64,000 nt of DNA, from NCBI GenBank assembly GCA_025924315.1, contig JAICIO010000010.1, forward strand, positions 1 to 64,000, written 5' to 3'. Under the pieces are notes generated by a model. That model searched no databases. It had not been told where the DNA came from and was given only the letters and a program-made list of their open reading frames with translations. Position numbers and translations under genes: made by a program. The stretch comes from Phycisphaerae bacterium. GTDB taxonomy: Bacteria; Planctomycetota; Phycisphaerae; Tepidisphaerales; Tepidisphaeraceae. Shown in pieces: positions 1 through 64,000 of the stretch. How positions within the stretch are numbered: position 1 is the stretch's first letter; every line of letters begins with the position of its first letter.

Positions 1-1
1 G

Positions 2-352
2 AACCGTACACCGCAGATCGACAAGGGCAAAGGCGTCAGCGGAACGATCGTGTCCAGTTCGAAGGATTGCGTTTACAAACTGAACTACGACGAAGAGATC
101 ATCCAATTCGGCCTCGCCGCCCATCGCGCGTTCCCGAAAATTCCGTTGCTGGGTGTCGATGTCATTCGCGATGCGAATACGGGGAAGTTGTATGTGACGG
201 AAGTGAATGCGAGCGGCTACGTATGGCATTTCACGTCGCCGAAGGGATTGCAGACGCAGGAGCAGTTCGGATATCGGCTGGAGTCGCAGTTTGATGGAAG
301 GCGCAAAGCCGCGCAGATCTTGGCGCGCAAGGCGATGGAGTGGGCGAAGTAG
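2..352 (+). CDS. ATP-grasp domain protein, C-terminal part (5' end outside window)
   Basis: The open frame runs in from the left edge and stops at TAG 350-352, so only the last 116 codons are visible and the start lies outside the window. The segment LGVDVIRD...GKLYVTEVNASG matches the metal-binding end of RimK-type ATP-grasp ligases, where an Asp, a Glu and a following Asn (here in TEVNAS) hold Mg-ATP. Such enzymes join a carboxylate to an amine or thiol using ATP. The substrate cannot be told from this fragment. It converges on rplK. Confidence is good for the fold and low for the function. Confidence 0.65.
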   Translation, partial: NRTPQIDKGKGVSGTIVSSSKDCVYKLNYDEEIIQFGLAAHRAFPKIPLLGVDVIRDANTGKLYVTEVNASGYVWHFTSPKGLQTQEQFGYRLESQFDGRRKAAQILARKAMEWAK

Positions 353-397
353 TTGTTGGATTTGCAGTTGTCGATTTACAATTTTGCTTGAGAAGAT

Positions 398-419
398 GGT
401 GTGCTGAAGCACACCCTAC
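398..419. repeat. Single arm of the GTGTGCTTCAGCACACC palindrome family
   Basis: One short hairpin, GGTGTGCTGAAGCACACC followed by CTAC. It is the same arm found twice, inverted, at 2019-2075 and 34437-34492. Here only one arm is present, so this looks like a solo or decayed element between two convergent genes. Confidence 0.8.
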
Positions 420-477
420 GATGTGCGAAGGTTGCTCGTATTTCCCGCTAAGCCGCAAGCGGCGTGTGAAAAGAAAA

Positions 478-528
478 TGCGATTTGCGACTGTTGCCAAT
501 CGCAAATCGCAAATTGTAAATCGCAAAT
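478..528. repeat. Period-7 inverted heptamer array (unit AATCGCA)
   Basis: Units AATCGCA, AATCGCA, AATTGTA, AATCGCA run from 498 to 525. They are preceded by TGCGATT, TGCGACT, GTTGCCA, which is the same heptamer in inverted orientation. It lies just beyond the rplK stop codon and could form a hairpin in the rplK transcript. Confidence 0.8.
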
Positions 529-537
529 GTCGAAGCG

Positions 538-966
538 TTAGCCTTCGACCGTGATTCCCATCGATCGTGCCGTGCCGGCGATGATTCGGGCGGCGTGGTC
601 TTCGTCGAAGGCGTTGAGGTCTTTGCCTTTTTCCTTCGCGATGGCTTTGCACTGGGCCATCGTGACCTTGCCGATCTTGTTCTTGTTCGGCTCGCCAGAG
701 CCCTTTTCGGCTTTGACCGCATCCTTGAGCATGACGCTGGCGGGCGGGCTCTTGAGCTCGAAGCTGAAGGTGCGGTCTTTGTAGACGGTGACGAGCACGC
801 CGATGACCTTGCCCTTGAGGTGCGCGGAGGCGGCGTTGAACTGCTGGATGAACTGGCCGGGGTTCACGCCGTGCTGACCGAGCGCGGGGCCGATGGGCGG
901 AGCCGGGGTGGCAGTGCCACCGGGGGCCTGGAGCTTAAACTGGACGGTGATTTCTTTCTTGGCCAT
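538..966 (-). CDS. rplK: 50S ribosomal protein L11
   Basis: 142 residues, full length for L11. The N-terminal domain carries the conserved [13 protein letters not shown] segment (about residues 24-36), which contacts 23S rRNA and release and elongation factors. The C-terminal RNA-binding domain includes [16 protein letters not shown], and the tail [10 protein letters not shown] is typical. The protein forms the GTPase-associated stalk base of the ribosome. It follows nusG on the same strand, as in most bacteria, but a small membrane gene (1042-1329) separates them. No rplA, rplJ, rplL or rpoB follows: the next gene downstream is convergent and unrelated. Confidence 0.97.
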
Positions 967-1041
967 GGTTGTCTCGATTCAGCTGTCGCGTCTTGCGTTC
1001 GAAGGTCTCTTGGCACGGGGCATAGCCCCGTCGCTTCATAA

Positions 1042-1329
1042 TTACTCGATGATCGTCGCTTCGACTTTTCGTGAGCCGGGGCTCGACGTTTCGATTGTCC
1101 CGGTATCGCTCGTCGTGCGACCCGTCAGCTTCTGCAGGGCGGAATAAACCGGCACCGTGAGGAGCAAAAGGGCGAGGATACTAACCCCAAACGCGAGAAT
1201 TGACAAGCCCGCGAGGATCATGCCCGGGAGCGCGGCGATTGCGACGATGAATCGCGCCCATCCCGGCAGCGTCCGAAACCGGTTCGGAAGGCCGCCAAAC
1301 TGATCGTAATACTGTTGAAAACGGATCAC
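1042..1329 (-). CDS. Small membrane protein between nusG and rplK
   Basis: 95 residues. A soluble, moderately basic N-terminal segment of about 27 residues is followed by two closely spaced hydrophobic stretches (about residues 26-45 and 46-66), then a polar Ser/Thr-rich tail. I recognise no family. It sits co-directionally between nusG and rplK, so it is probably transcribed with them. A palindromic repeat (1362-1436) lies immediately upstream. A function linked to SecE or membrane insertion is conceivable from position only and is not supported by any motif. Confidence 0.55.
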   Translation of the reverse strand: MIRFQQYYDQFGGLPNRFRTLPGWARFIVAIAALPGMILAGLSILAFGVSILALLLLTVPVYSALQKLTGRTTSDTGTIETSSPGSRKVEATIIE

Positions 1330-1361
1330 GGTTCGATTGTAGGCGATGCGACTTGCGTCTT

Positions 1362-1436
1362 GTAGGGTCCGCTTCAGCGGACGGGTTATTCATTCGTTCG
1401 AAAGGCGAATAACCGGTCCGCTGAAGCGGACCCTAC
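1362..1436. repeat. Nested palindrome, GTCCGCTTCAGCGGAC family
   Basis: Left arm GTAGGGTCCGCTTCAGCGGA and right arm TCCGCTGAAGCGGACCCTAC are exact inverted copies extended by GGTTATTC/GAATAACC. Each arm contains its own mini-hairpin, GTCCGCT-TC-AGCGGAC. The same family occurs at 16964-17040 and 21378-21451. Located between nusG and the small membrane gene. Confidence 0.9.
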
Positions 1437-1451
1437 ACATGCGCTCGCGCC

Positions 1452-1994
1452 TCACATTTTCTCGATCTGCCAGTACTCCAGTTCCAACGGCGTCGGGCGG
1501 CCGAAGATCGTCGTGACGATTCTCACCATGCCCTTGTCCGGCATGATCTCGTCAACCTCGCCTTCGAAGTTGATGAAGGCGCCGTCGGTGACCTTGATCT
1601 TGTCGCCCTTCTTGTATTCGGTGCGCAGGCTGGCGGCCTCTTCCTTGTGCTCGGCGGCGTCGACCAGGCGGGCTTCTTCGTCCGGCTTCATCGGGCTGGG
1701 TTTGCCGTTGGAGCCGATGAAATCGCCGACGCCTTCGGTTTCCTTGATGGTGAACCAGACCTTGTCGGGGATGCGGCCGTCCTTGTCGAGCTCGAGCTCG
1801 ATGAAGACGTAGCCGGGATAAAGCTTGCGATCGCTCTCGCGGCGCACGCCGCCCTTTTGCGTGCGAACGCGCTCGGTCGGCACGAGGATTCGGCCGACGG
1901 TTTCTTCCAGAGCTTCAATCTTGACCTTGCGCGCCAACTTCTCGCGGACCTGGTCTTCTTTATTGCTCGCCACTCGCAGCGTGAAGAATTGCAT
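1452..1994 (-). CDS. nusG: Transcription termination/antitermination factor NusG
   Basis: 180 residues, the normal NusG size. The NGN domain (about 1-110) contains the typical YPGYVFIELEL strand at 59-69. The C-terminal KOW domain begins near 128 with KKGDKIKVTDGAFINFEGEV. NusG binds the RNA polymerase clamp and couples it to Rho or to ribosomal protein S10. It lies downstream of secE on the minus strand, the classical secE-nusG pair. The 87 bp between the genes hold a nested palindrome (2019-2075), so co-transcription implies a strong hairpin in the spacer. Confidence 0.97.
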   Translation of the reverse strand: MQFFTLRVASNKEDQVREKLARKVKIEALEETVGRILVPTERVRTQKGGVRRESDRKLYPGYVFIELELDKDGRIPDKVWFTIKETEGVGDFIGSNGKPSPMKPDEEARLVDAAEHKEEAASLRTEYKKGDKIKVTDGAFINFEGEVDEIMPDKGMVRIVTTIFGRPTPLELEYWQIEKM

Positions 1995-2018
1995 GATGAT
2001 GTTTCTCGAACCAGTCTC

Positions 2019-2075
2019 GTAGGGTGTGCTTCAGCACACCATTTTCCGATCGTGGTGTGCTGAAGCACACCCTGC
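2019..2075. repeat. Nested palindrome, GTGTGCTTCAGCACAC family
   Basis: Arms GTAGGGTGTGCTTCAGCACA (from 2019) and GGTGTGCTGAAGCACACC (from 2054) are inverted, separated by about 13 bp. Each arm is itself a hairpin. It fills most of the secE-nusG spacer. Confidence 0.9.
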
Positions 2076-2081
2076 AGCCCC

Positions 2082-2657
2082 TCAGTGCCCAGGCCAGAAT
2101 GGCGGCGGCGCTTTCAACACGCCCATGAAGAAGAAGATGTAATGGAAAATCAGGTCGCAGATGAACAGAAAGATCGCGGTCACGAACATGAAGACGATCA
2201 CGACCTTGGTCGAGCCGATCAGTTCCTCTTTCGTGGTCCAGTTGACCTTCTTCATTTCGCTGTCGGTGGCGATGAGGAAGTCGGCGTTCGTGGCCTTGTT
2301 CAGAAGCCACCAGGTCAGCAGCGACAGGCCGACGAAGAGGCCGATGACAATGCCGATGGAAAGCTTCTCGTGCTCGCGTGCCGCGAGGAAATCAAACCGC
2401 GGACGGATCTGGTCCCAATAGAAGTAGCAAAACAGCAGGATGATGAGCAGCGCGCCGGCGGCGGAGCCCATGCGGGTCCAGTAGCCCTGACCGCTCTTGT
2501 AAACGTGGAAGAAACCCGTGCGCGCGGGCTCTTTGGCGCCGGCGGGACGATACGGAAGCGACGGTTTTTCCTCGCGTTCTGGGCGCTGCTCGGCCTCGTC
2601 GTCGCGATCGTCGTCGGGCATCGCTTTTCGGGAATTGTCTTGAGTCACGTACGCCAT
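2082..2657 (-). CDS. secE: Preprotein translocase subunit SecE, extended form
   Basis: 191 residues, about three times the length of the minimal bacterial SecE. Residues 1-60 are charged and probably cytoplasmic. Hydrophobic segments lie at about 63-81, 99-118 and 150-172. The conserved SecE signature is at the C-terminal end (about 134-175), with EMKKVNWTTKEELIGSTKVV leading into the last membrane helix. SecE clamps the SecY channel. Like the three-helix E. coli protein it has two helices before the conserved one, with a longer acidic and proline-rich leader. Its neighbours tRNA-Trp and nusG support the call. Confidence 0.93.
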   Translation of the reverse strand: MAYVTQDNSRKAMPDDDRDDEAEQRPEREEKPSLPYRPAGAKEPARTGFFHVYKSGQGYWTRMGSAAGALLIILLFCYFYWDQIRPRFDFLAAREHEKLSIGIVIGLFVGLSLLTWWLLNKATNADFLIATDSEMKKVNWTTKEELIGSTKVVIVFMFVTAIFLFICDLIFHYIFFFMGVLKAPPPFWPGH

Positions 2658-2694
2658 TGACTTCTTTCGTTTGCCGCAGTCGAAGGTTCGTCAG

Positions 2695-2767
2695 CACGCC
2701 GTGCAGGAATCGAACCTGCAACCTGCCGCTTTGGAGACGGCCGCTCTGCCAATTGAGCTAACGGCGT
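2695..2767 (-). tRNA. trnW: tRNA-Trp (anticodon CCA)
   Basis: Read on the minus strand, a 7-bp acceptor stem (ACGCCGT with ACGGCGT), a D-loop region GTTAGCTCAATTGGCAGAGC, the anticodon loop CTCCAAA and the T-arm GGTTCGATTCC form a full cloverleaf. The 3' CCA is not encoded. A tRNA-Trp directly before secE is a common bacterial arrangement. Confidence 0.95.
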
Positions 2768-2776
2768 ATCTCGAAT

Positions 2777-2851
2777 AGTTGACAGTTGCCAGTTGCCAGT
2801 TGTCAGTGGGATTCTCTTCACTGACAACTGGCAACTGACAACTGGTCAACT
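2777..2851. repeat. Period-7 inverted heptamer array (unit AGTTGCC)
   Basis: AGTTGAC, AGTTGCC, AGTTGCC, AGTTGTC on the left are mirrored by CACTGAC, AACTGGC, AACTGAC, AACTGGTC on the right around an AT-rich loop. The array fills the whole space between the rpmG stop and the tRNA-Trp 5' end, inside a presumed single transcript. Confidence 0.85.
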
Positions 2852-2857
2852 CTCTGC

Positions 2858-3022
2858 TTACTTCCTCTTCACCTTATGCAGCGTGTGCTTACGCAGGCGC
2901 GGCGAGTACTTTTTCACTTCGATCTTCTGCACCCCGCCGGCGACTTTGATCTCCGTCCGGTAGTTCAGATCGCCGGTCTCGGTGCATTGCAGCCAGACCA
3001 TTTCGCGGTTTTCTTTTGCCAT
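2858..3022 (-). CDS. rpmG: 50S ribosomal protein L33
   Basis: A 54-residue frame starting ATG at 3022 and ending TAA at 2858-2860. The protein begins MAKENREMVWLQCTETGDLNY and ends with the basic HTLHKVKRK tail, the L33 pattern. It keeps only one Cys (CTETG), so it is a zinc-free or zinc-incomplete type. L33 sits near the E site of the large subunit. The order tuf, rpmG, tRNA-Trp, secE, nusG, rplK matches many bacterial genomes. Heptamer arrays flank it on both sides (2777-2851 and 3041-3118). Confidence 0.93.
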   Translation of the reverse strand: MAKENREMVWLQCTETGDLNYRTEIKVAGGVQKIEVKKYSPRLRKHTLHKVKRK

Positions 3023-3040
3023 GACAACACCAGTCTAATA

Positions 3041-3118
3041 GCAGCCAGAAGCCAGTAGCCAGAAGCCAGAAGAAGTAATTTCTCCTTCTGGCTTCTGGTT
3101 TAGTTCCTGGCTTCTCTT
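3041..3118. repeat. Period-7 inverted heptamer array (unit AGCCAGA)
   Basis: AGCCAGA, AGCCAGT, AGCCAGA, AGCCAGA (3043-3070), then a short AT-rich loop, then the inverted copies CTTCTGGCTTCTGG...CCTGGCTTCT. It occupies almost the entire tuf-rpmG spacer and ends next to the tuf stop codon. Confidence 0.85.
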
Positions 3119-3120
3119 AC

Positions 3121-4317
3121 TTATGCCAAAATCTTCGTCACAACGCCCGAGCCGACGGTCTTGCCGCCTTCGCGGACGGCGAAGCGCAGCTTTTCTTCCA
3201 TCGCGATCGGGGCCTGGAGTTCGACTTCCATCGTGACGTTGTCACCGGGCATGACCATTTCCGCGCCGCCGAGCAACTTGGCGGTGCCGGTCACGTCCGT
3301 CGTACGGAAGTAGAACTGCGGGCGGTAGCCGGTGAAGAACGGCGTATGACGGCCGCCCTCTTCCTTCGTCAGGATGTAGACTTCCGCCTCGAACTTCGTG
3401 TGCGGGGTGATCGACTTCGGAGCCGCCAGCACCTGGCCGCGCTCGAGGTCATCCTTTTCAACACCACGCAGAAGCACGCCGACGTTTTCGCCCGCCTGGC
3501 CTTCATTGAGCGTCTTGTTGAACGCTTCGATGCCGGTGACGACGGTGGTCTTGTTCGGCTTGAGGCCGACGATTTCAACCGTGTCGCCGATCTTGCACTG
3601 ACCGCGTTCGATACGGCCGGTGCCGACCGTTCCGCGGCCCTTGATCGAGAACACGTCTTCGATCGGCATGAGGAACGGCTTGTCGATCTCGCGCTGCGGC
3701 ATCGGAACGTACGTGTCCAGAGCCTTCACCAGCTCGTCGATCGGCTTGCAGGCCGCGTCGTCCTTCGGATTCTGGAAGGCCGGAAGCGACGAACCTTTGA
3801 TGACGGGCGTGTCATCGCCGGGGAAGCCGTACTTCGTCAGCAGCTCGCGAACTTCCATCTCGACGAGCTCGAGCAGTTCGGCGTCGTCCACGAGATCGAT
3901 CTTGTTGAGGAACACAACGATCTTGGGCACGCCGACCTGACGGGCGAGCAGGATGTGCTCGCGCGTCTGGGGCATGGGACCGTCAGCGGCGCTGACGACC
4001 AAGATCGCGCCGTCCATCTGGGCGGCGCCGGTGATCATGTTCTTGATGTAGTCGGCGTGGCCCGGGCAGTCCACGTGAGCGTAGTGGCGCTGTTCCGACT
4101 CGTATTCCACGTGAGCGGCCGAGATCGTCACCGTCTTGGTGGCGTCGCGTTCGGTGCCACCCTTGGCGATGGACTTGTAGTCCTTCGCTTCGGTGCCGTA
4201 CTTCGCCGCCGAGCGGGCGCTCAGCGCCGCCGTCAGCGTGGTCTTGCCGTGGTCGATGTGACCAATCGTGCCGACGTTCACGTGCGGCTTTTTACGTTCG
4301 AATACTCCCTTTGCCAT
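3121..4317 (-). CDS. tuf: Translation elongation factor Tu
   Basis: 398 residues, full length. The G1 motif GHIDHGKT is at 19-26, followed by DCPGH (G3) and NKID (G4), then the two beta-barrel domains ending in [12 protein letters not shown]-Tu delivers aminoacyl-tRNA to the ribosome at the cost of GTP. The gene starts with ATG; GGAGGTTCAG just upstream is a good ribosome-binding site. It heads the block together with tRNA-Thr upstream, the tufB-like arrangement. A promoter at 4678-4705 probably drives both. Confidence 0.98.
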
Positions 4318-4401
4318 GACTGAACCTCCAGGGCTGTCGATAGGCGGCCTGTCGAATCCGCCGATGATTTCAAACCTAACACGCAGTCGCGGGCAACGGT
4401 C

Positions 4402-4459
4402 GTAGGCAGTAGGCAGGATGCAGTGAGAAACGATTCACTGCACGCTGCCCTCTGCCTAC
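4402..4459. repeat. Period-7 inverted heptamer array (unit GTAGGCA)
   Basis: GTAGGCA, GTAGGCA, GGATGCA, GTGAG (from 4402) faces TTCACTGCA, CGCTGCC, CTCTGCC, TAC in inverted orientation. It lies between tRNA-Thr and tuf. It is less perfect than the arrays at 2777 and 3041 but keeps the 7-bp phase. Confidence 0.75.
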
Positions 4460-4483
4460 ACCCTTGAGCTGCGTATCAACCAA

Positions 4484-4555
<72 letters not shown>

Positions 4556-4677
4556 GACTCGCTTGTCTGTTCCGACACCGATGTCCCCTGCGACCGTCGA
4601 TCGAGACAAGCGATGCCGCTAATGTTAAACCGCTTACGGATCCCTTCAGCGCGTACCGGGAGCGTAGAAGGGCGAAG

Positions 4678-4705
4678 AGTATAAATCGCGGTAAACTAAT
4701 GTCAA
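4678..4705 (-). promoter_or_regulatory. Sigma70-type promoter for tRNA-Thr/tuf
   Basis: Read on the minus strand: TTGACA, 16 bp, TATACT, which is five of six at -10 and a perfect -35 box. It points at tRNA-Thr, with a leader of about 115 nt before the mature tRNA. The gap between tRNA-Thr and the next gene (4556-4946) holds this promoter and the heptamer array 4819-4926. I see no gene in it. Confidence 0.8.
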
Positions 4706-4818
4706 TCCGCCAGCAAACGCGTTTTTGACCCGCCCGCGCGCGATCCAGACCCGGGAATGATACGCCTCGCGCGCGCTTGCGTTCTACCCGTGATGAAAAT
4801 GACTCAGCGCGCGGAAAT

Positions 4819-4926
4819 CCCAATGACCCAAGCACCAATGACCAATCAATGACCAATGCCCAGCTTCAATTGGGTCATTGGGAAATTGGGCATTGATTGG
4901 TCATTGGGATTTGGTCATTGGGCATT
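4819..4926. repeat. Long inverted heptamer array (unit CCAATGA)
   Basis: Left half: repeated CCAATGA/CCAATGC blocks. Right half: TTGGTCA/TTGGGCA/TTGGGTC blocks, the inverse. Most units are 7 bp with a few 8- or 11-bp slips. It ends 20 bp before the start codon of the dehydrogenase at 4947. One TTGGTC unit could serve as that gene's -35 box, with TGTAAT at 4932 as -10. Confidence 0.8.
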
Positions 4927-4946
4927 CTCCGTGTAATCCTCTCCGC

Positions 4947-5924
4947 ATGAGTTCACCTCTCCGCATCTGGAGCAACGTTCAATGCCCCGACCTGCTGCAC
5001 AAGCTGCTCGAAGAGCGCGTCGCGCCGCATCAACTCGCGTTCTCATCAAAGAAAGAAGCCTCCGTTCTCGTCGCCGCGGGGAGTGATCCGGCTCTCAACG
5101 AAGCCGATATCGCCTTCGGTCAGCCGGACCCGGACAGCGTGCTCAAATCGCCGAAACTGAAATGGGTCCACCTCACCAGCGCCGGTTACACGCGATACGA
5201 CAACGAAGCCTTCCGGTCCGGCGCGAAGAAACGGGGGCTGATCGTGACCAATAGCTCAAGTGTTTTCGCGGAGCCGTGTGCCCAGCATGTCCTCGCGATG
5301 ATGATGGCGATCGCCCGGCAGCTCCCGCAGTCGATGAAGAATCAGCTGACGGACCATGGTTGGCCGTATTTTCCGTGTCGGTCGGGATCGGTTCTGTTGA
5401 ATGGTCAGAGCGCGCTGATCGTTGGTTATGGCGCGATCGGTGCGCGATTGGCGGAATTGCTCGCACCGTTTCAGATGAAGATCACGGGGATTCGTCGAAC
5501 GATCCGCGGGGACGAGAAGGCGCCGATGAAAACCTTCGCCGAAGTCGATGCCCTGCTGCCGGCGGCGGACCACGTCATCAACATCCTCCCCGCCGCGGAG
5601 GGCACGGCCAACTTCTTCAACGCCGATCGTTTCGCTCGCCTGAAGCCAACCGCGATTTTCTACAACATCGGCCGCGGGGATACGGTCGATCAACACGTTC
5701 TACGCGACGCCCTCCTCGCGAAGAAACTTCACGCCGCATATCTCGATGTCACGACCCCTGAGCCGCTTCCGCCGGATCATCCGCTCTGGACGACGCCCAA
5801 CTGCTACATCACCCCGCACACCGCCGGCGGACATTCCAATGAAATGGAGCGCCTCGTCCATCACTTCCTTAGCAATTTGAGTAGATACAACCAAAATGAG
5901 AATCTGCAGGATCGCATCATGTAG
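4947..5924 (+). CDS. D-isomer-specific 2-hydroxyacid dehydrogenase
   Basis: 325 residues from ATG 4947. A longer frame to 4878 would translate the heptamer repeat and is rejected. The Rossmann motif GYGAIG is at 150-155. The family's catalytic triad is present: Arg243 (NIGRGD), Glu272 (PEPLPPDHP) and His291 (ITPHTAGG). Enzymes of this family reduce 2-keto acids to D-2-hydroxy acids with NAD(P)H. Sequence alone does not separate glyoxylate, hydroxypyruvate and other substrates. It stands alone on the plus strand, with repeats on both sides. Confidence 0.88.
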   Translation: MSSPLRIWSNVQCPDLLHKLLEERVAPHQLAFSSKKEASVLVAAGSDPALNEADIAFGQPDPDSVLKSPKLKWVHLTSAGYTRYDNEAFRSGAKKRGLIVTNSSSVFAEPCAQHVLAMMMAIARQLPQSMKNQLTDHGWPYFPCRSGSVLLNGQSALIVGYGAIGARLAELLAPFQMKITGIRRTIRGDEKAPMKTFAEVDALLPAADHVINILPAAEGTANFFNADRFARLKPTAIFYNIGRGDTVDQHVLRDALLAKKLHAAYLDVTTPEPLPPDHPLWTTPNCYITPHTAGGHSNEMERLVHHFLSNLSRYNQNENLQDRIM

Positions 5925-5944
5925 GTCTGGACGCGCCGAGGTCC

Positions 5945-6134
5945 GTCATTCTGAGCGCAGCGAAGAATCTCGGGATCGAAAGCGGTGCACGATATCGAGA
6001 TTCTTCGCTTCGCTCAGAGTCTGTGATTTTTTGCGTGGCGAGGGCGTCTCGCCCTCGCATTTGCGGCTACCGCCGCGTTCGCGAGGGCAAGATGCCCTCG
6101 CCACGCTGAAAAGATCACACGCTCTCAGGATGAC
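5945..6134. repeat. Composite: palindromic repeat interrupted by a second palindromic repeat
   Basis: Outer element: GTCATTCTGAGCGCAGCG...CGAGATTCTTCGCTTCGCTCAG at 5945-6017, resuming as CTCAGGATGAC at 6124-6134. An uninterrupted relative is at 31013-31066. The insert (6018-6123) has imperfect terminal inverted repeats beginning AG..TGTGAT and carries the GTGGCGAGGGC/GCCCTCGCCAC nested palindrome. CTCAG is present on both sides of the insert, like a target-site duplication. The whole gene-free gap 5925-6243 consists of this composite plus about 100 bp with no recognised feature. Confidence 0.8.
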
Positions 6135-6243
6135 CGTCAGCATCGGAAGCCCTCACTCCCCGCCATTCCCATAGGATTTGCAGGAAACGATCAATATCGT
6201 TCGCGGTCTTTCAAATCGATTCTCGTCTGCTACACTTCCGCCG

Positions 6244-7719
6244 GTGCAATACGGATTCGTCATCGATCATGAAAGCTGTATTGGTTGTCATGCCTGTACA
6301 GTCGCGTGCAAGTCGGAAAACCACGTCCCCGTCGGGAATTTTCGAACCTCGGTCAAATACGTCGAACAGGGACTTTTTCCCGACGTCCGCCGAATGTTCA
6401 TGGTGCAGCGGTGCAACCACTGCACGAACGCGCCGTGCGTCACGATCTGTCCCGTCAACGCGCTGCAGAAGCGCAAGGACGGCATCGTCGATCTCGATCG
6501 CGACGCCTGCATCGGCTGTCGCGCCTGCATGCAGGCGTGCCCGTACGACGCGATCTACCTGAACGACGATCTCGGCGCCGCGGAGAAATGCCACTTCTGT
6601 GCGCATCGCGTCGAGAAGAACCTCGAGCCGGCGTGCGTCGTGGTGTGTCCGGTCAATGCGATCATCCCCGGCGATTTTGAAGATCCCAACTCGCGCGTCT
6701 CGCAGTTGACCAAAGAAAAGCAGACGAAGGTTCGCCGCCCGGAGCAGGGAACCGGCCCGAACGTTCGCTACATCGGCGTCTCGGATGCGGCGCTGCATCC
6801 CGGCCGGCCGGCGCGACCGGAGACGTACCTCTGGAGCGATCGTCCGCCGCACAAACGCGAGCAGTGGCCGGTGTCGTTACCTGTTCTCAACGACGCGCTC
6901 GTCGTTCTCGACGCGGACCGTCGCGTCGAATGGGGCTGGGGCGTCGCACTTTATCTCGTCACCAAAGGCATCGGCGCCGGCGCGGCCATGCTCTCGCCCT
7001 TCGCGGGAATGCTGGGCCTGCGTGGTGGATCATTCAGCTACGGGCCGGAGATCGTCGCCCTGCTTTTCACGCTCATCACCTGCGGGCTGCTCGTTGAAGA
7101 TCTGAAAAAACCGTGGGCGTTTTACCGGATGCTCACGCGGCCGAATTTCAAAAGCTGGCTCGTGAAGGGCGGGATCATCCTGACGCTCTTTCAGATGACG
7201 CTCGTCGCGACGCTCGCTCTGCAATATTTTGGCGTGACGTCGGCGATCATGCCGCTGCGCGTGGTCAACGCCATCATCGGCCTCGGCGTCGCGGGTTACA
7301 CCGCGTTCCTCTTCGCACAATGCAACGGGCGCGATTTGTGGGAGAGCAAAGAGTGGCTTCTCCCGCATCTGCTGATTCAGGCGACGATGTGCGGCGCGAT
7401 CACTTTCCTCGTCTTCAATCCGCATTCATGGCCGCTGCGGATCATCGCGATTGTGACCGCTCTTCTTCACGTTGCTTTCGCGCTCCGGGAAAAGAATGGC
7501 GAGCATCACACGGAAAACGCCAGACAAGGCGCAGCATTCTTGAGCTACATCCGCTGCGGCCCACTGAACTGCTGGCGCGATGGCCTGTTCGTCGGAATCG
7601 CGATCGCGATTCTGTACATTCTGTTTGTGCCGCTCATCGCGTGGATTCCGCTGCTCGGTGCGCTGTTCCTCTATGAATATGCGTTCGTTCGCGCGGGACA
7701 GTTGCCACCGCTCTCTTGA
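6244..7719 (+). CDS. Four-cluster ferredoxin fused to an NrfD/DmsC-like membrane anchor
   Basis: 491 residues from GTG 6244, giving MQYGFVIDHESCIGC; a TTG 66 bp upstream is possible but adds a non-conserved leader. Residues 1-150 carry sixteen cysteines in four groups (C12/15/18/22, C57/60/65/69, C89/92/95/99, C116/119/131/135), the DmsB/PsrB pattern for four [4Fe-4S] clusters. From about residue 220 to the end there are about eight hydrophobic segments, as in the quinone-binding subunits of DMSO or polysulfide reductases. Normally these are two proteins. The next gene encodes the molybdenum subunit, so together they look like a complete quinone-linked complex. Confidence 0.85.
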   Translation: MQYGFVIDHESCIGCHACTVACKSENHVPVGNFRTSVKYVEQGLFPDVRRMFMVQRCNHCTNAPCVTICPVNALQKRKDGIVDLDRDACIGCRACMQACPYDAIYLNDDLGAAEKCHFCAHRVEKNLEPACVVVCPVNAIIPGDFEDPNSRVSQLTKEKQTKVRRPEQGTGPNVRYIGVSDAALHPGRPARPETYLWSDRPPHKREQWPVSLPVLNDALVVLDADRRVEWGWGVALYLVTKGIGAGAAMLSPFAGMLGLRGGSFSYGPEIVALLFTLITCGLLVEDLKKPWAFYRMLTRPNFKSWLVKGGIILTLFQMTLVATLALQYFGVTSAIMPLRVVNAIIGLGVAGYTAFLFAQCNGRDLWESKEWLLPHLLIQATMCGAITFLVFNPHSWPLRIIAIVTALLHVAFALREKNGEHHTENARQGAAFLSYIRCGPLNCWRDGLFVGIAIAILYILFVPLIAWIPLLGALFLYEYAFVRAGQLPPLS

Positions 7720-7732
7720 ATGGGAGATTTTT

Positions 7733-7789
7733 ACGAGCCGCGACCGTATGGGCGCGGACGCTGACCGCGCCCTTCCGGTCGCGGCTCGT
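7733..7789. repeat. Nested palindrome at the 5' end of the molybdopterin gene
   Basis: ACGAGCCGCGACCG (7733-7746) pairs with CGGTCGCGGCTCGT (7776-7789). Inside lies a second pair, GGGCGCGG with CCGCGCCC. It lies between the stop of the ferredoxin-anchor gene and the ATG at 7803, and would sequester or shape the leader of the second cistron. Confidence 0.8.
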
Positions 7790-7802
7790 GGGAAATTCGA
7801 TT

Positions 7803-10493
7803 ATGCCGTCGCACGATCCTGATCAGATGACCGTGACTCCGTTGGAGTCATTCCCGCCCGTCGATCAATGGGATGATTGGGTGGAGTACGACCCTGACGC
7901 ATGGCCGAGAAAGGTCGAAAGGCGCTACTCGCTCGTTCCGACTGTCTGCTTCAACTGCGAGGCCGCCTGCGGGTTGATGGCGTACGTCGACAAGAAGACG
8001 AACGAGATCTGCAAGCTCGAAGGCAACCCGCATCACCCCGGCTCGCGCGGAAAGAACTGCGCCAAGGGCCCCGCGACCATCAACCAGATCAACGACCCCG
8101 GCCGCATCCTTTATCCGCTGAAGCGCGTCGGTCCGCGCGGCAGTGGAAAGTTCGAGCGCACGACGTGGGATGAAGTGCTCGACACCTTCGCGGCGAAGAT
8201 CCGCAAGGCGCTTCTGGAGGATCGCAAAAACGAAATCATGTATCACGTCGGCCGCCCGGGAGAAGACGGATACGTGACGCGCGTGCTCCAGAGCTGGGGT
8301 GTCGATGCGCACAACTCGCACACGAACGTGTGTTCGTCATCCGCCCGCGTCGGTTACGCGCTGTGGTCCGGCGCCGATCGCCCGTCGCCCGATCACGCGA
8401 ACGCGAAGTTCATCCTGCTGCTCTCGTCGCACCTCGAGACCGGTCACTACTTTAACCCGCACGCGCAGCGAATCATCGAAGCGAAGAAACAAGGCGCGAA
8501 GATCTGCGTCGTCGACGTGCGCCTCTCGAACACCGCTTCGCACGCGAACTGGTGGCTCGCGACGTGGCCGGGCACCGAAGCGCTGCTTCTGCTCGCGTTC
8601 GCGCACGTGCTGCTCAACGAGAACCTCTTCAACCGAGAGTTTGTCGAGAAGTGGGTCAACTGGCAGGACTTCATGGCTCAGTACAAGCCGAATGTTCCCG
8701 CCACCTTCGATAACTTTGTCGAGGCGATTAAAGAACAATACGCCTTCGCGACGCCGGAGCGCGCCGCGGAGGAATGTGGCGTGAAGGCGGACCAGATCCG
8801 CGACATTGCGCGCGAGATTGGCAAGGCGGGCACCGCTTTCGCCTCGCACGTGTGGCGCAACGCCGCCTCCGGAAACCTCGGCGGGTGGCAGGTCGCGCGC
8901 TGTCTGCAGTTCATCACCGTGCTGATGGGCGCGGTGAACACGAAGGGCGGAACGCTGCAGAACTCGTACACGAAGTTCGTCCCCGCGCCGTTCAACAAGC
9001 CGCCGCCCCAGAAGGTGTGGAATGAGCTGCTCTATCCGCCCGAGTGGCCGCTCGCGTATCACGAGCTTTCGTTCCTGCTCCCGCACTTCCTCGAAGAAGG
9101 CCGTGGCAAAGTCTCGGCGTATTTCACGCGCGTTTACAACCCGGTCTGGACCAATCCCGACGGCATGATGTGGGAGCGCGTCCTGCGCGACGAATCGAAG
9201 ATCGAATTACACGCGGCCCTCACGCCGGTTTGGAACGAGACGGCACAGTACGCCGATTACGTCTTGCCGATGGGCAACGGCGCCGAGCGCCACGACCTCA
9301 TGAGCCAGGAGACGCAGGCGGCGAAGTGGATTGCGTTCCGCCAACCGGTTCTGCGCGTCCTCAAGGAGCGCGCCGGTGAAAAAGTCGAGTTCACCTGGCA
9401 GGCGAATCCCGGCGAAGTGTGGGAAGAGGCGGAATTCTGGATCGAACTTTCGTGGCGGATTGACCCGGATGGATCGCTGGGCGTGCGCAAGTTTTACGAG
9501 TCGCCTTATCGCACGGGCCAGAAGATCACGGTCGACGAATACTACGGCTGGATCTTCGAAAACTCCGTGCCCGGTCTTCCCGACGCCGCCAAAAAGGAAA
9601 ACCTCACGCCGCTTGAGTACATGAAGAAGTACGGCGCGTTTCTCGTCGAGAAAGACGTCTACGAAGGGCACGAAACGAAGGGTTTCAATACGCCGACGAA
9701 GAAGCTCGAGATCTTCAGCAAGACGATGCATGACTGGAACTGGCCGGACCAGGCGCTGCCGGCGTACATCGAAAGTCACGTTCATCGCAAAAATCTAGAT
9801 CGCAGTAAAAACGAGTTCGTGCTCGTGCCGACGTTTCGCCTGCCGACGCTGGTTCACACCCGCTCGGCCAACGCGAAGTGGCTTTACGAGCTCTCCAACA
9901 CCAATCCGGTGTGGATGCATCCGGATGACGCCGGGCCGCTCGGCATCAAGACTGGCGATCTTATTCGCGTCACCACGCGCATTGGACATTACATCAATAA
10001 GGCGTGGGTCACCGAAGGCATGCGACCCGGCGTCATTGCGTGCTCGCACCATCTCGGCCGCTGGCGATTGTTCGATGACGCCGGCGTCGATAAATGGGCG
10101 AGCTCGAAGGTGAACCGCGAAGAAACCACACCCGGCGTGTATCGCTTCCGCCGCGTCGAAGACGTTCACCCGTACAAGAGCAAGGACCCCGACACCGAGC
10201 GGATCTGGTGGACCGACGGCGGCGTGCACCAGAACCTCACCTTTTGCGTGCAGCCCGATCCGATCTCCGGCATGCACTGCTGGCACCAGCGCGTAACGGT
10301 CAGCAAAGCACAGCCGGGCGATGAGTACGGCGACATCGTCGTCGACACGAACAAGTCGATGGAGGTTTATCGCGAGTGGCTGAAGATCACGCGACCGGGT
10401 CCTGGTCCCGGCCCGGACAACCAAAAGCTTCGTCGCCCCCTGTGGCTCGACCGGGCCGTCAAGCCGGCGCCCGAAGCGTACGTCGTGACGTGA
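7803..10493 (+). CDS. Molybdopterin oxidoreductase, catalytic subunit (DMSO reductase family)
   Basis: 896 residues from ATG 7803; 7827 is a second in-frame ATG. A longer frame from 7716 would translate the palindrome. An N-terminal [4Fe-4S] site is formed by C49, C52, C56 and C86. Cys177 in NVCSSSARVGY is at the position of the molybdenum ligand in formate-dehydrogenase and Nap-type enzymes. The C-terminal part (about 670-800) is the molybdopterin-dinucleotide-binding domain (NPVWMHPDDAGPLGIKTGD). No twin-arginine signal is visible, so the catalytic side may be cytoplasmic. Substrate unknown; formate, nitrate or a sulfur compound are all possible. moaB is about 11 kb downstream. Confidence 0.88.
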   Translation: MPSHDPDQMTVTPLESFPPVDQWDDWVEYDPDAWPRKVERRYSLVPTVCFNCEAACGLMAYVDKKTNEICKLEGNPHHPGSRGKNCAKGPATINQINDPGRILYPLKRVGPRGSGKFERTTWDEVLDTFAAKIRKALLEDRKNEIMYHVGRPGEDGYVTRVLQSWGVDAHNSHTNVCSSSARVGYALWSGADRPSPDHANAKFILLLSSHLETGHYFNPHAQRIIEAKKQGAKICVVDVRLSNTASHANWWLATWPGTEALLLLAFAHVLLNENLFNREFVEKWVNWQDFMAQYKPNVPATFDNFVEAIKEQYAFATPERAAEECGVKADQIRDIAREIGKAGTAFASHVWRNAASGNLGGWQVARCLQFITVLMGAVNTKGGTLQNSYTKFVPAPFNKPPPQKVWNELLYPPEWPLAYHELSFLLPHFLEEGRGKVSAYFTRVYNPVWTNPDGMMWERVLRDESKIELHAALTPVWNETAQYADYVLPMGNGAERHDLMSQETQAAKWIAFRQPVLRVLKERAGEKVEFTWQANPGEVWEEAEFWIELSWRIDPDGSLGVRKFYESPYRTGQKITVDEYYGWIFENSVPGLPDAAKKENLTPLEYMKKYGAFLVEKDVYEGHETKGFNTPTKKLEIFSKTMHDWNWPDQALPAYIESHVHRKNLDRSKNEFVLVPTFRLPTLVHTRSANAKWLYELSNTNPVWMHPDDAGPLGIKTGDLIRVTTRIGHYINKAWVTEGMRPGVIACSHHLGRWRLFDDAGVDKWASSKVNREETTPGVYRFRRVEDVHPYKSKDPDTERIWWTDGGVHQNLTFCVQPDPISGMHCWHQRVTVSKAQPGDEYGDIVVDTNKSMEVYREWLKITRPGPGPGPDNQKLRRPLWLDRAVKPAPEAYVVT

Positions 10494-10500
10494 ATCTTTG

Positions 10501-10574
10501 ACGTGGCGAGGGCATCTTGCCCTCTCATTCGCGGCTGTAGCCGCACGCGCGAGGGCGAGACGCCCTCGCCACGT
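10501..10574. repeat. Nested palindrome, GTGGCGAGGGC family
   Basis: ACGTGGCGAGGGCATCTTGC at the left and GGGCGAGACGCCCTCGCCAC plus GT at the right are inverted, with an inner GCGGCTGTAGCCGC hairpin between them. It is the same core as the insert at 6018-6123, but the outer terminal repeats differ. It sits between two convergent genes. Confidence 0.85.
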
Positions 10575-10580
10575 GAGATC

Positions 10581-11372
10581 CTATTCCTCTTCGTGCTCGA
10601 CCGGCTCGAGGCGCCACACCCCATACGGATTGAAAAACGGCGTGCTCGGCGAAAACCGCGTACACGGAAAATGTCGCGCCCGGAAACACGCGCCCGATTC
10701 ATCGTCGAGCGTGTCGCCATCGATCACCGTGCGACCGGATTGATACGTGTATCCGAGGAAGTTATGCAGCAAGAAGCCCGCGATCTGGCGATCGGGGATA
10801 TCGTCGGTCGGCAACTCGGCGTCGCGTAAGCCGAGGCAATGCATCCCGCTCGAAAACGCGATCGCTTCCACACCATCAAAGGTCGCGGAAACGTACGCCC
10901 AGTACAACCCGCCCGCATCCGGATCGCCAGCCAGGTCCAGCCAATCCTGCGGGCTGTGCGTGAGACCGGAGTTGTCGACCATCACGCCATAGCCCCCCGC
11001 CGCAATGAGCGCGGTCGCCGCGTCGAGCATCGCCCGCGCCATCTCGGGGGACCCGCCCGGCCCGTACACGTGAACCTTCACCCGGTGCGACGCGACGCGC
11101 TCGATTTCCTCGCGAGACAGCGACCCGCCGCCCGCGAACACCTCCGCGATCTCGTCATCGTGTTCTGAAACGGTCCAGCCGATGCGATGGCCCGATGTGC
11201 GATGCGCCAGCTCCTCACCGCCAAGTTGATACGCCGCGTTCGCGTCGCGCAGCGCGCGATCCAGCTCTTCCGCCGACCCCCACGGCCCGGGAATTCTGAG
11301 CTCGATTTGAGGTGGTGCATCCAGCGGATCGCCTTCCCGCGCGCCCAGATGATCGCCCGCCTCTCCCTGCAT
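10581..11372 (-). CDS. Uncharacterised protein, possibly DUF4261-like
   Basis: 263 residues if the start is ATG 11372. The frame extends upstream to 11471 but that part overlaps the divergent transposase-like gene and looks like an antisense shadow. The protein is acidic and soluble, with no signal peptide. A central block, AAGGYGVMVDNSGLTHSPQD, and a later GMHCLGLRDAELP resemble the DUF4261-type proteins found near SMI1/SUKH immunity genes. This match is from memory and weak. It is followed by a palindrome and is divergent from the Y1 transposase-like gene. Function unknown. Confidence 0.55.
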   Translation of the reverse strand: MQGEAGDHLGAREGDPLDAPPQIELRIPGPWGSAEELDRALRDANAAYQLGGEELAHRTSGHRIGWTVSEHDDEIAEVFAGGGSLSREEIERVASHRVKVHVYGPGGSPEMARAMLDAATALIAAGGYGVMVDNSGLTHSPQDWLDLAGDPDAGGLYWAYVSATFDGVEAIAFSSGMHCLGLRDAELPTDDIPDRQIAGFLLHNFLGYTYQSGRTVIDGDTLDDESGACFRARHFPCTRFSPSTPFFNPYGVWRLEPVEHEEE

Positions 11373-11441
11373 GAAAGAAGTATAACTTTCGAGTTTCCAA
11401 CAGCTATTGAAATCCCGTCGTGCGCGACAGATGCTGGTGCT

Positions 11442-12089
11442 ATGCCGCGCGCGGGGAAGCAGTGGCAACACGTCGTGATCAACGCTCGTTGCTCGTGGTT
11501 ACCGGGCGACGAGCGCGGGTTCCGCTCCCGCAAACATCGAATTCACTCCTCCGGCGACTATAAGAAACGACCGCCTCCTCAAGAGCATGCCGGATTACGA
11601 GCGTATCACGTCGGGCGATCGGGAAAGCGCATCCACTTCGTGCTTGAGGCTCGAGTCATCATCGTCGCGACGTTCGTCCAGAAGATGCGGTCTCTCCGCT
11701 ACCGCATCATCGCATGCTCGGTTGGACAAGAGCATCTCCATTGCCTTATCGAATTGTCTTCGTCGTATGTCGAATCCAAGCGAGCGGTGGGCAAGTGTAA
11801 GCAACGCGCGAGTCATGCCGTGCGAAAGATGCTTCCGGGCACAATCTGGTCAGAAGGGGGGCAATTCAAACGCATTAAGGACCTCGGTCACTTCCACAAT
11901 TCGTACGGCTACATTCGGGAAAAGCAGGAAGCGGGGACAGTGGTCTGGCCCCATCGGGACGAAGAGAATTGGATTGACGATCCATCGCTCGGCGCGATCG
12001 TGATGGGCATTGGGCGCCGAAAGATCCGGGTCTTCGCTCGCGCTCAGACGCCGGCGTCTGAGCGCAAGCGAAGACCCGGATCGCGCTGA
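11442..12089 (+). CDS. Y1 (HUH) transposase-like protein, REP-associated type
   Basis: 215 residues from ATG 11442. The central HLH at residues 98-100 (VGQEHLHCLIEL) is the metal-binding motif of Y1 transposases (IS200/IS605 and REP-associated RAYT proteins). A candidate nucleophile tyrosine follows at Y145 or Y147 (HNSYGYIREKQ). The N-terminal ARCSWLPGDERGFRSRKH...GDYKK is the planctomycete-type variant, as I recall it. Residues from about 194 on are encoded by the 60-bp palindrome 12023-12082, so the repeat supplies the C-terminus and the reading frame runs through it. No IS ends or second ORF are visible, which suggests a domesticated, single-copy RAYT-like enzyme. Confidence 0.75.
   Translation: MPRAGKQWQHVVINARCSWLPGDERGFRSRKHRIHSSGDYKKRPPPQEHAGLRAYHVGRSGKRIHFVLEARVIIVATFVQKMRSLRYRIIACSVGQEHLHCLIELSSSYVESKRAVGKCKQRASHAVRKMLPGTIWSEGGQFKRIKDLGHFHNSYGYIREKQEAGTVVWPHRDEENWIDDPSLGAIVMGIGRRKIRVFARAQTPASERKRRPGSR
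12023..12082. repeat. 60-bp near-perfect palindrome at the end of the transposase-like gene
   Basis: A 30-bp arm beginning GATCCGGGTCTTCGCT is repeated inverted with one mismatch and no spacer; the centre is GACGCC|GGCGTC. It overlaps the 3' end of the transposase-like gene and lies just before the stop of the convergent GT39 gene. It could act as a bidirectional transcription terminator or as the substrate hairpin of the enzyme. Confidence 0.92.
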
Positions 12090-13880
12090 TTATTGCTGAA
12101 CGCGATACAGGTAGATCGACCCACCCAAAACTGCGATCGGTTTCTGCGCGCGGAACGGCGCGTACAGGTCTTCGCCTCGGGGCCAGAACATTCGATACGC
12201 GCCTTGAAGATTCGTCGCGCTGACTGCGACGATTCCGGGATGCGGAGGCCAATGCGGTGTGCCAGCGCTGGACGGTCCGCCCGGTAGCGGAAGTGAACGG
12301 ATGCCGTAATGAGCCGGATCGACTACGCTGAAACAACCGACCTGCAGCAGCTCGTCCGGGTGATCGTGTTGCCATTGCGCCAGCAATGGAACATCCTGCC
12401 CCCAATCGATGTTTGAATCGCTGAGAATGTTCACCCCGCCGCGCGATCCACCGGCGAGGACGTTGAAGAAGGGGATGTAGTTGGGAAACGCGACGAGCGT
12501 CTCAACCACAAGTCCTGCCCCAAGGATGAGCGTCACAATGCGCGCTCGTCGATTCGCCCAAAGCCTCGCGACCGCGCAACCCGTCGCGACATACAGCAGC
12601 GGATAAATCGGGAACAAATGCCGCACGCCCACGTTCACGCTCGAGGTCATCGAGATCAGCACGTACAGCAGACCCGAAGTCGCCAGGCAGATTCGCGTCC
12701 ATCGTTCATCAGACGAACTGTTTCGCCTTCGTAGCGCGAGGACTGCAACAATTGCAAACGCAATCAACATCGCCAGCGGGGTTTTGACGAGAAACACGAC
12801 GGGGTAGTAATACCACCAGCCGGTGAAGTTGAGGTTTCCGAACAGAAACGCCGGCCGAACCATCGCGGATGCCTTCGTCGAAAGCATCCCGTCCACAAAG
12901 GCGTGCGGAAGCAAATGGGCATCGTGAAACCACTCCAGCGCGCGAACGTCGAGCGGCTTGTGCCAGCGTGCGAGCACCTCGGGCGGGGCAGAGGCGGCGA
13001 ACTGCCCGGTATCCGCGATCCATTCATTGCGGGCAATCGTCGCGATGAGGCGATCGAGGCTGGTATCGACGGGGTGATCCTTCGATGGTGAGAACCGGAA
13101 CCCGTATCCTGCCCAGATCCCGACATACGTGATCAGAAAGACCAGAAGAATCAATCCCGCGCCGCGATAGATGCTTCGTGACCGCGGTGGCTTCTGTTGC
13201 GAAGCGCGGATGCCGATCAGCAGCACGACCAGTGGCAAAAGGAACACGCCGGTGAATTTCGACAGCACGCCGGCCGTGCACGCGGCGCAGATGAGCGCGA
13301 CGTTCGTGACGCGCACGCGCTTCCCGATGCTCCAGAGCCCCGCCGTCGCGCAGAGCCAGCAAAGCGTGACGATCACATCGTTCTTCACCAGGGGCGAATG
13401 CGCCAGGAAGTTCGGATCGAACGCGAAAAGTACGAGGGCCGCCACACCCGCGACGGGCCCCGCGATGCGCCAGGCGAACGCTGCGATGACGGCACCGAGC
13501 AGCACACCGATCACCAGCATCGCGCCGCGCGAGCGACGAATGAACGCATCGCCGTCGTCGTTGTGCTCGAACAGCTGATCCGGCGCCCAGCGGTAGAAGG
13601 CGAATCGATCCGTCGGCAGGATCCGATCGTACAGCGTCGCGCGATCCAATTTCAGCTCACGCCCGATTTGGGGGAGCATCACCCAACGCTTCCACAGCGG
13701 CGGATTTTCCGGGTCGGTTTGATAGTCCCCGTCGCGCGTCGTGAGCCACGCACTGACAAAATGCACGGGCTCGTCGACCGTGACGCCCTTTTTACTCCAG
13801 CTCATCCACGACAATGTCGCAAACGCCACCAGCAGCGCTGCGCACATCGCAAGAGCAATCCAGGTCGATCGAGCGATCAC
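12090..13880 (-). CDS. Glycosyltransferase family 39-like (PMT/ArnT-type) membrane protein
   Basis: 596 residues from GTG 13880, which overlaps the TGA stop of the preceding gene (GTGA), so translation is probably coupled. An N-terminal membrane helix is followed by VTVDEPVHF (Asp36-Glu37) and DPENPPLWK, the first-loop acidic pattern of GT-C enzymes that use polyprenyl-phosphate sugars. About ten more hydrophobic segments follow. The C-terminal part (NILSDSNIDWGQDVPLL) is a soluble domain common in this family. Probable role: transfer of a lipid-linked sugar on the outer face of the cytoplasmic membrane; acceptor unknown. Confidence 0.8.
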   Translation of the reverse strand: MIARSTWIALAMCAALLVAFATLSWMSWSKKGVTVDEPVHFVSAWLTTRDGDYQTDPENPPLWKRWVMLPQIGRELKLDRATLYDRILPTDRFAFYRWAPDQLFEHNDDGDAFIRRSRGAMLVIGVLLGAVIAAFAWRIAGPVAGVAALVLFAFDPNFLAHSPLVKNDVIVTLCWLCATAGLWSIGKRVRVTNVALICAACTAGVLSKFTGVFLLPLVVLLIGIRASQQKPPRSRSIYRGAGLILLVFLITYVGIWAGYGFRFSPSKDHPVDTSLDRLIATIARNEWIADTGQFAASAPPEVLARWHKPLDVRALEWFHDAHLLPHAFVDGMLSTKASAMVRPAFLFGNLNFTGWWYYYPVVFLVKTPLAMLIAFAIVAVLALRRRNSSSDERWTRICLATSGLLYVLISMTSSVNVGVRHLFPIYPLLYVATGCAVARLWANRRARIVTLILGAGLVVETLVAFPNYIPFFNVLAGGSRGGVNILSDSNIDWGQDVPLLAQWQHDHPDELLQVGCFSVVDPAHYGIRSLPLPGGPSSAGTPHWPPHPGIVAVSATNLQGAYRMFWPRGEDLYAPFRAQKPIAVLGGSIYLYRVQQ

Positions 13881-16800
13881 TGTTTGGATTTGTCCTCTTT
13901 GGACTGCCCCACCAGCTCTTTGAGCAACTTGTTCTGCGCCTCGAGCTCCGTGTTCTGCTTTTCGAGGTCGGCGATGCGACGTTTGAGCGATTCGACTTCG
14001 TTGACATTCTGCGTCGCCGCCGTGCGCTGCTGGCGGAACTGTTCCTGCTGCTGACGTTGTTGCGCGAACTGTTGTTCCATCTTCTTTGCGACGGCGTCGA
14101 TCGGCACATCGAGCAGCACCACGCGATTGAGGACTGCCGACTGCTGCTCGTCGTCGCGCACGAGCACATCCGCGGGAATCGCAACGGGATAACCTTTCGC
14201 ATCCTGCCCCGTCAGTTCCTTGAACTGTCTCTGCGCATCCGCGGCGAGCGAGTTGATGATCTCGCTCGGCTGCGAGGTTGGTTGGCCAACTCGAAACCAC
14301 GCGCCACTGTTGTTGTTAAAGATCTGCTGAACGAAATCGTTCGCCCGCGCGAGGAACGGCGCGGGATCGACGGTCATCTCGCCGGTTTTCGAGTCGATCT
14401 TGAGGCCCGGCATGTCGTTGGCGATTTCGAACGTCAGCGGCGCTTTGCCACCGCTCGCGGTGCATTTGAGCGTGATCGGATGGTCCTTCGGCAGAATGAA
14501 CTGGTCCTGCGCGGGTTCGAAATGCACCGGCTCGGGATATTGTTTCTTGTCGAGCTCTTTCGTCGCCACGACGAACGCGCGCGGCCCCGCGAGCGCGACA
14601 ATTCGCCCGCGCGTCGCGATCACTTTATAGGTGCCCTGCTCGCCGTAAGGTGACAACGACTCGGCGAAGAGCGGGATTGTCTGCCGCGTTTGCGCGGAGA
14701 TGAGATCGTGCGCCTCGAGGGAAACGCGCAGCGTCGGCCGCTGGCCTGGCTCCTGGTCGTTCGGGATCTCCTCGCGCGTGATTCCAACTGCAACTGGAAG
14801 ATCGTTCAAAAGCGTGCGGTCGAGTCCGTCGAGCTTGCCAAGGTTCTGGCCCGTCAGTCGCATCAGGTTCTCTCCCATCAGCGCGACGCCCCACGTCGTC
14901 ATCGGCGACATGCCGTTCGAGCGAAAATCATCGCGGCCGTTGAACCGCCGCGGCTGGTTGGGATTCGATGACATCTCGGCGATTCCGTCGGGGCGAATGA
15001 GCAGCTTCAGCTTGCCATCCGCATCGCGCACGACGCCCTGCATGTACCAGTCGTCGCCGATCCTCTCCGCGAAGCCCGGGTCCTGCGTCGGCCAATTCCG
15101 CCGATGTGACTGCGGTTCGTTAACGGGCTCGAGATCCGGCAAGTGATAGCGCGTCGTGTCGTTTTGGCCGTTCTGATAGGCGTAGGCGACAAGCGCATCA
15201 CCGACGATCGTCAGATGTTCGAGCGGACCGTTCGTGAAAACGCGCCGCGTGTCAGAAAGGTCCTTGAGCGAGAGCGCATAGATCGCGTTCGCGCCTTGCG
15301 ACGTGAGGTACGCGCCGTCTGTTCCAACAGCGATTGCCTGCCATATGGTGTACGGCACGGTGCGCTCGGCGACGAGTTTGTGGTTTTGCAGATCGATCAG
15401 CGCCACGCGGCTTTCGCCCTGTGCGCCGCCGACGCGACGCTGTCCCGCGCGAACGCGCCGCTGTGGTCCATTGTCCGGCGAGGAACGCGTCGCCAGCGCG
15501 TACTTCCCGTCCTGCGAAACGACGAGCTGTTCCGGGCTGAACGAAATCATGACGACCGGCCGCCGAACGACGAGCACAACTTCCTGCGTGCGCTTCGATC
15601 CGCCAGCCGCGCATTCGAGCGACACGCGGTGCGTGCCGATCTGCTGCGCGGTTGGCGTCCAGTTGAGTGAATCGCCTTCGAGCTTCAATCCATCCGGCCC
15701 GCTTGCCAGCGTGACCTGCGTTTTCGGATCGATCTTGTCGATCTTCAGCTTCATCGGCTGATCGATCTCGCCTTCCGTCGATCCGTTGATCGTCACATTG
15801 AGAATCGGTTCATCTGGAAGCTTGAGCGCGGTGATCGGCGCGACGCCGACCTTCTCGTCACGCAGGTAAACGAGAACGCCGTGCTTTTCATCGACGCCGA
15901 TGAAGGGTTGATAGGCGAGCGCGTATTGCCCCACTCGCAGGTGGTTCTGCTCGTTTCTGGGGCGCGAAGACCGCGAGGGTGTCGTGCGCCGAGGCGGCTT
16001 GCTTCCGACAGGCGGCGCGACCGGCACGGGTTGGGCCGGCTCGTCCGCGAACGTGATCGACCCGACGCTCTGAAACGTGTTGTACGAGAATGCCTCAACG
16101 CCGTCGTTCGTCGCCGTCAGGATCACCGGCTTGGTGTGCATGAACGCGCGTACCGGATCGGGCAGCGACGCGACTTCCTTCGACAGATCGAGCGTTCGTA
16201 ATCCCTTCCCGCTGGCGACGAGGGCATTGAACGGATCCGCCACATATGGGCCGGAATCGGCGTGAAAGGTCGCGATGAGGTTCGCAATCGGCGGCTCGCC
16301 CGGCTTCGCGGGATCGCTGATGCGCCAAGCGCGAAATCCGGACGGACTTTGATAAGGCTTGCGACCGTAGAGAATGCGCCCATCCGCCGAGCACGCAATC
16401 TCGCCGACGTCCTCGGTGTCCATCAACCCTTCATCGACCTTTTTATCAAGGTTGACGCGCCCGACCGCCCCATCCGAATTCCCCGGCTTGCAAACGTAAT
16501 ACACAATCGCCGACTTCTCATCCGCCGGCACGGCCAATCCGAGCGGCGTGCCCTCGGCGAGCGTGATCTTTCCGACCTCGTCAAACGTCTTGTCATCGAG
16601 CAAATGGATCGTCCGATCGTCGGTCGTAAGCACCAGATAAACGGCCTGATCCTTGATCACCCGATGCGCCAGCCCCACCGCCACCCCACTCGTCGCGACC
16701 TCCTTCGCGCCATCGAGCGATCCGTCCGTCAACAATTTCGGATAAAGCCGAACAACCTTCTGCTCGGGAAACGACATGGCGACAGTGCGTGATTCACCTG

Positions 16801-16933
16801 AGATCGCGCAGACAAACGCTGCTGACGGCAATCTCTGCACGCTCGCGCTATTCACTTCTGCGCGCGCCGAGATCGAAATGCACAGCATCGCGAGCACACA
16901 CGTAACGGCTGTCCGGCGGAGCGAGCGCCTCAT
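13877..16933 (-). CDS. Large exported protein: beta-propeller-like, Ig-like domain and C-terminal coiled coil
   Basis: 1018 residues from ATG 16933, placed 5 bp after a strong AAAGGGGAG ribosome-binding site; an upstream ATG at 16951 would contain that site and is rejected. A signal peptide MRRSLRRTAVTCVLAMLCIS ends near ARA. Residues about 30-350 and 460-830 look like WD/YVTN-type propeller blades (repeated short strands with DG, VAL and T-x-D patterns). A stretch around 380-450 resembles a putative Ig domain (LKLEGDSLNWTPTAQQIGTHRV). The last 90 residues are a Gln/Glu-rich coiled coil. The gene overlaps the GT39 gene by 4 bp; the pair may act together at the envelope. Confidence 0.7.
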   Translation of the reverse strand: MRRSLRRTAVTCVLAMLCISISARAEVNSASVQRLPSAAFVCAISGESRTVAMSFPEQKVVRLYPKLLTDGSLDGAKEVATSGVAVGLAHRVIKDQAVYLVLTTDDRTIHLLDDKTFDEVGKITLAEGTPLGLAVPADEKSAIVYYVCKPGNSDGAVGRVNLDKKVDEGLMDTEDVGEIACSADGRILYGRKPYQSPSGFRAWRISDPAKPGEPPIANLIATFHADSGPYVADPFNALVASGKGLRTLDLSKEVASLPDPVRAFMHTKPVILTATNDGVEAFSYNTFQSVGSITFADEPAQPVPVAPPVGSKPPRRTTPSRSSRPRNEQNHLRVGQYALAYQPFIGVDEKHGVLVYLRDEKVGVAPITALKLPDEPILNVTINGSTEGEIDQPMKLKIDKIDPKTQVTLASGPDGLKLEGDSLNWTPTAQQIGTHRVSLECAAGGSKRTQEVVLVVRRPVVMISFSPEQLVVSQDGKYALATRSSPDNGPQRRVRAGQRRVGGAQGESRVALIDLQNHKLVAERTVPYTIWQAIAVGTDGAYLTSQGANAIYALSLKDLSDTRRVFTNGPLEHLTIVGDALVAYAYQNGQNDTTRYHLPDLEPVNEPQSHRRNWPTQDPGFAERIGDDWYMQGVVRDADGKLKLLIRPDGIAEMSSNPNQPRRFNGRDDFRSNGMSPMTTWGVALMGENLMRLTGQNLGKLDGLDRTLLNDLPVAVGITREEIPNDQEPGQRPTLRVSLEAHDLISAQTRQTIPLFAESLSPYGEQGTYKVIATRGRIVALAGPRAFVVATKELDKKQYPEPVHFEPAQDQFILPKDHPITLKCTASGGKAPLTFEIANDMPGLKIDSKTGEMTVDPAPFLARANDFVQQIFNNNSGAWFRVGQPTSQPSEIINSLAADAQRQFKELTGQDAKGYPVAIPADVLVRDDEQQSAVLNRVVLLDVPIDAVAKKMEQQFAQQRQQQEQFRQQRTAATQNVNEVESLKRRIADLEKQNTELEAQNKLLKELVGQSKEDKSKQ

Positions 16934-16963
16934 CGACTCCCCTTTCAACACCCAAAGGTCGAT

Positions 16964-17040
16964 GTAGGGGCCGCTTCAGCGGACCGGTTATTCCTTCTAT
17001 TCCAAAAGATAAGTAACCGGTCCGCTGAAGCGGACCCTAC
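16964..17040. repeat. Nested palindrome, GTCCGCTTCAGCGGAC family
   Basis: Arms GTAGGGGCCGCTTCAGCGGA and TCCGCTGAAGCGGACCCTAC, extended by CCGGTTA/TAACCGG, around an AT-rich loop. It lies between the propeller gene and the downstream sugar isomerase. Confidence 0.9.
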
Positions 17041-17092
17041 AACCGTTAATGACACATCGCGTCGTTCCAAATCGTGAGACCTTCCTCTTTCA

Positions 17093-18118
17093 TTATCGAT
17101 CAAACTGCGCATCGAAGGCGATGGCGCTCGGTTTGAAATCGATGCGTTTCACGAACGCGGCGGCCTCGGTGGCGCCGTGTTCGCGGTCCATTCTGGAATC
17201 TTCCCATTCGACGCTCAGCGGGCCTTGATAGCCGACATCGTTCAGGGCAACGATGATGTCTTCGAACTTGATGTCGCCGTGGCCGAGGCTGCGGAAGTCC
17301 CAGTAGCGCGCCGGATCGGCGAAGGTGGTGTGTCCGCCGAAAACGCCGACAGTTCCGTCGCCGTGGCCCCACCACGCATCCTTCATGTGCACGTGGTAAA
17401 TCCGCTTGCCGAATTCGCGGATAAAACGCACGTAGTCAACGTGCTGATAACCAAGGTGCGACGGATCGTAATTGAAGCCGAAGCGCTTGTGGCCTTTCAC
17501 CGCATCGACGGCGCGCTTGGCGCTGGCGATATCGAACGCGATTTCGGTTGGATGTACTTCCAATGCAAAATTAACGTCTTCCTTGTCGAACGCGTCGAGG
17601 ATGGGCGTCCACCGCTTGGCGAAATCATCGAAACCTTTCTGCCAATACTTCTGATCAGTCGGCGGAAAGGCGTAGATCGAGTGCCACACACTCGAGCCGG
17701 TGAAGCCATTCACCACCGCGGGGAAACCGGTTTTTTCCGGGGCGGCGTCGATGAATTTCCGGCACGCCTTGGCGGTCTCGATCATCTTCCTGGCGGCGCG
17801 CTTGCGGACGCCTTCGGGATCGCCGTCGCCCCACACGTCGGGAGCGAGGATCAGCTTGTGCCGCTCGTCGATCAGATCGCACACCGCCTGGCCGACGAGG
17901 TGATTCGAGATCGCGAAGGCTTTTAAGCCATGTGATTTGAGAATCTCCCAACGGCCCTTGCAGTAGTTCTTGTCCTTCAGCGCCTTGTCCACTTCAAAGT
18001 GATCGCCCCAGCAGGCGAGCTCCACGCCGTCGTAGCCGAAGCTTTTCGCTTTCTTGCAGACCTCGTCGAACGAAAGATCTGCCCACTGACCGGTGAACAA
18101 GGTGACAGGACGGGCCAT
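17093..18118 (-). CDS. Sugar phosphate isomerase/epimerase (xylose isomerase-like TIM barrel)
   Basis: 341 residues with an AAGGAG ribosome-binding site before ATG 18118. The protein shows the AP-endonuclease-2 TIM-barrel pattern: an early [13 protein letters not shown] strand; [13 protein letters not shown] with a metal-binding Glu/His; [25 protein letters not shown]; and [14 protein letters not shown] near the end. Metal ligands are expected from the E, D, H and E of these segments. Related enzymes interconvert or dehydrate sugars and inositols in the cytoplasm. The exact substrate cannot be assigned. Apparently monocistronic. Confidence 0.85.
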
Positions 18119-18220
18119 CGTTTATGCTCCTTCGCGTAGGTTGGTATTGCGACGCATCAGAACGAACAAACACGAACGTGTCAACGCCGCCGCCGATCGA
18201 TAGGATGAGCGGGCTTGACG

Positions 18221-19582
18221 ATGCAAACTTCCGATTCAAGTAAGAGCCGCACGCAGGCAGTTGCGCCATCGTCTCGGCGTTGGACAGGGCCGCTGCTCGT
18301 TGCGCTCACGGTTCTGCCGGGCCTGCTGCTGGCGGTGCTGGTTTATCGGTATGGCGTGAACGTGCCTTACTGGGACGAGTGGGACGACTCCGTAGCGCTA
18401 CACATGAAGTACATGGATGGCACGCTCACGCTGGGAGACTTCTTCTCCTACACGAACGAACATCGGCCGGCACTTCCGCGAGCGATCGATCTGATCGTCG
18501 AAATTCTCACGCACGGCAACCGGCGCGTGGAGATGTTCGTTCAAATCGCGACGGCGGGCCTGATCGTCTATTGCATTTACAGGCTCGCGCGAAGGACAGT
18601 CGGACCGCATGCGCTGGCGCTGACCGCGGTCGCAAGCTGGCTGGTTTTTTCCACGGTGCAATATGAGAACTGGCTTTGGGGCGAGCAGCTCATTCTTGTG
18701 CTGCCGGTGGCGCTGCTGTGGTTGGGTCTGACGATCATCTACAGCGAGCGGTCTTATTGGTTCAAAGTGATCGCCGGGATTTTTACAGGCCTCGCGGCCA
18801 TCTGCTGTTTCGCGGGGGGATTTGGGATTTTCCTGTTACTGGGCGCGGTGCAGTTGCTGCACGGCCGCGCCAAGCGAACGGATGTCCTCCTCGCAATGCT
18901 CGCCTGGATCTTCGTGTTCTGCGTTGCGATGCGCTTGTACACGCTTTCGAGTCCGCCTGGGGTGCCGCCTGCGACGCCGCAAGTGCTGTGGCTTGCACCG
19001 GAGATGTCGTGCTATTACCTCGCGATCTTTTTTGGCGCGCCGTTCTGGTCGCATGTGCCGCCGGTCAACACGATGATCGTGATCGGCGGATTTCTCATCC
19101 TCCTTTCGCTCGTTCCGTTCATTCGCGCACGGCGCACGTTCGACCACATGTTGCCGTGGGCGGCGGCGCTCGGGTTCTCATGCATGATGGCTCTTCTCAC
19201 GCTGTCGGGACGATTGCAATTCGGCGTTCAGCAGGCGATGACCTCGCGCTACGCGACTTTTGCGATCATTCTTCCGATCGCCACGCTGTTCCTGTGGGGC
19301 GTCACCTTCAATCGTTGGCCGCGGGGCGTGCGATGGACGATGCTGGCAATCTGCGCGCTTTACTTCGCGGGCAATCTGTATGGATCGTTTCTTGCGGTCA
19401 CCGATATGCGGAACACCTACCTGAAGCGCCGCGAGGCGCTGGCGGAGCTGCCTTACATCAATGTGCACGATGCACAGCAGTCGAAAATCCTAGGCGAGAT
19501 TTATCCTGACCGTGAGCGACTTCGCGAGCAGGCCAATGCGTATTCCGCGCACGGTATCCTTCCGCCGATGGTGAAGCCCTGA
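18221..19582 (+). CDS. Polytopic membrane protein, first of two tandem paralogues
   Basis: 453 residues from ATG 18221 (a TTG at 18215 is also possible). About ten hydrophobic segments are separated by short loops. After the first helix comes VPYWDEWDDSVALHMKYMDG, a Trp/Asp/Glu-rich loop in the position of the acidic catalytic loop of GT-C glycosyltransferases. The conserved NWLWGEQL and the C-terminal soluble ILGEIYPDRERLREQAN are shared with the next gene. I recognise no named family. It may be a lipid-linked sugar transferase or a related envelope protein; that is inference from topology only. Confidence 0.7.
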   Translation: MQTSDSSKSRTQAVAPSSRRWTGPLLVALTVLPGLLLAVLVYRYGVNVPYWDEWDDSVALHMKYMDGTLTLGDFFSYTNEHRPALPRAIDLIVEILTHGNRRVEMFVQIATAGLIVYCIYRLARRTVGPHALALTAVASWLVFSTVQYENWLWGEQLILVLPVALLWLGLTIIYSERSYWFKVIAGIFTGLAAICCFAGGFGIFLLLGAVQLLHGRAKRTDVLLAMLAWIFVFCVAMRLYTLSSPPGVPPATPQVLWLAPEMSCYYLAIFFGAPFWSHVPPVNTMIVIGGFLILLSLVPFIRARRTFDHMLPWAAALGFSCMMALLTLSGRLQFGVQQAMTSRYATFAIILPIATLFLWGVTFNRWPRGVRWTMLAICALYFAGNLYGSFLAVTDMRNTYLKRREALAELPYINVHDAQQSKILGEIYPDRERLREQANAYSAHGILPPMVKP

Positions 19583-19605
19583 TTCCGAGCAAGCGCCTTA
19601 ATCTG

Positions 19606-20907
19606 GTGTTGATCGCAATCGCGATCGCGCCCGCGGTTCTCATCGCGGTGGTGATCGCGCGATACGCCGTCGATGTGCCGTATTTCGACGAGTGGGACAA
19701 CGACATTGCCGTGCACATGATGTACCTCCGCGGGACGCTCACGCCGGGCGCGCTTTTTTACCAGGCGAACGACAGCCGGCCCATGGTCCCGCGCATCATC
19801 TGGCTCGTTTCGGATATCGCGACGCACAGCAGCCGTCGCGCGGAGATGTGGATCAGCTTCATCTGCGTTTGCATCACATCCGCGTGCCTCTTCGTGCTCG
19901 CGGACAAAACAATTCCGCAGCATGCGCTGCTGCTGCTGGCAATCGCGAACTGGTTCCTCTTCTCGACGGTGCAGTACGAGAACTGGCTGTGGGGCAATCA
20001 GTTGATGGTCTTCCTTCCGGTGACGCTGTTCATGACGGCGCTGGTGGTGACTTATTCGCGATGGCGATTCGAATGGAAGATCGCATTTGGTATTGTGCTG
20101 TGGATCCTCGCGACGCTGTCGTTCATCAGCGGGTTGTTCCTTGCGCCATTACTGCTCGCGGTGCAGTGGCTTGTTGCACCGTCGCGACGCGAGCGATGGA
20201 TCGCGGCGTGCGCGTGGACGATTGCGTTTGCGATTACTGCCGCACTGTTTTTCAGACATCGGGTTGCCCTCGCGGCGCCGGCCCGGCCGGAAGTATTCTG
20301 GCATTATCCAAGAGAAGCGCTCGCGTTCTTCTGCTGTTTCATCGCGTCGCCCTTCCGATTGAAGGGGATGACTTGGTTTCAATTGTGGTTCTTGGGCGCA
20401 CTCCTCGTGGGGATGGCGCTCATTCCCCTCGTGAGATCGCGCCGCGATCCGCAGTCGCTGCGCGCGATCTTGCCGTGGATCGCGATGATCGCATTCGCGC
20501 TGATCAACGCCGCCGCCGCCACGGCTTCACGCCTGCCGATGGGTCTGGCGCAATCGCAAGTGTCGCGCTATACGACCGCAACGCTGCTCATTCCGATCGC
20601 GACCGTGTTCGTGTGGATGATCAACCGCCAGCGATTCTCGCGCTCCGCGCGTCGGATGGCGATCGTGGTGGGCGCCGGGTTGCTCGCGATGCATCTCGCG
20701 GCATCGTTCCAGCGCCTGGGCGATCTGCAGCAGATGTCGGCTCTCCGCGCCGCCGCGCGCGATGCGCTCATGCAAATCAACGTGAACGACCAGGATCCGA
20801 TTCTTCGAGAGCTCTATCCCGATCTTCTTCGGCTCAAACAGCTCGCCAACGAATATTCGCAGCTCGGGCAGCTGCCGCCGCTAGAGCCGCAACCCGCCAC
20901 GCGATAG
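19606..20907 (+). CDS. Polytopic membrane protein, second tandem paralogue
   Basis: 433 residues from GTG 19606. It is clearly homologous to the preceding gene across its length: VPYFDEWDNDIAVHMMYLRGTL, FSTVQYENWLWGNQLM, and a matching ILRELYPDLLRLKQLANEYS tail. Only 23 bp separate the genes. The in-frame codons upstream of the GTG (IPSKRLNLV) would give the usual positive N-terminus before the first helix, so the true start could be a rare codon (ATT 19582) or initiation could be coupled to termination of gene one. Function unknown. Confidence 0.7.
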   Translation: MLIAIAIAPAVLIAVVIARYAVDVPYFDEWDNDIAVHMMYLRGTLTPGALFYQANDSRPMVPRIIWLVSDIATHSSRRAEMWISFICVCITSACLFVLADKTIPQHALLLLAIANWFLFSTVQYENWLWGNQLMVFLPVTLFMTALVVTYSRWRFEWKIAFGIVLWILATLSFISGLFLAPLLLAVQWLVAPSRRERWIAACAWTIAFAITAALFFRHRVALAAPARPEVFWHYPREALAFFCCFIASPFRLKGMTWFQLWFLGALLVGMALIPLVRSRRDPQSLRAILPWIAMIAFALINAAAATASRLPMGLAQSQVSRYTTATLLIPIATVFVWMINRQRFSRSARRMAIVVGAGLLAMHLAASFQRLGDLQQMSALRAAARDALMQINVNDQDPILRELYPDLLRLKQLANEYSQLGQLPPLEPQPATR

Positions 20908-20917
20908 AATATTCCTT

Positions 20918-21367
20918 ATGCGCAAAGCTTTTCTTTTGTCGTCGCTGCTGATGCTCGTCGCGATCGGTTGTTCCGACGTACAGACGCGGCAGTATCAGAT
21001 CGTCGTTGAGAACCATTCGTCCAAGCCCGTCACACTGTGGCTGACGAAGAACGGCGAGCTGTACGAAGACAAGTGGAAAGCCCCGGAGGATTTCGCCATT
21101 GAATCACCCAAGGCGAAGGATCCGGTGCCGGGTGTGGTGGTCCCATCGCAAAAGACCGGTGAAATCCCGCTGATCGCCGGAAAGTTCCGGCCCGACACCG
21201 ACGCGATTCTGCGCGTGTACCCCGGCCAGCTGACATTCAACGAAATCCTCGCCGCCAACCGAGACAACGGCGGCCGCCAGGATCTCGTCCTGCAACCCGG
21301 CAAAAACGAAATCATCATCACCGACACAGGCATCGATCAGCACCACAGCCCGCTGCCAACGAAGTAG
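20918..21367 (+). CDS. Small lipoprotein
   Basis: 149 residues. The signal peptide ends in a lipobox, LVAIGC, with Cys18 as the likely lipidated residue, so the mature protein should be membrane-anchored. The rest is a beta-rich domain (QYQIVVENHSSKPVTLWLTKNG) with no recognised family. It follows the tandem membrane proteins by 10 bp. TAGAAT at 20905-20910 lies just 7 bp before the ATG, so a separate start producing a near-leaderless message is possible, although its -35 box is poor. Confidence 0.7.
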   Translation: MRKAFLLSSLLMLVAIGCSDVQTRQYQIVVENHSSKPVTLWLTKNGELYEDKWKAPEDFAIESPKAKDPVPGVVVPSQKTGEIPLIAGKFRPDTDAILRVYPGQLTFNEILAANRDNGGRQDLVLQPGKNEIIITDTGIDQHHSPLPTK

Positions 21368-21377
21368 CGCAGATCCT

Positions 21378-21451
21378 GTAGGGTCCGCTTCAGCGGACCG
21401 GTTATTTCTTCCGTCGAAAGGCGACTAACCGGTCCGCTGTAGCAACCCTAC
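21378..21451. repeat. Nested palindrome, GTCCGCTTCAGCGGAC family, right arm decayed
   Basis: Left arm GTAGGGTCCGCTTCAGCGGA is intact; the right arm reads ACCGGTCCGCTGTAGCAACC, with substitutions that destroy its internal mini-hairpin. This is a useful example of an ageing copy. Confidence 0.85.
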
Positions 21452-21493
21452 CAGAACAACTCGGTTGGTTTTGGGTCCGCACGCGACCATGAC

Positions 21494-22003
21494 ATGAGCT
21501 ACCAGCAGCATCAACAATCATCACAGGAGATCGTCGCCCGCTGCGCCGTCATCACGCTGAGCGATACACGCAACGAATCTACGGACATCAGCGGCAAGCG
21601 CATCCGCGATTTGCTGACCGAAGCCGGGCACACGCTATCGCACTATCGCATCCTGCCGGACGACCCGCTGCAGCTCGCACCGCTCATCGGTGAACTCATC
21701 CTGCGCGGCGACCTCGACGTGATCCTCACCAACGGCGGGACCGGCATCTCCCGCCGTGATCAGACGATCGACGTCATCGAGCGCGTGATCGATCTGCCAC
21801 TGCCCGGCTTTGGCGAACTCTTCCGGATGTTGAGTTACCAGCAGATTCAAAGCGGCGCCATGCTGAGCCGCGCCATCGGCGGAATCGCACGAGGGAAAGT
21901 TGTCTTCGCCATGCCCGGCTCGACCAAGGCGGTGGAACTGGCGATGACGAAGTTAATCCTCCCCGAGCTTCGCCACCTGATCTCTGAATTGCGAAAAATG
22001 TAG
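21494..22003 (+). CDS. moaB: Molybdenum cofactor biosynthesis protein MoaB/MogA family
   Basis: 169 residues. It carries the MoCF-binding fold: AVITLSDTR near the start, LTNGGTGISRRDQT (about 73-86, the pterin-binding GGTG), PGFGELFRMLSYQQI, and the closing MPGSTKAVELAM. The family adenylylates molybdopterin before metal insertion or has a regulatory role. It fits a genome that encodes the molybdopterin oxidoreductase at 7803-10493, but the two are about 11 kb apart. Preceded by a palindromic repeat. Confidence 0.92.
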   Translation: MSYQQHQQSSQEIVARCAVITLSDTRNESTDISGKRIRDLLTEAGHTLSHYRILPDDPLQLAPLIGELILRGDLDVILTNGGTGISRRDQTIDVIERVIDLPLPGFGELFRMLSYQQIQSGAMLSRAIGGIARGKVVFAMPGSTKAVELAMTKLILPELRHLISELRKM

Positions 22004-22079
22004 CTCCAACGACTGGCTCGCCGGTTATCCTATCCGGGATCAGGGCTTGATCGTTGGGTGTAAAAGGAGGGTAATCGAC

Positions 22080-23288
22080 ATGAAAAGCTCACCGTCTCGC
22101 GCGGGTTGCGGGTGCCTTTGCGCGCTCGCGATCATCTCGCTCCAACTGGTCGTTGTTCCGACTTTCGCAGCGACCTACACTGGCACCGTCCTCTACAAAC
22201 TTCAGGCACCAACGGACCCCGGCACAACGTTGTGGACACAGGGAAGCTATGAGGCAGCGTACGGGGGCTCCGTCGGAGGCTATCGCCAAGGCGCTTCGCT
22301 CTCAACTTACGGACCTCGTGCGACGTTGTGGTCGGCGCCAGATGGACACGTCGGAGATCTCAACCTCCCCACCTTTTACTCGCAGACACAAATTGACGGC
22401 GTCAGCGCAACGCAGCAGATTGGATTTGGTGTGCGAACCTCATTTCAAGGAGGAGATTTGAAGAACCACGCGCTGCTCTGGTCGGGAACCGCCGCTTCGT
22501 TGGTCGACCTGCACCCTTCAACATTTAACTCGTCGTTCGGCACCGCCGTCGGTGACACGCTGCAGGTTGGCGATGGTACTCCGACGGGCAGCACACACAC
22601 GCATGCTCTGCTGTGGTCGGGAACGGCAGATTCAATGGTCGATTTGCATCCCTCAGCGTTCGACGACTCCTTTGCGCTGGCCGTTGGAGGCGGGCATCAG
22701 GTGGGTTACGGCACCCGTGGGACTGGCTCCTCCGTGCATGATGCTCTCCTATGGACCGGCACGGCTGCTTCCGTCGTCGATCTGCGGCCATCCACCTACA
22801 CCTTTACGTTCGCGTATGGCGTCGATGCCAATCAGCAAGTAGGTCTCGGGATACCTGTCGACGGAACGGACAAGCATGCTCTACTGTGGTCCGGGTCGGC
22901 TGATTCCGTCATGGATCTGAACCCCAGTGGATATGCTTCCTCCGAAGCCCACGCGGTTCTAAACGAAACTCAAGTCGGCTTCGGCAAACCGAACTCATCC
23001 AGCTCGAATCAAGCGCTCGCCTGGAGCGGTGATGCTGGATCCTATGTGAATCTGCAATCGTTGCTGCCGACCTTCTCCGGCGTTTCGATGACAACCTCGA
23101 TGGCCCTCTCGATTGATCCCGACGGCAACATCTGGGGCGTTGCCAGGGACGCGAGCAACAATATCTACGCGGTGGAGTGGTCGCCGCCATCGATCCCGGA
23201 GCCGGGAACTTCGACCATAGTACTTCTCGCCGTCCTCTGCCTCCTTCTCCGCAGGCCCGCTGCCGGCGCATCACCAAGACCAACTTGA
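22080..23288 (+). CDS. PEP-CTERM protein with repeated HAF-like units
   Basis: 402 residues from ATG 22080, chosen because AAGGAGGG lies at optimal spacing; the frame upstream adds 11 codons without a site. A signal peptide (CALAIISLQLVVVPTFA) is followed by at least four copies of a unit of about 50 residues: ALLWSGTA..MVDLHPS.F..S.A..V....QVG.G. This is the HAF-type beta repeat. The C-terminus IPEPGTS-hydrophobic-LLLRR is a PEP-CTERM sorting tag, recognised by exosortase and replaced on export. Likely a surface or matrix protein. No exosortase gene lies in the window. Confidence 0.8.
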   Translation: MKSSPSRAGCGCLCALAIISLQLVVVPTFAATYTGTVLYKLQAPTDPGTTLWTQGSYEAAYGGSVGGYRQGASLSTYGPRATLWSAPDGHVGDLNLPTFYSQTQIDGVSATQQIGFGVRTSFQGGDLKNHALLWSGTAASLVDLHPSTFNSSFGTAVGDTLQVGDGTPTGSTHTHALLWSGTADSMVDLHPSAFDDSFALAVGGGHQVGYGTRGTGSSVHDALLWTGTAASVVDLRPSTYTFTFAYGVDANQQVGLGIPVDGTDKHALLWSGSADSVMDLNPSGYASSEAHAVLNETQVGFGKPNSSSSNQALAWSGDAGSYVNLQSLLPTFSGVSMTTSMALSIDPDGNIWGVARDASNNIYAVEWSPPSIPEPGTSTIVLLAVLCLLLRRPAAGASPRPT

Positions 23289-23312
23289 CACCCATCCGCC
23301 GCGGTCTACACT
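23285..23312 (+). promoter_or_regulatory. Sigma70-type promoter for tRNA-Glu
   Basis: TTGACA, 16 bp, TACACT. It overlaps the stop codon of the PEP-CTERM gene. A start near 23319 would give a leader of about 35 nt before the mature tRNA. Confidence 0.75.
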
Positions 23313-23353
23313 TCGAGGCTCCTAGGTTTCTGCGTGTGAATCTGAAAAACAAC

Positions 23354-23426
23354 GCCCCCATCGTCTAGTGGCCTAGGATATCTGGTTCTCAGCCAGAGGA
23401 CAGGGGTTCGACTCCCCTTGGGGGTA
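23354..23426 (+). tRNA. trnE: tRNA-Glu (anticodon CTC)
   Basis: Acceptor GCCCCCA with TGGGGGT (a G-U first pair), the typical Glu D-arm TCGTCTAGTGGCCTAGGA, anticodon stem TCTGG/CCAGA with loop TTCTCAG (anticodon CTC), and T-arm GGGTTCGACTCCC. CCA is not encoded. Confidence 0.95.
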
Positions 23427-23430
23427 TTGA

Positions 23431-23460
23431 AAGGCCCGGCTTTTCGCCGGGCCTTTTTGT
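23431..23460 (+). terminator. Rho-independent terminator after tRNA-Glu
   Basis: Stem GGCCCGGC/GCCGGGCC (23433-23440 with 23446-23453), short loop TTTTC, followed by a run of five T. A strong canonical terminator on the plus strand; the matching A residues before the stem may let it serve the converging PilZ gene as well. Confidence 0.92.
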
Positions 23461-23479
23461 TTGCGCGTGTTGCGGGGGG

Positions 23480-23851
23480 TTACTCGGCGATTTCTTCGAT
23501 GAAGCGGGCGCCGATTCCGAACAGGCCGTTGGAGGCTTTGCCGATGAGCGGGGCGCAGTAGGTTACGCGGCAGCGGAGTTTGGCTTCGGTGCCGCTTTCG
23601 GGGAGGTGGACGAGGAATTCGTCGCCGCGTTGCATGGGTTGGTTGTGGACGACACCGATTCCGCCCTGCGAGATATCCCGCATCCACACTTCCATCAGCT
23701 CGCCTTCTTCGCCGTTGCGATAGGGAATGACGGCGAGGCACTTCTGCATTGGGATTCGCGGGTAGGTGCGGCGCTCGGCGACGCTGAGGTCTGCGTCGGG
23801 CTGCTGGAGCTGATGCAGAATGGTCGAGAACTTCTGGTCGTCCAGATCCAT
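23480..23851 (-). CDS. PilZ-domain protein
   Basis: 123 residues from ATG 23851, preceded by GGAGGACATC. The longer frame upstream has no support. The c-di-GMP-binding signature is present: ERRTYPRIP (RxxxR-like) at about 40-48, and RDISQGGIGV (D/NxSxxG) at about 72-81, followed by the PilZ beta-barrel. PilZ proteins bind cyclic di-GMP and alter motility, adhesion or polysaccharide output. It is next to a PAS-histidine kinase gene on the same strand, but 106 bp apart with no clear coupling. Confidence 0.85.
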   Translation of the reverse strand: MDLDDQKFSTILHQLQQPDADLSVAERRTYPRIPMQKCLAVIPYRNGEEGELMEVWMRDISQGGIGVVHNQPMQRGDEFLVHLPESGTEAKLRCRVTYCAPLIGKASNGLFGIGARFIEEIAE

Positions 23852-23957
23852 GATGTCCTCCAAACCGCAAAGACGTGTTAAGGCATCGAGGCGCGTCGAT
23901 ATCTTAATCGGCAATGTGACGGAAAGCGTGCAGATTTTTGCGCTGTGAGTCACGCGG

Positions 23958-25916
23958 TCAATGCGCGTGCGCGGAACGCGCGATGATCTTCGCGACGTTG
24001 GCCACGACTGCGACGACATCGGCGGCGTCGATCGGCTTGGGGATGTGCATTGCAAAACCGGCGAGAAGCATTCGGCGGCGATCCTCGGGACGCGCGAAGG
24101 CAGTCAGCGCGATGACCGGCATCGGCGTCTGGCCGTGTTCCATCGCGCGCAGCTTGGCGAGGAGCGAGAAGCCGTCCTCGTCGGGCATGCCGATGTCGCA
24201 GAGCACGACATCCGGCCGTGATGTTCTCACCGCTTCGATCGCTTCCGCAGCCGAGGACGCCGTAACAACGGTCGCGCCGCGGATCGTCAGGATTCGCTTG
24301 AGAATTGCACGAGCGCTCTCTTCGTCATCGACAGCGAGCACTTTTACACCCGCGAGGTTTACCTCAATCGAGTCGGAGGAAATTCGTGGATCGTCGTCGG
24401 GCAACTCGCGGCGCTTGGCCTTGACCGGGAGCGAAACGGTGAAGGTCGAGCCTCTGCCGGGACCTTCGCTGGTTGCGCGAACCGATCCGCCGTGCAGTTC
24501 GACGAGATGACGAACCAGCGCGAGGCCGAGTCCGAGTCCGCCGTGCCGGCGCGTCGTGCTGGAATCGGCCTGCGCGAATCGCGTAAAGAGACGGGGCAGA
24601 AATTCGCCGCTGATCCCCTGGCCGTTGTCGCTCACGGTCAGCTCAATTTGCGTATCGCTCGGTTGAACGGAAACCTCGACCCATCCGCCGCGCGGAGTGT
24701 ATTTAATCGAGTTACTGAGCAGATTCCAAAGCACTTGCTGAAGTCGATTCGCGTCGCCGTCGATCGCGGGGGTGTTCGACGCCATTGAGAGCTTCAGTTG
24801 AATCGATTTTGCCTCCGCCGCGGGGCGCACGGACGCGAGCGCATTCTGTATCACCTGCGAAAGATCGACGGCGTGCGTTTCGATGCGCATTTTGCCGGAG
24901 ATGATTCGGCTCATGTCGAGCAGATCTTCGATGAGCTGATTCTGCAGGCGGGCATTGCGCTCGATGGTGTCAATCGCTTCGGCCATGTCGGACTGATCGC
25001 AGGTGCCGGATTTGAGCAATTGCGACCAGCCAAGGATCGCATTGAGCGGCGTGCGCAGTTCGTGCGACACGGTCGCGAGAAATTCATCCTTCATTCGGTT
25101 TGCGTATTCGGCAGATTGCCGGGCCGCCTGTTCGCTGGCGAGCAGCCGCTCGCGCTCGGCGGCGTGCCGCTTGATCGCGGTGATATCGCGTGCGACCTTT
25201 GAGGCGCCGATGATGCGCCCAACTGGATCGCGAATGGGCGAGATCGTCGCGGAAATGTGGATGCGCGTACCGTCCTTGCGCACGCGGACGGTTTCGAAAT
25301 GATCGACGCGTTCCCCGCGGCGCAGGCGCGCGAGGATGCCTGGCTCTTCGTCCGGCCGCTCCGGCGGAACGATCTTCATGAGCGACTGGCCGACCATTTC
25401 CTCTGCCGTCCAGCCAAAGAGCCGCTCGGCGCCGGCGTTCCAGCTGCGGACGATGCCGTTGAGGTCTTTGCTGACGATCGCGTCGTCGGATGAAGCGACA
25501 ATCGCCTGGAAGTGTCCTTCGAGCTCGACTTCGTGCGTGATGTCACGCGCGATTTTGGAAGCGCCGATGATTCGGCCGTCCTTCGCGCGGATCGGCGAGA
25601 TGGTCAGCGAGACGACGATGATCCCGCCGTCCTTGCGTCGGCGCAAGGTGCGGAAATGCTCGAGGCGCTCGCCCGCGCGCAGGCGCGCAAGGATCTCGTC
25701 CTCTTCGCTCGGACGATCCGGCGGAAGCAGCTTACGGATCGACTGGCCGATCATCTCTTCAGCGGTGTAGCCGAAGATGCGCTCGGCACCGGCATTCCAG
25801 CTTTGAACGATACCGTTCAAGTCCTTGCTGACGATAGCGTCATCCGATGACGTGACGATCGCGACGATACGTGCCTGAAGTTCTTCTGCGTTTAGGTTAC
25901 TGCTCTCAGAGGCCAT
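23958..25916 (-). CDS. Hybrid histidine kinase, PAS-PAS-HisKA-HATPase-REC
   Basis: 652 residues from ATG 25916, with AAGGGG upstream; the frame extends further to 26033 but would overlap the exonuclease gene. Two tandem PAS domains (about 12-125 and 135-245) are strikingly alike: both contain SSDDAIVSKDLNGIV and end TISPIRxxxGRIIGAS(K)xARDIT, which suggests recent internal duplication. HisKA carries SHELRTPLNAILGWSQLL. The ATP-binding domain has WNLLSNSIKYTP, DNGQGI and GGLGLGLALV. A C-terminal receiver has VVLCDIGMPDEDG. No membrane segments, so a cytoplasmic sensor. Partner unknown. Confidence 0.9.
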   Translation of the reverse strand: MASESSNLNAEELQARIVAIVTSSDDAIVSKDLNGIVQSWNAGAERIFGYTAEEMIGQSIRKLLPPDRPSEEDEILARLRAGERLEHFRTLRRRKDGGIIVVSLTISPIRAKDGRIIGASKIARDITHEVELEGHFQAIVASSDDAIVSKDLNGIVRSWNAGAERLFGWTAEEMVGQSLMKIVPPERPDEEPGILARLRRGERVDHFETVRVRKDGTRIHISATISPIRDPVGRIIGASKVARDITAIKRHAAERERLLASEQAARQSAEYANRMKDEFLATVSHELRTPLNAILGWSQLLKSGTCDQSDMAEAIDTIERNARLQNQLIEDLLDMSRIISGKMRIETHAVDLSQVIQNALASVRPAAEAKSIQLKLSMASNTPAIDGDANRLQQVLWNLLSNSIKYTPRGGWVEVSVQPSDTQIELTVSDNGQGISGEFLPRLFTRFAQADSSTTRRHGGLGLGLALVRHLVELHGGSVRATSEGPGRGSTFTVSLPVKAKRRELPDDDPRISSDSIEVNLAGVKVLAVDDEESARAILKRILTIRGATVVTASSAAEAIEAVRTSRPDVVLCDIGMPDEDGFSLLAKLRAMEHGQTPMPVIALTAFARPEDRRRMLLAGFAMHIPKPIDAADVVAVVANVAKIIARSAHAH

Positions 25917-26007
25917 CGAACCCCTTATATCCGGCGGAGAAACAATCCCGCCGATATAGATATATAGGCACCCATTCGAACCAGGAATGTCGGAATCTGA
26001 TGTTTTT

Positions 26008-26937
26008 TCAAGAGTGGGCCAGAGGGAGGTCAAAGAGCCCTTTTTCTGCGCGCAAAGCGGGTTGGGATGGCGCGGGCGCCGCAGGCTTTGGCGGATTTTC
26101 GATCCGTGTTAGCTGGACGATCCGCTCGAGCTTAAAGGTCCGCCGATCGTTGCGCAGCTGGCAATGGGCGACGAGCAGCAATTCTCCGTTTTTCCGGCGC
26201 ACTTCGAGCGGCTCAATTACGCGGTGCGTGCGATGCTCGTTTGCGTCGAGATACTCCATCATCACGCAGCACTTCTGCTCGAGCGCCTCTTCCAGTTCCA
26301 GCGGAAGCAGATTCTCGCGAGCGGTGGCCGGCGCGAGATTCATCGGCCCGCCCTGCTCGCGCATCAGATCGCAGAGACAGATGGCCCACGAGCCGCAGGG
26401 CTCGATGAGCTTCTCCAGCACGCTGGCGGTGGTCTGCGCATCCGCCAGTGCCCGATGCGCGACCATTGGCGTGATCCCAAGTCGTGGTGCGAGTCGCTGC
26501 AATCCATTCCCACCGCGCCCGAAGCGCCGCCGCGCGATGCGGACGGTGTCGAAAACCGGCGCATCGTTCAGCGCGCTGGCCATCTCCAAACCGCACTTGC
26601 GCATCTCTTTGCGGAGGAATTGCAGATCGAAGCGAATGTTGTGGCCGACGACGACCGCCCCCGCCAGCACGTTCATCATCGGCTCAAGCTGTTGCGTAAA
26701 CGTCGGTTGCCCCGCGACCATCGCGGGCGTGATGCCAGTGAGCGCGATCACCCCGCCGTTGATGCGCCGCTGTGGATCGATGAGCTGACCATACTCCGCG
26801 ACGCGTTCGCCTCGCTCGATGCGGACGATGCCGATTTCGATGACACGATCTCCGAGATCAGCCGACGCGCCGGTCGTTTCGACATCGACCACTGCGATCG
26901 GAGTGCTATGGAGCGTATCGATCAGTGAAAACGGCAT
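26008..26937 (-). CDS. DnaQ-like 3'-5' exonuclease fused to a WYL domain
   Basis: 309 residues. The N-terminal half is a DEDDh exonuclease: Asp18 and Glu20 in VVDVETTG, Asp104 in GHNIRFD, and His161/Asp166 in HRALADA complete the two-metal catalytic set. Residues about 220-280 match a WYL domain (VIEPLEVRRKNGELLLVAHCQ...RTFKLERI), a ligand- or nucleic-acid-sensing fold usually found with a helix-turn-helix in regulators and in phage-defence genes. The combination of a proofreading-type nuclease with WYL is unusual. Divergent or unlinked neighbours give no pathway. It may act in repair or defence. Confidence 0.82.
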   Translation of the reverse strand: MPFSLIDTLHSTPIAVVDVETTGASADLGDRVIEIGIVRIERGERVAEYGQLIDPQRRINGGVIALTGITPAMVAGQPTFTQQLEPMMNVLAGAVVVGHNIRFDLQFLRKEMRKCGLEMASALNDAPVFDTVRIARRRFGRGGNGLQRLAPRLGITPMVAHRALADAQTTASVLEKLIEPCGSWAICLCDLMREQGGPMNLAPATARENLLPLELEEALEQKCCVMMEYLDANEHRTHRVIEPLEVRRKNGELLLVAHCQLRNDRRTFKLERIVQLTRIENPPKPAAPAPSQPALRAEKGLFDLPLAHS

Positions 26938-26969
26938 GGTGCGAATCCGTTCGCAAACGTGAGTTCGGG

Positions 26970-27028
26970 TAATTATTGATTATTGATTAAGGCGATCCAT
27001 TAATCACTAATCAATAATCAATAGTCAC
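26970..27028. repeat. Period-7 inverted heptamer array (unit TAATCAA)
   Basis: TTATTGA, TTATTGA, TTAAGG on the left face TAATCAC, TAATCAA, TAATCAA, TAGTCAC on the right. The TGA stop codon of the adjoining fabZ gene (27025-27027) lies in the last unit. Confidence 0.85.
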
Positions 27029-27498
27029 ATCTCTGTCCCAACAATCGACGCCTCGAACGCAATGTTCCCGCTCACGATCCCTTGCACTTTGCAACAGATT
27101 CGATGGTGCCGTTCCCAGATCTTCAGGCCCAGGATGTACAGCCGCGAGCCGGGGGGGACTTGCTGGCGAAATTTGCATTCATCGACTCCGCCGAATCCGA
27201 TGAAGCCTTTCCAGCCGACGAATTTGCGGGTGTAGAACGAGGCGAGCTGCGCGCCGGATTCGATCATGAGCACGCCGGGCAGAAGGGGACGGCCGGGGAT
27301 GTGGCCGGGGACCCAGAATTCATCCTCGCGCACCTCTTTGAAGCCGAGGATCTCGCCCTTGCTGGGGTCGGCGTGGACGATGCCGTTGAGCATTTCCATA
27401 TCGCCGCGCTGGGGGTTGCAGGCGCGGATTTCTTCCTGATCGAAGATGACCTTGTTCAAATCGATGGAGGCGATGTCGAAGAGGAATTTAGGAGGCAT
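27025..27498 (-). CDS. FabZ-like 3-hydroxyacyl-ACP dehydratase
   Basis: 157 residues, normal FabZ size. The hot-dog fold motif is clear: DEFWVPGHIPGRPLLPGVLMIESGAQLA, with the catalytic His in GHIPGRPLLPGV and the downstream Glu in MIESGAQ. The family dehydrates 3-hydroxyacyl-ACP in fatty acid elongation. It begins with ATG 27498, shortly after an AGGAGG-like element. It is next to the Hc1-type gene, not to other fab genes; a FabF-like synthase is 29 kb away. The stop codon lies in a heptamer repeat. Confidence 0.85.
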   Translation of the reverse strand: MPPKFLFDIASIDLNKVIFDQEEIRACNPQRGDMEMLNGIVHADPSKGEILGFKEVREDEFWVPGHIPGRPLLPGVLMIESGAQLASFYTRKFVGWKGFIGFGGVDECKFRQQVPPGSRLYILGLKIWERHHRICCKVQGIVSGNIAFEASIVGTEM

Positions 27499-27535
27499 CG
27501 GCCGGCGCGCTCACACGTAAGGGACAGATACGAAG

Positions 27536-27591
27536 AAGCCAGAAGTCGGGACAGCGCCGAGACTTGGCGGCCGTGCCCCGACTCCTGGCTT
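27536..27591. repeat. Inverted repeat AAGCCAGAAGTCGGGAC
   Basis: AAGCCAGAAGTCGGGAC (27536-27552) is mirrored by GTGCCCCGACTCCTGGCTT (27573-27591), with an inner GGCGCC/GGCGGC part. It lies between the Hc1-like gene and fabZ. It shares AGCCAGA with the array at 3041 but lacks tandem units. Confidence 0.75.
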
Positions 27592-27609
27592 TGAAAAACG
27601 AACGCGAAA

Positions 27610-27819
27610 TTAGGCTTCGGAAGCGGCCGCGCCACCTTCGGCGCCACCTTCACCGTCACGGCCTTCCAGGATCTTCTTACGCACTTCCTGAGCGGCAGCC
27701 TTAATTTCCTGCATCTTCTTGCGCACGCGCGTGCCGGCGGCCTTATTGCCACCCGCGGCCTTGTTCACATCGTCCGCGGCCTCATCGACCAGCCGCTTGA
27801 GCGTTTCATATTCCGTCAT
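27610..27819 (-). CDS. Histone H1-like protein (Hc1 family)
   Basis: 69 residues from ATG 27819, with GGAGGCAACA upstream. The protein is MTEYETLKRLVDEAADDVNK followed by GGNKAAGTRVRKKMQEIKAAAQEVRKKIL, an amphipathic Lys/Arg/Ala-rich helix pair as in bacterial Hc1/H1-like proteins, which condense or coat DNA. The C-terminus is an acidic/Gly/Ala tail. Such proteins are common in planctomycetes and chlamydiae, supporting the taxonomic guess. Direct DNA binding is inferred from family. Confidence 0.8.
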   Translation of the reverse strand: MTEYETLKRLVDEAADDVNKAAGGNKAAGTRVRKKMQEIKAAAQEVRKKILEGRDGEGGAEGGAAASEA

Positions 27820-27926
27820 TGTTGCCTCCAAAAGTTCGGATCGTTGCGTAAAAACGATATCTGAGGGGGATGGGGGCGTCAATGGCGCTTCAAAAACGCG
27901 GGTCAGACGCATCGCGCTGCGTCGAT

Positions 27927-28010
27927 TTGATCCACCCGCTCGCACAGATACCGCAGATTTAAAGAACACCCCTTCACGAATCTGTGAAATCTGCGCAATC
28001 TGTGGATCAA
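27927..28010. repeat. Inverted repeat with CACAGAT/ATCTGTG units
   Basis: TTGATCCAC ... CACAGATACCGCAGATTT on the left and AATCTGTGAAATCTGCGCAA plus TCTGTGGATCAA on the right. Units are about 9-10 bp rather than 7. It ends 2 bp before the ligase start codon (28013), so the ribosome-binding region of that gene is inside or next to the hairpin. Confidence 0.75.
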
Positions 28011-28012
28011 TA

Positions 28013-29047
28013 ATGCCTTCCGCGCTCCCATCATTCGTACCCCTGATGCTCTGCCAGCTCGTGAAAGAGCCGTTCGACAGTTCCGATTGGATATTCGAAC
28101 CAAAGCTCGATGGATTGCGCGTTCTCGCCCGATGTGACGGCAGATCCATCCAGCTTCTCAGCCGCAATGAGCTGCACCAAGAGGCGCAATTTCCCGAAAT
28201 CGTCTCGGTCCTGCAGAAATGCGTGAAGCGGCCATGCCTGCTCGATGGCGAAATCGTCTGTCTCGATGAGAGCGGAAAATCGAGCTTCCGCGCGCTTCAG
28301 CAGCGATTTCATATCCAGGATCTCGGCGTGGTCGCGCAGCGTGTGAAGCTCTACCCCGCATATCTCTATGTTTTCGACATCCTCTTCGACGGCAAGGAAG
28401 ACCTGCGCTCGCTGAAGCTGGCCGATCGCAAGAAACGCCTCAAATCCGGCATCGAGTGGAACAAGACGATCCGCTTCACCCCACCGACGCCGGGCAAGGG
28501 CGTCGCGATGTTGCGCGACGCGTGCAGACGGGGCGAAGAAGGCATCGTCGCCAAACGCACGGGCAGCACCTACAGCGGCGATCGCAGCGGCAGCTGGCTG
28601 AAGATCAAATGCTCCGGGCGCCAGGAGTTCGTCATCGGCGGATTCACGGACCCGCAGAAATCGCGCGTGGGACTCGGCGCCTTGCTCGTTGGCTACTTCA
28701 GCGACGACAACAAGAAGTTTCACTACGCGGGGAAGGTCGGCACTGGCTTCACGAACGAACTGCTTCTCGACCTCCGCAAGCGCTTAGAACCGCTTGAGCA
28801 AAATGACAACCCCTTCGCCAATCGCCGCGGACCGCGCGGCGGACAGGTTCATTACGTCAAACCCACGCTCGTCGCGGAGATCGAATTCGGCGAATGGACG
28901 CAACACGATTTGCTGCGTCATCCGCGCTTCGCGGGATTACGTCGTGATAAAAAGGCGAAGGACGTGCATCGTGAGAAAGCGAAAACGCTCTCGCAGACCG
29001 ATCTGAATAAAGGGAAGGAGAAGCGCCGTGGCTCGCGCAGCAAGTAA
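28013..29047 (+). CDS. ATP-dependent DNA ligase, LigD ligase-domain type (first copy)
   Basis: 344 residues from ATG 28013; the longer frame upstream covers the repeat and is rejected. Adenylation lysine Lys31 is in motif I (EPKLDGLR). Motif III-like YVFDILFDG, motif IV EGIVAKR and motif V SWLKIK follow. The OB domain ends with VAEIEFGEWTQHDLLRHPRFAGLR, typical of LigD-type ligases. It seals nicks in non-homologous end joining. It overlaps the polymerase gene by 20 bp, so in this organism LigD is split into separate ligase and polymerase proteins. No nuclease (3'-phosphoesterase) domain is present. Confidence 0.92.
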   Translation: MPSALPSFVPLMLCQLVKEPFDSSDWIFEPKLDGLRVLARCDGRSIQLLSRNELHQEAQFPEIVSVLQKCVKRPCLLDGEIVCLDESGKSSFRALQQRFHIQDLGVVAQRVKLYPAYLYVFDILFDGKEDLRSLKLADRKKRLKSGIEWNKTIRFTPPTPGKGVAMLRDACRRGEEGIVAKRTGSTYSGDRSGSWLKIKCSGRQEFVIGGFTDPQKSRVGLGALLVGYFSDDNKKFHYAGKVGTGFTNELLLDLRKRLEPLEQNDNPFANRRGPRGGQVHYVKPTLVAEIEFGEWTQHDLLRHPRFAGLRRDKKAKDVHREKAKTLSQTDLNKGKEKRRGSRSK

Positions 29048-29891
29048 GACTTCATCATCCGATTCGCGCGTGAAATTCTCGCACCTCGACAAACTGATGT
29101 TCCCTGAAGCGAACGTCACGAAGGGCGAGATCCTCAAGTTCTATGCCGACATCTCTAAATTCTTGTTGCCTCACCTGCGTAATCGTCCGGCCACGCTCGA
29201 GCGACTACCCGACGGGATCAACGGCCAGCGCTTCTTCCAGAAAAACGCCCCGGACTACTACCCCGATTGGATTCCGCGAATCAATCTGCCGACTGAAGAA
29301 GGCAAACCCGTCAACTACGTCATCGTGAATGATCTCGACACGCTGCTCTATCTGGTGAATCAAGGCACCATCACCTTTCACGCTCATCTCTCGCGAATCG
29401 ATTCGCTCGAACAACCGGATTACGTCCTCTTCGACCTCGACCCCGGCGAAAGAGAATTCAAAGACGTGATCACGATCGCGAAAGCGATTCACAAGCTGCT
29501 TGATGCGAAGAAGGTGAAACACTTCATCAAAACCAGCGGCAAACGCGGGCTGCACATCCTGTCCAAACCGAAGGTGAAAACTTACGAAGAAGGCCGTGCC
29601 TGGGCGGTGACGATCGCCGAACAAGTCGTCGCCCAGTTACCGCAAATCGCGACGATGGAACGCAGCATCGCCAAACGCGGCGGCCGCCTTTACCTCGACG
29701 TCATGCAAAACTCCCTCGGCAAGCACGTCGTCCCTCCGTACGTCCTCCGCGCCACCCCCCTCGCGACTGTCTCCACGCCACTCGAGTGGAAAGAAGTCAC
29801 CCCGCGCCTGAACCCGAAAAAGTTCACGATGGACGCGGTCGTGAAGCGGGTGAAGGGCAGGAGAGATCTGATGGCTTCGCTGTTGAAATAG
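29028..29891 (+). CDS. LigD-type primase-polymerase (first copy)
   Basis: 287 residues from GTG 29028, overlapping the ligase gene. It belongs to the archaeo-eukaryotic primase-like polymerase domain of LigD. The catalytic Asp pair is in VLFDLDPG (136, 138) with the third acidic residue in LYLDVMQN. The N-terminal VKFSHLDKLMFPE...TKGEILKFYADI and the KTSGKRGLHI nucleotide-binding block are also present. It fills in broken DNA ends with ribo- or deoxynucleotides before ligation. A second copy is at 49176-50108. Confidence 0.92.
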   Translation: MARAASKTSSSDSRVKFSHLDKLMFPEANVTKGEILKFYADISKFLLPHLRNRPATLERLPDGINGQRFFQKNAPDYYPDWIPRINLPTEEGKPVNYVIVNDLDTLLYLVNQGTITFHAHLSRIDSLEQPDYVLFDLDPGEREFKDVITIAKAIHKLLDAKKVKHFIKTSGKRGLHILSKPKVKTYEEGRAWAVTIAEQVVAQLPQIATMERSIAKRGGRLYLDVMQNSLGKHVVPPYVLRATPLATVSTPLEWKEVTPRLNPKKFTMDAVVKRVKGRRDLMASLLK

Positions 29892-29947
29892 CATGGTTTT
29901 TCAGCTCGTGCATGTCCGTTTCGCTTCAGTTTGGCCATAATGGAGTA

Positions 29948-31006
29948 ATGAAAACGCGCACTCTCCTCGCGGCCTCGTTGATCGCCCTTCCCATCTTCGC
30001 GGCAACGTCGCAGCCTTCGACTCAATCCTCCGGCAATGCGCTCCTCGATCGCATCCACGCGGACACTCCGCCGAAGTTTGATCGGGCGAAGCAGTCGGAT
30101 CGCGACTATGTCATGCAATACATGACGCAGATTCGCGCATGGGGGAAAGAGAAGGCCGCGATGGAGGCGGAGTTTCTCAAGGCAAATCCGGATCTTCCCG
30201 AAGCCGAGAAGATTCGCGGCGACCGTTGGATGATGATGGCGAGTTTCGACGATCCGGCGAAGGTGAAGTCGGAGGCGGAGGCGTACCTCGCGGATCCGAA
30301 ACACAAGGACGACGCGACGGCGCTCTTCACCCTCGCCGCCATGGGGATGCGCACTCCAGATCGAAGCGATCCGATGCCCGCGATCGAACGGTTCATCGCG
30401 GCGCATCCGAAGGATCCACGCGGCGCGCAACTGCTCTTCAGCGTCGCGCAACGACCGGGCCAGTCGCCGAACCAGGCGCTGATCGATCGTATCATGAAGG
30501 ACTATCCCGACACCGACGCCGCCCGCATGGCCGCGGGTGCGAATCGCCAGGCGACCGCGGTCGGCAAACCGTTCGAACTGGAATTCAACGACGCAACCAC
30601 CGGCAAGCACATCGCGATGAAAGACCTGAAGGGCAAAGTGGTCGTCGTCGATTTCTGGGCGACGTGGTGCGGCCCCTGCGTCGCGGAAATGCCGGAGATG
30701 AAGCGGATCTATTCCGAGTACAAAGACAAAGGCGTCGAGTTCATCGGCGTCAGTCTCGATCAGCCTGAAAAGGAAGGCGGGCTCGACGCGCTGAAGGAAT
30801 TCGTTAAGACCAACGAGATTCCCTGGCCGCAGTATTACCAGGGCGATTCGTGGGGCGGAAAGTTCACCGCGTCGTGGGGCATCAACAGCATCCCGACCGT
30901 CTTCGTTGTCGATCAAGACGGCAACCTCTTCACGACCGCCGCAAGCCGCGTCGTCGAGCCAATCCTGAAACAGCTGTTGGCTAACAAAGCCAAGGCAGCG
31001 CAATAG
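29948..31006 (+). CDS. TlpA/ResA-like thiol-disulfide oxidoreductase, exported
   Basis: 352 residues from ATG 29948; the upstream frame overlaps the polymerase gene. A signal peptide (MKTRTLLAASLIALPIFA) is followed by a helical region of about 180 residues with tetratricopeptide-like ALA patterns. The thioredoxin-like domain follows: FWATWCGPCVAEMPEM with the redox CxxC, then GVSLDQPEKEGG and the cis-Pro strand SIPTVFVVD. These proteins reduce periplasmic disulfides, for example during cytochrome c maturation. The helical N-terminal extension is larger than in ResA. Confidence 0.85.
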   Translation: MKTRTLLAASLIALPIFAATSQPSTQSSGNALLDRIHADTPPKFDRAKQSDRDYVMQYMTQIRAWGKEKAAMEAEFLKANPDLPEAEKIRGDRWMMMASFDDPAKVKSEAEAYLADPKHKDDATALFTLAAMGMRTPDRSDPMPAIERFIAAHPKDPRGAQLLFSVAQRPGQSPNQALIDRIMKDYPDTDAARMAAGANRQATAVGKPFELEFNDATTGKHIAMKDLKGKVVVVDFWATWCGPCVAEMPEMKRIYSEYKDKGVEFIGVSLDQPEKEGGLDALKEFVKTNEIPWPQYYQGDSWGGKFTASWGINSIPTVFVVDQDGNLFTTAASRVVEPILKQLLANKAKAAQ

Positions 31007-31012
31007 CACGCC

Positions 31013-31066
31013 GTCATCCTGAGCGCAGCGAAGGATCTCGAGATTCTTCGCTGCGCTCAGAATGAC
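31013..31066. repeat. Palindrome GTCATCCTGAGCGCAGCG, uninterrupted copy
   Basis: GTCATCCTGAGCGCAGCGAA and the inverted TTCGCTGCGCTCAGAATGAC surround GGATCTCGAGATTC. It is a 54-bp palindrome of the same family as the interrupted element at 5945-6134 and serves as its intact reference. It lies between two convergent genes. Confidence 0.9.
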
Positions 31067-31082
31067 AAGGTGCGCGATCGCC

Positions 31083-31943
31083 TCAGGCTTCGCGAATGTA
31101 TCCGCGGAAGAGGTCGAGCAGTCTCTTTGTGAGCGGGCCGGCTTCGCCGGTGCCGATCGTGCGGCCATCCACCTTCGTCACGGGCATCACTTCCGCGGCG
31201 GTGCCGGTCACGAAGATCTCGTCTGAGACATACAGATCGTGTCGTTGGATGACCTTTTCCGCGAGCGGGATGTTGTTCTTCTTGCAGAGATCGATGATCA
31301 CCTTGCGCGTCACGCCCTCGAGAATCCCGTCGGCCGTCGTGGGTGTCTGGATCTGGCCATCGCGCACGATGAAGACGTTGTCGGCGGTGCACTCGGCGAC
31401 GTTGCCGTCGTGGTTCAGCATGATCGCTTCAGGCACGCCGGCGTCGTTTGCTTCGATTTTCGCGAGGATGTTGTTGAGGTAATTCAGGCTCTTCACCCGC
31501 GGCGGGCACGAATTGGGGTGAGTGCGGATGTATGAGCTGGTGATGACGCTCATCCCCTTCTCGTACATCTCCTTCGGATAAACCGCGATGAGGTCGGCGA
31601 TGATGAACACCGTGGCCTGTTTACATTTTCGTGGATCAAGGCCGAGATCGCCGACGCCGCGCGTCACCACCGCGCGCACATAGCAATCCTTGAAGTTGTT
31701 CGCCGTCACCGTGTCGTAAATCGCCTTGCAAAACGCTTCGCGGTCGATGGGGATCGTCAGGCGAATCGACTTGGCCGAATCATACAGGCGCTTCATGTGC
31801 GCGTCGCACTCGAAGATCTTGCCGTTGTAGATGCGGATGCCTTCGAATACGCCGTCGCCGTAGAGCAGACCGTGATCGTAGACGCTGATTTTCGCGTCGG
31901 CTTTATCAACCAGCTTCCCGTCGATCCACACTTGCAACGACAT
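31083..31943 (-). CDS. ilvE: Branched-chain amino acid aminotransferase-like (PLP fold type IV)
   Basis: 286 residues from ATG 31943, with a GAGGAGA site just before it; the extra 13 codons to 31982 overlap the ABC gene. The pattern is that of IlvE: VWIDGKLVDKADAKISVYDHGLLYGDGVFEGIRIYNG near the start, the PLP-lysine strand (PPRVKSLNYLNNILA), EAIMLNHDGNVAECTADNVF and a GITRKVI-like segment. It transfers the amino group to make Leu, Ile and Val. D-amino acid transaminase or aminodeoxychorismate lyase are related alternatives. It follows lolD by 28 bp, probably in one transcript. Confidence 0.85.
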   Translation of the reverse strand: MSLQVWIDGKLVDKADAKISVYDHGLLYGDGVFEGIRIYNGKIFECDAHMKRLYDSAKSIRLTIPIDREAFCKAIYDTVTANNFKDCYVRAVVTRGVGDLGLDPRKCKQATVFIIADLIAVYPKEMYEKGMSVITSSYIRTHPNSCPPRVKSLNYLNNILAKIEANDAGVPEAIMLNHDGNVAECTADNVFIVRDGQIQTPTTADGILEGVTRKVIIDLCKKNNIPLAEKVIQRHDLYVSDEIFVTGTAAEVMPVTKVDGRTIGTGEAGPLTKRLLDLFRGYIREA

Positions 31944-31971
31944 CTCGGTCTCCTCAGCTCTGAGCTGTCCC

Positions 31972-32754
31972 CTACTCGTCATCCGGCCCCTGCGCCGGAT
32001 TCTGCTTCGATACGTCGGCCGGTTTTTCCAATCGCCCTTCGCGCAGCACCAGCACGCGGTCGGCGCGGTGCGCGATCGAGCGGTCGTGCGTAACCATCAC
32101 GATCGTCTGCTGCTGCTCGCGATGGAGCTTTTCCAGCACCGCCATGATCTGCCGGCCGGTCTCGGAATCGAGATTTCCCGTCGGCTCATCCGCCAGCAGA
32201 ACACGCGGGCCGTTCATCAGCGCGCGACCTATGGCGACGCGCTGTCTCTCGCCGCCGGAAAGCTGCGCCGGCCGATGCTTCAGCCGATGTTCCATGCCCA
32301 ACTGCTCGAGCACCTCGATGGCGCGCTTTCGAATCTGCGGCTTGTTCGACCGAAACCGCAGCCAGGAATTCTTCACCATCGCCGCGAGCATCGTGTTCTC
32401 GAGCACGTTCAATTCGGGCAACAGATGATAGAACTGAAAAACGAATCCGAACTGCGAATTCCGCAATTCACTCCGCGCCCTCGCGCTGAGCGACGCGATA
32501 TCGCGGCCGTCGTATTCGACCGTCCCCGCATCCGCCTCGTCCAGCGCGCCCAGAATATGAAGCAACGTGCTCTTCCCGGAGCCCGACCGCCCTTCGATCG
32601 CAAGGAATTCCCCGGGACGAATCGTCAAATCAACCTGCTTAAGCACCACCACGCTGCTGTCGCCCATGCGAAACGATTTCTTCAGCCCACTCGCGCGCAG
32701 GATCGCCCCGTTCGCCGAACTTTGCGTCGAAATGGACTGAACCGTTTTCGTCAC
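31972..32754 (-). CDS. lolD: ABC transporter ATP-binding protein, LolD/MacB-like
   Basis: 260 residues from GTG 32754. It has Walker A GRSGSGKST, signature LSGGERQRVAIGRAL, Walker B VLLADEPTGNLD and the H-loop VTHD, with the compact size typical of LolD/FtsE-type ATPases. It works with the FtsX-type permease encoded just upstream (32846-34432). Together they probably release lipoproteins from the inner membrane or export a related substrate. The N-terminal 18 residues (TQSSANGAILRA) precede the normal start of the fold. A palindrome separates it from the permease gene. Confidence 0.88.
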   Translation of the reverse strand: MTKTVQSISTQSSANGAILRASGLKKSFRMGDSSVVVLKQVDLTIRPGEFLAIEGRSGSGKSTLLHILGALDEADAGTVEYDGRDIASLSARARSELRNSQFGFVFQFYHLLPELNVLENTMLAAMVKNSWLRFRSNKPQIRKRAIEVLEQLGMEHRLKHRPAQLSGGERQRVAIGRALMNGPRVLLADEPTGNLDSETGRQIMAVLEKLHREQQQTIVMVTHDRSIAHRADRVLVLREGRLEKPADVSKQNPAQGPDDE

Positions 32755-32765
32755 TGCAACTTCTT

Positions 32766-32835
32766 ATGTGGCACAGCCGCCCTCGGCTGTGCTTCGACTT
32801 ACAAGGGAGCACAGCCGAGGGCGGCTGTGCCACAT
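32766..32835. repeat. Nested palindrome, GGCACAGCCGCCCTCGGCTG family
   Basis: ATGTGGCACAGCCGCCCTCG and the inverted CGAGGGCGGCTGTGCCACAT, each arm able to fold as GCACAGCCG-CCCT-CGGCTGTGC. It lies in the lolC-lolD spacer. The same family is at 39091-39154 and 41864-41931. Confidence 0.92.
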
Positions 32836-32845
32836 ATTTTGCCTA

Positions 32846-34432
32846 CTACTCCCACCGCAACGACTCGACGGGATTCTTCCTCGCCGCGATCCACGCCGGA
32901 ACGAGCGCGCCGATGAGCGCCGACAAAATCGCCACCGTCACGATCACCGTCACTTCTTTCGGGTTCATCGTGTTCGGGATCGTATCGAACGCGTACGTCT
33001 CCGCGTCCCACATCGTAAACCCAAACGTCCGCCCCACCCACGCGTGAATCTGGTTGATGAAGTGAATAAACACATACCCGCTGAGAAGCCCCATCGCCCC
33101 GCCGACGATCCCGATGGCGAGCCCGTATCCGACAAACACGCCCGCGACGTCGTTGCTCGTGGCGCCGACACTTTTGATGATTCCGATGTCGCGCGTCTTC
33201 TCCACGACGATCATGTAAAAGATGCAGAAGATCAGAAAGATCGCGACGACGCTGATCACGGCAAACAGCATCGTGACGAGGATCTTTTCCTTCTCGACCG
33301 CCCCGATGAACTTCGCGTTCACTTCTTCCCACGACCGCGTGGTCACCGGATCGCGGAAGAATTCGATTTTGTGATTCGCCAGCACGTCGTCGACGATTTG
33401 GCGCACCTTGTCGCGCGTCGCATAAAGATCGGCGTCCGGCTTGATACCCACGGTGATGTCTGTCGTCCGCGCCGGCAGCACTTCTTCCTGACCGGTCTTG
33501 GCGTCGGTGACTTTCGTCTCCTTCATGTTGAGCATTTCCTGCATCACATCGAAGGGGATGTAGACGGTTTGCGAATCGTATTGCCAGACCTTTGTGCGGC
33601 TGGCGTCGACGATCCAGAAGCGTCGCTCGGATTTGTCGCGCAGGTCGATGCTGACCCGCCGATCGCTCACGCCCATCACGGTGAGCTGCGCCCAGCGCGC
33701 GTAGAGATCGACTTCTTCTGGGCGAATGTAATCCGGCTTGCCCGCGCCTGCTTCGTCGCTTGGCCGCTTGTTGAGCCCAACGAGGCTCGCGCCGACGATC
33801 ATGCCCGGCATCGTGTCGGGATCCATGTTCGGCTGGATCGCCTTGTACAGGTCGTCGGTGTAAACGTGCTTAAAGCTGGCGGGGGCATTGAGGATGGACT
33901 TCGCTTTTGCTTTTTCCTCGGGTGTCGCCTTTGGGTCATCCAGCGTTTCCTTACAATCCGAGTATTGCCGGACGAGCGAGTGGCGGAATTGGCTGACCGA
34001 ATGCATTTTCTCCAGCGGATAACCAATCACCTGCACGCCGTCGTGAATCTGGCCATCAATGTTGATGAGCCCGAACGTCCGCAGCGCCGGCACGGCGCCC
34101 GCCACCTCCGGGAGCTTTTGAATCCGATCGAGCATCTCCTGGTAATACGGGAACCCCGCCAGCGACTGCCGGCCGACGACAATGTCGCCTGTAATCCCGT
34201 GATACGTCTCACGAAACATTCGCAGCCATCCACCCATCACGCTGATGACGACAATCACCATTGCGGTGCACAACATCACCGCAACGAGCGAAACCCACGC
34301 GATGCGGCGCTTACGCAGATACTTGAACATCAAGTGGCTGACGATCTTCGGCGCGCGGAGGACGAGCACGATCGCGATCAGAACAATCGCAATGCCCGCG
34401 GCGATGGCGTGAAACGTGAACGAGTGCAGCAT
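32846..34432 (-). CDS. FtsX-like ABC permease, LolC/LolE type
   Basis: 528 residues. Membrane helices lie near the N-terminus (about 10-28 and 45-72) and three at the C-terminus (about 390-420, 440-465 and 490-515), the MacB/FtsX topology. The middle, about 300 residues, is a large extracytoplasmic domain, longer than in E. coli LolC (about 400 aa in all). The C-terminal core SVVAIFLIFCIFYMIVVEKTRDIGIIKSVG is the FtsX signature. It pairs with the ATPase at 31972-32754. Preceded by lysS. Confidence 0.88.
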   Translation of the reverse strand: MLHSFTFHAIAAGIAIVLIAIVLVLRAPKIVSHLMFKYLRKRRIAWVSLVAVMLCTAMVIVVISVMGGWLRMFRETYHGITGDIVVGRQSLAGFPYYQEMLDRIQKLPEVAGAVPALRTFGLINIDGQIHDGVQVIGYPLEKMHSVSQFRHSLVRQYSDCKETLDDPKATPEEKAKAKSILNAPASFKHVYTDDLYKAIQPNMDPDTMPGMIVGASLVGLNKRPSDEAGAGKPDYIRPEEVDLYARWAQLTVMGVSDRRVSIDLRDKSERRFWIVDASRTKVWQYDSQTVYIPFDVMQEMLNMKETKVTDAKTGQEEVLPARTTDITVGIKPDADLYATRDKVRQIVDDVLANHKIEFFRDPVTTRSWEEVNAKFIGAVEKEKILVTMLFAVISVVAIFLIFCIFYMIVVEKTRDIGIIKSVGATSNDVAGVFVGYGLAIGIVGGAMGLLSGYVFIHFINQIHAWVGRTFGFTMWDAETYAFDTIPNTMNPKEVTVIVTVAILSALIGALVPAWIAARKNPVESLRWE

Positions 34433-34436
34433 GTCT

Positions 34437-34492
34437 GTAGGGTGTGCTTCAGCACACCGCGTCGCTCCATGGTGTGCTGAAGCACACCCTAC
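34437..34492. repeat. Nested palindrome, GTGTGCTTCAGCACAC family
   Basis: GTAGGGTGTGCTTCAGCACA (from 34437) and GGTGTGCTGAAGCACACCCT plus AC (34471-34492), separated by about 12 bp. It lies between lysS and the permease start and ends 3 bp before the lysS stop codon. Confidence 0.92.
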
Positions 34493-34495
34493 GGT

Positions 34496-35989
34496 CTAAG
34501 TTTGCGGGCGCATCAGCGGAAAGAGAATCACATCGCGGATGCTTTCGGCGCCCGTGAGCATCATGATCAACCGATCGACGCCCAGCCCCATGCCCCCCGC
34601 CGGCGGCATGCCGTATTTCAGGGCGCTCAGAAAATCCTCGTCCGTCTGCTGCTGCTCTTCGCGCTCGCCGACCTGGTGGGCGAAATGCTTCGCCTGCACG
34701 TCCGGATCGTTCAGCTCGGTATAGCCGGGCGAGATCTCCACGCCGTTGATCGCCAATTCATACACATCCGCGAAGAACGGATCCGCCTTGTTCTCTCGCG
34801 CCAGCGGAGTAATCACGCTCGGCACGTGCGTGACGAATGTCGGATCGATCAGCGTCGGCTCGATGAGCTTCTCGTAAACTTCCTGCAGCTGCTCCGCGGC
34901 CGATCCGTGTTGCTTCACATCCTTGCCGGGATGCTTCGCGCGAATCTCCTGCAGCTGCTCGTTTGATAAAGGCTCTTTGTTGAACTTCCAGCCTGTTCGC
35001 TCTTCCACAAGCTGATCCATCCGCACGCGCCGCCAGCGATGTCCCGGCGGTTGGGTTGTGTCGCCTTCGAGATTGATCTCGCGGCCGTTTGGGTGCTTGA
35101 GCTTCAGCGAGCCGAAAATGTTCTGCGCGATGGTGCACGTCATGCTCTCGACGAGCTCCGCCATCGTTTCCCACGAGCCGTACGCTTCGTACGCCTCGAG
35201 CATGGTGAACTCGGGATTGTGCCGCGGGCTGATGCCTTCGTTGCGGAAGTTGCGGTTGATCTCGAACACCTTATTAAATCCGCCGACCAGCAGGCGCTTC
35301 AGATACAGCTCCGGCGCGATGCGCAGGAACAGGTGAATGTCGAGCGCGTTGTGCTTGGTGATGAACGGGCGCGCGGCGGCGCCACCGTGCATCACCTGGA
35401 GCATCGGCGTCTCTACTTCCACATATCCGCGGGACTTCATGAAGTTTCGGATTTCATCCACGATGCGGATGCGCAGATGCATCATCCGCATGACTTCGGG
35501 ATTGGCCCACAGGTCAACGTAACGCTGGCGATAACGCAGCTCGACATCGCTCAAGCCCTCCCACTTCGCGGGTGGAGGCAGCAAGGCTTTTGACGAGATT
35601 TGTAAACTTGTTGCCCAAACCGTCGTCTCACCTTTATTGGTCTGTCCCAGCGCGCCCTCGACCACGATCTGATCGCCGAGGTCGAGCTGGTTACGAACTT
35701 CCCAGGCGGTTTCGTCGAGGCGTTTCTTGTCGAGTGCGACCTGAAGATCGCCGCTTTCGTCGCGCAGTGTGAGGAAGCTTAGTTTGCCCATGTCGCGCTT
35801 GAGCATGATTCGCCCCGCAACTTTCACGATCGGCCCGCCGTCGTGGCCCATGTCGGGGGTGAATTGGGCGCGAACGCCCGCGAGCGACTGCACGCCTTCG
35901 GCGCGCTGGCCGTACGGATCGACGCCGAGCTCGCGCAGCTTGTCGCGCTTGGCCCGGCGTTCCTGTTCATAGTGGCTGGCTTCAGACAT
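34496..35989 (-). CDS. lysS: Lysyl-tRNA synthetase, class II
   Basis: 497 residues, full length. The N-terminal OB fold ([28 protein letters not shown]) binds the anticodon. The class II core contains motif 2 [24 protein letters not shown] and motif 3 [11 protein letters not shown] near the C-terminus. It charges tRNA-Lys. It heads a co-directional run, lysS, permease, ATPase, ilvE, with a different palindrome in each of the first two spacers. Confidence 0.97.
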
Positions 35990-36105
35990 AGTTGTGATTC
36001 AGAGCAAAAGAGAGAAGATGATAGACGAAGCCCGCCGAAAGTAAAAAGCGTTGGAGATGTGGATGTCGTTGGTGCCCCCAGATTATTCAGGAATTTCTTT
36101 TGATT

Positions 36106-36209
36106 CGGTGGCACAGGCATTCCTGCCTGTGACGGGGCGAGGTACGCCTCGACCCGATTCGGTCATGGAGTACCATGCCCGATCACAGACAAGAATGTCT
36201 GTGCCACCG
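36106..36209. repeat. Nested palindrome GGTGGCACAGGCATTCC family overlapping a start codon
   Basis: CGGTGGCACAGGCATTCCTG at the left, the inverted CAAGAATGTCTGTGCCACCG at the right, plus an inner GGGGCGAGGTACGCCTCGAC palindrome. The presumed ATG of the next gene (36195) is part of the right arm. Confidence 0.85.
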
Positions 36210-37397
36210 ATTGCCTGGCTGATTGCAGTCCTAGTTCTCGGATGGCACAGTCCCGCCTCCGCGCAAACCATGCGCGTGCTCAACAGCCAGCATTACCAGA
36301 TCAAAACGGACCTTGATTCCCAACTCGCCGAGGACCTCGCCCGGCGGATGGATTTGATGTACGACGAATACACTCGCCGGCTCGTCGATTTCGCCCCGCC
36401 GACGGATGCATCCAAACCGTTTCAGGTCGATCTGTACGCCAAGCGCGACGATTACATGAAGCTGACGTCGAGTCGCTTTCCAAACACCGGCGGCGTGTTC
36501 ATGCCCGCGCGGAATCTACTCGCGGCGTTTTTGGAAACGCAGGGGCGTGACGGTTTGCGCCGCACATTACAGCACGAAGCCTTCCACCAGTTCGCCTTCA
36601 CCGCCATCAGCCCGAAGATTCCCGTGTGGCTGAACGAAGGGCTCGCGCAGTTTTTCGAGGAAGGCGTCGTCATCGACAACATCGTGACCGTCGGCCAGGT
36701 TCCCCCGCGGCGCATCCGGCAACTCGATGCGGACATGAAGGCGCATCGCCTCGTGCCGTTCGACAAATTCCTGGCGATGACCGATCAGGAATGGGAAACA
36801 ACCCTCGCGGACAAAAACCGCGCGTCGGCCCAGTACAACCAAGGCTGGGCGATGGTGCACTTTCTGATCAGCGCGACCGATTTGGACGGCGAGCCGAAAT
36901 ATCGCTCGCGATTCATCGCGATGCTCAAAGCGATCCACAACGGCACCGATCCGCAGCTGGCGTGGCAACAGCAGTTTTCGACGAACATCAAAGGCTTTCA
37001 GGATCGCTTCCTCGAATGGGCGAGCGCGCTTCAGCCAACAGAGCTCGCGCTTTATATCGAACATCAGGATGTGCTGGCCGACATGCTCGTCGAGCTCAAA
37101 TCCCGCGGAGTTGTTTTCTCCGACGTCGGCCAGTTCAAAAGCCGCCTCGAAAACTCCGGCTACCGTCTGCAATATGAAAAAGGCCAGGTCGCGTGGACCA
37201 GCGAACGCGACGTGAAAGTCTACTTCTCCGACTCCGCCGGCAGAGCGTTCACGCCCGAACAACTCCAATTCGAACAACACGGCGAAGTGCTTCCCGAGCT
37301 CGTTTGCCGCCCCGGTGGAAGAGTGCAACTCCGCACGCGGTTTCATCAGGAGGACGGCGGGATTCGGCATGAGATGATTGTGGAGCTGGTGAAGTAG
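36195..37397 (+). CDS. Exported peptidase MA-like (DUF1570-type) metalloprotease
   Basis: 400 residues if ATG 36195 is the start; it is inside the right arm of the palindrome 36106-36209, so the hairpin and the start codon overlap. GTG 36201 is an alternative, also in the arm. A signal peptide (LIAVLVLGWHSPASAQ) is followed by a globular domain with the zinc motif HEAFHQF (His127, Glu128, His131) and the downstream third ligand Glu148 in WLNEGLAQF. This is the gluzincin pattern of peptidase MA. The C-terminal half is unassigned. It is followed 2 bp later by folK. Confidence 0.8.
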   Translation: MSVPPIAWLIAVLVLGWHSPASAQTMRVLNSQHYQIKTDLDSQLAEDLARRMDLMYDEYTRRLVDFAPPTDASKPFQVDLYAKRDDYMKLTSSRFPNTGGVFMPARNLLAAFLETQGRDGLRRTLQHEAFHQFAFTAISPKIPVWLNEGLAQFFEEGVVIDNIVTVGQVPPRRIRQLDADMKAHRLVPFDKFLAMTDQEWETTLADKNRASAQYNQGWAMVHFLISATDLDGEPKYRSRFIAMLKAIHNGTDPQLAWQQQFSTNIKGFQDRFLEWASALQPTELALYIEHQDVLADMLVELKSRGVVFSDVGQFKSRLENSGYRLQYEKGQVAWTSERDVKVYFSDSAGRAFTPEQLQFEQHGEVLPELVCRPGGRVQLRTRFHQEDGGIRHEMIVELVK

Positions 37398-37399
37398 CG

Positions 37400-37909
37400 A
37401 TGGAATCGCAGTGTGCCATCGTCGCCTACATCGCATTCGGCGCGAACATCGGCGATCGCGAAAAGACGATCCGGCGTGCGTTGGATTTGCTTCGCGAAAC
37501 CGATGGCGTTCGCGTCACGCGCGTTTCGGAGTTCATCGAGAATGCCGCGGTGGGTGGTCCGGCCGATTCTCCGGCGTTTTTCAACGGGGTCGTGCAAATC
37601 GAAACAACATTGTTGCCCGAGGCGCTGCTTAATCTTCTTCTCGACATCGAACAGCGGCTCGGTCGCATCCGGCGTGAAAAGTGGGAACCGCGGTCGATTG
37701 ATCTCGATGTGATCCTTTATGGTGATGAGGTTGTGAACACGGATCGGCTCACGATTCCTCATCCACTCATGCAGGAACGACGGTTTGTGCTCGAGCCACT
37801 TGTGGAGATTGCGCCGGAGGTGATTCATCCGGTCTTGAAGATCAGTGCAGCAAAGATGCTTGAGCAGCTTCGACCTCGCTTGGCGGTTTCGCAGAACAAG
37901 CCGGATTGA
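37400..37909 (+). CDS. folK: 6-hydroxymethyl-7,8-dihydropterin pyrophosphokinase
   Basis: 169 residues, standard HPPK length. It starts AYIAFGANIGDREKTIRRAL. The pterin site VGGPADSPAFFNGVVQIET and the catalytic RREKWEPRSIDLDVILYGD (with two Asp for Mg) are present, followed by the closing IPHPLMQERRFVLEPL. It transfers pyrophosphate from ATP to the pterin in folate synthesis. No folP or folB adjoins. It is 2 bp after the peptidase gene, likely co-transcribed, and pheA follows at 88 bp with its own promoter. Confidence 0.94.
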   Translation: MESQCAIVAYIAFGANIGDREKTIRRALDLLRETDGVRVTRVSEFIENAAVGGPADSPAFFNGVVQIETTLLPEALLNLLLDIEQRLGRIRREKWEPRSIDLDVILYGDEVVNTDRLTIPHPLMQERRFVLEPLVEIAPEVIHPVLKISAAKMLEQLRPRLAVSQNKPD

Positions 37910-37960
37910 TTGCGAAACCGCGAAGCGACCACCGAGGCCCTTACCAACATCGCGTCGCGT

Positions 37961-37989
37961 TTGACCTCCTCCGATGCCCCCGATACAAA
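37961..37989 (+). promoter_or_regulatory. Sigma70-type promoter for pheA, leaderless placement
   Basis: TTGACC, 17 bp, TACAAA, with only 7 bp between the -10 box and ATG 37997. Transcription should begin at or 1-2 nt before the start codon. Confidence 0.65.
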
Positions 37990-37996
37990 ATTCATT

Positions 37997-39085
37997 ATGG
38001 GCGATAAGCCTTCTCAGTCTCTCGAACCGTACCGCCTCCAGATCGACGAGCTCGATGCGAAGATTGTTGACCTGCTCAACGCGCGTGCTCGCGTCGTGGT
38101 TGAGATCGGCAAGGTCAAGCAGCAGAACAAGGCGCCGATCTATTCGCCCGACCGCGAGAAGGCGGTCATGGAGAAGGTGCGGAGGCTCAATCAGGGGCCG
38201 CTGCCGGATCGATGTTTGGAAGCGGTCTATCGTGAGTTGATGAGCGGGTCGTTCGCGCTCGAAAGACCACTCAAGATCGGGTTCCTGGGACCGGAGGCGT
38301 CGTTCTCGCACGCGGCGGCGGTGAAGAAGTTTGGCAGCAGCGTCGAGTATGTTCCGCTCAGCGCGATCTCCGCAGTGTTCGAGGAAGTCGTGCGCGGGCA
38401 GGTCGACTACGGCCTCGTGCCGGTTGAGAACAGCATCGGCGGCGGGATTGTCGATACGCTCGATGCGTTTCTGCACAGCTCGGCGAAGATTTACGCAGAG
38501 GTGCTGCTCAACGTGCATCACAACCTCTCCGCCAAGGAGCCGTGGGAGAAGATCACGAAGATCTGTTCGAAGGCGGAGGTGTTCGCGCAGTGTCGCAACT
38601 GGCTCGCAGCGACTGCAAAGGAGCGGCAACAACTCGCAGTCGACAGCACGACGACCGCGGCGCAGATGGCGCGAGATATGCCCGGCGTCGCCGCGATCGG
38701 CTCACGCCAGGCGGCTGACCTTTATGGTCTGCATGTGCTCTTCGAGAACATCGAAGACAACCCGGACAACGTTACGCGTTTCTTCGTCATCGGCCGTGAG
38801 ACGACGAAGCGCAGCGGCGACGACAAAACCGCCATCATGTTCACAACCGCGCACAAGCCGGGCGCGCTGGCAGAAGTGCTCGACGTTTTCAAAGAGAACG
38901 GCATCAACCTCACGGACATCGAGAAACGCCCGAGCAAAAAAGTGAACTGGGAGTACTACTTCTTCATCGACGCACAGGGCCACGCGGACGAACAGGCCAT
39001 GAAGAAGGCGATCGAACAGGCGAGCAAGCACTGCCTGCAGTTGACGGTTCTCGGAAGCTATCCTCGCGCCACCGAAGTGTTGTGA
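37997..39085 (+). CDS. pheA: Bifunctional chorismate mutase/prephenate dehydratase
   Basis: 362 residues from ATG 37997; an upstream in-frame extension to 37910 lacks support and would span the promoter. The N-terminal chorismate mutase (about 8-90: YRLQIDELDAKIVDLLNAR, then IYSPDREKAVMEKV) is followed by the prephenate dehydratase (about 95-275, with GLVPVENSIGGGIVDTLD and NVTRFFVIG) and a C-terminal ACT domain (HKPGALAEVLDVFKENGINL, EKRP) that binds Phe for feedback inhibition. It converts chorismate to phenylpyruvate. trpB is 13 kb away. Confidence 0.95.
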   Translation: MGDKPSQSLEPYRLQIDELDAKIVDLLNARARVVVEIGKVKQQNKAPIYSPDREKAVMEKVRRLNQGPLPDRCLEAVYRELMSGSFALERPLKIGFLGPEASFSHAAAVKKFGSSVEYVPLSAISAVFEEVVRGQVDYGLVPVENSIGGGIVDTLDAFLHSSAKIYAEVLLNVHHNLSAKEPWEKITKICSKAEVFAQCRNWLAATAKERQQLAVDSTTTAAQMARDMPGVAAIGSRQAADLYGLHVLFENIEDNPDNVTRFFVIGRETTKRSGDDKTAIMFTTAHKPGALAEVLDVFKENGINLTDIEKRPSKKVNWEYYFFIDAQGHADEQAMKKAIEQASKHCLQLTVLGSYPRATEVL

Positions 39086-39090
39086 GGGGT

Positions 39091-39154
39091 ATGTGGCACA
39101 GCCGCCCTCGGCTGTGCGCGCGGGAAGGCACAGCCGGGGGCGGCTGTTCCACAT
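39091..39154. repeat. Nested palindrome, GGCACAGCCGCCCTCGGCTG family
   Basis: ATGTGGCACAGCCGCCCTCG with the inverted GGGGGCGGCTGTTCCACAT; arms differ by a few bases. It separates pheA from the convergent large secreted protein. Confidence 0.9.
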
Positions 39155-39156
39155 CG

Positions 39157-41802
39157 TTATTGCACTTCGACTTCGTCATTCAGAATTCGCGTGCCGACGA
39201 GCTCTTTCACGCCGCTTCGCACACGAACGCTCTTGACCGTTTTCACGTTGGTGAAGCGATATTTCTTGATCGTCGTCCGGCCGGCACCCAGGCCCGTGAC
39301 AAGGCGCTCTTGCCGCGCTTCGTCGGGCATCGTGACGAAGGCGGTGTAATCGATTGGCTTCTCGCCATAATTGGTGATCATCTGCTGGACGACAACGTCC
39401 TTGCCGTCGCGGAGCGCGACCGTTTGCAGGCCGACATCGGAGAGGCCAAGCTTCAGCGTGATGGGTGTTTCGAAAGTGGAATTCGTGTCCGCCTGCACCT
39501 GGAATTCGGCGGCGAGAGTCTTGGGGCCGGCGTAGCTGTTGTAGGGGAATTCGATCGTAATCTCGCGGTCGAAGGTCTCGCCGGGATTGAGCGTATACGT
39601 CATCGTCGGCGGATTGATCACCCAGCCTTGCGGTGCCTTCAGGCGAATCGATCCGCTGATTGCCTGGCGGTACGGATTCATGAATCGCAGCCGGCGCGTG
39701 TGCGGTTTGAAACTTGATTCGAGCAACGGATTGTCGAGCGCGATGCTCGCGCGCAACTGCGCGAGTTGCGCATCGACGCCGAGCACGATCACCGGCAGCT
39801 GGCCGATCTGCAACTTCGCCTTGCCCACTTCGCGGTCGCTTGATTCCGAATACATCGCCGACGCGTTGCCCCAAAGATCGACACGCAGTGGATGCGGCCC
39901 GAGGTTGACCGCCAGTTCGCGCGATTCGCCGCTCGCGCCGCGGTTCCAGAGGATGAGCGCGCCTTGGCCGTAACGATCGAAGAGAAACGCTTCAACACCG
40001 TCCGCGATCGGAACCTTGCCTTTGAACTGCGCTCCGCCGAGGACGGTCATGAGCGTGCGAGCGATCATGAACATTTCCTGCGGCTGCTTTGCGATATGGC
40101 CGCCGTCGTGAACGACGGTAAACGGCAGCGGCAAATCGATGCGCTGCGCGTCGGCGGCGAGGGCATACACCACACGCTGAGCGAAATCGCGAATTTGCGT
40201 TTCCCGCCCATACGATTCGCGATCGAGCGGCATGAGGCTCAGCGAAAGGTTGTGCCCTTCGTGCGGCTTGAGGTCCTGCATGTACAGCGGCAGCTGCGCG
40301 GGCAAAACTTCCGGGCTAACCGAGAGCGCCACCGTCGCCGGCAGTTCACCGTCCAGCTCGTACCACGCCGGCCAGGGCATGGCGAGATCGGGTTTCTCGA
40401 CCAGGTTCGCGAACTGGGTGTAAAGCTTTTTGTAGACCGCCCGCATCTGCTTCTGGGCGACGAACTGTTCGGCCATGTCGTCCGAACCAAACTGCCAGCG
40501 ATCGAGATGATTCGCGTGCCGCGCGACCATGTACGCCAGCTGCAGCTGCCAGTCTTCTGTCTTCGCCTTCAGCAGCTGCAACCACGAGTCGCCCTGGATT
40601 TTCTTGGCGAGGTCCGGCGGAACGCCGACGAGACAGGCCGTCGGCGTGATGTGCATCTCCTGCAATCGCTCGAGCAGGCGATCGAAGCTGTCCGAGTTGC
40701 TCTGCTGCACGTCGCCGCTGCTCGTCCACACGCCAAGCTTGATTCGACCGGCGCCGAGAAATGGAAGGATATCCGGAAGCTCGTCCCATGCATCGAATGG
40801 CAGATTTGTCGCGATGATGCCGAAGCGGTTGTCCGGCGCCGACATCGGCGCATCGTCCGCGAGTCGCACAATGTCGAGCGACTGCTTGCCGAGTGATTGC
40901 CCCTGGCTGCTCATCTCCAGCGCGACGCGATACCAACCGGGCGCCAAATCAGGCAAAGCCAGCGGCATACGCTTCTCGCCGGGTCCCGTCTGCTGCGCCG
41001 ACGACATCGCGAGGCCCGCGCTGTGCTGGTACACCTCTTTTCCCTCGGCGTCGTGAATCACAAGCTGCGCGGCGAGGTCGTCCGTGAAGCGATCATTGAG
41101 CAACACCTGCAGGCGAAGCGGATCGGACCGGCGGAAGATATTCCCCGGCCGCTCGGACGTGATCGTCACGCGCGGGACTTGCGAGATCGTCACATCATCA
41201 AACCACGCGGTGCCGTGAATATCCTGCGAGAAGAGTGCGCTCGTCCCAAGCGTGGTCGTCTCATACTGCGAGGGTTGCAGCAGCTGCAGTTCGAGGACGA
41301 GGAATGCCGCCTTCGCGTCGCTGGCAGACAGCTCGATGGTGAGTTTCTTCCACGGATCATCGTCGCTCTTCGCGGCAAACAATTCAGAGTTGACCGTACT
41401 ATTCGGGATTTCGTTGCCGTCGAGATCGCAGAAATGCGCCGCGATCCGAGCACGGGCGTAGGTAAGCCGCGTGGTTTTGACGAAGCCTTCAATGCGATAG
41501 TGCGCGCCCCGCTGTACGGGGATTTGATTCGGATCGTAACGATAGATCAGTCCCCCGCCGTCGAGATCGAAACGGAAGCTGTGTTTCCCCGTGTGCGGCG
41601 TGTCGGTCGTGAGCCGACCTTTGACGTAATGCGGCAAACCTTCGCCGGTAACCTTCGACCAATACATCGGCAGCTCTTCGGTATTGCCAAGGCGTCGCTC
41701 TTCGAAATCAAACGTGCGGAGCGCGCGCGTCACACCCACCGGCTGCGCGCGAAGGAACGGCGCGAATATCGCGACCGCGAGAATGATAAGGATTAGGCGC
41801 AT
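39157..41802 (-). CDS. Large exported protein, possible glycoside hydrolase-like
   Basis: 881 residues. A signal peptide (MRLILIILAVAIFAPFLRAQ) is followed by a beta-rich, carbohydrate-binding-like module (about 30-210: HTGKHSFRFDLDGGGLIYRY). A middle part with RFGIIATNLPFDAWDELPDI, RIKLGVWTSSGDVQQ and DRWQFGSDDMAE has a TIM-barrel-like alternation. The C-terminal modules have alternating strands such as FEFPYNSYAGPKTL. No catalytic pair can be assigned. Probably a surface or secreted polysaccharide-acting protein. Its stop lies 3 bp from a palindrome. Confidence 0.6.
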   Translation of the reverse strand: MRLILIILAVAIFAPFLRAQPVGVTRALRTFDFEERRLGNTEELPMYWSKVTGEGLPHYVKGRLTTDTPHTGKHSFRFDLDGGGLIYRYDPNQIPVQRGAHYRIEGFVKTTRLTYARARIAAHFCDLDGNEIPNSTVNSELFAAKSDDDPWKKLTIELSASDAKAAFLVLELQLLQPSQYETTTLGTSALFSQDIHGTAWFDDVTISQVPRVTITSERPGNIFRRSDPLRLQVLLNDRFTDDLAAQLVIHDAEGKEVYQHSAGLAMSSAQQTGPGEKRMPLALPDLAPGWYRVALEMSSQGQSLGKQSLDIVRLADDAPMSAPDNRFGIIATNLPFDAWDELPDILPFLGAGRIKLGVWTSSGDVQQSNSDSFDRLLERLQEMHITPTACLVGVPPDLAKKIQGDSWLQLLKAKTEDWQLQLAYMVARHANHLDRWQFGSDDMAEQFVAQKQMRAVYKKLYTQFANLVEKPDLAMPWPAWYELDGELPATVALSVSPEVLPAQLPLYMQDLKPHEGHNLSLSLMPLDRESYGRETQIRDFAQRVVYALAADAQRIDLPLPFTVVHDGGHIAKQPQEMFMIARTLMTVLGGAQFKGKVPIADGVEAFLFDRYGQGALILWNRGASGESRELAVNLGPHPLRVDLWGNASAMYSESSDREVGKAKLQIGQLPVIVLGVDAQLAQLRASIALDNPLLESSFKPHTRRLRFMNPYRQAISGSIRLKAPQGWVINPPTMTYTLNPGETFDREITIEFPYNSYAGPKTLAAEFQVQADTNSTFETPITLKLGLSDVGLQTVALRDGKDVVVQQMITNYGEKPIDYTAFVTMPDEARQERLVTGLGAGRTTIKKYRFTNVKTVKSVRVRSGVKELVGTRILNDEVEVQ

Positions 41803-41863
41803 CGTCCGATAACATCGTTATCGGCAGACCAACACGGGAAACTCAAGCAAAGGATGCAACTGT

Positions 41864-41931
41864 GTGAGGCACAGCCGCCCTCGGCTGTGCTCGGGAATCA
41901 AGAGAAGCACACCGAGGGCGGCTGTGCCACA
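41864..41931. repeat. Nested palindrome, GGCACAGCCGCCCTCGGCTG family
   Basis: GTGAGGCACAGCCGCCCTCG and the inverted CGAGGGCGGCTGTGCCAC around a 14-bp loop. It lies between the divergent secreted-protein gene and yihY. The -35 box of the yihY promoter starts 7 bp after it. Confidence 0.9.
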
Positions 41932-41937
41932 ATCCTT

Positions 41938-41966
41938 TTGACCTTTCCTCGCTAAAAACTGACACT
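41938..41966 (+). promoter_or_regulatory. Candidate promoter for yihY, leaderless placement
   Basis: TTGACC, 17 bp, GACACT, 7 bp before ATG 41974. The -35 box is good and the -10 box poor (three of six), so confidence is moderate. Confidence 0.45.
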
Positions 41967-41973
41967 GCTCGTT

Positions 41974-42936
41974 ATGGCTCGGCTGCGCGACTTCCCCATC
42001 GCGATTCGAAAAGTGGGCTTCATCGCCTTCGCGAAACGCGTCTGGGCGGAGGTCAACGACGACAACGTCTTCACCTGGGCGTCGGCTCTTGCCTATGCGT
42101 GGTTATTTGCGATTTTTCCGTTTCTGATCTTCGTCCTTACCCTGTTCCCCTACCTCCCGGAGCGTTTTCGCGGAAGCGCGGATCGGCAGCTGCATCATGC
42201 GATTCACGACGCGCTCCCCGCCCGATCGGCTGAGACAATTGCAGGAGAAGTCGATCGGGTGCTGAACCAGCCAAAAACCGGATTGCTCAGCATCGGGCTT
42301 TTCCTGGCGCTCTGGGGCGCCAGCGGCGGAATGTCGATGACGATGTCGGCGCTGGATCGCGCCTATGACGTCGAGCGGGCGAGACCCTACGTCAGACAGC
42401 GTTTGACCGCGATTTGTTTAACGATCTCGGTGGCGACATTGATCCTGGCGACGGTCATCCTCATTCCCGTCGGCACGACCGTTACGCGCTTTGGGCTGAA
42501 ATACGTCATCGAGTACGCCGAGAAACTGCACCTGGGCAAATGGGTCGCGCCCGTGCACTTTCTGTGGAACTTCATGCGTTATTCGTTCGGATTTTTGTTC
42601 CTGCTGACGGCCGTGGCGCTCCTCTATCACTTCGGTCCAAGCCTCAAGCAGAAGTGGAGATGGATTACTCCCGGCTCTGCATTTTCGATCGCGGGTTGGC
42701 TTCTACTGGGGCTCGTCTTCCGCAAATACATCGATCACTCCGCCAGTTACGACAAGACGTACGGCGCCGTCGGCGGAGTGGTGATCCTGCTTCTGTGTTT
42801 CTACCTCAACGCGCTCGTGCTGCTCATCGGCGCTGAAATCAATGCGGAAGTCGATCTCATCGCGAGAAATATCCAGCCCGGCAGCCGCGACTTCCGCAAT
42901 GATCCGGAATCGCAGCCGGTGGCTCCAGCGCCCTAG
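41974..42936 (+). CDS. yihY: YihY/UPF0761 family inner-membrane protein
   Basis: 320 residues with about six membrane helices. It carries family features: FTWASALAYAWLFAIFPFLIF near the start, LWGASGGMSMTMSALDRAYDV, a central FLFLLTAVALLYHFGPS, and the C-terminal GGVVILLLCFYLNALVLLIGAEINAE. The family was once called RNase BN or BrkB, but that enzyme activity is not supported; the function is unknown. No ribosome-binding site is visible. See the promoter at 41938-41966. Confidence 0.88.
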   Translation: MARLRDFPIAIRKVGFIAFAKRVWAEVNDDNVFTWASALAYAWLFAIFPFLIFVLTLFPYLPERFRGSADRQLHHAIHDALPARSAETIAGEVDRVLNQPKTGLLSIGLFLALWGASGGMSMTMSALDRAYDVERARPYVRQRLTAICLTISVATLILATVILIPVGTTVTRFGLKYVIEYAEKLHLGKWVAPVHFLWNFMRYSFGFLFLLTAVALLYHFGPSLKQKWRWITPGSAFSIAGWLLLGLVFRKYIDHSASYDKTYGAVGGVVILLLCFYLNALVLLIGAEINAEVDLIARNIQPGSRDFRNDPESQPVAPAP

Positions 42937-43027
42937 AAATCCACATTTCTTAGCGCAATCTTAACAGTGCGTCGATTGTTCATGCCCGACTAGCGTTCTT
43001 TAAGCACTTCTCTAAAATCCGGCGACA

Positions 43028-43651
43028 ATGCTGAACCTGCTGCCCAAGGACACGACTTTTTACGACATGTTCGAGAAGCTCTCGTCCCACGCGGTGACGT
43101 CCGCGGAGCATCTGCGGACGCTGGCTCAGTCGTTCCCATCGATCGACGCCGGAATCCAGCGCATCCGCCAGGAAGAGCACGCCGCGGACGAGCTTGCCCA
43201 TTCCTGCCTCGATCGACTCGACCGCACGTTCATCACGCCCTTCGACCGCGAGGACATTCACACGCTGGTGGGTGAGCTCGATGACATCGTTGACGGGATC
43301 GACGCGCTTGCGAAGCGATTTCCGCTCTATCACGTGAAAAAGATGGAGCCGACTTTTCAGAAGCAGACCGACGTGCTGGTGAAGGCGACGATCGCGGTCA
43401 GCGACGCGGTGCATCGCCTGCGAAAGAGCCGCAAGCTCTCGGACTTGAGCGAATGCCTGATTGAAATTCATCACCAGGAAAGCCTCGGGGACGACAATCA
43501 CCACTCCGCCATCTCAGAACTCTTCGGCGACAACGCCGATCCGATGCGAGCCTTGCGATGGAAGGAACTGTATGACCTGATCGAAGACGCGATCGACGGC
43601 TGTGAGGATGTGGGGAATACGCTCGAGCGCATCGTGCTGAAGAACGGCTGA
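43028..43651 (+). CDS. DUF47/PhoU-like accessory protein of phosphate transporter
   Basis: 207 residues, all-helical PhoU-like (DUF47) fold: HAVTSAEHLRTLAQ, IRQEEHAADELAHSCLDRLDRTFITPFDREDI, LVGELDDIVDGIDALAKRF. Proteins of this type bind metal clusters and modulate Pit transporters. It precedes the phosphate transporter by 25 bp. An 11-bp-phased TTAGCG/TTAACA pair about 65 bp upstream is a possible Pho-box, weak. TAAAAT at 43013 is a possible -10 box. Confidence 0.88.
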   Translation: MLNLLPKDTTFYDMFEKLSSHAVTSAEHLRTLAQSFPSIDAGIQRIRQEEHAADELAHSCLDRLDRTFITPFDREDIHTLVGELDDIVDGIDALAKRFPLYHVKKMEPTFQKQTDVLVKATIAVSDAVHRLRKSRKLSDLSECLIEIHHQESLGDDNHHSAISELFGDNADPMRALRWKELYDLIEDAIDGCEDVGNTLERIVLKNG

Positions 43652-43676
43652 TCGCACCAACTCTCTCGGAACATTC

Positions 43677-44801
43677 ATGCCCGGCTTTTGTCACCTGCTT
43701 GCAGCGTCTTCGACCGCACCGTCCGCGTTCAGTTCCGGCGCGGGACTGTACTTCGTTCTGTTCATCATTCTTGTCGCGCTCTTGTTCGACTTTCTGAACG
43801 GTTTTCACGACGCGGCGAATTCGATCGCGACGGTTGTCGCGACGCGTGTTCTCACGCCGACGCAGGCTGTTATTTGGGCCGCGGTATTCAATTTCATCGC
43901 GGCATTCATCTTTGGGACAAAAGTCGCGGGAACGATTTCCGCCGACATGGTCGACAAAAACCTGATCGACATCTATGTCGTTTTCGCCGGACTGCTCGGC
44001 GCGATCATCTGGAATATCATCACGTGGCTGCTGGGATTGCCAACCAGTTCTTCGCACGCATTGGTCGGCGGACTTGGTGGCGCGGCCGTTCTGAAGAGCG
44101 GGATCTCTGCGCTTATCCCCACGGGATGGACGCTGGTTCTCGTCGGCATCGTGCTCGCGCCGGTCCTCGGCTTTATCGTTGGCACCGCGATGATGGTGGC
44201 CGTCGCGTGGATCGCGCGAAAGCAAACCCCGCAGCGGATGGACCGCCTGTTTCGAAAACTGCAACTGGTTTCAGCAGGCTTGTATTCTCTGGGTCACGGC
44301 GGAAACGACGCGCAGAAAACGATGGGCATCATCGTGATGCTGCTGACCACCGCAGGTCTCGGGAACTGGGCCCATGCCGATCCGCATTCGCCGCTCAACA
44401 GGCTTCACCTCTTCGGCGCAACCCACAACATCGCCTGGTGGATCATTCTCAGCTGTCAGGCCGCGATCGCGCTCGGCACGATGTTCGGCGGATGGCGCAT
44501 CGTCAAAACGATGGGCCACAGCATCACGCGGCTGCAACCCGTCGGCGGATTCTGCGCCGAAACCGCCGCGGCGAGCACGATCTTCCTCTTCACCAAAGTT
44601 CGCGGCGTCCCGATCTCGACGACCCACGCGATCACCGGCGCGATCCTTGGTGTCGGCACGACCAAAGGTGTCCGCTCCGTCCGCTGGATCTGGGGACAGC
44701 GCATCGTGATGGCGTGGATCCTGACGATCCCCTGCGCCGCCTTCATGGCCGCAATTACGTACGGCTTGCTCCACCTGCTGGTTGAACCGTATCTGAAGTG
44801 A
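43677..44801 (+). CDS. pit: Inorganic phosphate transporter, Pit family
   Basis: 374 residues with about ten hydrophobic segments. Both PD001131-type signatures are present: FDFLNGFHDAANSIATVVATRVLTP and, in the second half, LGHGGNDAQKTMGIIVMLL, with the GxND core needed for phosphate and cation binding. The domain repeat (PTSSSHALVGG and PISTTHAITGAILGVG) is typical. It imports metal-phosphate complexes by proton symport. It forms an operon with the DUF47 gene upstream and is followed 25 bp later by a hydrolase gene. Confidence 0.93.
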   Translation: MPGFCHLLAASSTAPSAFSSGAGLYFVLFIILVALLFDFLNGFHDAANSIATVVATRVLTPTQAVIWAAVFNFIAAFIFGTKVAGTISADMVDKNLIDIYVVFAGLLGAIIWNIITWLLGLPTSSSHALVGGLGGAAVLKSGISALIPTGWTLVLVGIVLAPVLGFIVGTAMMVAVAWIARKQTPQRMDRLFRKLQLVSAGLYSLGHGGNDAQKTMGIIVMLLTTAGLGNWAHADPHSPLNRLHLFGATHNIAWWIILSCQAAIALGTMFGGWRIVKTMGHSITRLQPVGGFCAETAAASTIFLFTKVRGVPISTTHAITGAILGVGTTKGVRSVRWIWGQRIVMAWILTIPCAAFMAAITYGLLHLLVEPYLK

Positions 44802-44826
44802 CCCGGCGTGTTCCAAACTAGCACCC

Positions 44827-46302
44827 ATGGAAAACCCGTGCTACGCTTTGTGCGTGGTCGCTCGAATTCTTTTCGCCCTTCTCATTCTTGCACCCCTCGC
44901 ACCCGCCCAGCCCACGAGTGTTCCGACGAATGAACGGATGCCGACCGATGTGCTGCTCAAGATCGATCAGCAGGAACTAGGACCGCTGTATCAGAAGGTC
45001 ACGCCGCAGCAGCTCGAGCAACTTCATCCGCTGATCGAGCAGTACTTCGACGCGCGCACCACCACAGAACGAAAGAACATCACCGCAGCGATCGAGGCGA
45101 CGAAGATCGATCCGAACATCGTCGGCCGGCTCTGTCGCGTGCGGATGAATTGGCCGGCGCTTTCGGGCGGCGGCGTGTTTTACATCAACGAGCGGATCGG
45201 CCCGCACGATGTCGCGTATTTCCTCGGCGTGCCGAAATCCTACGATCGCACAAAACCCTGGCCGTTGGTGATACGACTCGCGCCCGCGGAGCCCTTTGTC
45301 ACCGATCCCAAGCCCGATGCCGATCGGACGGCGAAGATCTACACCGATTGGATCAAAGACGAGCTCGCGAAACACGGCGACGCGATCGTGCTTATGCCGC
45401 TGCTCAATCTCGATGAGCTTTACGGTCCCAGTTACAAGGGAATGAACAGCGTGATCCAGCCGATGCTTCACGCCGCGGGGCGCGTGAATATCGATCCGGC
45501 GCGCGTGTACCTCGTCGGCCATTCACTCGGCGCGCACGCGGCATGGAATCTCGGCCTGCATTACACGACGTACTTCGCGGCGCTCGACATCATGGCGGGC
45601 TCGGCTTCGTCCGACTGGCAGCGGTTGCGTCTGATGAATTTGCGCAACACGCTCCCCGTGGTCTGGCACGATCGCGCCGATAAGGAAGTGAAGGTCGGGC
45701 AGGCCCAGGCGCTCGTGAATGCGCTGAAGCGGATGAAGATCGACATCGATTACACCGAAACCGCGAACGTCGGACACGTGCCGAATGACGAAATCATCGA
45801 GCAGCAATACGAGAAGATGCGCGCTCGCACCCGCTCACTGTATCCGACCCAAGTCGCGTTGCAGTCCAATCGCCCAGACACGATGTTCAACCGCCTCGAC
45901 TGGGTACAGATGTATCAGCCGATCAATCCCGGGCAAGACAAACGAATGCTCTTCAACAAGGGCACCGGCACGATGGTGGTGCTCGAGAATACTTTCAGCG
46001 TGCAGGCAGCGTATGGCGGCAACCGCATCGAGGCGATCGCGGATAATGTCGATATGCTGCGCATTTATGTGAACGATCAAATGGTCGACTTCTCGAAACC
46101 GGTGACGATCGTCATCGCGAAGAATCCGAAGGCGAAATTCGAGGGGATGCTGAAGCCCGATATCGATACGATGCTGAAAGATCAACTATTTCTCGGCAGA
46201 GGCTGGCGCTACTTCACCGCCGCGGTCGATTTGGAACTGCGCCCTCAACCCGCGACGCGCCCCGTCCGTTCCGCCACGCGCGGCAGCATCATCGTGAAGT
46301 AG
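44827..46302 (+). CDS. Exported alpha/beta-hydrolase
   Basis: 491 residues. After a hydrophobic N-terminus (VVARILFALLILAPLAPAQ) the protein has a long helical region (about 35-110), then an alpha/beta-hydrolase core with VYLVGHSLGAHAAWNLGL (nucleophile Ser in GHSLG), a likely acid in LPVVWHDRADKEVKVGQAQALV, and the His in NVGHVPNDEII. This resembles PHB-depolymerase- and feruloyl-esterase-type enzymes. The C-terminal 150 residues are an additional beta-rich domain (RIEAIADNVDMLRIYVNDQMVDF). Substrate unknown. It follows pit closely. Confidence 0.78.
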   Translation: MENPCYALCVVARILFALLILAPLAPAQPTSVPTNERMPTDVLLKIDQQELGPLYQKVTPQQLEQLHPLIEQYFDARTTTERKNITAAIEATKIDPNIVGRLCRVRMNWPALSGGGVFYINERIGPHDVAYFLGVPKSYDRTKPWPLVIRLAPAEPFVTDPKPDADRTAKIYTDWIKDELAKHGDAIVLMPLLNLDELYGPSYKGMNSVIQPMLHAAGRVNIDPARVYLVGHSLGAHAAWNLGLHYTTYFAALDIMAGSASSDWQRLRLMNLRNTLPVVWHDRADKEVKVGQAQALVNALKRMKIDIDYTETANVGHVPNDEIIEQQYEKMRARTRSLYPTQVALQSNRPDTMFNRLDWVQMYQPINPGQDKRMLFNKGTGTMVVLENTFSVQAAYGGNRIEAIADNVDMLRIYVNDQMVDFSKPVTIVIAKNPKAKFEGMLKPDIDTMLKDQLFLGRGWRYFTAAVDLELRPQPATRPVRSATRGSIIVK

Positions 46303-46326
46303 CGGACAAAAACCGCGCGACCGTGA

Positions 46327-46366
46327 CACGGGCTTTCAGCCCGTGCTGGCGGTTCGCGCGCCAGCG
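46327..46366. terminator. Tandem hairpins between convergent genes
   Basis: CACGGGCTTTCAGCCCGTG (46327-46345) followed directly by CTGGCGGTTCGCGCGCCAG. They may act as terminators for the hydrolase and mazG genes. The first is a member of the CAGCCCGT-type repeats and has no T-run. Confidence 0.55.
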
Positions 46367-46374
46367 AAAACGCG

Positions 46375-46734
46375 TCATAACTCGTTGTACTTCTTCGCGA
46401 CGCCTTTGGATTTGTGCAGCGGATATTTCTTCTCGTTGTGCGCGAGCTTCTCGACGAGCGCTTCGGGCAGATCGATCTTCAAATCGTTCGCGAGCAGGAG
46501 CACCCAATACAAAACATCTGCCAGCTCGTGTGAGAGTGCGCGACGATTCTTGTTCAGATGAGCTTCCAGCTCCCGCCCGTTCTTCCATTGCATGAGCTCG
46601 AGCAGCTCATGCACTTCGAGGCTCAGCGACAGCGCCATGTCTTTCGGATTGTGAAACTGCTTCCAGTCGCGCGCATCGCGGAAGGCTTTGATCCGCTGCG
46701 TGAGGTCTTCGAGCGTGGGGGACTTTTTCTTCAC
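46375..46734 (-). CDS. MazG-like nucleotide pyrophosphohydrolase (dCTPase/RS21-C6 type)
   Basis: 119 residues. The all-alpha NTP-PPase pattern is present: FHNPKDMALSLSLEVHELLELMQW supplies the ExxE, and HELADVLYWVLLLANDLKIDL supplies the distal ExxD for Mg. These enzymes hydrolyse non-canonical or excess (d)NTPs to monophosphates. Its start codon overlaps the plsC stop (ATGA), the last of three coupled genes, cmk, plsC, mazG. A role in cleaning the nucleotide pool next to a CMP kinase is plausible. Confidence 0.85.
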   Translation of the reverse strand: MKKKSPTLEDLTQRIKAFRDARDWKQFHNPKDMALSLSLEVHELLELMQWKNGRELEAHLNKNRRALSHELADVLYWVLLLANDLKIDLPEALVEKLAHNEKKYPLHKSKGVAKKYNEL

Positions 46735-47405
46735 CGGTTGTCATCCTTCGCGCGCAGCTCCGCGAACATCGTGCGCAGCGCTTTGTCGATTTTCGTCGTG
46801 ATCTCCGCCGCCTTCATATTCGAAAGATCCATCGGCGGGCCGTACATGATCCGGATCGGATGCGAATGAAAGAGCTTGGCATGGCGCGGCCAGGCTTGGA
46901 AGGATCCGTCAATGACGACCGGGACGACCGGAACGTTTGCGCGCCGCACCACGAGCGCCGCGCCGGACTCGATCTTGCCAATTTCTCCATCGTCCGATCT
47001 CGTGCCTTCGGGAAAAATGTTCAGCAGATGTCCTTCCTGCAGCCGCTTGATCGTTTCCTTTACCGCGCCCACGTCGCCGGTGCCCTGGCGTACGGGAAAC
47101 GCGTTCAGCGACGTGATGAGCTTCCCGAAAAACTTGTTGTCGAACAGCTCGCTCTTGGCGAGATAACTCATCGAGCGACGCAGCGGAACGCCGAGCAAAA
47201 CCGGGTCGAGATAACTCTGATGATTCGAAACGAGCAGCACGCCCCCGTGCAGCGGAACGTTTTCGACCCCGTATGCTTTGAAGTCGAACATCAGCGTCGT
47301 CATGACGCGGCAGAACGCCTGCGCCAGCTTCCAGAACAGGCTGCGCTCGGACGGTTCGCGCGGCGGCGCCGAAACATGGCTCGTCGCGTAGTTCAACTGA
47401 CTCAT
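46731..47405 (-). CDS. plsC: 1-acyl-glycerol-3-phosphate acyltransferase (PlsC family)
   Basis: 224 residues. The acyltransferase motifs are LLVSNHQSYLDPVLLG (the HX4D variant, His and Asp) and NIFPEGTRSDDGEIG (the GTRS glycerophosphate-binding block), with VPVVPVVIDG downstream. It acylates lysophosphatidate in phospholipid synthesis. A 4-bp ATGA overlap joins it to cmk upstream and another to mazG downstream. cmk-plsC adjacency is seen in many bacteria. Confidence 0.92.
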   Translation of the reverse strand: MSQLNYATSHVSAPPREPSERSLFWKLAQAFCRVMTTLMFDFKAYGVENVPLHGGVLLVSNHQSYLDPVLLGVPLRRSMSYLAKSELFDNKFFGKLITSLNAFPVRQGTGDVGAVKETIKRLQEGHLLNIFPEGTRSDDGEIGKIESGAALVVRRANVPVVPVVIDGSFQAWPRHAKLFHSHPIRIMYGPPMDLSNMKAAEITTKIDKALRTMFAELRAKDDNR

Positions 47406-48067
47406 ACCTTCACCGAACGAACGCGATCCACGATGTGATCCACGACCTGCGACTGTGTCATGTTCGTGGTATCAACAATCTCCGCGTCCTGTGGCACCGC
47501 CAGCGGACCGACCGAGCGACTCTGGTCGCGGCGGTCGCGCGACTCGATCTGATCCAGGATTTCGTTGAAGTCGACGATTTCGCCGCGAGCACGAAGCTGC
47601 GCGACGCGTCGGCGAGCACGCTCGTGCGGCGTGGCGTCGAGATAGAATTTGCAGGGCGCGTCGGGGAATACGATCGATCCCTGATCGCGGCCCTCGGTCA
47701 CGAGGTTTCCTCGTTCTTTGCCGATCGCACGCTGCTGCTGCACGAGTTGCTCGCGAATCGCCGGCACGACCGCGACATAAGACGCGGCGCGCGTGGCCTC
47801 ACTGCCGCGGAGCAAATGCCCGACCTGATCGCCATTCAGCAAAACGCCGGGCGGATGTTTCGACCACTCAAACTCGATCTTGCAATGCTTCGCGATGAAG
47901 GCCAGTTCGCGCGGATCTTCGAGATTTGCATTGCGATGCACAGCTTCGAGGCCGATCGCGCGGTACATCGCGCCGGTGTCGAGAAAGTCGAACTTCAATC
48001 GTTCCGCGACAGCGAGCGCGACGGAGGATTTGCCAGTCCCCGCCGGCCCATCGATCGTGATAACCAT
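47402..48067 (-). CDS. cmk: Cytidylate kinase
   Basis: 221 residues from ATG 48067, preceded by GGAAAGGG; longer frames cover a palindrome and are rejected. P-loop GPAGTGKSS at 7-15; the LDTGAMYRAIGLEAV block; the CMP-binding EGRDQGSIVFPDAPCKFYLDATPHERARRR region; and the DRRDQSRSVGPL lid. It phosphorylates CMP and dCMP with ATP. Note EGRDQGSIVFP, where many Cmk proteins read EGRDIGTVVFP. Confidence 0.93.
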   Translation of the reverse strand: MVITIDGPAGTGKSSVALAVAERLKFDFLDTGAMYRAIGLEAVHRNANLEDPRELAFIAKHCKIEFEWSKHPPGVLLNGDQVGHLLRGSEATRAASYVAVVPAIREQLVQQQRAIGKERGNLVTEGRDQGSIVFPDAPCKFYLDATPHERARRRVAQLRARGEIVDFNEILDQIESRDRRDQSRSVGPLAVPQDAEIVDTTNMTQSQVVDHIVDRVRSVKV

Positions 48068-48137
48068 TCCCTTTCCGCCGTCCATTGCAGTGCGGGCAAT
48101 CATGCGGAAGAAACGCGATCGTGCAAGATGGTTTTTT

Positions 48138-48207
48138 GGAGGGCGAGGCTCCTGCCGAGCCGTTGCTCGATTCGCACGAAGACGGCTCGGCGGGAGCCTC
48201 GCCCTCC
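48138..48207. repeat. Nested palindrome, GGAGGGCGAGGCTCCTGCCG family
   Basis: GGAGGGCGAGGCTCCTGCCG with the inverted CGGCGGGAGCCTCGCCCTCC, inner GAGCCGTTGCTC and GACGGCTC parts. It lies between the divergent cmk and the zinc-ribbon membrane-protein gene. Confidence 0.88.
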
Positions 48208-48258
48208 CGTTTCGCATTCGATACAATTGGCGCGTTCACGTCCTTTGGGGAGGTTCGT

Positions 48259-49086
48259 ATGTCGGATTCGATTGTCTGCGACGGGTGTGGGAAGAAATAC
48301 AAGTGGCACGACAAGCTCGGCGGAAAAAAGGTGAAGTGCGCCTGCGGGCATGTGATTGCGGTCGCGGCGCGAACGGTGGAAGTCGTGCGCGAGGAGATCG
48401 AGGATGATCTCTACGCGCTCGCGTCGGATGCGGAAAAGAAACGCTCGTCCGCGGAAGCCGTCGCCATCGCAGCGCCTCCGCCCTCGCCCGTCGTCGGCAA
48501 TCAAGTGAAGCCGGGGCTTGCGTCTGCGGGTATCGAAGATCCATTCATCGCGAAGGGCATCTATCGCCGCAAGGGTTTGGCCGAAGAACCGAAGAAGGAG
48601 TACACGGTCTCGCCGCTGAGGGATTACATCCTTCCGCCGGTGTTTCTCATCCTCGGCATCATCCTCTGCTTCGTCGAGGCGATGCATCACAAGGGGAACA
48701 ACTACACGCTCGCTCAGGTGCTGCCGCTGACGATTCCGACGATCATCGCAAACCTCGCCCTCGTCGTCGGCGGAACGTTCCTCGCCAGCGCCATGGCCGG
48801 CGTGGCCTTTCCCGACAAAATTCCGATCACGATTCTGAAGATATGCGCCGTCGCGCTCGCACCGGGCGCAATCGGCGGAATCCTCGACCCGCTCATCGGC
48901 GGAATCAACGGCAACATCGTCGGCAGCCTCGCCGCCGTGGGTCTTTACTTCGGACTCTTCGCCCTGCTCTTCCGAATCGCCGCCGCGGAAATGGTCGCCT
49001 GCGTGATGGTCATCTGGATCATCCGAATCGGCGTGCTGTATTGCATGTACAAGTTCGAAGGGTACCGAACGGGATCGGAGATCTAA
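48259..49086 (+). CDS. Zinc-ribbon membrane protein
   Basis: 275 residues from ATG 48259, preceded by a strong GGGGAGG. Residues 7-29 form a zinc-ribbon pattern CDGCGKKYKW...KVKCACG. A polar linker (about 40-115) is followed by four to five hydrophobic segments to the C-terminus (YILPPVFLILGIILCFVEA, IIANLALVVGGTFLASAMAG, GLYFGLFALLFRI, VIWIIRIGVLYCMYKF). Proteins with this layout are frequent in planctomycetes and uncharacterised. Function unknown; not linked to its neighbours. Confidence 0.7.
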   Translation: MSDSIVCDGCGKKYKWHDKLGGKKVKCACGHVIAVAARTVEVVREEIEDDLYALASDAEKKRSSAEAVAIAAPPPSPVVGNQVKPGLASAGIEDPFIAKGIYRRKGLAEEPKKEYTVSPLRDYILPPVFLILGIILCFVEAMHHKGNNYTLAQVLPLTIPTIIANLALVVGGTFLASAMAGVAFPDKIPITILKICAVALAPGAIGGILDPLIGGINGNIVGSLAAVGLYFGLFALLFRIAAAEMVACVMVIWIIRIGVLYCMYKFEGYRTGSEI

Positions 49087-49097
49087 GAAACATGCTA

Positions 49098-49169
49098 GCC
49101 ACCGATGGGGCACCGATTCGCACCGATAAAGGGGCATTTATCGGTGTGCATCGGTGCCCCATCGGTGGC
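49098..49169. repeat. Inverted repeat of 10-bp CACCGAT units
   Basis: GCCACCGATGGGG, CACCGATTCG, CACCGATAAAG on the left are mirrored by TTTATCGGTG, TGCATCGGTG, CCCCATCGGTGGC on the right. Unit period is about 10 bp, unlike the 7-bp arrays. It separates the zinc-ribbon membrane gene from the convergent NHEJ operon. Confidence 0.85.
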
Positions 49170-49175
49170 AAGAAT

Positions 49176-50108
49176 TCATGCGCTCTTCGCGAGTTTCTCG
49201 AATGACGGGAGGCGCTGCTTGAGCTTGAGCAACGGCTCATAGAGATCGCCCTTTTGTTTCACCCGCTTGATCACGTCATCAGTTTCGAAGGTGACGAGGC
49301 TCGGGTCTTTTTTCTTCAGGGCCGTTTCCAATTCCTTCCACGTGATCGGAGTTGAAACGGTCGGATGTTCTCTCGCGCGGAGCGAATATACCGTCACCGT
49401 CGTCTTGTACTCGTCGTTCTGGCTCCAGTCGACGAAGACCTTTCCGACGCGGAGACTCTTGAGCATTTTCGAAACGACGCGATCGGGGTTTTGCTGTTCG
49501 AGAAACAGCGCCATCGCGCGCGAAAACGATTTCGTGTCTTCGAAGGTGACGCCTGGCGCGTTGAGCGGCACGCCGAGGTGGATCCCCTTTCCGCCGGAAG
49601 TTTTGGGGAAACATTGCAGACCGACACTGGCGAGCAGATCCCGCAATTGAATCGCGATCTCCATCGCATCGAGCACGCCGGCCGGCGGGCCCGGATCGAG
49701 ATCGAACACCATCATCGTGGGGCGCTCCGGGTGATCGACTTTCGACAACAGCGTGTGCAGTTCCAGCGACGCGAGATTCGCGACCCACACGAGCGTTTCT
49801 TCATCATCGACGACGCAGTAGTTGATGTGATTGTTACTGCGGCCACTTTTAACTTCTGCCGTCTCCACCCACTTGGGGCGATGAACCGGACAGCGCTTTT
49901 CGTAAAAGAACATCTGATCGACGCCGTTCGGATAACGCTTGAGTGTGAGCGCGCGCTTTTTCATGTGCGGAAGAAGCACAGGCGCGATGTTCATGTAGTA
50001 ATGAATGACATCGGCTTTGGTGAAGCCGGTTTTGGGATAGAGAACCTTCTCAAGGTTTGAGACGCTAAGCGTCTTGCGACCAATCTTCACCGTATGCGTC
50101 GTTCCCAT
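49176..50108 (-). CDS. LigD-type primase-polymerase (second copy)
   Basis: 310 residues from ATG 50108 (GTG 50114 is two codons upstream). The LigD polymerase signature is present: VKIGRKTLSVSNLEKVLYP...TKADVIHYYMNIAPVLL, the catalytic pair in MMVFDLDPGPP, the PKTSGGKGIHLGVPL nucleotide site and the third Asp in VFVDWSQND. It fills in DNA ends in NHEJ. It is clearly divergent from the first copy (29028-29891) and lies in an apparent operon with Ku and a second ligase. A palindrome (50128-50153) separates it from Ku. Confidence 0.92.
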   Translation of the reverse strand: MGTTHTVKIGRKTLSVSNLEKVLYPKTGFTKADVIHYYMNIAPVLLPHMKKRALTLKRYPNGVDQMFFYEKRCPVHRPKWVETAEVKSGRSNNHINYCVVDDEETLVWVANLASLELHTLLSKVDHPERPTMMVFDLDPGPPAGVLDAMEIAIQLRDLLASVGLQCFPKTSGGKGIHLGVPLNAPGVTFEDTKSFSRAMALFLEQQNPDRVVSKMLKSLRVGKVFVDWSQNDEYKTTVTVYSLRAREHPTVSTPITWKELETALKKKDPSLVTFETDDVIKRVKQKGDLYEPLLKLKQRLPSFEKLAKSA

Positions 50109-50127
50109 AAGCACTCAAATTATAAGA

Positions 50128-50153
50128 AAGCCCACGGCTCGAGCCGTGGGCTT
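50128..50153. repeat. 26-bp perfect palindrome between Ku and polymerase genes
   Basis: AAGCCCACGGCTC then GAGCCGTGGGCTT, perfectly self-complementary. It is 10 bp past the Ku stop codon. It could terminate or attenuate transcription within the NHEJ operon, though the following T tract is short. Confidence 0.85.
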
Positions 50154-50163
50154 GATAAGAATT

Positions 50164-51036
50164 CTATGCACTTTTGCGCCGACGATGGTGCGTTTCGTGA
50201 TGCGCGACGTGGCGCGAGCGACGTCCATTGCCATTCGCGGCGCCGGCACCACCACCCGCGCCTTTGCGCGCTTCGGCTAAGCTCGCTTCGAGGGCGGCCA
50301 TCAGGTTGATCACGCGGCCGGGCTTCTCCTGCGTCGGCGGTTGCGTGACGATCTTTTCGCCCTTCGCCTTCTTCTCGATCATCTCCATCACGCGCTCGCG
50401 GTACTCGTCCTTGTACTTCGTCGGGTCGAAATCCGTCGTGAGCGAATCGATGAGCTTCTCGGCCATATTCACTTCGCGATCGTCCACCTTCACCGAGGGC
50501 AGATCGATCACCTCTTGCGCGTCGAGCACTTCGTCGCCGAAATGCATCGTTTCCAGGCACAGCACGCCATTCACGGGACGGATCGCGCACAGATATTCCT
50601 TCTCGCGCATGACGAACGACGCGATCGCCGTGCGCTTGGTCTTCTCCATCGCTTCGACGAGCAGCTTGTACGGCTTGGCCGCGTGTTCCCCGGGCGCGAG
50701 GTAATACCCTTTGTCGTAATAGAGCGGATCGATTTCGGAAATGTCGACGAAATCCTTGATCTCGATCATCCGGCTCTGCTTGGGCGCGAGCGCCTCGAGC
50801 TCCGATTGCTGGATGATCACATACTGATCCGGCCCAATCTCGTATCCTTTGACCATGTGCTCGTTGTGGACCTCCCTGCCCGACGAAGAGCTCACACGTT
50901 TGAACTGCAATCGCGATTTGTCCTGGTCGTTGAGCATGTGAAACTGAATGCGATGCTCTTTCGTCGCGATGAACAGTTTGACCGGAATATTGACCAGCCC
51001 GAAGCTGATCGAACCTGACCACATTGCCCTGGGCAT
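50164..51036 (-). CDS. ku: Ku end-binding protein
   Basis: 290 residues, normal for a bacterial Ku homodimer. It begins MPRAMWSGSISFGLVNIPVKLF, then HMLNDQDKSRLQFKRV, VKGYEIGPDQYVIIQQSELE, and an internal VNGVLCLETMHFGDEV, the Ku-core pattern. A lysine-rich C-terminal tail (about 240-290) may guide it along DNA and recruit the ligase. Ku binds double-strand break ends and starts NHEJ. It is downstream of the second ligase (gap about 106 bp filled by a heptamer array) and upstream of the second polymerase. Confidence 0.95.
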   Translation of the reverse strand: MPRAMWSGSISFGLVNIPVKLFIATKEHRIQFHMLNDQDKSRLQFKRVSSSSGREVHNEHMVKGYEIGPDQYVIIQQSELEALAPKQSRMIEIKDFVDISEIDPLYYDKGYYLAPGEHAAKPYKLLVEAMEKTKRTAIASFVMREKEYLCAIRPVNGVLCLETMHFGDEVLDAQEVIDLPSVKVDDREVNMAEKLIDSLTTDFDPTKYKDEYRERVMEMIEKKAKGEKIVTQPPTQEKPGRVINLMAALEASLAEARKGAGGGAGAANGNGRRSRHVAHHETHHRRRKSA

Positions 51037-51051
51037 GATTCACCTGTTCGT

Positions 51052-51150
51052 AAGGATGAAGGATGAATTAGGAAGGATGAAACAAACGCATTCAGTTGCA
51101 TTTACTTTCATCATTCTGCATTCATCATTCATCATTGCCTTCCTATCCTT
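51052..51150. repeat. Period-7 inverted heptamer array (unit AAGGATG)
   Basis: AAGGATG, AAGGATG, AATTAGG, AAGGATG on the left, TTTCATC, ATTCTGC, ATTCATC, ATTCATC, ATTGCCT on the right. It fills the Ku-ligase spacer. The ligase stop codon (TAG, plus-strand CTA 51143-51145) lies in the right arm. Confidence 0.85.
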
Positions 51151-52174
51151 CTCGAATCACTGCACAGGCTTCCTTGTCCGTGCGTAGTCCTTTGAACGAC
51201 GGTTGACGCAAAATGTGTCCGCCGGTCCACCCGCGGTACTCGACCTCCGCCACCAGTTTGGGTTGCACGAAGAACGATTCCGTGTCGCGACGCGGGAGTT
51301 TTTCCGCGAAAGGATTCTCGTCCGTCGCAAGCTCTCGGAGCGTTCGCATGAGCGGGCCGTGATCCGCCTGCTTGATTCCCGTGCCCACTCGGCCGGCATA
51401 GGTGAGCTTCGCTTTCGTTCCGCAAGCACCTGGCTTGTAGTAACCGACGAGGAGCGCACCGATGCGATTGGCGTCGGTGCCGCGCTCGCGCGTCCATCCG
51501 CCGACGACAAATTCCTGCCTTGGGACGATCTTGATCTTGCGCCAGGTCGGCGCGCGTCGGCCGGGCTCGTAGGGGCTGTCGAGACGCTTCGCGACGATGC
51601 CCTCCAACTCAAGCTGCTTGGCGGATGCGTGAACCGCGCGGCCTTCGCCGACATGCGCGGGCGACAGCTGCCAGGAGCCACCCTGCAGCGTCAGGTCCTC
51701 GAGCATCTCGCGGCGATTCGACCACGAAAGGTGCATCGTCGACTTTCCGTCGAGATAGAGCAGATCGAAGATCAGGTATTGGATCGGAATCTCGCGCACC
51801 GCGCGTGCGATGAGCGAGGGATCGTTGCGATGCATTCGATGTTGCAATCGCGAAAAGCTTGGGCGATCGACGTCGTCGAAGGCGATGATCTCGCCGTCCA
51901 CAATCGCACTGCGGTCGCCGATTGCTTTCGCGAGCTGATGGAGCTCCGGATAACGGCGGGTGATGTCGAGTTGGTTGCGGCTTTCGATACGGATCGCGCC
52001 GTGGTCGCAATAGGTAATCGCCCGTACGCCGTCCCATTTGTACTCGAACGCCCAGTTGCCATCGTCCGGCGGAAGGTCTGACAAAACGGCCATCATCGGC
52101 TCGATGCCGGTCGGAATGGGCGATCGCTTTGGCGATCGTGCGCGGGGGCGGATTTGTGCGGTCGTGCGCGTCAT
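51143..52174 (-). CDS. ATP-dependent DNA ligase, LigD ligase-domain type (second copy)
   Basis: 343 residues if started at ATG 52174; a start at 52210 would add 12. Adenylation Lys46 is in EYKWDGVRA. Other motifs: VDGEIIAFD, YLIFDLLYLDG, LEGIVAKRLD, TWRKIKI, and the closing VEYRGWTGGHILRQPSFKGLR, as in LigD ligase domains. It seals ends prepared by Ku and the polymerase. It forms an operon with ku and the second polymerase gene (ligase, ku, polymerase). The stop codon lies in a heptamer repeat. Confidence 0.92.
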   Translation of the reverse strand: MTRTTAQIRPRARSPKRSPIPTGIEPMMAVLSDLPPDDGNWAFEYKWDGVRAITYCDHGAIRIESRNQLDITRRYPELHQLAKAIGDRSAIVDGEIIAFDDVDRPSFSRLQHRMHRNDPSLIARAVREIPIQYLIFDLLYLDGKSTMHLSWSNRREMLEDLTLQGGSWQLSPAHVGEGRAVHASAKQLELEGIVAKRLDSPYEPGRRAPTWRKIKIVPRQEFVVGGWTRERGTDANRIGALLVGYYKPGACGTKAKLTYAGRVGTGIKQADHGPLMRTLRELATDENPFAEKLPRRDTESFFVQPKLVAEVEYRGWTGGHILRQPSFKGLRTDKEACAVIREG

Positions 52175-52320
52175 GGGCAAAAACACCTCGGAACTTTCGG
52201 CGTCTTCCATGACGGCCCGCGGCGGAACGAGGCGATCGCCCGCCACGCACTTGCTTAGAGGCAAGAGGCGCGCCAGAGACCGGATTATACCGCAGCAATC
52301 CAGTGAGATACGCAGTTGTC

Positions 52321-52354
52321 TAGACTTATACGTACAAGTGCGTACAATTACGCA
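52321..52354 (+). promoter_or_regulatory. Promoter with 10-bp-phased operator for the ribbon-helix-helix gene
   Basis: -35-like TAGACT (52321-52326), 16 bp, TACAAT (52343-52348). Half-sites TACGTA (52329), TGCGTA (52339) and TACGCA (52349) recur every 10 bp; the last two form a dyad around CAAT that covers the -10 box. This suggests autoregulation by the encoded RHH protein. Confidence 0.55.
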
Positions 52355-52374
52355 TCGCCCGCAAGGAGGCTCCG

Positions 52375-52563
52375 ATGTCGAAAAAGAAACCCACGAAGAT
52401 CACCGTTCTTCTGCCGGATGAAGCGTTCGACCGCCTCGATTCCTATTGCCGCGAACGGGGTTACAAGAAGAGCACGCTCATCGCCCGTTTGATTCAGCAG
52501 TACCTTGACCTGGAAAATTATCACCCGCAGAAGCCGGCGCTAAATCGATTTGGCCGTTCGTAA
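52375..52563 (+). CDS. Ribbon-helix-helix (CopG/Arc-like) DNA-binding protein
   Basis: 62 residues with AGGAGG before ATG 52375. The RHH fold is visible: a short N-terminal strand TKITVLLP, helix [15 protein letters not shown], and helix [14 protein letters not shown]. The basic start (SKKKPTK) and the C-terminal tail [15 protein letters not shown] may also touch DNA. RHH dimers usually bind tandem half-sites and repress their own promoter; three such half-sites lie upstream (52329-52354). No toxin gene follows, so it is not obviously an antitoxin. trpB is the next gene, and a regulatory link is possible but unproven. Confidence 0.82.
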
Positions 52564-52605
52564 TTTCGCGCGCCCGTCGCTCCGCCTTTACACACTTCGC
52601 GCGGA

Positions 52606-52634
52606 TTGAAGCGCGCGTACGCTGCCCCTACGAT
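52606..52634 (+). promoter_or_regulatory. Candidate promoter for trpB, leaderless placement
   Basis: TTGAAG, 17 bp, TACGAT, then 6 bp to ATG 52641. The start codon has no ribosome-binding site. Transcription would begin at about the A of ATG. Confidence 0.55.
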
Positions 52635-52640
52635 AGCGGC

Positions 52641-53861
52641 ATGAGTTCAGTCGCAACCGCTGCAAAGTCTGCCTCGCCCCTTCCCGACGCCAATGGCCAT
52701 TTCGGTCAGTTCGGCGGAGTGTTTGTTCCCGAAACGCTCGTTGGCGCGATCCGGCAACTCGAAACGGAATACACCCGCGCGAAGAACGATCCGGAGTTCA
52801 AGCGCGAGTTCGATTATTACCTGCGCGAGTTCGTCGGTCGTCCGTCGCGCTTTTATTTCGCCCAGCGCCTGACCGAAACGCTGGGCGGCGCAAAAATCTA
52901 TCTGAAGCGAGAGGATCTGAATCACACCGGCGCGCACAAGATCAACAACACGATCGGTCAGGCTCTGCTCACCAAGCGCATGTGCAAGAAGCGCGTGATC
53001 GCGGAGACCGGGGCAGGGCAACATGGTGTCGCGACTGCAACAGCGGCGGCCCTTTTCGGATTGAAGTGCGATGTCTACATGGGCGCGGAAGATGTTCGTC
53101 GCCAGAATTTAAATGTCTTCCGCATGAAGCTGATGGGCGCAAACGTCATTGAAGTCCACAGCGGTAGCAAAACGCTCAAGGACGCGACCAACGAAGCGAT
53201 GCGCGACTGGATGGGCAGTGTCGAGCACACGCACTACATCATCGGCTCCGTCGTCGGCCCGCATCCGTTTCCCATGATCGTCCGCGATTTTCAAAGCATG
53301 ATCGGAACCGAAACTCGCGCGCAGTGCCTGGAGATCGAAGGGCGACTGCCGGATTATGTCGTCGCCTGCGTCGGCGGCGGATCGAACGCCGCGGGCATCT
53401 TTGCAAGCTTCGCCGGGGACAAATCAGTCAAGCTGGTCGGCGTCGAAGCCGGCGGGCTCGGAACACAACTCGGCCAGCACGCCGCCACGCTCTGCAAAGG
53501 CGAGCCCGGCGTCCTGCACGGCTGCCTCACCTACGTCCTGCAGGATGATGACGGCCAGACCGCGATTGTTCACAGCGCCAGCGCCGGGCTTGATTATCCC
53601 GGCGTCGGCCCCGAGCATTCGTACTGGAAAGACAGCGGCCGCGTCGAATATCACTCCATCACCGACGACGAAGCGCTCGAAGGTTTCCAGCTGCTCGCGC
53701 AAACCGAAGGCATCCTTCCCGCCCTGGAAAGCGCGCACGCGATCGCGCAGGTCAAGAAGCTTGCGCCAAAGCTCGGCAAGGATCAGATCATCGTGATCAA
53801 TCTCTCGGGAAGAGGCGACAAGGACTGCCAGGAAGTCGCCCGATTGCTGAATCGATCGTAG
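52641..53861 (+). CDS. trpB: Tryptophan synthase beta subunit
   Basis: 406 residues, full length. The PLP-lysine motif [15 protein letters not shown] and the phosphate-binding GGGSNA-type [13 protein letters not shown] are intact, as are [18 protein letters not shown] and SGRGDKD near the end. It joins indole and serine to make tryptophan. No trpA, trpC or trpD is next to it, so the operon is dispersed, unlike the usual trpBA pair. The following gene is 2 bp away. A likely leaderless start is described in the preceding entry. Confidence 0.97.
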
Positions 53862-53863
53862 CT

Positions 53864-54406
53864 ATGCGTGCGGGGGCTGAGATGGCGGATGATCGCAATT
53901 CGATCCTCGGTGTTCCGTCGCTGCAGTACCGTCGACGCCCGCGGCCTCCTGCTCATCCCAATCGAGGATTTCCCAGACGACTGCTCGTCCTCACATTGAG
54001 TGATCCCCTCACTTGGCTAAGCCTCACCATCACGTGGGTATCCTTCTTTAGCTACGTACTCGACGCCAAAGTCGCGGTGGGTTCGCTTCGAATTCCGACG
54101 TCGGCGATCATTGAGACATTGGTCACCGCAGCCGTCCTGCTTTGCGTCATCCCCGCGTGTCGCGCGTTTCAGTGGTATCGCTATGCAGTGGCGGTTACCG
54201 GCTCCGTGGTTCGGATGGGCGCTGGCTACACGTGTACGGTCCAATACGCGCTCGACGACATCACCTTTCACGGAACTGTTCGATTGCCCGAGATGCACGC
54301 GTGGACGATCTCGCCCGGTGATTCGCTTGACCTGATCGTAAATGCAAAACGGCCTGAATCGCCGAAATACGATCCGGAGTTAGAGCGCGACGTGCAGCGC
54401 GGCTAG
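53864..54406 (+). CDS. Small membrane protein downstream of trpB
   Basis: 180 residues from ATG 53864, 2 bp past the trpB stop; ATG 53882 with a GGGGG-type site is an alternative. A basic N-terminal part (RRRPRPPAHPNRGFPRR) is followed by two hydrophobic segments (about 45-66 and 83-102) and a soluble beta domain of about 75 residues (GSVVRMGAGYTCTVQYALDD). I recognise no family. It may be co-transcribed with trpB. Its stop codon abuts the stop of the convergent next gene. Confidence 0.6.
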   Translation: MRAGAEMADDRNSILGVPSLQYRRRPRPPAHPNRGFPRRLLVLTLSDPLTWLSLTITWVSFFSYVLDAKVAVGSLRIPTSAIIETLVTAAVLLCVIPACRAFQWYRYAVAVTGSVVRMGAGYTCTVQYALDDITFHGTVRLPEMHAWTISPGDSLDLIVNAKRPESPKYDPELERDVQRG

Positions 54407-54796
54407 TCAACGCACGAAACGCTTGCCCTGCGGCCGCGTCGTAGCGGGTTTGATGATAATCGGTTGCGTGGTGCTCGGCATCGTCCCGGCGGATTCGACG
54501 GCGTCGCTCAGTTGCTTATCGATCGGCCGCGGATCGCCCCTTACGGCGACGTGCGACAGGCGATCGGCTTTGCCGGTTTCGATCACACGCTCGACAACAG
54601 CCGGATGTTTCATCACGTCATCCATCGACCAGTTGCGCGTATCGACGTACGTGTCGGTAAATCCGAGCTGATTTTTCGGGACGACGATGACCTGCTTGTC
54701 GGGGCCGGGCACGCGAATGACGTACAACGCCGATGTTGCGAGCGTCGCCATTCCGAGGAACAGCATCAGGAAAATGAATCGCAGAAAGTTTTTCAT
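54407..54796 (-). CDS. Single-pass membrane protein
   Basis: 129 residues from ATG 54796, placed after GGGGGAGG; the upstream 9 codons are excluded. One N-terminal membrane helix (FLRFIFLMLFLGMATLATSALYV) is followed by an extracytoplasmic domain of about 100 residues (KQVIVVPKNQLGFTDTYVDT...HPAVVERVIETG) rich in polar residues and ending in TTRPQGKRFVR. No recognised family. Converges with the preceding gene. Confidence 0.6.
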   Translation of the reverse strand: MKNFLRFIFLMLFLGMATLATSALYVIRVPGPDKQVIVVPKNQLGFTDTYVDTRNWSMDDVMKHPAVVERVIETGKADRLSHVAVRGDPRPIDKQLSDAVESAGTMPSTTQPIIIKPATTRPQGKRFVR

Positions 54797-54892
54797 GGCA
54801 GCCTCCCCCGCGGGCTTATCCACGCGGCGAAGACATTGTTATGCGAGTCGAAGTGGCTGGCACTTATATTTCGCAAGCGATTTTCAAGTGGG

Positions 54893-55360
54893 CTAACTCT
54901 TGGGCGCATCACTCGCCTCGTGCGGCGCCGCCTGCACGCCGAGCGCTTCGGCGATGTCGGTATCCGACGGCGTGCGCTCGGTCGTCGGCTCGGGCGGCTG
55001 CGCGGGAATCGGCCCCGGCCCTTGTGGCAAAACGCTGTTGTAAAATCCCACCGCGAAAATCCCGTGTTCCTGTTGATACGGAAAATTGATCAACTCGCAG
55101 AATTCCTTAATGAGCTGCTGAGCGGCCGGATCCGTGCGCTCGGCCTCCTGCACGATCTGCTGCTGCTTCTTGTCGCGGAAGCGCATGATCTGAACGTATC
55201 GTCCGGTCGCTTCGCCCTGCCAGTTTCCGCCGACCTGTTCGTACACTTCGAAACTGTCGCAACCGAGGCGCAAAAGCGTTTGCCGAAAGCGCGCGAGCAG
55301 GCGGCTGTGATCGGAGCGCTTTTCCTTCGGCACGATGTAACTGTTCGTCTGCAAAAGCAT
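54893..55360 (-). CDS. Uncharacterised soluble protein
   Basis: 155 residues. The N-terminal 100 residues alternate strands and helices in a ferredoxin-like order (SYIVPKEKRSDHSRLLARF, FEVYEQVGGNW, YVQIMRFRDKKQQQIVQEAE), suggestive of a dimeric alpha-beta barrel, then a 45-residue Pro/Glu-rich tail (PQGPGPIPAQPPEPTTERTP), likely disordered. I cannot assign a function. It is divergent from rpiA. Confidence 0.6.
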   Translation of the reverse strand: MLLQTNSYIVPKEKRSDHSRLLARFRQTLLRLGCDSFEVYEQVGGNWQGEATGRYVQIMRFRDKKQQQIVQEAERTDPAAQQLIKEFCELINFPYQQEHGIFAVGFYNSVLPQGPGPIPAQPPEPTTERTPSDTDIAEALGVQAAPHEASDAPKS

Positions 55361-55437
55361 GAGAGCCGCGAATTGTGCCAGAATGTGCCCCGCCGTTCAA
55401 ACTTGCGGCCGGTATTTCATTGCCCATCGGCCGTGCT

Positions 55438-56127
55438 ATGCTCAAGACGATGAATGGAAAGCAGCGCGCAGCGGAGGCTGCGATCTCTTTATTGCAGAAC
55501 GATCAAATCGTCGGCCTGGGCACCGGCTCAACCGCCGATTTTTTCCTCATCGCCCTCGGAAACGCGCTGAAATCCGGCCAACTCAACGGCATCCGCGGAA
55601 TTCCGACCTCGGTGCAATCCGAGCGGCGGGCGCAGGAACTCGGCATCCCGCTGCTCGATTTTTCGAAGCAACCGTTCGCGGACATCACCGTGGACGGCGC
55701 CGATGAGATCTCACCACAGCTCGACCTCATCAAGGGCCTCGGCGGCGCGCTCTTGCGGGAAAAGATCGTCGCTCAGAACTCAAAGAAACTGGTGATCATC
55801 GCAGACAGTTCGAAAGAGGTGAGCGCGCTGGGAACGAAAAGTCCCCTGCCGGTTGAAGCCGCGCAATTCGCACACGAATTGCAGGAGCCGTTTCTCCGGT
55901 CGCTCGGATGCCAGCCAACGCTTCGCCGCAAACACGATGGATCGATCTTCGTGACGGACAACAATAACTTCATTTACGACTGCCGATTCCCCCGCATTGA
56001 TCGGCCCGATCAGCTCGAACAGGCGCTCAAGAAACGCGCCGGCATCGTCGAATCGGGACTCTTCGTGGGAATCGCGCGAACGGTCCTAATCGGCGACGAC
56101 AATGGCGTGCAGCGCCGCGATCGATGA
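55438..56127 (+). CDS. rpiA: Ribose-5-phosphate isomerase A
   Basis: 229 residues from ATG 55438; ATG 55450 (MNGKQRAAEA) is equally plausible and has TATGCT 7 bp before it, as for a leaderless message. Conserved RpiA blocks are IVGLGTGSTADFFL (phosphate binding), DITVDGADEISPQLDLIKGLGGALLREKIVA (catalytic Asp and Glu) and the Lys in KLVIIADSSKEV. It interconverts ribose 5-phosphate and ribulose 5-phosphate in the pentose phosphate pathway. It stands alone. Confidence 0.92.
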   Translation: MLKTMNGKQRAAEAAISLLQNDQIVGLGTGSTADFFLIALGNALKSGQLNGIRGIPTSVQSERRAQELGIPLLDFSKQPFADITVDGADEISPQLDLIKGLGGALLREKIVAQNSKKLVIIADSSKEVSALGTKSPLPVEAAQFAHELQEPFLRSLGCQPTLRRKHDGSIFVTDNNNFIYDCRFPRIDRPDQLEQALKKRAGIVESGLFVGIARTVLIGDDNGVQRRDR

Positions 56128-56137
56128 TCAGGTTTTC

Positions 56138-56210
56138 GTGTGTAGCCGGCGAGCTTGCTCGCCGCGGTTTTTCAAGCGGCAAGACGGCGAGCGAGCTCGC
56201 CGGCTACACG
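56138..56210. repeat. Nested palindrome, GTGTAGCCGGCGAGC family
   Basis: GTGTGTAGCCGGCGAGCTTG and the inverted CGAGCTCGCCGGCTACAC, with an inner GCCGCGGTTTTTCAAGCGGC hairpin. It separates rpiA from a convergent gene. Confidence 0.88.
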
Positions 56211-56219
56211 AGGATTGTG

Positions 56220-56750
56220 TCACGTTTCTTTCCGCTTCTGCAGCACGGTGTACGGTCGCGAGATGTCGAACCACATTTCCGATCCATCCTCAAACCGCAT
56301 CACGTCGCAAACCTTTCCCCCCTCATCGACCATCATCTGGCCCTTCGCCTCTTTATCACGGCTCATCATGAGGTCGAACTCGTCGGCGGGATACGTGACG
56401 ACAAACGGCTGCTGCCGCGAACCGTCGCCGGTCGCTTCGATTCCGCGGATGCAACCGAGCGCGATCATGCCTTCCATCTTGGCGGTGGTCTCATCGCCCA
56501 TGCGGCTCGCGGCCATCGATCCGATCATGTGAATCCGCGGATTGAGCACCCAGCGCGACATGACCTCCGGAATCTGCTTCATGACATCCGCGAACTGCTG
56601 GGTTTCGATCAGGTGCTCGAGCGACGCGAGCTCGTTCGAATACGGATCGTAATCCGGGGCCGCCGCCATCATGTCGGCAAGGCGAATGTAGGAATCGCGC
56701 GTCGGGTTCTGAAGAAAACTCAGGAATTCGTCGCGTGAAATGGCCGGCAT
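56220..56750 (-). CDS. Uncharacterised soluble protein upstream of comB/fabF group
   Basis: 176 residues from ATG 56750, with AAGGAGG 7 bp upstream; a longer frame antisense to fabF is rejected. It is predicted helical for the first 90 residues (ISRDEFLSFLQNPTRDSYIRLADMM, NELASLEHLIETQQFADVMKQIPEV), then mixed. The C-terminal part (VTYPADEFDLMMSRDKEAKGQMMVDEGGKVCDVMRFEDGSEMWFD) may be a small beta domain. No family recognised. It lies 11 bp downstream of the FabF-like gene on the same strand, so probably co-transcribed. Confidence 0.65.
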   Translation of the reverse strand: MPAISRDEFLSFLQNPTRDSYIRLADMMAAAPDYDPYSNELASLEHLIETQQFADVMKQIPEVMSRWVLNPRIHMIGSMAASRMGDETTAKMEGMIALGCIRGIEATGDGSRQQPFVVTYPADEFDLMMSRDKEAKGQMMVDEGGKVCDVMRFEDGSEMWFDISRPYTVLQKRKET

Positions 56751-56761
56751 CACGTCCTCCT

Positions 56762-58024
56762 TCACGGCTTGCGAAGCACCAGCGCGCTGTTCTTGCTGCC
56801 GAAGGCGATGCAGTTGCAGAGCGCCACATCTGCCTGCATTGTACGCGCCCGATTGGGGATGTAATCGAGATCGCACTGCGGATCCGGATCGTTGAGATTG
56901 ATGGTCGGATGAAACTGCCCGCGCTCAAAACCAACGAGCGTCGCCGCGACGCCGGCGGCGCCACACGCGCCTTGCGGATGTCCAATCATCGACTTGATCG
57001 AGCTCGATGGAATGCGGGCGGCGCGATCGCCAAAACATTTCTTGATCGCCAGCGTTTCCATCCGGTCGTTCAGCTCCGTGCTCGTGCCGTGCAGATTGAT
57101 GTAACCGATGTCGTCTTTCGCGAGATTCGCATCCTGAATCGCGAGTTCCATCGCCCGCGCGGGCTCCGCGACATCGGGTGCGATCTGCACACGGTGATAC
57201 GCATCGCACGTCGATGCATAGCCTTGAACCTCCGCGAGGATCGCCGCGCCGCGCGCCAGCGCATGCTCACGGTCTTCCAGGATGAACATCCACGCGCCCT
57301 CGCCGAGAATGAACCCATCGCGATCGCGGTTGAACGGCCGGGAGGCATGCGCAGGATCGTCCCACGAGCGGACCGAAACGACGCGCATTTTCTCGAAGCC
57401 ATACAGAATGCCCGACGAAATCGGCGCGTCGGCGCCGCCAACGAGCATCATCGGAACCGATCCGTTGCGGATGAGCATCGTCGCATACCCGATCGCATCC
57501 GTGCTGCTCGTGCATCCCGTGGAAAGAACGTGCGATGGACCGCGAAGATGAAGTGCGATCGAGAGTTCGCTGGAAAGGTTGCCATGCGTTCCGCCGGTGA
57601 TGGAGTAAAGCGATGGTGTGCCGCCGCTGAATGCGACGTGGTATTGCTCTTCGACAAACGCCAGCCCCCCGCCGCCCGTGCCGAGCGCCACGCCGATCTT
57701 CCGCTGTGATTCGATGTCGTTGGGATCGAACGCGACCTTCGCGCGCGCCAGCGCTTCCTTCGAAGCCGCCAGCGCCATTGGCACCATTCGCGGAACGCGA
57801 CGCGCTTCTCCCGCATCCATCACGCTCAGCGGATCAAAGTCCCGCACCTGGGCCGCGATGGTCGAACGCAACTTGAACGTGTTGAGGTTTGGGAGGCGGC
57901 TCAGTCCGCTCCTTCCCGCGATGCATGCATCCGCGAATGCGTCGACGCCGATGCCATTCGGGCTGACAACGCCCATGCCCGTGATGACGACACGCCGGCG
58001 AGAGCCATTGAAGGACGAACCCAC
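56762..58024 (-). CDS. FabF-like beta-ketoacyl-ACP synthase
   Basis: 420 residues, standard for KAS II. It starts RRRVVITGMGVVSPNGIGVDAF. The catalytic Cys is in LSTGCTSSTDAIGYA, and the two His are in INLHGTSTELND and IKSMIGHPQGACGAAG. It condenses malonyl-ACP with acyl-ACP. It could serve fatty acid or polyketide-type synthesis; no acyl carrier protein or fabG adjoins. It precedes the uncharacterised gene 56220-56750. Confidence 0.92.
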   Translation of the reverse strand: MGSSFNGSRRRVVITGMGVVSPNGIGVDAFADACIAGRSGLSRLPNLNTFKLRSTIAAQVRDFDPLSVMDAGEARRVPRMVPMALAASKEALARAKVAFDPNDIESQRKIGVALGTGGGGLAFVEEQYHVAFSGGTPSLYSITGGTHGNLSSELSIALHLRGPSHVLSTGCTSSTDAIGYATMLIRNGSVPMMLVGGADAPISSGILYGFEKMRVVSVRSWDDPAHASRPFNRDRDGFILGEGAWMFILEDREHALARGAAILAEVQGYASTCDAYHRVQIAPDVAEPARAMELAIQDANLAKDDIGYINLHGTSTELNDRMETLAIKKCFGDRAARIPSSSIKSMIGHPQGACGAAGVAATLVGFERGQFHPTINLNDPDPQCDLDYIPNRARTMQADVALCNCIAFGSKNSALVLRKP

Positions 58025-58056
58025 GAACTCATCTTAGGTGCATTGCAGGAATTGCA

Positions 58057-58782
58057 CTACGAAAGAGTTCTGCGAACGATGAGATTCTGCGGATCAACCT
58101 CGCCGACCACGTCGAAGACGTTCAATCGGGCGGCGAAGTCGACGTCCGACTCCAATCCGGCGGCGATCACATTTTTCGCGCCGGTCGTCACACGCAGATG
58201 CCGCGGGAGGTCATCTTTGCCAGCGAGAAACAATGTTTGGGCTTCAGCCGCATTTGCCGATGTGTTGACCTCTGCTTTCTCCAACAATTCGAAGACGACC
58301 GCGCCCGCGCCGACAAGATCTTCAGGCGCGACCGCGCCGTCCGTCCCAGCGCATAGCAGCGTGATGTCGAGTTTCGATCGCACGAGAGCCTCAGCAGCGG
58401 CACGCGCATTGACCAGGGCGGCGACAAAAAGCTTCTGCGCTTGCCGCGCGGCGACGATGGCACGCGTGCCGTTCGTTGTGCTCATGAGCAGTGTTCTGTC
58501 GCGAACGACATCGGCGACATACGCGCCGGGGCTATTGCCGAGATCGAATCCTTCCGGCGGAAGACATCGCGTTTCGCCACACAAGAGCTTCGCGCCGGTG
58601 AAAGTCTTCGCGACCGATCGAGCCTCGTCAGTGGAGGCAAACACGCGGATCTCGCGCGCGCCCGCGGCGAGCGCAGCCGTCATCGTGGTCGTCGCGCGCA
58701 GCACGTCGAACACGGCGACCGCACGACCGCTCACCTGTGCTTCGGTCAAATCCTTCGGCAAAAAAACCACATCAACTTTCAT
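58057..58782 (-). CDS. comB: 2-phosphosulfolactate phosphatase (ComB family)
   Basis: 241 residues from ATG 58782. Family features: VDVVFLPKD at the start, GRAVAVFDVLRATTTMTAAL, LLCGETRCLPPEGFDLGNSP, MSTTNGTRAIVAA and the closing LNVFDVVGEVD. ComB hydrolyses phosphosulfolactate in coenzyme M synthesis in methanogens; bacterial homologues occur in many phyla with unclear roles. No comA or comC is present here. It is divergent from the phosphatase-superfamily gene at 58850. Confidence 0.88.
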   Translation of the reverse strand: MKVDVVFLPKDLTEAQVSGRAVAVFDVLRATTTMTAALAAGAREIRVFASTDEARSVAKTFTGAKLLCGETRCLPPEGFDLGNSPGAYVADVVRDRTLLMSTTNGTRAIVAARQAQKLFVAALVNARAAAEALVRSKLDITLLCAGTDGAVAPEDLVGAGAVVFELLEKAEVNTSANAAEAQTLFLAGKDDLPRHLRVTTGAKNVIAAGLESDVDFAARLNVFDVVGEVDPQNLIVRRTLS

Positions 58783-58811
58783 CGTGCGACGAGGATAGCG
58801 CGGCCGATGAC

Positions 58812-58840
58812 TTGACGCCACACGTCGCGCCCTCTACAGA
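58812..58840 (+). promoter_or_regulatory. Promoter for the alkaline-phosphatase-superfamily gene
   Basis: TTGACG, 17 bp, TACAGA, then 9 bp to GTG 58850. The transcript would start 2-3 nt before the start codon. Confidence 0.55.
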
Positions 58841-58849
58841 AGCGAACCT

Positions 58850-60223
58850 GTGCACAGGACTGTCGTCATCAACGCCGTCGGACTCACAGCGTCACTCATC
58901 AGCGATCGCACCCCACGATTGCGCGACCTGGTTTCGCGCGGAAAGCTTGCGACGATCGATCCGGTGATCCCTGCCGTGACCTGCTCGGTGCAGGCGACGT
59001 ACCTGACGGGCAGTTGGCCGGGCGAGCATGGAATTGTCGGAAACGGCTGGTATTTCCGCGACGAATGCGAGATCAAGTTCTGGCGGCAATCCGACAAGCT
59101 CGTGCAGCGCCCGCGGATCTGGGAAACGGCCAGGCAGCTCGATCCGAACTTCACGTGCGCCAACATCTGCTGGTGGTACGCGATGTATTCGAGCTGCGAT
59201 TACGTCGTCACCCCACGGCCGATGTATCCGATCGACGGGCGGAAAATCCCGGATGTGTGGACGGAGCCATCCGACCTCCGGGAGCAGTTGCAGGAACGGC
59301 TCGGGCAATTTCCGCTCTTCAAGTTCTGGGGGCCGGCGACGTCGATCGAATCGACGAAATGGATCGCCGATGCGGCGCGGCTTGTCGACCAGCAGTTCGG
59401 TCCAACGCTTTCGCTGATCTACCTTCCGCATCTTGATTACAGCCATCAGCGGTATGGACCCAACGACTTGCGATCACTGAAGGACGTCGAAGAACTCGAT
59501 CGCGAGATTGGCCGACTCCTGGATCATTTTGCGGCGCGCGATGCGCACGTGGTCGTGCTGAGCGAGTATGGCATCTCCCCGGTTTCGCGGCCGATTCATA
59601 TCAACCGGATTCTTCGCAAGTTGAAGCTGATCGAAGTTCGCGAGGAACTCGGACGCGAGCTGTTGGATCCCGGCATATCACAGGCCTTCGCAGTCGCGGA
59701 TCACCAAGTCGCGCATGTTTACATTAATGATCCCGCCGTGTTACCACTGGTCGAGCGCGAGCTGAAGAACACGCCGGGTATCGCGCACGTTTATGCGGGG
59801 GACGCGCGACGCATAATCGATCTCGACCACTCGCGCAGTGGCGAGTTGATCGCCGTCGCGGAGCCGGATGCGTGGTTCACTTATTACTACTGGCTCGACG
59901 AATCCCGCCGGCCCGATTTCGCGGACACGGTCGACATTCATCGCAAGCCGGGCTACGACCCGGTCGAATTGTTTCTCAATCCCGAGATCAAGTTCCAAAA
60001 GGCGAAGATCGCCTGGACGCTGGCGAAGCGGAAGCTGGGATTTCATCCGCCGATGAACGTGATCTCGACCGACGCGACCTTGGTGAAAGGCTCGCACGGC
60101 ATCGCGCCGGCGTCGCCGGACCGTGGGGCCCTGTTCATCACGAGCCACCCCAATGCACTCGATTCTGCCCGCCTCAGTCCTCTCGCGGTGCGGGATGTGA
60201 TTCTGAATCATCTCAAAAGCTAA
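58850..60223 (+). CDS. Alkaline phosphatase superfamily protein (nucleotide pyrophosphatase/phosphodiesterase-like)
   Basis: 457 residues from GTG 58850. The N-terminal block VIPAVTCSVQATYLTGSWPGEHGIVGNGW carries the likely nucleophile Thr44 (the PAVT-C/A-T motif of NPP enzymes). YLPHLDYSHQRYGP supplies metal-binding Asp and His, and VVVLSEYGIS another site (usually SDHG; here SEYGIS, a change in a metal ligand region). No signal peptide, so probably cytoplasmic. Related proteins cleave phosphodiester or phosphonate bonds; similar genes occur in ebo-type clusters, whose other members are not here. Substrate unknown. Confidence 0.8.
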   Translation: MHRTVVINAVGLTASLISDRTPRLRDLVSRGKLATIDPVIPAVTCSVQATYLTGSWPGEHGIVGNGWYFRDECEIKFWRQSDKLVQRPRIWETARQLDPNFTCANICWWYAMYSSCDYVVTPRPMYPIDGRKIPDVWTEPSDLREQLQERLGQFPLFKFWGPATSIESTKWIADAARLVDQQFGPTLSLIYLPHLDYSHQRYGPNDLRSLKDVEELDREIGRLLDHFAARDAHVVVLSEYGISPVSRPIHINRILRKLKLIEVREELGRELLDPGISQAFAVADHQVAHVYINDPAVLPLVERELKNTPGIAHVYAGDARRIIDLDHSRSGELIAVAEPDAWFTYYYWLDESRRPDFADTVDIHRKPGYDPVELFLNPEIKFQKAKIAWTLAKRKLGFHPPMNVISTDATLVKGSHGIAPASPDRGALFITSHPNALDSARLSPLAVRDVILNHLKS

Positions 60224-60265
60224 AAAAACGCACGGCTGACCCGTAGGTCGGCCGTGCGTTCAAAA
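60222..60265. terminator. Bidirectional terminator
   Basis: ACGCACGGCTGAC (60228-60240) and GTCGGCCGTGCGT (60247-60259), one T/G mismatch, preceded by a run of seven A. It serves as a terminator for the convergent zinc-ribbon gene; the T-run for the plus strand is missing. Confidence 0.8.
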
Positions 60266-60285
60266 CTTGAACTGGAAGCGATGCG

Positions 60286-60513
60286 CTAGTAGCGATTCGC
60301 GTTGTCGAGGATGCTGCCGGGGCGAGCGAAGCGTTCCCACGTTTCGCCGTGACATTTCGGGCAAAGCTTGGGCGCGGTTACGACATCTTCCGGCTCGAAA
60401 CCGCAGGACCGGCATTGCATCTGAAAGACCGCGACGCGTTGCGGAAGGTTTTTATACGCGTCGTACGTTGCAAACTGACCCTCGGCCGAAAATCGTTCCA
60501 TGCTGATTGACAT
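60286..60513 (-). CDS. Small zinc-ribbon protein
   Basis: 75 residues with GAAGGAGA before ATG 60513. A C-terminal zinc ribbon, CRSCGFEPED...KLCPKCHGETWER, follows a helical N-terminus (FSAEGQFATYDAYKNLPQ). It resembles small rubredoxin/zinc-ribbon regulators but cannot be named. It converges on the phosphatase-superfamily gene. The 200 bp upstream (60514-60714) show no other feature. Confidence 0.7.
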   Translation of the reverse strand: MSISMERFSAEGQFATYDAYKNLPQRVAVFQMQCRSCGFEPEDVVTAPKLCPKCHGETWERFARPGSILDNANRY

Positions 60514-60714
60514 TTAAGTCTCCTTCTATCCTTCAGTTACAAATACTGCGTTGGATTTCGATGAGACTTAGAGCAACGGGTGTACCAGATGAGAAACCAG
60601 TCCGTTTATCCTGACTTTGACCTTTAATTTTCGGCCGTTTTCCCATATCGGCGGCGCGAAATGAACCCGGCCGCCGCGTCAGCATGTCATGCCGCGGGAA
60701 AGAACGTCACTCTG

Positions 60715-62112
60715 TCATGCTTCCGTGAGAATATCGTTGGGAAAGGGTTTGGCGCGACGCTCAAGTTCATACTGCCGCAGCTTGCGCTGGAGGGTGCGGA
60801 CGGAGATGCCGAGACGGTTGGCGGCGTGGGTTCGATTTCCGCCGAACTGGTCGAGCGCTTTCGTGATGGCGAGCCGCTCGAGTTCTTCCATGGTTAGACC
60901 AGTGGGGATTTCCTTGGGCGTGGCCGACGCCTGGGAGCCTTCCGCGATCGAGTCGGGGAGATCGCGCTCGGTCAACGTCTCCCCATCGGCCAGGACCATC
61001 ATGCTCTCGAGCGTGTTTCGCAACTCGCGGACGTTTCCCGGCCAACGGTAAAGCTGAAACCGCCGCATCACTTCCGGCGAAACCTTTCGCAGGGGCGTGT
61101 GCTTGTTCTCGGCGATTTCCTTGAGGAAATGATCGACGAGAATGGGGATGTCGTCGGGCCGTTCGCGCATTGGTGGAAGCGTGATCGTCACGACGTTGAG
61201 TCGATAAAACAAATCCTCGCGGAACGTGCCTTCGGCGACCATCTTTCGGATATCGCGACTTGTTGCGGCAAGCACGCGCACATCGACCTTTCGATCTTCA
61301 TGTCCGCCGACGGGCGTGAGTGTGAGCGTTTCGAGAACGCGCAACAATTTCGCCTGCAGTCCGATCTCAAAGTCGCCGATTTCGTCGATGAAGAGCGTTC
61401 CGCCGTCGGCTTGTTCGAAGCGTCCCATGCGGCGATCGGTCGCGCCAGTAAACGCGCCGCGTACATGACCGAACAACTCGCTTTCTACGAGGGTCGCCGG
61501 CACTGCCGCGCAATTTACCGCAACGAACGGCCCCTTCTTCCGCAAGCTATTGTGATGCAGCGCCTGCGCAACGAGCTCTTTACCGGTGCCACTTTCACCG
61601 AGGATCAGCACGGTACTGTCGACCGGCGCCGCCCGCTGAATCTTCGCGAAAACATCCTTCATCTGCTTCGATTGCCCGACGATCTGATCGAGACCAAATT
61701 TCTGGTCGAGACGGCGACGAAGGCTGTCGAGTTCCTTGTCCTTTTGCAGGCCATCCACTGCCCGCTTGACCATCATGCGCAGTTCGTCGGGGTTGATCGG
61801 CTTAAGCACATAATCAAATGCCCCCGCTTTCATCGCCTCAACGGCGCTTTGTGTCTCACGATCGCCAGTGAGGAGGATAAATTGTGTGTCGGGCTTGCGC
61901 TTCTTCCATAGGTTGAGTAGATCGATGCCGCTCACGTCGCCCATGTGCAGATCGCTCAGCACGACATCAATGTTTTCATCGAGGTATCCCATGGCCTTGT
62001 CGGCATTTTCAGCCCCGAAGATGGTGAAGCCGTCGGTCTTGAGCAAGTGACTCAGCGCTTTTCGTTCGTTCTCTTGATCCTCAACCACCAGCACTCGTCC
62101 TGCGTGCGCCAT
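60715..62112 (-). CDS. Sigma54-dependent response regulator, NtrC family
   Basis: 465 residues from ATG 62112. Receiver domain (1-125) with phospho-acceptor Asp54 in VVLSDLHMGD; AAA+ domain with Walker A GESGTGKE (172-179) and the sigma54 loop GAFTGA (219-224); C-terminal Fis-type helix-turn-helix (THAANRLGISVRTLQRKL). It activates promoters that use sigma54. It is divergent from the heme-type histidine kinase (62276-63937), with 163 bp between the starts, so a natural partner pair. It would need rpoN elsewhere. Confidence 0.95.
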   Translation of the reverse strand: MAHAGRVLVVEDQENERKALSHLLKTDGFTIFGAENADKAMGYLDENIDVVLSDLHMGDVSGIDLLNLWKKRKPDTQFILLTGDRETQSAVEAMKAGAFDYVLKPINPDELRMMVKRAVDGLQKDKELDSLRRRLDQKFGLDQIVGQSKQMKDVFAKIQRAAPVDSTVLILGESGTGKELVAQALHHNSLRKKGPFVAVNCAAVPATLVESELFGHVRGAFTGATDRRMGRFEQADGGTLFIDEIGDFEIGLQAKLLRVLETLTLTPVGGHEDRKVDVRVLAATSRDIRKMVAEGTFREDLFYRLNVVTITLPPMRERPDDIPILVDHFLKEIAENKHTPLRKVSPEVMRRFQLYRWPGNVRELRNTLESMMVLADGETLTERDLPDSIAEGSQASATPKEIPTGLTMEELERLAITKALDQFGGNRTHAANRLGISVRTLQRKLRQYELERRAKPFPNDILTEA

Positions 62113-62237
62113 AATACGTCCTTTGTCGGAATGAGTCGCCTGAAACTCCGACTTACTGTCATATAGTAGGTCAGTCAGTTTGGACAACGGACAATTTTTC
62201 CGGATTTCTGGCAATCTGCGCAAGATGTCCCGCGGTT

Positions 62238-62266
62238 TTGCGCAAGCAAACCCGCCACGCTAGAAT
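62238..62266 (+). promoter_or_regulatory. Promoter for the histidine kinase gene
   Basis: TTGCGC, 17 bp, TAGAAT, then 9 bp to ATG 62276. No Shine-Dalgarno sequence is visible, so the message is likely nearly leaderless. Confidence 0.6.
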
Positions 62267-62275
62267 GGCTTTCGA

Positions 62276-63937
62276 ATGCTGAAGTGGCTGCGCTATTCGA
62301 AGATCTCGCTGGCGGTGAAGTGCCAGATTCTGTTCGGGGCCGCCGTGGTGCTGATCATCGCCGCAGCGCTGTTTTGGCCCTGGCAGCGAATGGAGCAGTT
62401 GACGGGGCAGTTGAACGAGCGCGCCGCCGCCGCGGTGGCCCGGCAAGTGATCGGCGAACATATCTCTCGACCAACGACCGCTCCAACGAGCCATGTGCCA
62501 CCTGTCGAACCGACGACCAACCCGACCACGATGCAGGTTCGCGGAGAACAGTATTTTCCACCGCGGCTGATCGCAGCGGCTGCGCGCGATGCTCTGCCAG
62601 ATCGCCTGACCAAGTTTGAACGTGCCGCGATTGAGCGGTTCGTCGCGGATTCCGATCGCACCTTTTATTCCCGCGACTACGACAACGGCGAGGGCTATCG
62701 CTACGCGCAGCCACTTTATGCAACCGCCGACTGCCTGCGATGCCATCAGGAGAATCTGAGCGCGCTGCTCGGAACCGAACCCGCATCGACAACTTCGCCC
62801 ACGACCCAAGCGACTCCGCAAAGCGCGCAGCTTCTTGCGATCGTGAGCGTCGACATTCCTTCGCAGATCTCGACGAACCAGCTGATCCTCAATCGCGTGT
62901 TCATCCTGACCGCCGGCCTGCTCGCCGGAACACTCGCCGTCGTGATCTTTTATCTCATCACCACGAAGATCATTCTCCAGCCCGTGCGCGTCCTTCAGGA
63001 AACCGCCGAGAAAGTTTCCGAAGGCGACCTCAACATCCGATCCGACATCAACACCGGCGACGAGTTCCAACAGCTCTCGGAAACGTTCAACACGATGTTG
63101 ATCAACCTGAAGGCGAGCGCCGATCAGCTGAAGGCGGTGAACAAAGGCCTTGATCTGAAGCTCGGACAATTGGCCGAGAGCAACGTCGCGCTGTACGAAT
63201 CGAATCGCCTCAAGACCGAGTTCCTGGCGAACGTTTCGCACGAGCTGCGCACGCCGCTCAATTCGATCCTCGGCTTCACCGAACTGCTCCGCGACGCGAA
63301 TGCGGACAAGAACGACCCGAAGTTCAACCGTTATCTGCAAAACATCACGCGCAGCGGAAATCATTTGCTCGATCTGATCAACGATCTGCTCGACCTGGCA
63401 AAGATCGAGGCTGGACGGATGGAGGTGCGATCGGAACCGCTGAGCATTACGGACATGTTTGAAGCGCTGATCAGCCTGCTCAAGCCGCTGGCCGAGCCGA
63501 AAGGCCTCACGATCGTCCCCAGCATCGCGAGCGGCATTCCAATCGTGCATACGGATTCGGCCAAGTTGCAACAAGTGCTGTACAACTTTTTATCAAACGC
63601 AATCAAGTTCTCGCCGAATGGCGCCGCGATCGGTCTGTCCGCGGAGCTCGAGACCCTGGATCACGTCCGCATTTCGGTCACCGATCGCGGGCCCGGCATT
63701 GCACCCGAGCAGCACAGCGTGATCTTCGAAAAGTTCAGGCAGGTCGACGCATCCGTGACGCGGCAACACGGCGGAACGGGACTGGGTCTGGCGATCTCGA
63801 AAGAGCTTGCTGCTCTGCTTGGCGGATCGATCGGCGTTCGCAGCGCGCCCGGCGAAGGCGCGACGTTTTGGATCCTGCTGCCGCTTCGCATCGAAGCCGG
63901 CGCGCAGGACGTGCGCTCCGGCCTGGTGTTGACCTGA
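62276..63937 (+). CDS. Membrane histidine kinase with a CxxCH (heme-type) sensor domain
   Basis: 553 residues. TM1 (about 17-37), an extracytoplasmic domain of about 170 residues, TM2 (about 207-229) and HAMP (230-285) precede the kinase. The sensor domain contains CLRCH (Cys153, Cys156, His157), the c-type heme attachment motif, within YRYAQPLYATADCLRCH, like the Tll0287-type (DUF3365) sensors. HisKA carries SHELRTPLNS with His322; the ATPase has NAIKFSP, DRGPGIA and GGTGLGLAI. It could sense redox state, oxygen or NO. It is divergent from the NtrC-like regulator. Confidence 0.9.
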   Translation: MLKWLRYSKISLAVKCQILFGAAVVLIIAAALFWPWQRMEQLTGQLNERAAAAVARQVIGEHISRPTTAPTSHVPPVEPTTNPTTMQVRGEQYFPPRLIAAAARDALPDRLTKFERAAIERFVADSDRTFYSRDYDNGEGYRYAQPLYATADCLRCHQENLSALLGTEPASTTSPTTQATPQSAQLLAIVSVDIPSQISTNQLILNRVFILTAGLLAGTLAVVIFYLITTKIILQPVRVLQETAEKVSEGDLNIRSDINTGDEFQQLSETFNTMLINLKASADQLKAVNKGLDLKLGQLAESNVALYESNRLKTEFLANVSHELRTPLNSILGFTELLRDANADKNDPKFNRYLQNITRSGNHLLDLINDLLDLAKIEAGRMEVRSEPLSITDMFEALISLLKPLAEPKGLTIVPSIASGIPIVHTDSAKLQQVLYNFLSNAIKFSPNGAAIGLSAELETLDHVRISVTDRGPGIAPEQHSVIFEKFRQVDASVTRQHGGTGLGLAISKELAALLGGSIGVRSAPGEGATFWILLPLRIEAGAQDVRSGLVLT

Positions 63938-64000
63938 TGCAGCCGACGGGGAAGAGAACGATGATTGATTTTGAAAAAGACGCACATCTTCTTCGCGAGC
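63937..64000 (+). CDS. Start of a gene coupled to the kinase (3' end outside window)
   Basis: ATG 63937 overlaps the kinase TGA (TGATG), and a second in-frame ATG at 63961 is preceded by GGGGAAGAG, so the gene is translationally coupled or starts just after. Only about 20 codons are visible (MIDFEKDAHLLRE). Function cannot be told; it may be another part of the signalling pathway. Confidence 0.5.
   Translation, partial: MQPTGKRTMIDFEKDAHLLRE

Follow-up and report, generated by a model that had tools for sequence, protein, structure and literature searches.

How did a 106-bp segment come to lie inside a palindromic repeat at positions 5945-6134 of the window (the whole 64,000-nt stretch of Phycisphaerae DNA analysed here), and what moved it there? 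The locus reads GTCATTCTGAGCGCAGCGAAGAATCTC - spacer - GAGATTCTTCGCTTCG-CTCAG - (106 bp) - CTCAG-GATGAC: a 79-bp repeat dimer has its right arm split by the insert (6018-6123), CTCAG can be read from the sequence at both junctions (6013-6017 and 6124-6128), and GATGAC (6129-6134) follows the second of these. Excision of the insert together with one CTCAG restores a 79-bp outer repeat, the commonest intact dimer length (11 of 15 in a 560-kb sample). The insert ends are imperfect inverted repeats (AGTCTGTGATTTTTT--GCGTGGCGAGGGC vs AGCGTGTGATCTTTTCAGCGTGGCGAGGGC), and the insert can fold as a long hairpin. A first-pass annotation had described the same junctions and ends, with which the sequence agrees exactly, and had related the outer repeat to a 54-bp copy at 31013-31066, which is indeed the same repeat, intact and without the spacer. 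The features are as follows.

5945-5971, plus strand: left REP-like unit of the outer dimer, GTC-ATTCT-GAGCGCAGCGA-AGAAT-CTC (sequence; unit structure from within-arm stem covariation)
5972-5996, no strand: spacer between the two inverted units (sequence)
5997-6017, minus strand: proximal part of the right unit, ending in the first CTCAG (sequence)
6013-6017, no strand: target-site duplication, copy 1, CTCAG (sequence and genome-wide copies)
6018-6123, no strand: inserted 106-bp probable MITE, family A (genome-wide copies)
6018-6032, plus strand: left terminal inverted repeat, AGTCTGTGATTTTTT (end pattern and end comparison)
6034-6105, no strand: palindromic core A (CGTGGCGAGGGC...GCCCTCGCCACG), also found outside the MITE
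6109-6123, minus strand: right terminal inverted repeat, AGCGTGTGATCTTTT on the minus strand (end pattern and end comparison)
6124-6128, no strand: target-site duplication, copy 2, CTCAG (sequence and genome-wide copies)
6129-6134, minus strand: displaced head of the right unit, GATGAC (sequence)
10502-10573, no strand: core A palindrome on its own, with neither terminal repeats nor CTSAG flanks
31013-31066, no strand: outer dimer, intact and lacking the spacer; ATCCT/AGGAT in the left arm and ATTCT/AGAAT in the right

Unit structure of the outer repeat

The outer repeat had been taken for a palindromic element; the repeat is real, but it is better described as a pair of inverted hairpin units. 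Its arms have the form GTC-ATYCT-GAGCGMAGCGA-AGRAT-CTC, and their stems covary: ATCCT is found with AGGAT (n=22) and ATTCT with AGAAT (n=7), mixed arms are absent, and five arms are otherwise changed, a count that cannot be read as a probability because the copies are related to one another. The two arms are unlike in several dimers, including the 31013 copy with its C-type left and T-type right arm. Covariation within arms, together with the difference between the arms of one dimer, points to the single arm as the unit, as in REP dimers, with a stem of 5 bp and a loop of 11 nt. This unit structure rests on covariation; one isolated arm folded no better than shuffles, and folding alone lends no support to the stability of a single-arm hairpin.

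In the wide sense the outer repeat resembles a REP, being a short palindromic unit with many copies and frequent inverted dimers (an estimated ~176 intact ones genome-wide). The published CGTC class of REPs is defined by its tag and stem lengths (PMC3733652). By that definition the outer repeat falls outside the class: C precedes GTC in 13 of 38 arms, which does not amount to an unpaired CGTC tag, and the short stem and long loop depart from the 8-9 bp and 4-5 nt of that class. No linked RAYT gene was found, the motif being absent near the examined Y1 genes of this genome; nor was a flanking duplication found around outer dimers, and the repeat sequence gave only two matches, both unrelated, in the open-licence literature. 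We call the outer repeat REP-like.

A modular insert family at one site

About 51 distinct elements with the ends AGNNTGTGANNTTTT are present in the genome, as counted by hand once duplicates shifted in frame and weak chance rows in the script output had been dropped; the end pattern gave 108 matches, compared to 0 for a reversed-pattern control. A 116-bp junction-to-junction query recovered six identical copies and ~34 further places on the same strand sense, the palindrome making every copy match the opposite strand too. The copies sit in unrelated flanks, in differing outer copies with differing spacers, and ~46 of the 51 occupy one CTSAG position of the outer repeat, in different outer-repeat copies (background frequency of CTSAG, once per ~970 bp). 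Eighteen elements lie in the left arm and 20 in the right, five have replaced the dimer interior, and eight are placed otherwise, ~4 of these in outer copies that are diverged or truncated. Where the insertion into an arm is clean and both arms survive, the flanking 5-mers are identical in 33 of 38 cases, as direct repeats. A chance match of CTCAG is ruled out by these genome-wide copies in unrelated flanks and different outer copies. The original reading of the locus, a trace of transposition by a family moving as a discrete unit, is thus upheld by the very comparison proposed for it: a collection of all copies shows ~51 of them with common ends and duplicated CTSAG, and in other phyla there are full-length copies that carry a transposase between the same ends and show the same duplication. 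New relative to the first-pass annotation are the site-specific insertion into one repeat family, the differing cores between common ends and the likely IS1182-family source.

The palindrome reported within the insert is present; it belongs, though, to a third repeat family (GTGGCGAGGGC), which also occurs alone, as in the 72-bp core A copy without transposon ends in an intergenic gap at 10502-10573. Cores A and B are unrelated palindromes, with the ends all that they have in common, and the elements measure 63-109 bp with core A and 116-117 bp with core B. The inner family is therefore modular: two or more unrelated palindromes, each of which also occurs alone, serve as cores between the same ends. 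Core-A elements mostly point one way with respect to the arm (18 against 3, counted by hand, with a binomial computed). Elsewhere in the window, a short core-B-like palindrome at 7735-7787 (GAGCCGCGACCGTATGGGCGCGG...CCGGTCGCGGCTC) overlaps the start of the 7716-10493 ORF, whose true start is probably downstream.

As short (63-117 bp), multicopy elements without a transposase gene, with terminal inverted repeats and a target-site duplication, the inserts have the characters of MITEs. Across 397 genomes of the class, the exact ends were found only in the own genome and two family members, apart from one isolated match. In one genome of the same bacterial family (G016, contig 164), two 94-bp elements with AGNNTGTGANNTTTT-type ends lie inside a longer inverted repeat at CTGAG/CTCAG.

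IS1182-family relatives and competing readings

No match to an IS1182 transposase, and hence no autonomous partner of the elements, was found in the own genome; this is a draft assembly of 262 contigs, so that the gene may be lost or unassembled. A DDE_Tnp_1 mover encoded by the same genome was rejected, no such gene being found there, and the only rve gene belongs to an IS481 element whose ends differ. G016 carries an IS1182 fragment (56% identity), a relic that runs into ...AATCACGGGCTGTCAGGATGAC, which corresponds to an end-like sequence plus the outer-repeat head GTCAGGATGAC.

Autonomous elements with matching ends do exist in other genomes. A scan of 84,980 genomes with ATYCTGAG joined to the element end yielded 92 stretches in Acidobacteria, Deltaproteobacteria, Reyranella (Alphaproteobacteria), Rhodospirillales, Chloroflexi and others, most of them short elements and some full transposons; CTGAG stood in direct repeat in 22 of the 23 copies that were unique and resolved. 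Full-length copies came from Granulicella sp. S156 (1503 bp), a Dehalococcoidia MAG (1659 bp) and a Terriglobia MAG (1555 bp), all three with CTGAG on either side, within GTCATCCTGAGCG, and with transposases scoring 305.6, 331.3 and 319.7 bits, respectively, against the NCBIfam IS1182 cut-off of 270. Proteins of five relatives passed this cut-off (NF033551; 306-372 bits). Only ~15 bp at the ends are common to the MITEs and the autonomous elements.

Because the scan demanded the ATYCTGAG prefix, it cannot by itself measure a preference for REPs, and IS1182 relatives found by protein alone were therefore also taken. Seven such copies on rhizobial plasmids, unselected for site, have the ends AGNNTGTGAN and are flanked by identical CTSAG (5/7) or by GTCAG/CTCAG (2/7). 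Four of them lie inside a rhizobial CTCATCCTGAG-type REP-like repeat and three in no recognisable REP (repeats assigned by eye; right end of L295 read from the printed sequence). This division suggests that insertion requires the CTSAG core and, beyond that, prefers a REP-like hairpin as its surroundings, so that REP specificity is one of preference. More distantly related IS1182 copies from the class of the own genome (L251, L253) were set aside, as their ends differ.

With the same ends and the CTSAG target found around IS1182-family transposases in other bacteria, the 106-bp segment is very probably a non-autonomous MITE, mobilised in trans by an IS1182-family DDE transposase for which REP-like hairpins are favoured targets. 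At the level of sequence, the common ends, the direct CTSAG duplications, the single fixed position within the outer repeat, and the IS1182 genes at like sites elsewhere are established; from them we infer that an enzyme of IS1182 type, now lost or unassembled, moved the copies of the own genome. Such a transposase would recognise the AGNNTGTGANNTTTT ends in trans and cut its target at the 5-bp palindromic core CTSAG, duplicating it. REP-like hairpins with GTCATYCTGAG would be favoured, so that the MITE family would accumulate inside the outer repeat, and the hairpin itself, beyond its sequence, may be what is recognised.

Five copies (L018, L022, L023, L025 and L027) show a different arrangement, CTGAG-insert-CTCAG, in which the insert replaces the dimer interior. 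Removal of a target inverted repeat with no duplication, as known for IS1272, fits these five of the ~51 copies and does not fit most of them. They could also have arisen by two ordinary insertions, one per arm, followed by recombination, a route we consider credible at somewhat below even probability. Two dimers (L070, L077) do carry inserts, differently cored, in both arms, but, by a rough estimate, only ~1.5 double hits of core A with core A would be expected, against five replacements (P ~0.017, and lower still if orientation is counted), and no unrecombined A/A double was present in the set classified. The low expectation favours stem-loop replacement without proving it. We tentatively suggest that one IS1182-type system might yield two products at the same target: a 5-bp duplication where a single arm is attacked, or an exact replacement of the interior where the inverted pair is extruded as a cruciform. 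If this is true, the repeats are a natural record joining ordinary insertion to stem-loop replacement.

It is very unlikely that a Y1 (RAYT, TnpA-REP) transposase instead moved the inner segment as a REPIN-like single-stranded element, with CTSAG as a cleavage motif, one copy of it being part of the element, and no duplication. About ten Y1_Tnp genes in the own genome, next to one rve and no DDE_Tnp_1 gene, and the long hairpin that the insert can form are in keeping with such a mover. Against it, no outer-repeat, end or core motif occurs at a distance of up to 1.5 kb from those Y1 genes of this genome that were examined, the full-length relatives with the same ends encode IS1182 transposases rather than Y1, and the ends are terminal inverted repeats common to unrelated interiors. 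Joint amplification of outer repeat and insert as one compound repeat, after a single insertion event, would account for the six copies 100% alike across the 116-bp stretch, but is refuted by divergent spacers (from copy to copy the outer arms and spacers vary, but the insert hardly changes), with inserts in either arm and unrelated cores at the same site.

Relation to known systems

The MITE reading joins elements that are already known separately, namely REP-targeting ISs (PMC1525189), MITEs and palindrome-targeting IS1182 members. IS1272, of the IS1182 family, replaces target inverted repeats without duplication, and its targets have no common sequence (PMC5678879). The present system shares with it the transposase family of the autonomous relatives and an inverted repeat as target, and the five replacement copies resemble the published stem-loop replacement; in contrast to newly inserted IS1272, most copies here keep their target, which has a common sequence, and duplicate 5 bp (CTSAG). 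The REP-targeting ISPsy8, ISPa11, ISPpu9/10 and ISRm19/22, and also IS1397 and IS621 (PMC1525189), interrupt a REP at one fixed position with every copy, a habit that the present elements share; those, however, are full transposons, whereas most elements here are MITEs of 63-117 bp, linked to an IS1182-family transposase. In A. variabilis and H. neapolitanus, REP dimers lie inside palindromes (PMC3733652), likewise a regular nesting of two palindromic repeats. In those cases the REP forms the interior, while in the present system the REP-like unit serves as the target for an inner part that ends like a transposon and has a 5-bp duplication. In the open-licence literature searched, we found neither a modular family of MITEs duplicating CTSAG within REP-like hairpins and tied to a cross-phyla IS1182 subgroup nor, among the papers listed, any joint treatment of IS1182 and REP sequences.

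These repeats provide a large natural data set, with tens of insertions from several phyla all at one defined base position, which bears on hairpin target choice by IS1182 elements and on duplication versus replacement. Three repeat layers are nested in them, a stand-alone palindrome between transposon ends and these in turn inside a REP-like hairpin, which helps to explain the origin of complex intergenic repeat mosaics. A second IS family has the same hairpin as its target: the IS481 element (NCBIfam NF033577) with the sole rve gene of the genome (L137; G000 contig 90, reverse complement, ~925-2300) is inserted in an outer-repeat copy with a 6-bp duplication, GCTTCG, a few bases from the CTSAG site.
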